8,761 bases of DNA from Fidelibacterota bacterium (GTDB lineage Bacteria; Fidelibacterota; UBA8477), in the NCBI GenBank assembly GCA_021734045.1, contig JAIPJR010000093.1:1-8761 (forward strand), read 5' to 3'. Position numbers and translations under genes: made by a program. The notes under the pieces were generated by a model. It was not told the origin of the DNA and ran no database searches. It worked only from the letters and a program-made list of their open reading frames with translations. This document shows, piece by piece, positions 1 through 8,761 of this stretch. Numbering within the stretch: position 1 is the stretch's first letter; each line of letters starts with the position of its first letter.

Positions 1-190
1 TTTTTTCACGCTGCTCCTCGTCCAGACGCTCCCGCCAGGACTGGGCTTGTTCCTCCGCGCGGACGCGATCCGCATTGGCGGTGTCTAATTGCGTTTGAAA
101 TTGCCTGGTGCCCAGCGTGCGCCCGATGAAAAACGCCATACCGGCAAAAACCAGTGCAGCCATTATCCAGATGAGTACTGTTAACTCCAT
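1..190 (-). CDS. N-terminus of a membrane-anchored coiled-coil protein, probably RmuC (partial)
   Basis: The first 63 codons of a gene that runs off the window, starting at an ATG at 190. A GGGG purine stretch lies a few bases upstream and could serve as ribosome binding site. The protein opens with MELTVLIWIMAALVFAGMAF, a single hydrophobic segment (about residues 4-23) ending near basic residues. A Gln/Glu/Arg-rich stretch with no prolines follows (residues 29-63), typical of a coiled coil. One N-terminal anchor followed directly by a long coiled coil is the arrangement of RmuC, a nuclease-fold protein linked to DNA rearrangement. RNase Y and other anchored coiled-coil proteins begin in a similar way, and the diagnostic catalytic domain is outside the window. 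The family is therefore an inference; the anchor and coiled coil are visible directly. Confidence 0.55.
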   Translation of the reverse strand, partial: MELTVLIWIMAALVFAGMAFFIGRTLGTRQFQTQLDTANADRVRAEEQAQSWRERLDEEQREK

Positions 191-218
191 TTAATTACCC
201 CGAATAGTTGTAAACCTG

Positions 219-247
219 TTGAAAGTGTACCGGTCAGAAATCGTCAA
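219..247 (-). promoter_or_regulatory. Weak candidate promoter for the RmuC-like gene
   Basis: In the 68 bp gap between the secreted-protein gene and the RmuC-like gene, the minus strand reads TTGACG (247-242), a 17 bp spacer, then TTTCAA (224-219). The -35 is good but the -10 matches the sigma-70 consensus at only three of six bases. If the organism uses another -10 consensus, as in Bacteroidota, this could be chance. I see no terminator hairpin in the gap, so read-through from upstream is equally possible. Confidence 0.2.
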
Positions 248-258
248 TCTACTTATGG

Positions 259-1521
259 CTACTGCAAGTATTCCAGAATTTGATTTTCCCGGACAAAATT
301 CACGCTGATTTTATCCAGATAGGCGCGTTCATTTCGTCCGATGATCGTTTCATATCGTACGGTGTTTTCCTTTGGTATGGTGTAAAACCGAACCGTATTC
401 ACACCCGGCAGGGCTACCAGCATTTGCGTGAATATCCCCATATTCCGGCGGTCGCGTGAGCTTGAAATAGCAATATCCGCCGGTGTGTGAAAAAAGACCC
501 GCCGGTGGGGATAATTCTCTTTACCAATCGTCACCAACGGCACTGCTCGCCAGTCACCCCGCATGAGTTCACGAACAAAGGGAATATCATAATCCAAATC
601 GATGAACGTTGCGCTCTGATACTCTTCAGTAATGGCCGTCTTGCCCTTGTTTTTGCGTCCAAAAGCAGTCAGAATGTTAGCAATACGCGGATTCACAACA
701 TAGGTGACCTGAAAGGAAAGCACCAGGCTGTCCGGAGCATAGGGATTCGGTCGGGTATGAATATCATGAATCTGCGCCAGATAGGGATCGAATAACACAT
801 TACGCCAAAGCTCCCTGAGCATCCGGCTGCGCTGCTCCCGGTTGCGCTGATCGGCGTATAATCCACCTTCCAGTGAATCCGCATCATAGGGTGTGGGTGT
901 TACCTGATAGATTTCAGCAGTCGTACCGGTCGTCTTGCTACCAAAATATTCAACACTGGCAGCATCCAGGGGCCGGCCAAAGCTTCGTCCGGCCAGGGAA
1001 ATACCCATTGCCTCTCGTGCCCAGTCGCCCAGCTTCCCTTTCCAATTGAGCAAATGCGTGTATTTATCACTGAAGTCAAATTCATCCAGCTTGTACCCCA
1101 GTCGCAGATACCACAAATCCAGGTGGACATTCACCAAATCCTGACGGTAGCCAAACTTTCCCGTTATAAGGTAAATGTCATAGCCGGGTAACGGTTTACT
1201 GTTAAAATTAGCCTGCCAAATCCGATTTCTGAGTTCTGCTGGATTGGTGAGCCAGTCCGCGGCCACTGGTCGCACAGTCAGCACCTTCAAATTGTGGATT
1301 GGTTTCAGATTATCTCTGAGAAATGCCGACAGGCCATCGGCCAGCCACTGGGGTGATTGCACGGGGGTTTCATCCACCATGGGCGCCAACAGCACTACAG
1401 TTTCGGTACGTTTGAAGGGCAAATTGGCGCCAGGATCAGCGAAAGCGGTAATACTCAGTAGAAAACTGAGGATTATTATACACTTTTTCCTTAAGCCACG
1501 GTTGGTCATTTGCATGGGCAT
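259..1521 (-). CDS. Secreted protein of unknown function
   Basis: A 420-residue protein that I do not recognise. It starts with basic residues (R11 K12 K13), a hydrophobic run and a likely signal peptidase I site at AFA-D (after residue 28), so it is probably exported; there is no lipobox. Residues 40-145 have an alternating strand/helix pattern. It begins with TVVLLAPMVDETP, continues with a helix (PQWLADGLSAFLRDNL), and later has YDIYLITGKF followed by a strand rich in V and L. This resembles the small alpha/beta domain at the N-terminus of TolB-like and other envelope proteins, but that is a fold-level guess. The remainder (150-420) is charged and aromatic-rich with no motif I know. The ATG follows the gltX stop after one base, so translation is probably coupled to gltX. 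Two further in-frame ATGs at 1515 and 1509 are alternative starts, and no site has a convincing Shine-Dalgarno. Confidence 0.85.
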   Translation of the reverse strand: MPMQMTNRGLRKKCIIILSFLLSITAFADPGANLPFKRTETVVLLAPMVDETPVQSPQWLADGLSAFLRDNLKPIHNLKVLTVRPVAADWLTNPAELRNRIWQANFNSKPLPGYDIYLITGKFGYRQDLVNVHLDLWYLRLGYKLDEFDFSDKYTHLLNWKGKLGDWAREAMGISLAGRSFGRPLDAASVEYFGSKTTGTTAEIYQVTPTPYDADSLEGGLYADQRNREQRSRMLRELWRNVLFDPYLAQIHDIHTRPNPYAPDSLVLSFQVTYVVNPRIANILTAFGRKNKGKTAITEEYQSATFIDLDYDIPFVRELMRGDWRAVPLVTIGKENYPHRRVFFHTPADIAISSSRDRRNMGIFTQMLVALPGVNTVRFYTIPKENTVRYETIIGRNERAYLDKISVNFVRENQILEYLQ

Positions 1522-1522
1522 T

Positions 1523-2980
1523 TCAGCTTTTCAAATAAGCTACGGCATTCTGCAGCCGCCGCAAACAGGTTTCCTGCCCCAAAATAGCCATCATGTCAAA
1601 CAAGGAGGGACTCACGTGAAATCCGGTAAGAGCCACTCGAACCGGGTGAATCAAAGTGGCGGCTTTCACACCCATTTCATCCGCCAGATCACGCATCACC
1701 ACCTCAATTCGGTCCGCATCGAATGGATCGCAGCTTGTTAAAACACGCTCGACCGCTGACAGGGTTTTTCTGGCTTCATCGGCATTCTGAAAATACCGTT
1801 CCACTGCCTCCTGTGAATAATTCTCCGGATCCACCCAGAAATACTGCCCAAAGGTGGCAAACTCCTCCAGCGTCCGCATTTTCTCCTGCAACAATGTCAA
1901 AGCGTTTAAATTGACTGTCTCACCGGCTGCCGTAAAAGCTTCTTCCAGATCATGCCGGGCAAACACCGGCTGCACCCGCTGGAGCAACTCGCTGGCCGAT
2001 AACGCTTTAATATGCTGGCTATTGAGCCACTGGAGCTTATCCTGATCAAATACCGCCGGTGTCTTGTTGAATCCGGCCGGTTCGAAGCGCTTAATAATCT
2101 CCTCCGGCTGGTAAAACTCCCGGTTATCCTTGGCTGACCACCCCAGAAGCGCCAGGAAATTGAACATAGCTTCCGGCAGAATCCCCTGCTCCTCGAAAGC
2201 CAGAACCGAGGTCGCGCCGTGCCGCTTAGACAACCGCTTTCCGTCGCTTCCCAAAATGAGTGGTACATGCCCGAATTTTGGCGGTTTTGCCCCCAAAGCC
2301 AAATAGAGCAGGATTTGCTTGGGTGTGTTGGAGATGTGATCTTCCCCGCGAATAATGTGGGTCACCTGCATGGTCATATCATCCACCACTACCGCCAACT
2401 GGTACACAGGCGAGCCGTCGCTGCGGAGGATAACAAAATCATCAATCTCGGTATTCTGAACCGCCACATTTTTGCGCACCATATCTTTGAAACGGGTAAT
2501 GCCTTCCTGAGGCACGCTGAACCGCACGACAAAGGGCTTGTTCGCTTCCAGATTATTCTCGATCTCATCCGGGGAAAGCCCGCGGCAAGTGCCATCGTAG
2601 CGATACGCGCGCCCCTCTTCTTCAGCTTTCCGGCGTTTGCTGTCCAGCTCTTCCTTGGAACAAAAGCAACGATAGGCATGTCCCTGTTCCAGTAATTGAT
2701 TAGCTGCAGCGACATGGGCAGAACGGTTTTTTGACTGGTAAACCGGTTCTTCATCCCACGCCAGTCCCAGCCAGGTTAAGCCATTCAAAATCGCATCCAC
2801 CATTTCAGGCGTAGAGCGTTCCAAATCAGTGTCTTCAATGCGCAGTAAAAATTGGCCACCCCGGGAACGGGCTAATAGGTAGTTAAATAATGCTGTGCGG
2901 GCGCCGCCCACATGCAAAAAGCCGGTGGGACTGGGTGCGAAGCGGACACGGATGGGTGTAGATGGGTCAGACATTGACAT
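1523..2980 (-). CDS. gltX: Glutamyl-tRNA synthetase
   Basis: Charges tRNA-Glu with glutamate in the cytoplasm, using ATP; it is a class I synthetase. The 485-residue length is normal for the bacterial enzyme. The HIGH-type motif is HVGG (residues 23-26) within SPTGFLHVGGART, the KMSKS-type motif is KRLSKR (248-253), and the family signature RGEDHISNTP is at 211-220. The anticodon-binding helical domain fills residues about 320-485. In the zinc-binding insertion, C105-x-C107 and C132 are present, but the position usually held by His two residues after the third Cys (CRH in E. coli) is Gly134, so the zinc site may be altered or absent. Whether the enzyme is discriminating or also charges tRNA-Gln cannot be told from the sequence. 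An in-frame TGA three codons before the ATG limits the start to 2980 or the ATG at 2974. The nearest AGGA lies about 13 bases upstream, farther than usual. Confidence 0.98.
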   Translation of the reverse strand: MSMSDPSTPIRVRFAPSPTGFLHVGGARTALFNYLLARSRGGQFLLRIEDTDLERSTPEMVDAILNGLTWLGLAWDEEPVYQSKNRSAHVAAANQLLEQGHAYRCFCSKEELDSKRRKAEEEGRAYRYDGTCRGLSPDEIENNLEANKPFVVRFSVPQEGITRFKDMVRKNVAVQNTEIDDFVILRSDGSPVYQLAVVVDDMTMQVTHIIRGEDHISNTPKQILLYLALGAKPPKFGHVPLILGSDGKRLSKRHGATSVLAFEEQGILPEAMFNFLALLGWSAKDNREFYQPEEIIKRFEPAGFNKTPAVFDQDKLQWLNSQHIKALSASELLQRVQPVFARHDLEEAFTAAGETVNLNALTLLQEKMRTLEEFATFGQYFWVDPENYSQEAVERYFQNADEARKTLSAVERVLTSCDPFDADRIEVVMRDLADEMGVKAATLIHPVRVALTGFHVSPSLFDMMAILGQETCLRRLQNAVAYLKS

Positions 2981-3055
2981 AATGATTCAGATTTCCTGTT
3001 TTATTTTATCGGTGATAATACACCCGCACGCTTATTCTGCAAGGTATTCTGCCAG
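2981..3055 (-). promoter_or_regulatory. Intergenic region with candidate gltX promoter
   Basis: This 75 bp gap separates pncB from gltX. On the minus strand it reads TTGCAG (3042-3037), a 16 bp spacer, then TATTAT (3020-3015). The -10 matches sigma-70 at five of six bases and the -35 at three of six. A short AT-rich inverted repeat, TTATC-ACC-GATAA (3018-3006), overlaps the -10. It has no U-tract and is too weak to be a terminator. The octamer GCAGAATA occurs twice, 12 bp apart (3052-3045 and 3040-3033), the second copy overlapping the -35. The promoter call rests on consensus matching only. Confidence 0.35.
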
Positions 3056-4531
3056 CTAATTGGATTTAGAGTGATTACGCACCGCTTCCAGCAATTGTTG
3101 TTTCAAATGAAATAACTGCTCAGAGAGATCCACATGGTAAATATGGGGATTGGTGAGCCGACGAACCTCTTTGCTGAAACTTCTTTTCTCAGTGGCGGCG
3201 TAGTGCCGGATTTCGTCAATTTCAGGCAGATCATACACAAGTTCGCCATCCTTGAAAATTGGCTTCAACAACGGTTCCACTTCAAAATCTTCAATCCGTT
3301 TTTTCTTCCAGGGATGCACCGGGTCGAAAGCAAGAAATGCATCAGTCGGAACAGGCTCTTCCTCCAGCATAATTAAATCCAGAATCGCTTCCCGTGTATC
3401 TTTGTTGCGGAACCGAACCAATTTTTTCAAACCCGGATTGTTGATTTTATCCGGGTTATCACTGCGCTTGATTTCCGGTGCTAAAACGCCATCCCGTTCC
3501 CGGGCAGCCAGTTTGTACACCCCCGCCAGCGCAGGGCAGGAACTGGAAGTAATAAGATTGGTACCCACACCCCAGATATCAATCCGGGCGCCCTGGGCTT
3601 TCAAATCCTGGATCAGGTATTCATCCAAATCGCTACTGGCTGCAATTTTTGCCTCAGGGAAGCCGGCTTCGTCTAGCATTTTCCGGGCAGATTTAGACAG
3701 ATAAGCTAAATCACCACTATCCAGCCGTATCCCGAAATTTTGAAAAGTGTCACCATGCGTTTTACGCATCTCGCGAAAAACGCGAATAGCGTTGGGAATC
3801 CCCTGGCTGAGGGTGTCATAAGTATCCACCAGCAGAATTGTGCGTTGAGGGAATGTGGCCGCGAATGCCCGGAAGGCGGATAATTCATCATCAAAAGACT
3901 GGACAAAGGAATGAGCGTGGGTTCCCCGGACCGGAATGTGAAAGCATTTACCGGCCATGAGATTGGAGGTGGCAGCGGCACCACCAATAAAGGCTGCCCG
4001 GGCGCCGTAAACGCCGGCATCTGGGCCCTGAGCACGTCGCAGACCAAATTCCAAAACAGGATCCTCACCAGCTGCTTCCACAATTCTTGCGGTTTTCGTC
4101 GCGATAAGCGATTGATGATTCAGGAGCGTTAGAATGGTCGTTTCCAACAGTTGAGCCTGGATGAGATGTGCTTTTACCCGCAGAATGGGTTCATGAGGAA
4201 AAACCCAGGTGCCCTCCGGAACCGCGTCGATATCACCTGAAAATGATAAATTTCTCAGATACTCGATGAAATTTGCTGAATACCCCTGGGTGTCCTTCAG
4301 GTAATCCAAATCCTCATCATCAAAATGAAAATGTCGGATGTAATCCACCACCTGTTCCAGTCCGGCAGCCACCGTGTAACCATTTCCGCACGGATTTTTC
4401 CGAAAAAAAACATCAAAAACCACCTGCTTCTCCGCCGTTCCGGATTGGTAATAGGCATAGGCCATATTTACCTGGTACAGGTCGGTAAGCAGTGTCAGAT
4501 TGCGTGATTTATTCATACCGGGATCGGTCAT
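3056..4531 (-). CDS. pncB: Nicotinate phosphoribosyltransferase (YueK type)
   Basis: Converts nicotinate and PRPP to nicotinate mononucleotide and pyrophosphate, with ATP hydrolysis, in the Preiss-Handler NAD salvage route. The 491-residue length and overall sequence fit the B. subtilis YueK type. Visible landmarks are TDLYQVNM (16-23), FFRKNPCGNGY (42-52), the RR(A) segment after EFG (161-167), GTHAHSFVQ (203-211), LVDTYDT (234-240), RLDSGDLAYLSK (269-280) and the phosphate-binding area around ASSDLDE and WGVGTNLITSS (298-330). By comparison with characterised enzymes, H207 is the likely phosphorylated histidine. The start at 4531 is preferred because its ATG overlaps the nicotinamidase stop as ATGA and the family homology begins about 12 residues later. 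An ATG at 4516, preceded by CCCGG, is the alternative. A longer open frame up to 4681 would add 50 unrelated residues inside the nicotinamidase gene. Confidence 0.97.
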   Translation of the reverse strand: MTDPGMNKSRNLTLLTDLYQVNMAYAYYQSGTAEKQVVFDVFFRKNPCGNGYTVAAGLEQVVDYIRHFHFDDEDLDYLKDTQGYSANFIEYLRNLSFSGDIDAVPEGTWVFPHEPILRVKAHLIQAQLLETTILTLLNHQSLIATKTARIVEAAGEDPVLEFGLRRAQGPDAGVYGARAAFIGGAAATSNLMAGKCFHIPVRGTHAHSFVQSFDDELSAFRAFAATFPQRTILLVDTYDTLSQGIPNAIRVFREMRKTHGDTFQNFGIRLDSGDLAYLSKSARKMLDEAGFPEAKIAASSDLDEYLIQDLKAQGARIDIWGVGTNLITSSSCPALAGVYKLAARERDGVLAPEIKRSDNPDKINNPGLKKLVRFRNKDTREAILDLIMLEEEPVPTDAFLAFDPVHPWKKKRIEDFEVEPLLKPIFKDGELVYDLPEIDEIRHYAATEKRSFSKEVRRLTNPHIYHVDLSEQLFHLKQQLLEAVRNHSKSN

Positions 4532-5088
4532 ACAATTTCGGTGTGGAAACACAATTCCATCTGCTTCAGGGCAGACTGGTGATTTTCCGTGAATGTGGCG
4601 CAGCCTTGTGCGAGCACCTGGGTTTTCAATCCGCGGTAATAGGCACCGGCGGTAGTGAGGTAAACACAGATATCCGTGCACACGCCGGTAACCTTCACCC
4701 GTTTCACATCGAATTCGGCCAAAATCTGCTCCAGATCAGTGTTGTAAAACGCATCGTATTGCGGCTTGGGAACATAAATGACCCGGTCATGGTGCTTATG
4801 CTTCTCATACCATTCCCCCAATGTGCCATAGAGTTTCTGCCCCCACGTACCAATGACATTGTGGGGTGGCCACTCTTCAAAATGGCGGTCGTCAGGCAGA
4901 TGAGCGTCCATAGCAATCACCACGTAGTCCCCATTTTTCAGGGCATTATCAGCCTGATTCACGATAAATGGCACAATTTTCTGCGCCGGTTCTCCAGCTG
5001 TGAGGCTACCATCATCATGCACAAAATCATTACTCATATCCACAATGATGAGTGCTTCAGGTTTGGTATTTTCTGCTGTATTCACCAT
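4528..5088 (-). CDS. pncA: Nicotinamidase (isochorismatase-like hydrolase, YueJ type)
   Basis: Hydrolyses nicotinamide to nicotinate and ammonia, feeding the next gene, pncB. The 186-residue length is normal. The cysteine-hydrolase triad is visible as D17 (IIVDMSNDF), K108 (VPKPQYDAF) and C141 in GVCTDICV. The metal-binding set of nicotinamidases is present: D61 and H63 (MDAHLPDD), H69, and H76 in WPPHNVIGT. These residues, together with the adjacent NAPRTase, favour nicotinamidase over a generic isochorismatase or biuret amidohydrolase. The layout matches the yueJ-yueK pair of B. subtilis. The ATG at 5088 is supported by AGAGGG, seven bases upstream. The last bases overlap the pncB start as ATGA, indicating translational coupling. 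Confidence 0.95.
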   Translation of the reverse strand: MVNTAENTKPEALIIVDMSNDFVHDDGSLTAGEPAQKIVPFIVNQADNALKNGDYVVIAMDAHLPDDRHFEEWPPHNVIGTWGQKLYGTLGEWYEKHKHHDRVIYVPKPQYDAFYNTDLEQILAEFDVKRVKVTGVCTDICVYLTTAGAYYRGLKTQVLAQGCATFTENHQSALKQMELCFHTEIV

Positions 5089-5190
5089 GATTAGTCCCTC
5101 TGAAATTTCAAGAATTACCGCCCCACAATATCCAATGACGGTGCACCCATTTCAACGGGCTTTTGCTCATCGTTCCGCACTGCCAGACTA
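5089..5190 (-). promoter_or_regulatory. Intergenic region upstream of pncA with weak promoter candidate
   Basis: A 102 bp gap follows the FAH-family gene, whose stop is reinforced by a second in-frame stop (TGA TAG, 5193-5188). The minus strand carries TTGAAA (5155-5150), a 17 bp spacer and GATATT (5132-5127), a reasonable -35 with a mediocre -10. The perfect 10 bp palindrome TGAAATTTCA (5101-5110) sits just upstream of the pncA ribosome binding site and could be an operator half or chance. No hairpin with a U-tract is seen. The gap suggests that pncA-pncB may have its own promoter. This is inferred from spacing and consensus only. Confidence 0.25.
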
Positions 5191-5826
5191 TCAAAGCAAC
5201 TTGATGCTCACCTGAAGTTCTCCTTCCAACGCGGCGGTCACCACATCACCGGGTTGCAACGCTCCCACGCCTGCCGGCGTCCCGGTAAAAATCAGGTCCC
5301 CGGCTTGTAATGCCGTATATGTTTCCAGATAATCCACGGTTTGGTCCATAGGCAGAATCATTTTTTCAGTCTCACCGGTCTGGCGTAATTCACCATTTAC
5401 ATGCATGGTGTAGCGCAAAGCATTCAAATCGCCCAATTCCAGCGCAGGAATGAAATCTGAAATTATCGCGGCATGATCAAAACTTTTAGCAAGTGTCCAA
5501 GGCTTGCCGCCGGATTTGAGCGCTGACTGCAATTCCCGTAATGTGAGATCAAGTCCCAGTCCAACACCTGCAATCGTTGCCTTACCAGCCTTGCGCGTCA
5601 TCAACAACACCAATTCCGTCTCGTAATGGATGGCGCCCAGGGACCAATTTAGCAGCACCTCACCGGTAAACGGCGTCAGAGCGTTCAGCCCTTTTTGAAA
5701 GACCAATGGCTTGCTTTCTATCGCATTTCCCAATTCCCGGGCGTGTTCCGCGTAATTACGTCCCAGGCACCAAATGGTCCGTGGGAGGATTGTCGTTTCC
5801 GGGTGGGTATTTAACCGTAATTCCAC
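5191..5826 (-). CDS. Fumarylacetoacetate hydrolase family protein (FAHD1-like acylpyruvase/oxaloacetate decarboxylase)
   Basis: A 211-residue single-domain FAH-fold enzyme, the usual length of the FAHD1/YcgM group. It should act on a 2-oxo acid such as an acylpyruvate or oxaloacetate, using a bound Mg or Mn ion in the cytoplasm. The metal ligands are E69 and E71 (HYETELVLLM) and D93 (GLGLDLTLRE). The lid catalytic pair is H28 and E31 (GRNYAEHARELG), and K114 (TLAKSFD) matches the conserved active-site lysine. The C-terminal GDLIFTGTPAGVG (177-189) is the family signature. The exact substrate cannot be read from sequence. It starts with GTG at 5826, supported by CCAGGAG six bases upstream. It lies 16 bp after the PurL-like gene, so the two are almost certainly cotranscribed. 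Confidence 0.93.
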   Translation of the reverse strand: MELRLNTHPETTILPRTIWCLGRNYAEHARELGNAIESKPLVFQKGLNALTPFTGEVLLNWSLGAIHYETELVLLMTRKAGKATIAGVGLGLDLTLRELQSALKSGGKPWTLAKSFDHAAIISDFIPALELGDLNALRYTMHVNGELRQTGETEKMILPMDQTVDYLETYTALQAGDLIFTGTPAGVGALQPGDVVTAALEGELQVSIKLL

Positions 5827-5842
5827 AATTTACTCCTGGGGA

Positions 5843-7816
5843 TTACCCCTGCTGTGGCCACTGTAAAGCCTGCTGTAATTCGCTCATGCTCAGATTAATA
5901 TCGTCATTCACAATAAATCGCTCCCCTCTGACCCGGCCGACGGTCGCACTGGGAACCTGATTGACCTGGGTGATTTTTTCCAGGTCCAAAAGATGCTTTT
6001 CAGCTAATGCCACGATGATGACGGACTGACTTTCACCGAACAGCAGTTGATCATTTCGAAATTTGCGGTGAATATGCAGCTCACAGCCTTTGGGTTGATT
6101 CGGGTCGGCAAGGCACGCTTTAACCATGGTTGTTACCAGACCGCCGGTATCCAGCGTGGTGATAGATTTAATAATGCCATCCTCCAGCGCTTCGCGGGCG
6201 GCGCGTTGGACCCGGTCTTCAAATATCATGTCCAATTCAGGTGGCTCCGTGCCCACCATGTTCACCATCTCCTCCAGATAGACACCACCGCTTAACTCAC
6301 CTTTCAGAGTCCCCAGCATGACAAGAAAATCGCCCTCATCGCGCAGGCGTTGGGTCATGGGACGCTGTCCATCATCGGTACGTCCCACGGCACCAATGAC
6401 CACATTCAATTCATCAGCAATTACGACTTGTCGGGAAATCACCGGCAGATTCAAAACGCGGGCGGCGGCAGCAACGCCCCGGACGGTTTCCTGAAATTGG
6501 AAAAAATTCTCTTCATCATTCAAATCCGGCGTCATGATCGCGCAGGTTAATGCCCGTGCTTCCACACCGGTGCAGGTGAGGCGACGCGTGGCAGTGGCAA
6601 CTGACATGGCCGCTGCCCGGCGGGGGTTCATTCGCATGATAATGGGAAAAGAAGCCAGGGATGCTGCAAATCGCTCACCCGATTGGGATTTGGTGCGGGT
6701 CACCAGCGGTAAGTCCAGGAAGGGTAGTTGGTAATTATCTGCGAAGGGAACCGGGCGCACTCTGGGTGAGCGGAGAACCGTGAGAAGGGCTTGGCCATAG
6801 TCACGGGGCTCGATGAGTGTTTGGTAATCCAGGGCAGCAGATTTCTCAAATTTCCGCTCCGGCTTATCCACCGCTTCGGTAATGGTCATCCCCCCACCAG
6901 GTAGAAGTATTTTCACGGGGATATTGGCCAGCATACGCCTTCCGTCCTGTAGCGTGATATTGGCGTCATTCGTGGCTTGAACAAGTCGCAAGCCAGTCAG
7001 ATCATGATGGTTTAGTAATTTCTGAGCTTCCGGCTCCAAATCCCCCGCCAGAGTTAGTAGCAAACCTCCTACGGATTGATTCAGGAGAACAGAATCCCAG
7101 GGTTCGGCGCGTACCATTAACGGCCAGGCGTCTGTCTGAATATTTAATCCTAATCCGGAATCTTCCACTAGCTTGACGAATGCCACTAGCAGCATTTCAC
7201 CATCCACAAGCCGGGTTCCCCGGGCGATATCCAGGAGTGATTCATCGGCTAAAAGACGCCGGTATGCTTTCCGCTGGGGTGCTAAGAGTTTGGTGGGAAC
7301 ATCAGACCAGGTGCGTACCTGTTTTGGCAACACCAACAAGACCACTTCATTTGCTGCCATGAGCCGGTCAAAATAGGTGGCACTCAAATCCGCCTCTCCA
7401 ACGACCTGTAAGATCTGATCATGAAACTGTGTCTCTTTCGGCAGTGACCATTGATGTGAAATTTTCGTGGTGGACTTCAATGGTTTTGGAAGATTGCTGG
7501 TCTGGAGAATTAATTTCTCCGCACGAGCCAGATCCAGTTCAGTCATTTGTGGTTGTGCCGCTGCGTTTCCAGCAAAAAGTTCCGCTACCAACGCATGCGA
7601 CTCTGAAACCTCCACCCGCTTTAAACCGTCCAACACACCCCTTTCAGAACCATCCTGGGGCAGTTGTTTCAACTCGTTCCAAACCGCAGCCCGGCTTATC
7701 CCGGGCGACCACATCCATTCAATAATGCGGCGCTCTACTTCTCCGGGCGCATGCCCCAGTAATTCAACGAGCTGGTCATTTTTTGCATTGATGGATGGGT
7801 CAGAATTTTTTTTCAT
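5843..7816 (-). CDS. Divergent PurL-like protein (tandem AIRS-fold halves, predicted catalytically inactive)
   Basis: A 657-residue protein whose landmarks run in the same order as in small-type PurL (FGAM synthase, about 740 residues). Residues 15-56 match the first linker domain, with LVELLGHAPGEVERR and EWMWSPG. The latter replaces the MWSEHCSYK segment, so the catalytic His is gone. Residues 67-88 (VEVSESHALVAELFAGNAAA) recall the metal/ATP segment ESHNHPSAIEPYNGAATG but have lost its core. Residues 236-256 (RAEPWDSVLLNQSVGGLLLTL) align with EPYE-LSESQERMLLV. The second half shows RDYGQALLTVLRSPRV (338-353), MNPRRAAAMSVA (396-407), TGVEARALTCAI (416-427), ETVRGVAAAARVLNLPV (443-459), VVIGAVGRTDD (472-482), GELSGGVYL (506-514), LDTGGL (555-560) and an intact LLFGESQS (591-598). 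The start at 7816 has GTGAG four bases upstream. A TTG at 7873 would overlap the previous gene. Function is unknown: a scaffold, regulator or altered enzyme is possible. Confidence 0.85.
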   Translation of the reverse strand: MKKNSDPSINAKNDQLVELLGHAPGEVERRIIEWMWSPGISRAAVWNELKQLPQDGSERGVLDGLKRVEVSESHALVAELFAGNAAAQPQMTELDLARAEKLILQTSNLPKPLKSTTKISHQWSLPKETQFHDQILQVVGEADLSATYFDRLMAANEVVLLVLPKQVRTWSDVPTKLLAPQRKAYRRLLADESLLDIARGTRLVDGEMLLVAFVKLVEDSGLGLNIQTDAWPLMVRAEPWDSVLLNQSVGGLLLTLAGDLEPEAQKLLNHHDLTGLRLVQATNDANITLQDGRRMLANIPVKILLPGGGMTITEAVDKPERKFEKSAALDYQTLIEPRDYGQALLTVLRSPRVRPVPFADNYQLPFLDLPLVTRTKSQSGERFAASLASFPIIMRMNPRRAAAMSVATATRRLTCTGVEARALTCAIMTPDLNDEENFFQFQETVRGVAAAARVLNLPVISRQVVIADELNVVIGAVGRTDDGQRPMTQRLRDEGDFLVMLGTLKGELSGGVYLEEMVNMVGTEPPELDMIFEDRVQRAAREALEDGIIKSITTLDTGGLVTTMVKACLADPNQPKGCELHIHRKFRNDQLLFGESQSVIIVALAEKHLLDLEKITQVNQVPSATVGRVRGERFIVNDDINLSMSELQQALQWPQQG

Positions 7817-7859
7817 AATACTCACTTTATTCGTGTACGCGCATAGTCTGAATGCCTGG

Positions 7860-8761
7860 TCAGGGTAAATCAATCTTCTGTTTTATTATTTTCGTGAAAT
7901 GTCTCCGGGAAGCATAAGTGGGTGTCAGTTTTACGTATACTTCCACTTCTTTAGCAGCGAATCCCCAAGGCGGTGACCATTGAAATTGGACGGGCTCAAA
8001 CAATTTTTTCTCATCCGCTATTAGCGTTTCTACCAACTGACCTTCAGAGGAATGCATTTGAATGGTCACATAAGCCGGTTCGGTCAGCATAAAGCGCCCC
8101 ATCACCGCATTTTTTAATTGGCTAAAACCAGCCCGAAAATTCAGCGTATCCGTTCCTATCCAGAAATAATGAACACCCAGGCTGTCACTCACCCACAATT
8201 GCCCGAATTGTTTATCAATGGCGAGTCCAGCCGGGCGATGCAACCTGACATTATCACCCTCTGTTCCCAAACTCACCTGATAATTCAGGTCAGAATCGAA
8301 TTTGTGGACGGCATTGTTCAGCGGATCGGTTACATAAATGCTCCCGTAATAGTCCGTGGCTACCTGCCGGAATTCGAAGGATTGGAAAGGAAAATCCGGT
8401 TTGATAACCGCCAGAATACGGCCTGACAGATCCAATTTCACCATTCGCCCACCGTCCGCATCAATCACCACCAGAAACGACTGACGCAGATGGGTCCAGA
8501 ACTGATTTCCATCGTGGAGTGTGAGTGCTACCGGATCATGAAGGGGATACTTGCGGGAAGGATAAATGGCTTTTTGGAATGTTCGGTCGCTATCGAAAAT
8601 GGACAGACGATTGTTTAGCCGCTCAAGAATGTAGTACGCGCCCGATTCACTGACGGTAATATCCACCGGTTCGCCCAATTGGCCATCGGTTCGTCCCGGA
8701 CTGCCCCACACTGCGGTCATTTGGCTTTTTCCATCCACGACACTGTACTCAGAGATGGTGT
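7860..8761 (-). CDS. NHL-type beta-propeller protein with C-terminal FlgD-like Ig module (5' end outside window)
   Basis: The frame is open through the window edge, so the start lies upstream; the GTG at 8738 is only an internal codon candidate. About 300 codons are visible. Counting from 8738, residues 11-205 contain propeller-type repeats: WGSPGRTDGQLGEPVDI (11-27), YYILERLNNRLSIFDSD (35-51), MVKLDLSGRIL (99-109), GSIYVTDPLNNAVHKFDSD (132-150) and LHRPAGLAIDKQFGQLWVSD (166-185). The pattern G-x-P-x-x-(I/V) followed by Y(V/I)-x-(D/E)-x-x-N-x-x-(V/I)-x-x-F-D is characteristic of NHL blades. Residues 212-275 (GRFMLTEPAYVTIQMHSSEG and onward to FQWSPPWGFAAKEVEVYVKL) resemble the FlgD Ig-like module found at the C-terminus of many secreted FCB-group proteins. 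It is probably envelope-associated, but the signal peptide is not in view. Its stop is 43 bp from the PurL-like start. Confidence 0.85.
   Translation of the reverse strand, partial: TISEYSVVDGKSQMTAVWGSPGRTDGQLGEPVDITVSESGAYYILERLNNRLSIFDSDRTFQKAIYPSRKYPLHDPVALTLHDGNQFWTHLRQSFLVVIDADGGRMVKLDLSGRILAVIKPDFPFQSFEFRQVATDYYGSIYVTDPLNNAVHKFDSDLNYQVSLGTEGDNVRLHRPAGLAIDKQFGQLWVSDSLGVHYFWIGTDTLNFRAGFSQLKNAVMGRFMLTEPAYVTIQMHSSEGQLVETLIADEKKLFEPVQFQWSPPWGFAAKEVEVYVKLTPTYASRRHFTKIIKQKIDLP

Follow-up and report, generated by a model that had tools for sequence, protein, structure and literature searches.

A catalytically degenerate PurL of Marinimicrobia that apparently descends in place from the ancestral purL and is probably retained for its C-terminal domain

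Small-type PurL (FGAM synthase subunit II, TIGR01736/PRK01213), represented by the T. maritima (2HS0-2HS4) and T. thermophilus (3VIU) proteins, has the domain order Linker-A1-B1-A2-B2. The gammaherpesvirus FGARATs (ORF75 family) derive from FGARAT, act in roles beyond purine synthesis, and have been discussed as pseudoenzymes, which indicates that repurposing of FGAM synthase is possible (PMC5811070, PMC6213852). Other metabolic enzymes also have a non-catalytic cellular role, including MoeA/Glp in Actinobacteria and the citrate synthase CitA of Caulobacter (PMC11733289, PMC7083601). Our search of the open-access literature turned up no account of a PurL pseudoenzyme in bacteria and nothing relevant on purine synthesis in Marinimicrobia.

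The gene analyzed here, pPurL, lies on the minus strand at positions 5843 to 7816 of the window, i.e., the whole stretch of 8,761 nucleotides that was analyzed (contig JAIPJR010000093.1, assembly GCA_021734045.1). Its reading frame, profile matches, residue losses, selection, and Foldseek matches point to a catalytically dead descendant of PurL. The long intact frame claimed in the original prediction is there, with 657 aa from an ATG start and no internal stop. The ribosome binding site that had been called good is present but moderate, with GTGAG a few bases 5' of the start codon (...AAAGTGAGTATT-ATG). pPurL shares with small-type PurL the Linker-A1-B1-A2-B2 order, the fold, and the ancestral gene position; unlike it, pPurL has no catalytic, Mg, or nucleotide residues, scores far below the family cut-off, and has its constraint concentrated in B2. 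It probably resembles the gammaherpesvirus FGARATs in the traits listed above, but those proteins are viral and host-acting. Viral FGARATs are of the large type, and the viral profile TIGR01739 matched pPurL with an E value of only 0.003 (15.5 bits versus a cut-off of 716), so no close relationship was detected. MoeA/Glp and CitA are other enzymes, whereas pPurL appears to be the old copy in its place, which became non-catalytic once displaced, probably in several parallel events. The pseudoenzyme is thus a known kind, and what appears new is the pPurL family, its origin in place from a displaced gene, and the fact that this seems to have recurred. Pseudoenzymes usually come from a duplicate; in this case the original copy seems to have lost catalysis at its own locus after a foreign takeover, apparently three times, with the same domain kept each time. 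This extends the original prediction, in that pPurL would be a phylum-wide descendant of the ancestral purL, in place and probably parallel in origin.

The PurL fold proposed in the original prediction was confirmed by both profile search and structure prediction. The NCBIfam profile PRK01213 matched residues 211-651 of pPurL with an E value of 1.3e-44 and 152 bits (cut-off, 648), and TIGR01736 matched with 136 bits (cut-off, 526), placing the protein below both curated cut-offs for a functional PurL. The Pfam domains AIRS_C (E 2.9e-8, 34.5 bits; cut-off, 23.1) and AIRS (E 4.1e-7, 30.8 bits; cut-off, 24) both exceeded their gathering cut-offs, which places pPurL in the AIRS superfamily (PF00586/PF02769). 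A sequence search of the PDB returned T. thermophilus PurL as the sole significant match. An AlphaFold2 model built from an alignment of the window and locus proteins (pLDDT 77.8, pTM 0.78; low pLDDT at residues 84-92 and 107-134) had T. thermophilus PurL 3VIU as its top Foldseek match (E 9e-40, TM 0.76 by query length), followed by the Salmonella, Thermotoga, and human FGAM synthases, and it matches the T. thermophilus enzyme over all four domains of the AIRS-duplicated fold. The model of another family member (L042) reached a pLDDT of 84.7 and a TM of 0.80. The two models and their matches therefore indicate that the PurL fold was kept, and the profile and Foldseek matches place homology with PurL beyond chance.

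The loss of the catalytic and Mg/ATP motifs, the core of the original prediction, held at every position that could be mapped. In the T. maritima enzyme, we take His32 and His72 to be catalytic and Glu70, Asp94, and Asp236 to be metal ligands; by alignment, these correspond to His55, His102, Glu100, Asp124, and Asp275 of a canonical relative (L009). The window protein has none of the five. Among 39 pPurL sequences, the equivalents of His32, Glu70, His72, and Asp236 were found in 0 of 39, and that of Asp94 was present in 15%. The SESQER and GNVSxYN segments, together with Asp468, Asp641, and Glu653 (L009 numbering), were likewise gone from most or nearly all of the 39. The losses extend through the protein: the N-terminal linker and degenerate A1 domain (residues ~1-163; positions 7328-7816, minus strand) is missing the equivalents of His32, Glu70, His72, and Asp94; B1 (residues ~164-311; 6884-7327, minus strand) is without the Asp236 equivalent and the SESQERM segment; and A2 (residues ~372-480; 6377-6703, minus strand) has lost the DGNGRY, NCLNFGNP, and GGNVSFYN segments. 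The replacement segments MWSPGISRA, ESHALVAE, MRMNPRRAAA, CAIMTPDL, SRQVVIADE, and TLDTGGL were all located. Equating ESHALVAE with ESHNHPSA is alignment-dependent, since A1 has diverged too far to align well, and a relative in the genus (G243) has SETQELCV at that position. Judging from these residues, no known PurL chemistry would allow pPurL to synthesize FGAM. An enzyme fold without its catalytic motifs is maintained under selection, which supports classifying pPurL as a pseudoenzyme.

The selection itself was evident in orthologues, as had been predicted. Between the window and its relative G244 (83% identical), dN/dS was 0.055 for the whole gene and 0.020 for B2, compared with 0.054 for the active class-B PurL (described below) of the same two genomes; these estimates are rough, with synonymous sites near saturation (dS near 2). 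Within the genus, B1 was the fastest-evolving domain. We considered that pPurL could be a displaced, functionless gene in slow decay awaiting elimination, which would fit its loss in some lineages and the fast divergence of its catalytic domains. This has next to no probability against such dN/dS values at dS near 2, against frames that are uninterrupted in nearly all members, and against retention in ~15 families, and the selection data refute it for the window's lineage.

The constraint is concentrated in B2 (AIRS_C; residues ~481-651; positions 5864-6376, minus strand), the retained and most constrained module by Pfam match, conservation, and dN/dS. Mean identity between active class-A enzymes was highest in A1 (0.74) and lowest in B2 (0.54), and mean identity between the window pPurL and the active enzymes was 0.12 in A1, 0.18 in B1, 0.27 in A2, and 0.40 in a nearly gap-free B2; between pPurLs, B2 identity averaged 0.47. 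The conservation pattern is reversed: B2 is the least conserved domain of active PurLs and by far the most conserved domain of pPurLs. Ten of the 13 B2 positions that are invariant among active enzymes were kept in at least 70% of the 39 pPurLs. Several polar B2 residues are common to pPurLs and class A and absent from classes B and C, and E595, E606, R628, and N637 of pPurL are present in nearly all relatives. Such polar residues look like a functional surface and not the fold core alone, although B2 conservation could in part be a folding requirement. Near-invariance of polar B2 residues (E682, E693, R715, and N725 in L009 numbering) would also be expected of a changed enzyme, in which a rebuilt active site performs another reaction, e.g., with the adjacent FAH-family hydrolase, whose gene often overlaps pPurL by 1 base. 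We regard a changed enzyme as very improbable, since neither half retains the known nucleotide and Mg ligands of the AIRS superfamily, and D641 and E653 of B2 itself are among those lost.

A canonical purL elsewhere in the genome had been suggested as a search target, and an intact one was found. Contig C105 of the same assembly (locus L056) encodes a PurL of ~780 aa with all motifs and 650 bits, over the cut-off, in a purA-purL-purM-purQ-purC-purE-purB-purF-purD-purN operon. We refer to this type as class B and to the PurLs of ~750 aa and ~900 bits as class A. With a separate intact class-B PurL in the genome, FGAM synthesis is independent of pPurL, which is therefore neither the only nor the principal FGAM synthase. 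Class-B PurLs from the window's genus fall inside those of other Marinimicrobia on the full-length tree, and a later horizontal acquisition would fit this placement.

A profile search of 245 genomes detected pPurL in at least 67 genomes of ~15 family codes. By inspection of these results, class-A PurL occurred together with pPurL in none of the at least 67 genomes. The pPurL genomes carry either a class-B PurL (f1, f7-f21) or a 1006-aa PurS-fused PurL (f5), although in incomplete assemblies the second PurL was sometimes missing from the matches. Class B without pPurL occurs in all of f14 (genomes of 0.7-1.0 Mb) and parts of f17-f19, so pPurL is not universally needed. Family f2, which shares its order with the window, lacks pPurL and encodes its PurL in an operon (purS-Q-L-F-M-N-H). 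A contig scan with the family alignment gave 50 loci, and all phylum-labelled degenerate ones belonged to Candidatus Neomarinimicrobiota (Marinimicrobia; "Fidelibacterota" in NCBI); at the sensitivity of that scan, no degenerate PurL was seen outside this phylum, the one outsider locus being a full-length PurL of Caldilineaceae over the family cut-off. Several f14 genomes (G036-G059, 0.7-1.0 Mb) had no purL in the profile search, e.g., G046 at 97% completeness, and others had class B alone; it is possible that streamlined f14 lineages are purine auxotrophs.

The original prediction had also offered a non-catalytic partner or allosteric subunit of active PurL, and of this the non-catalytic part stands while the partner part is not favored. 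A regulatory or structural partner that interacts with class-B PurL (or PurQ) and stands in for the absent PurS would accord with the frequent regulation of active relatives by pseudoenzymes (PMC11266112, PMC10211241) and with PurS itself, which was not found in the window's genus and is missing from pPurL genomes apart from the fused f5 form. Class-A and class-C genomes have PurS, and class-B genomes lack it almost without exception. However, many class-B genomes without PurS also lack pPurL, both in f14 and in G075, G115, G138, and G140 (92-96% complete), f5 keeps pPurL beside its unrelated 1006-aa PurL, and pPurL lies outside the purine operon, so that we consider a PurS-replacing partner unlikely. 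As separate observations (L056, 6615-11353; L185, 1359-4376, G003), the PurQ of class-B genomes without recognizable PurS lies in a 428-aa frame with ~200 extra C-terminal residues, and the 1006-aa PurL of f5 bears a PurS-like N-terminal stretch; the class-B and f5 PurLs are possibly PurS-free FGAM synthases.

Gene neighborhood connects pPurL to the class-A genes. In the window, pPurL is followed after 16 bases by the next operon gene, a FAH-family hydrolase (YcgM/HpaG-like by Pfam and profile match; 5191-5826, minus strand) that is a conserved neighbor of purL or pPurL in many families, and the next gene upstream encodes an NHL-repeat protein truncated by the contig end (7860-8759, minus strand). 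In G244, uvrC precedes the NHL-repeat gene, and the order in the window's genus thus reads uvrC-NHL-pPurL-FAH. The same uvrC-(NHL)-X-FAH locus holds canonical PurL in f6, f4, f27, and f31 and pPurL in f1 and f5: the class-A slot is uvrC-purL in f31, NHL-purL-FAH hydrolase in f6, purL-FAH hydrolase in f4, and glyoxalase-uvrC-NHL-purL with convergent IMPase and symporter genes downstream in f27, and the pPurL slot is uvrC-pPurL-FAH in f5 and DUF1611-MLE-glyoxalase-uvrC-pPurL in f15, where the IMPase and symporter genes are also found. The glyoxalase-uvrC-X arrangement with convergent IMPase-symporter genes therefore flanks canonical PurL and pPurL alike. These shared neighbors argue that pPurL descends, in place, from the ancestral purL. 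In f7, f11-f13, f17, f18, and f21, the order is recR-pgsA-pgpA-cinA-ligT-recA-recX-pPurL-(FAH), and many pPurLs overlap uvrC, recX, or the FAH gene by 1 base, i.e., are translationally coupled. Many Marinimicrobia families strongly conserve the recR-to-FAH order (L042, L045, L046, L049, L053, and similar loci), and in others uvrC is the gene upstream of pPurL.

Adjacency to recA and uvrC was rejected as direct evidence for DNA repair, since canonical purL already lies beside uvrC and the position may be inherited. UvrC, RecA-RecX, and the FAH-family hydrolase are leads only as partners, because active purL already adjoined uvrC and the FAH gene. A bolder proposal, that the PurL of the phylum was ancestrally bifunctional, with B2 as a binding module linking the supply of purines to recombination or DNA repair (UvrC, RecA-RecX), and that three displacements of catalysis left this module as a dedicated pseudoenzyme, is in our estimation quite improbable.

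The pPurL lineages occupied separate positions on three trees. In a tree of B2 alone, pPurLs nested in class-A PurLs at three places: the window's genus lay near f6, f5 grouped with f4, and the f7-f21 clade stood beside f22/f25/f26. A single pPurL group appeared in 0% of 200 bootstraps. In the RpoB tree, f5 grouped with active f4 (100/100), as did the large f7-f21 clade with active f22/f25/f26 (100/99). RpoB was not found in G000, G244, or G228, so UvrC served to position the window's family; its tree joined the family to f2 (100/100), apart from both other pPurL lineages. The RpoB and UvrC trees each need three state changes, two of them forced by strongly supported (starred) branches, and united the pPurL lineages in 0% of bootstraps. 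The alternative is a single ancient paralogue, duplicated in the phylum ancestor, after which each lineage lost either the active or the dead copy. The full-length tree does unite all pPurLs, and with the B2 tree (175 columns) an AU test did not reject a single pPurL clade (p 0.118). Nevertheless, the active and dead kinds were never found together and occupy one slot, and nested positions are common to the B2, RpoB, and UvrC trees, making a single paralogue unlikely. The full-length grouping carries long-branch and composition warnings and was set aside, and we relied on the B2 tree and the species markers. Three independent origins of pPurL are favored on these trees; in view of the AU result, at least two is the safer claim.

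We therefore return to displacement in place. The reading that we find likely is that a displaced purL was kept where it stood, as a pseudoenzyme, for a B2 function that needs no FGAM-synthase chemistry. In the window's lineage, a horizontally acquired class-B PurL would have taken over FGAM synthesis, and the ancestral PurL, relieved of catalysis, would then have lost its FGAR, ATP, and Mg sites. The old protein and its four-domain fold would have been retained for the second half, above all the C-terminal B2, and other lineages may have followed the same course, probably two more times independently. Since B2 persisted through separate catalytic losses and alongside different replacement enzymes, an ancestral non-catalytic B2 function is the simplest account; on the best reading, this role predates the loss of catalysis and is probably protein-binding. 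pPurL would then act as a folded scaffold, co-translated with its operon neighbors, whose B2 face binds a protein or a metabolite. Retention of pPurL suggests that PurL has a second, non-catalytic job in Marinimicrobia, a little-known marine phylum, and a hidden function of this near-universal purine enzyme becomes directly testable. These genes also call for caution: they should not be annotated as purL, nor should their presence in an uncultured genome be taken to prove that it makes purines.

Two further observations concern the rest of the window. Downstream of the FAH hydrolase, nicotinamidase and nicotinate phosphoribosyltransferase genes (3056-5088, minus strand) form a small NAD-salvage pair that is present in G000 and G244 and missing from the G243 locus. 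A 420-aa protein (259-1521, minus strand) with a signal-peptide-like start and without a Pfam match is conserved in the genus beside gltX, at 84% and 67% identity and under purifying selection.
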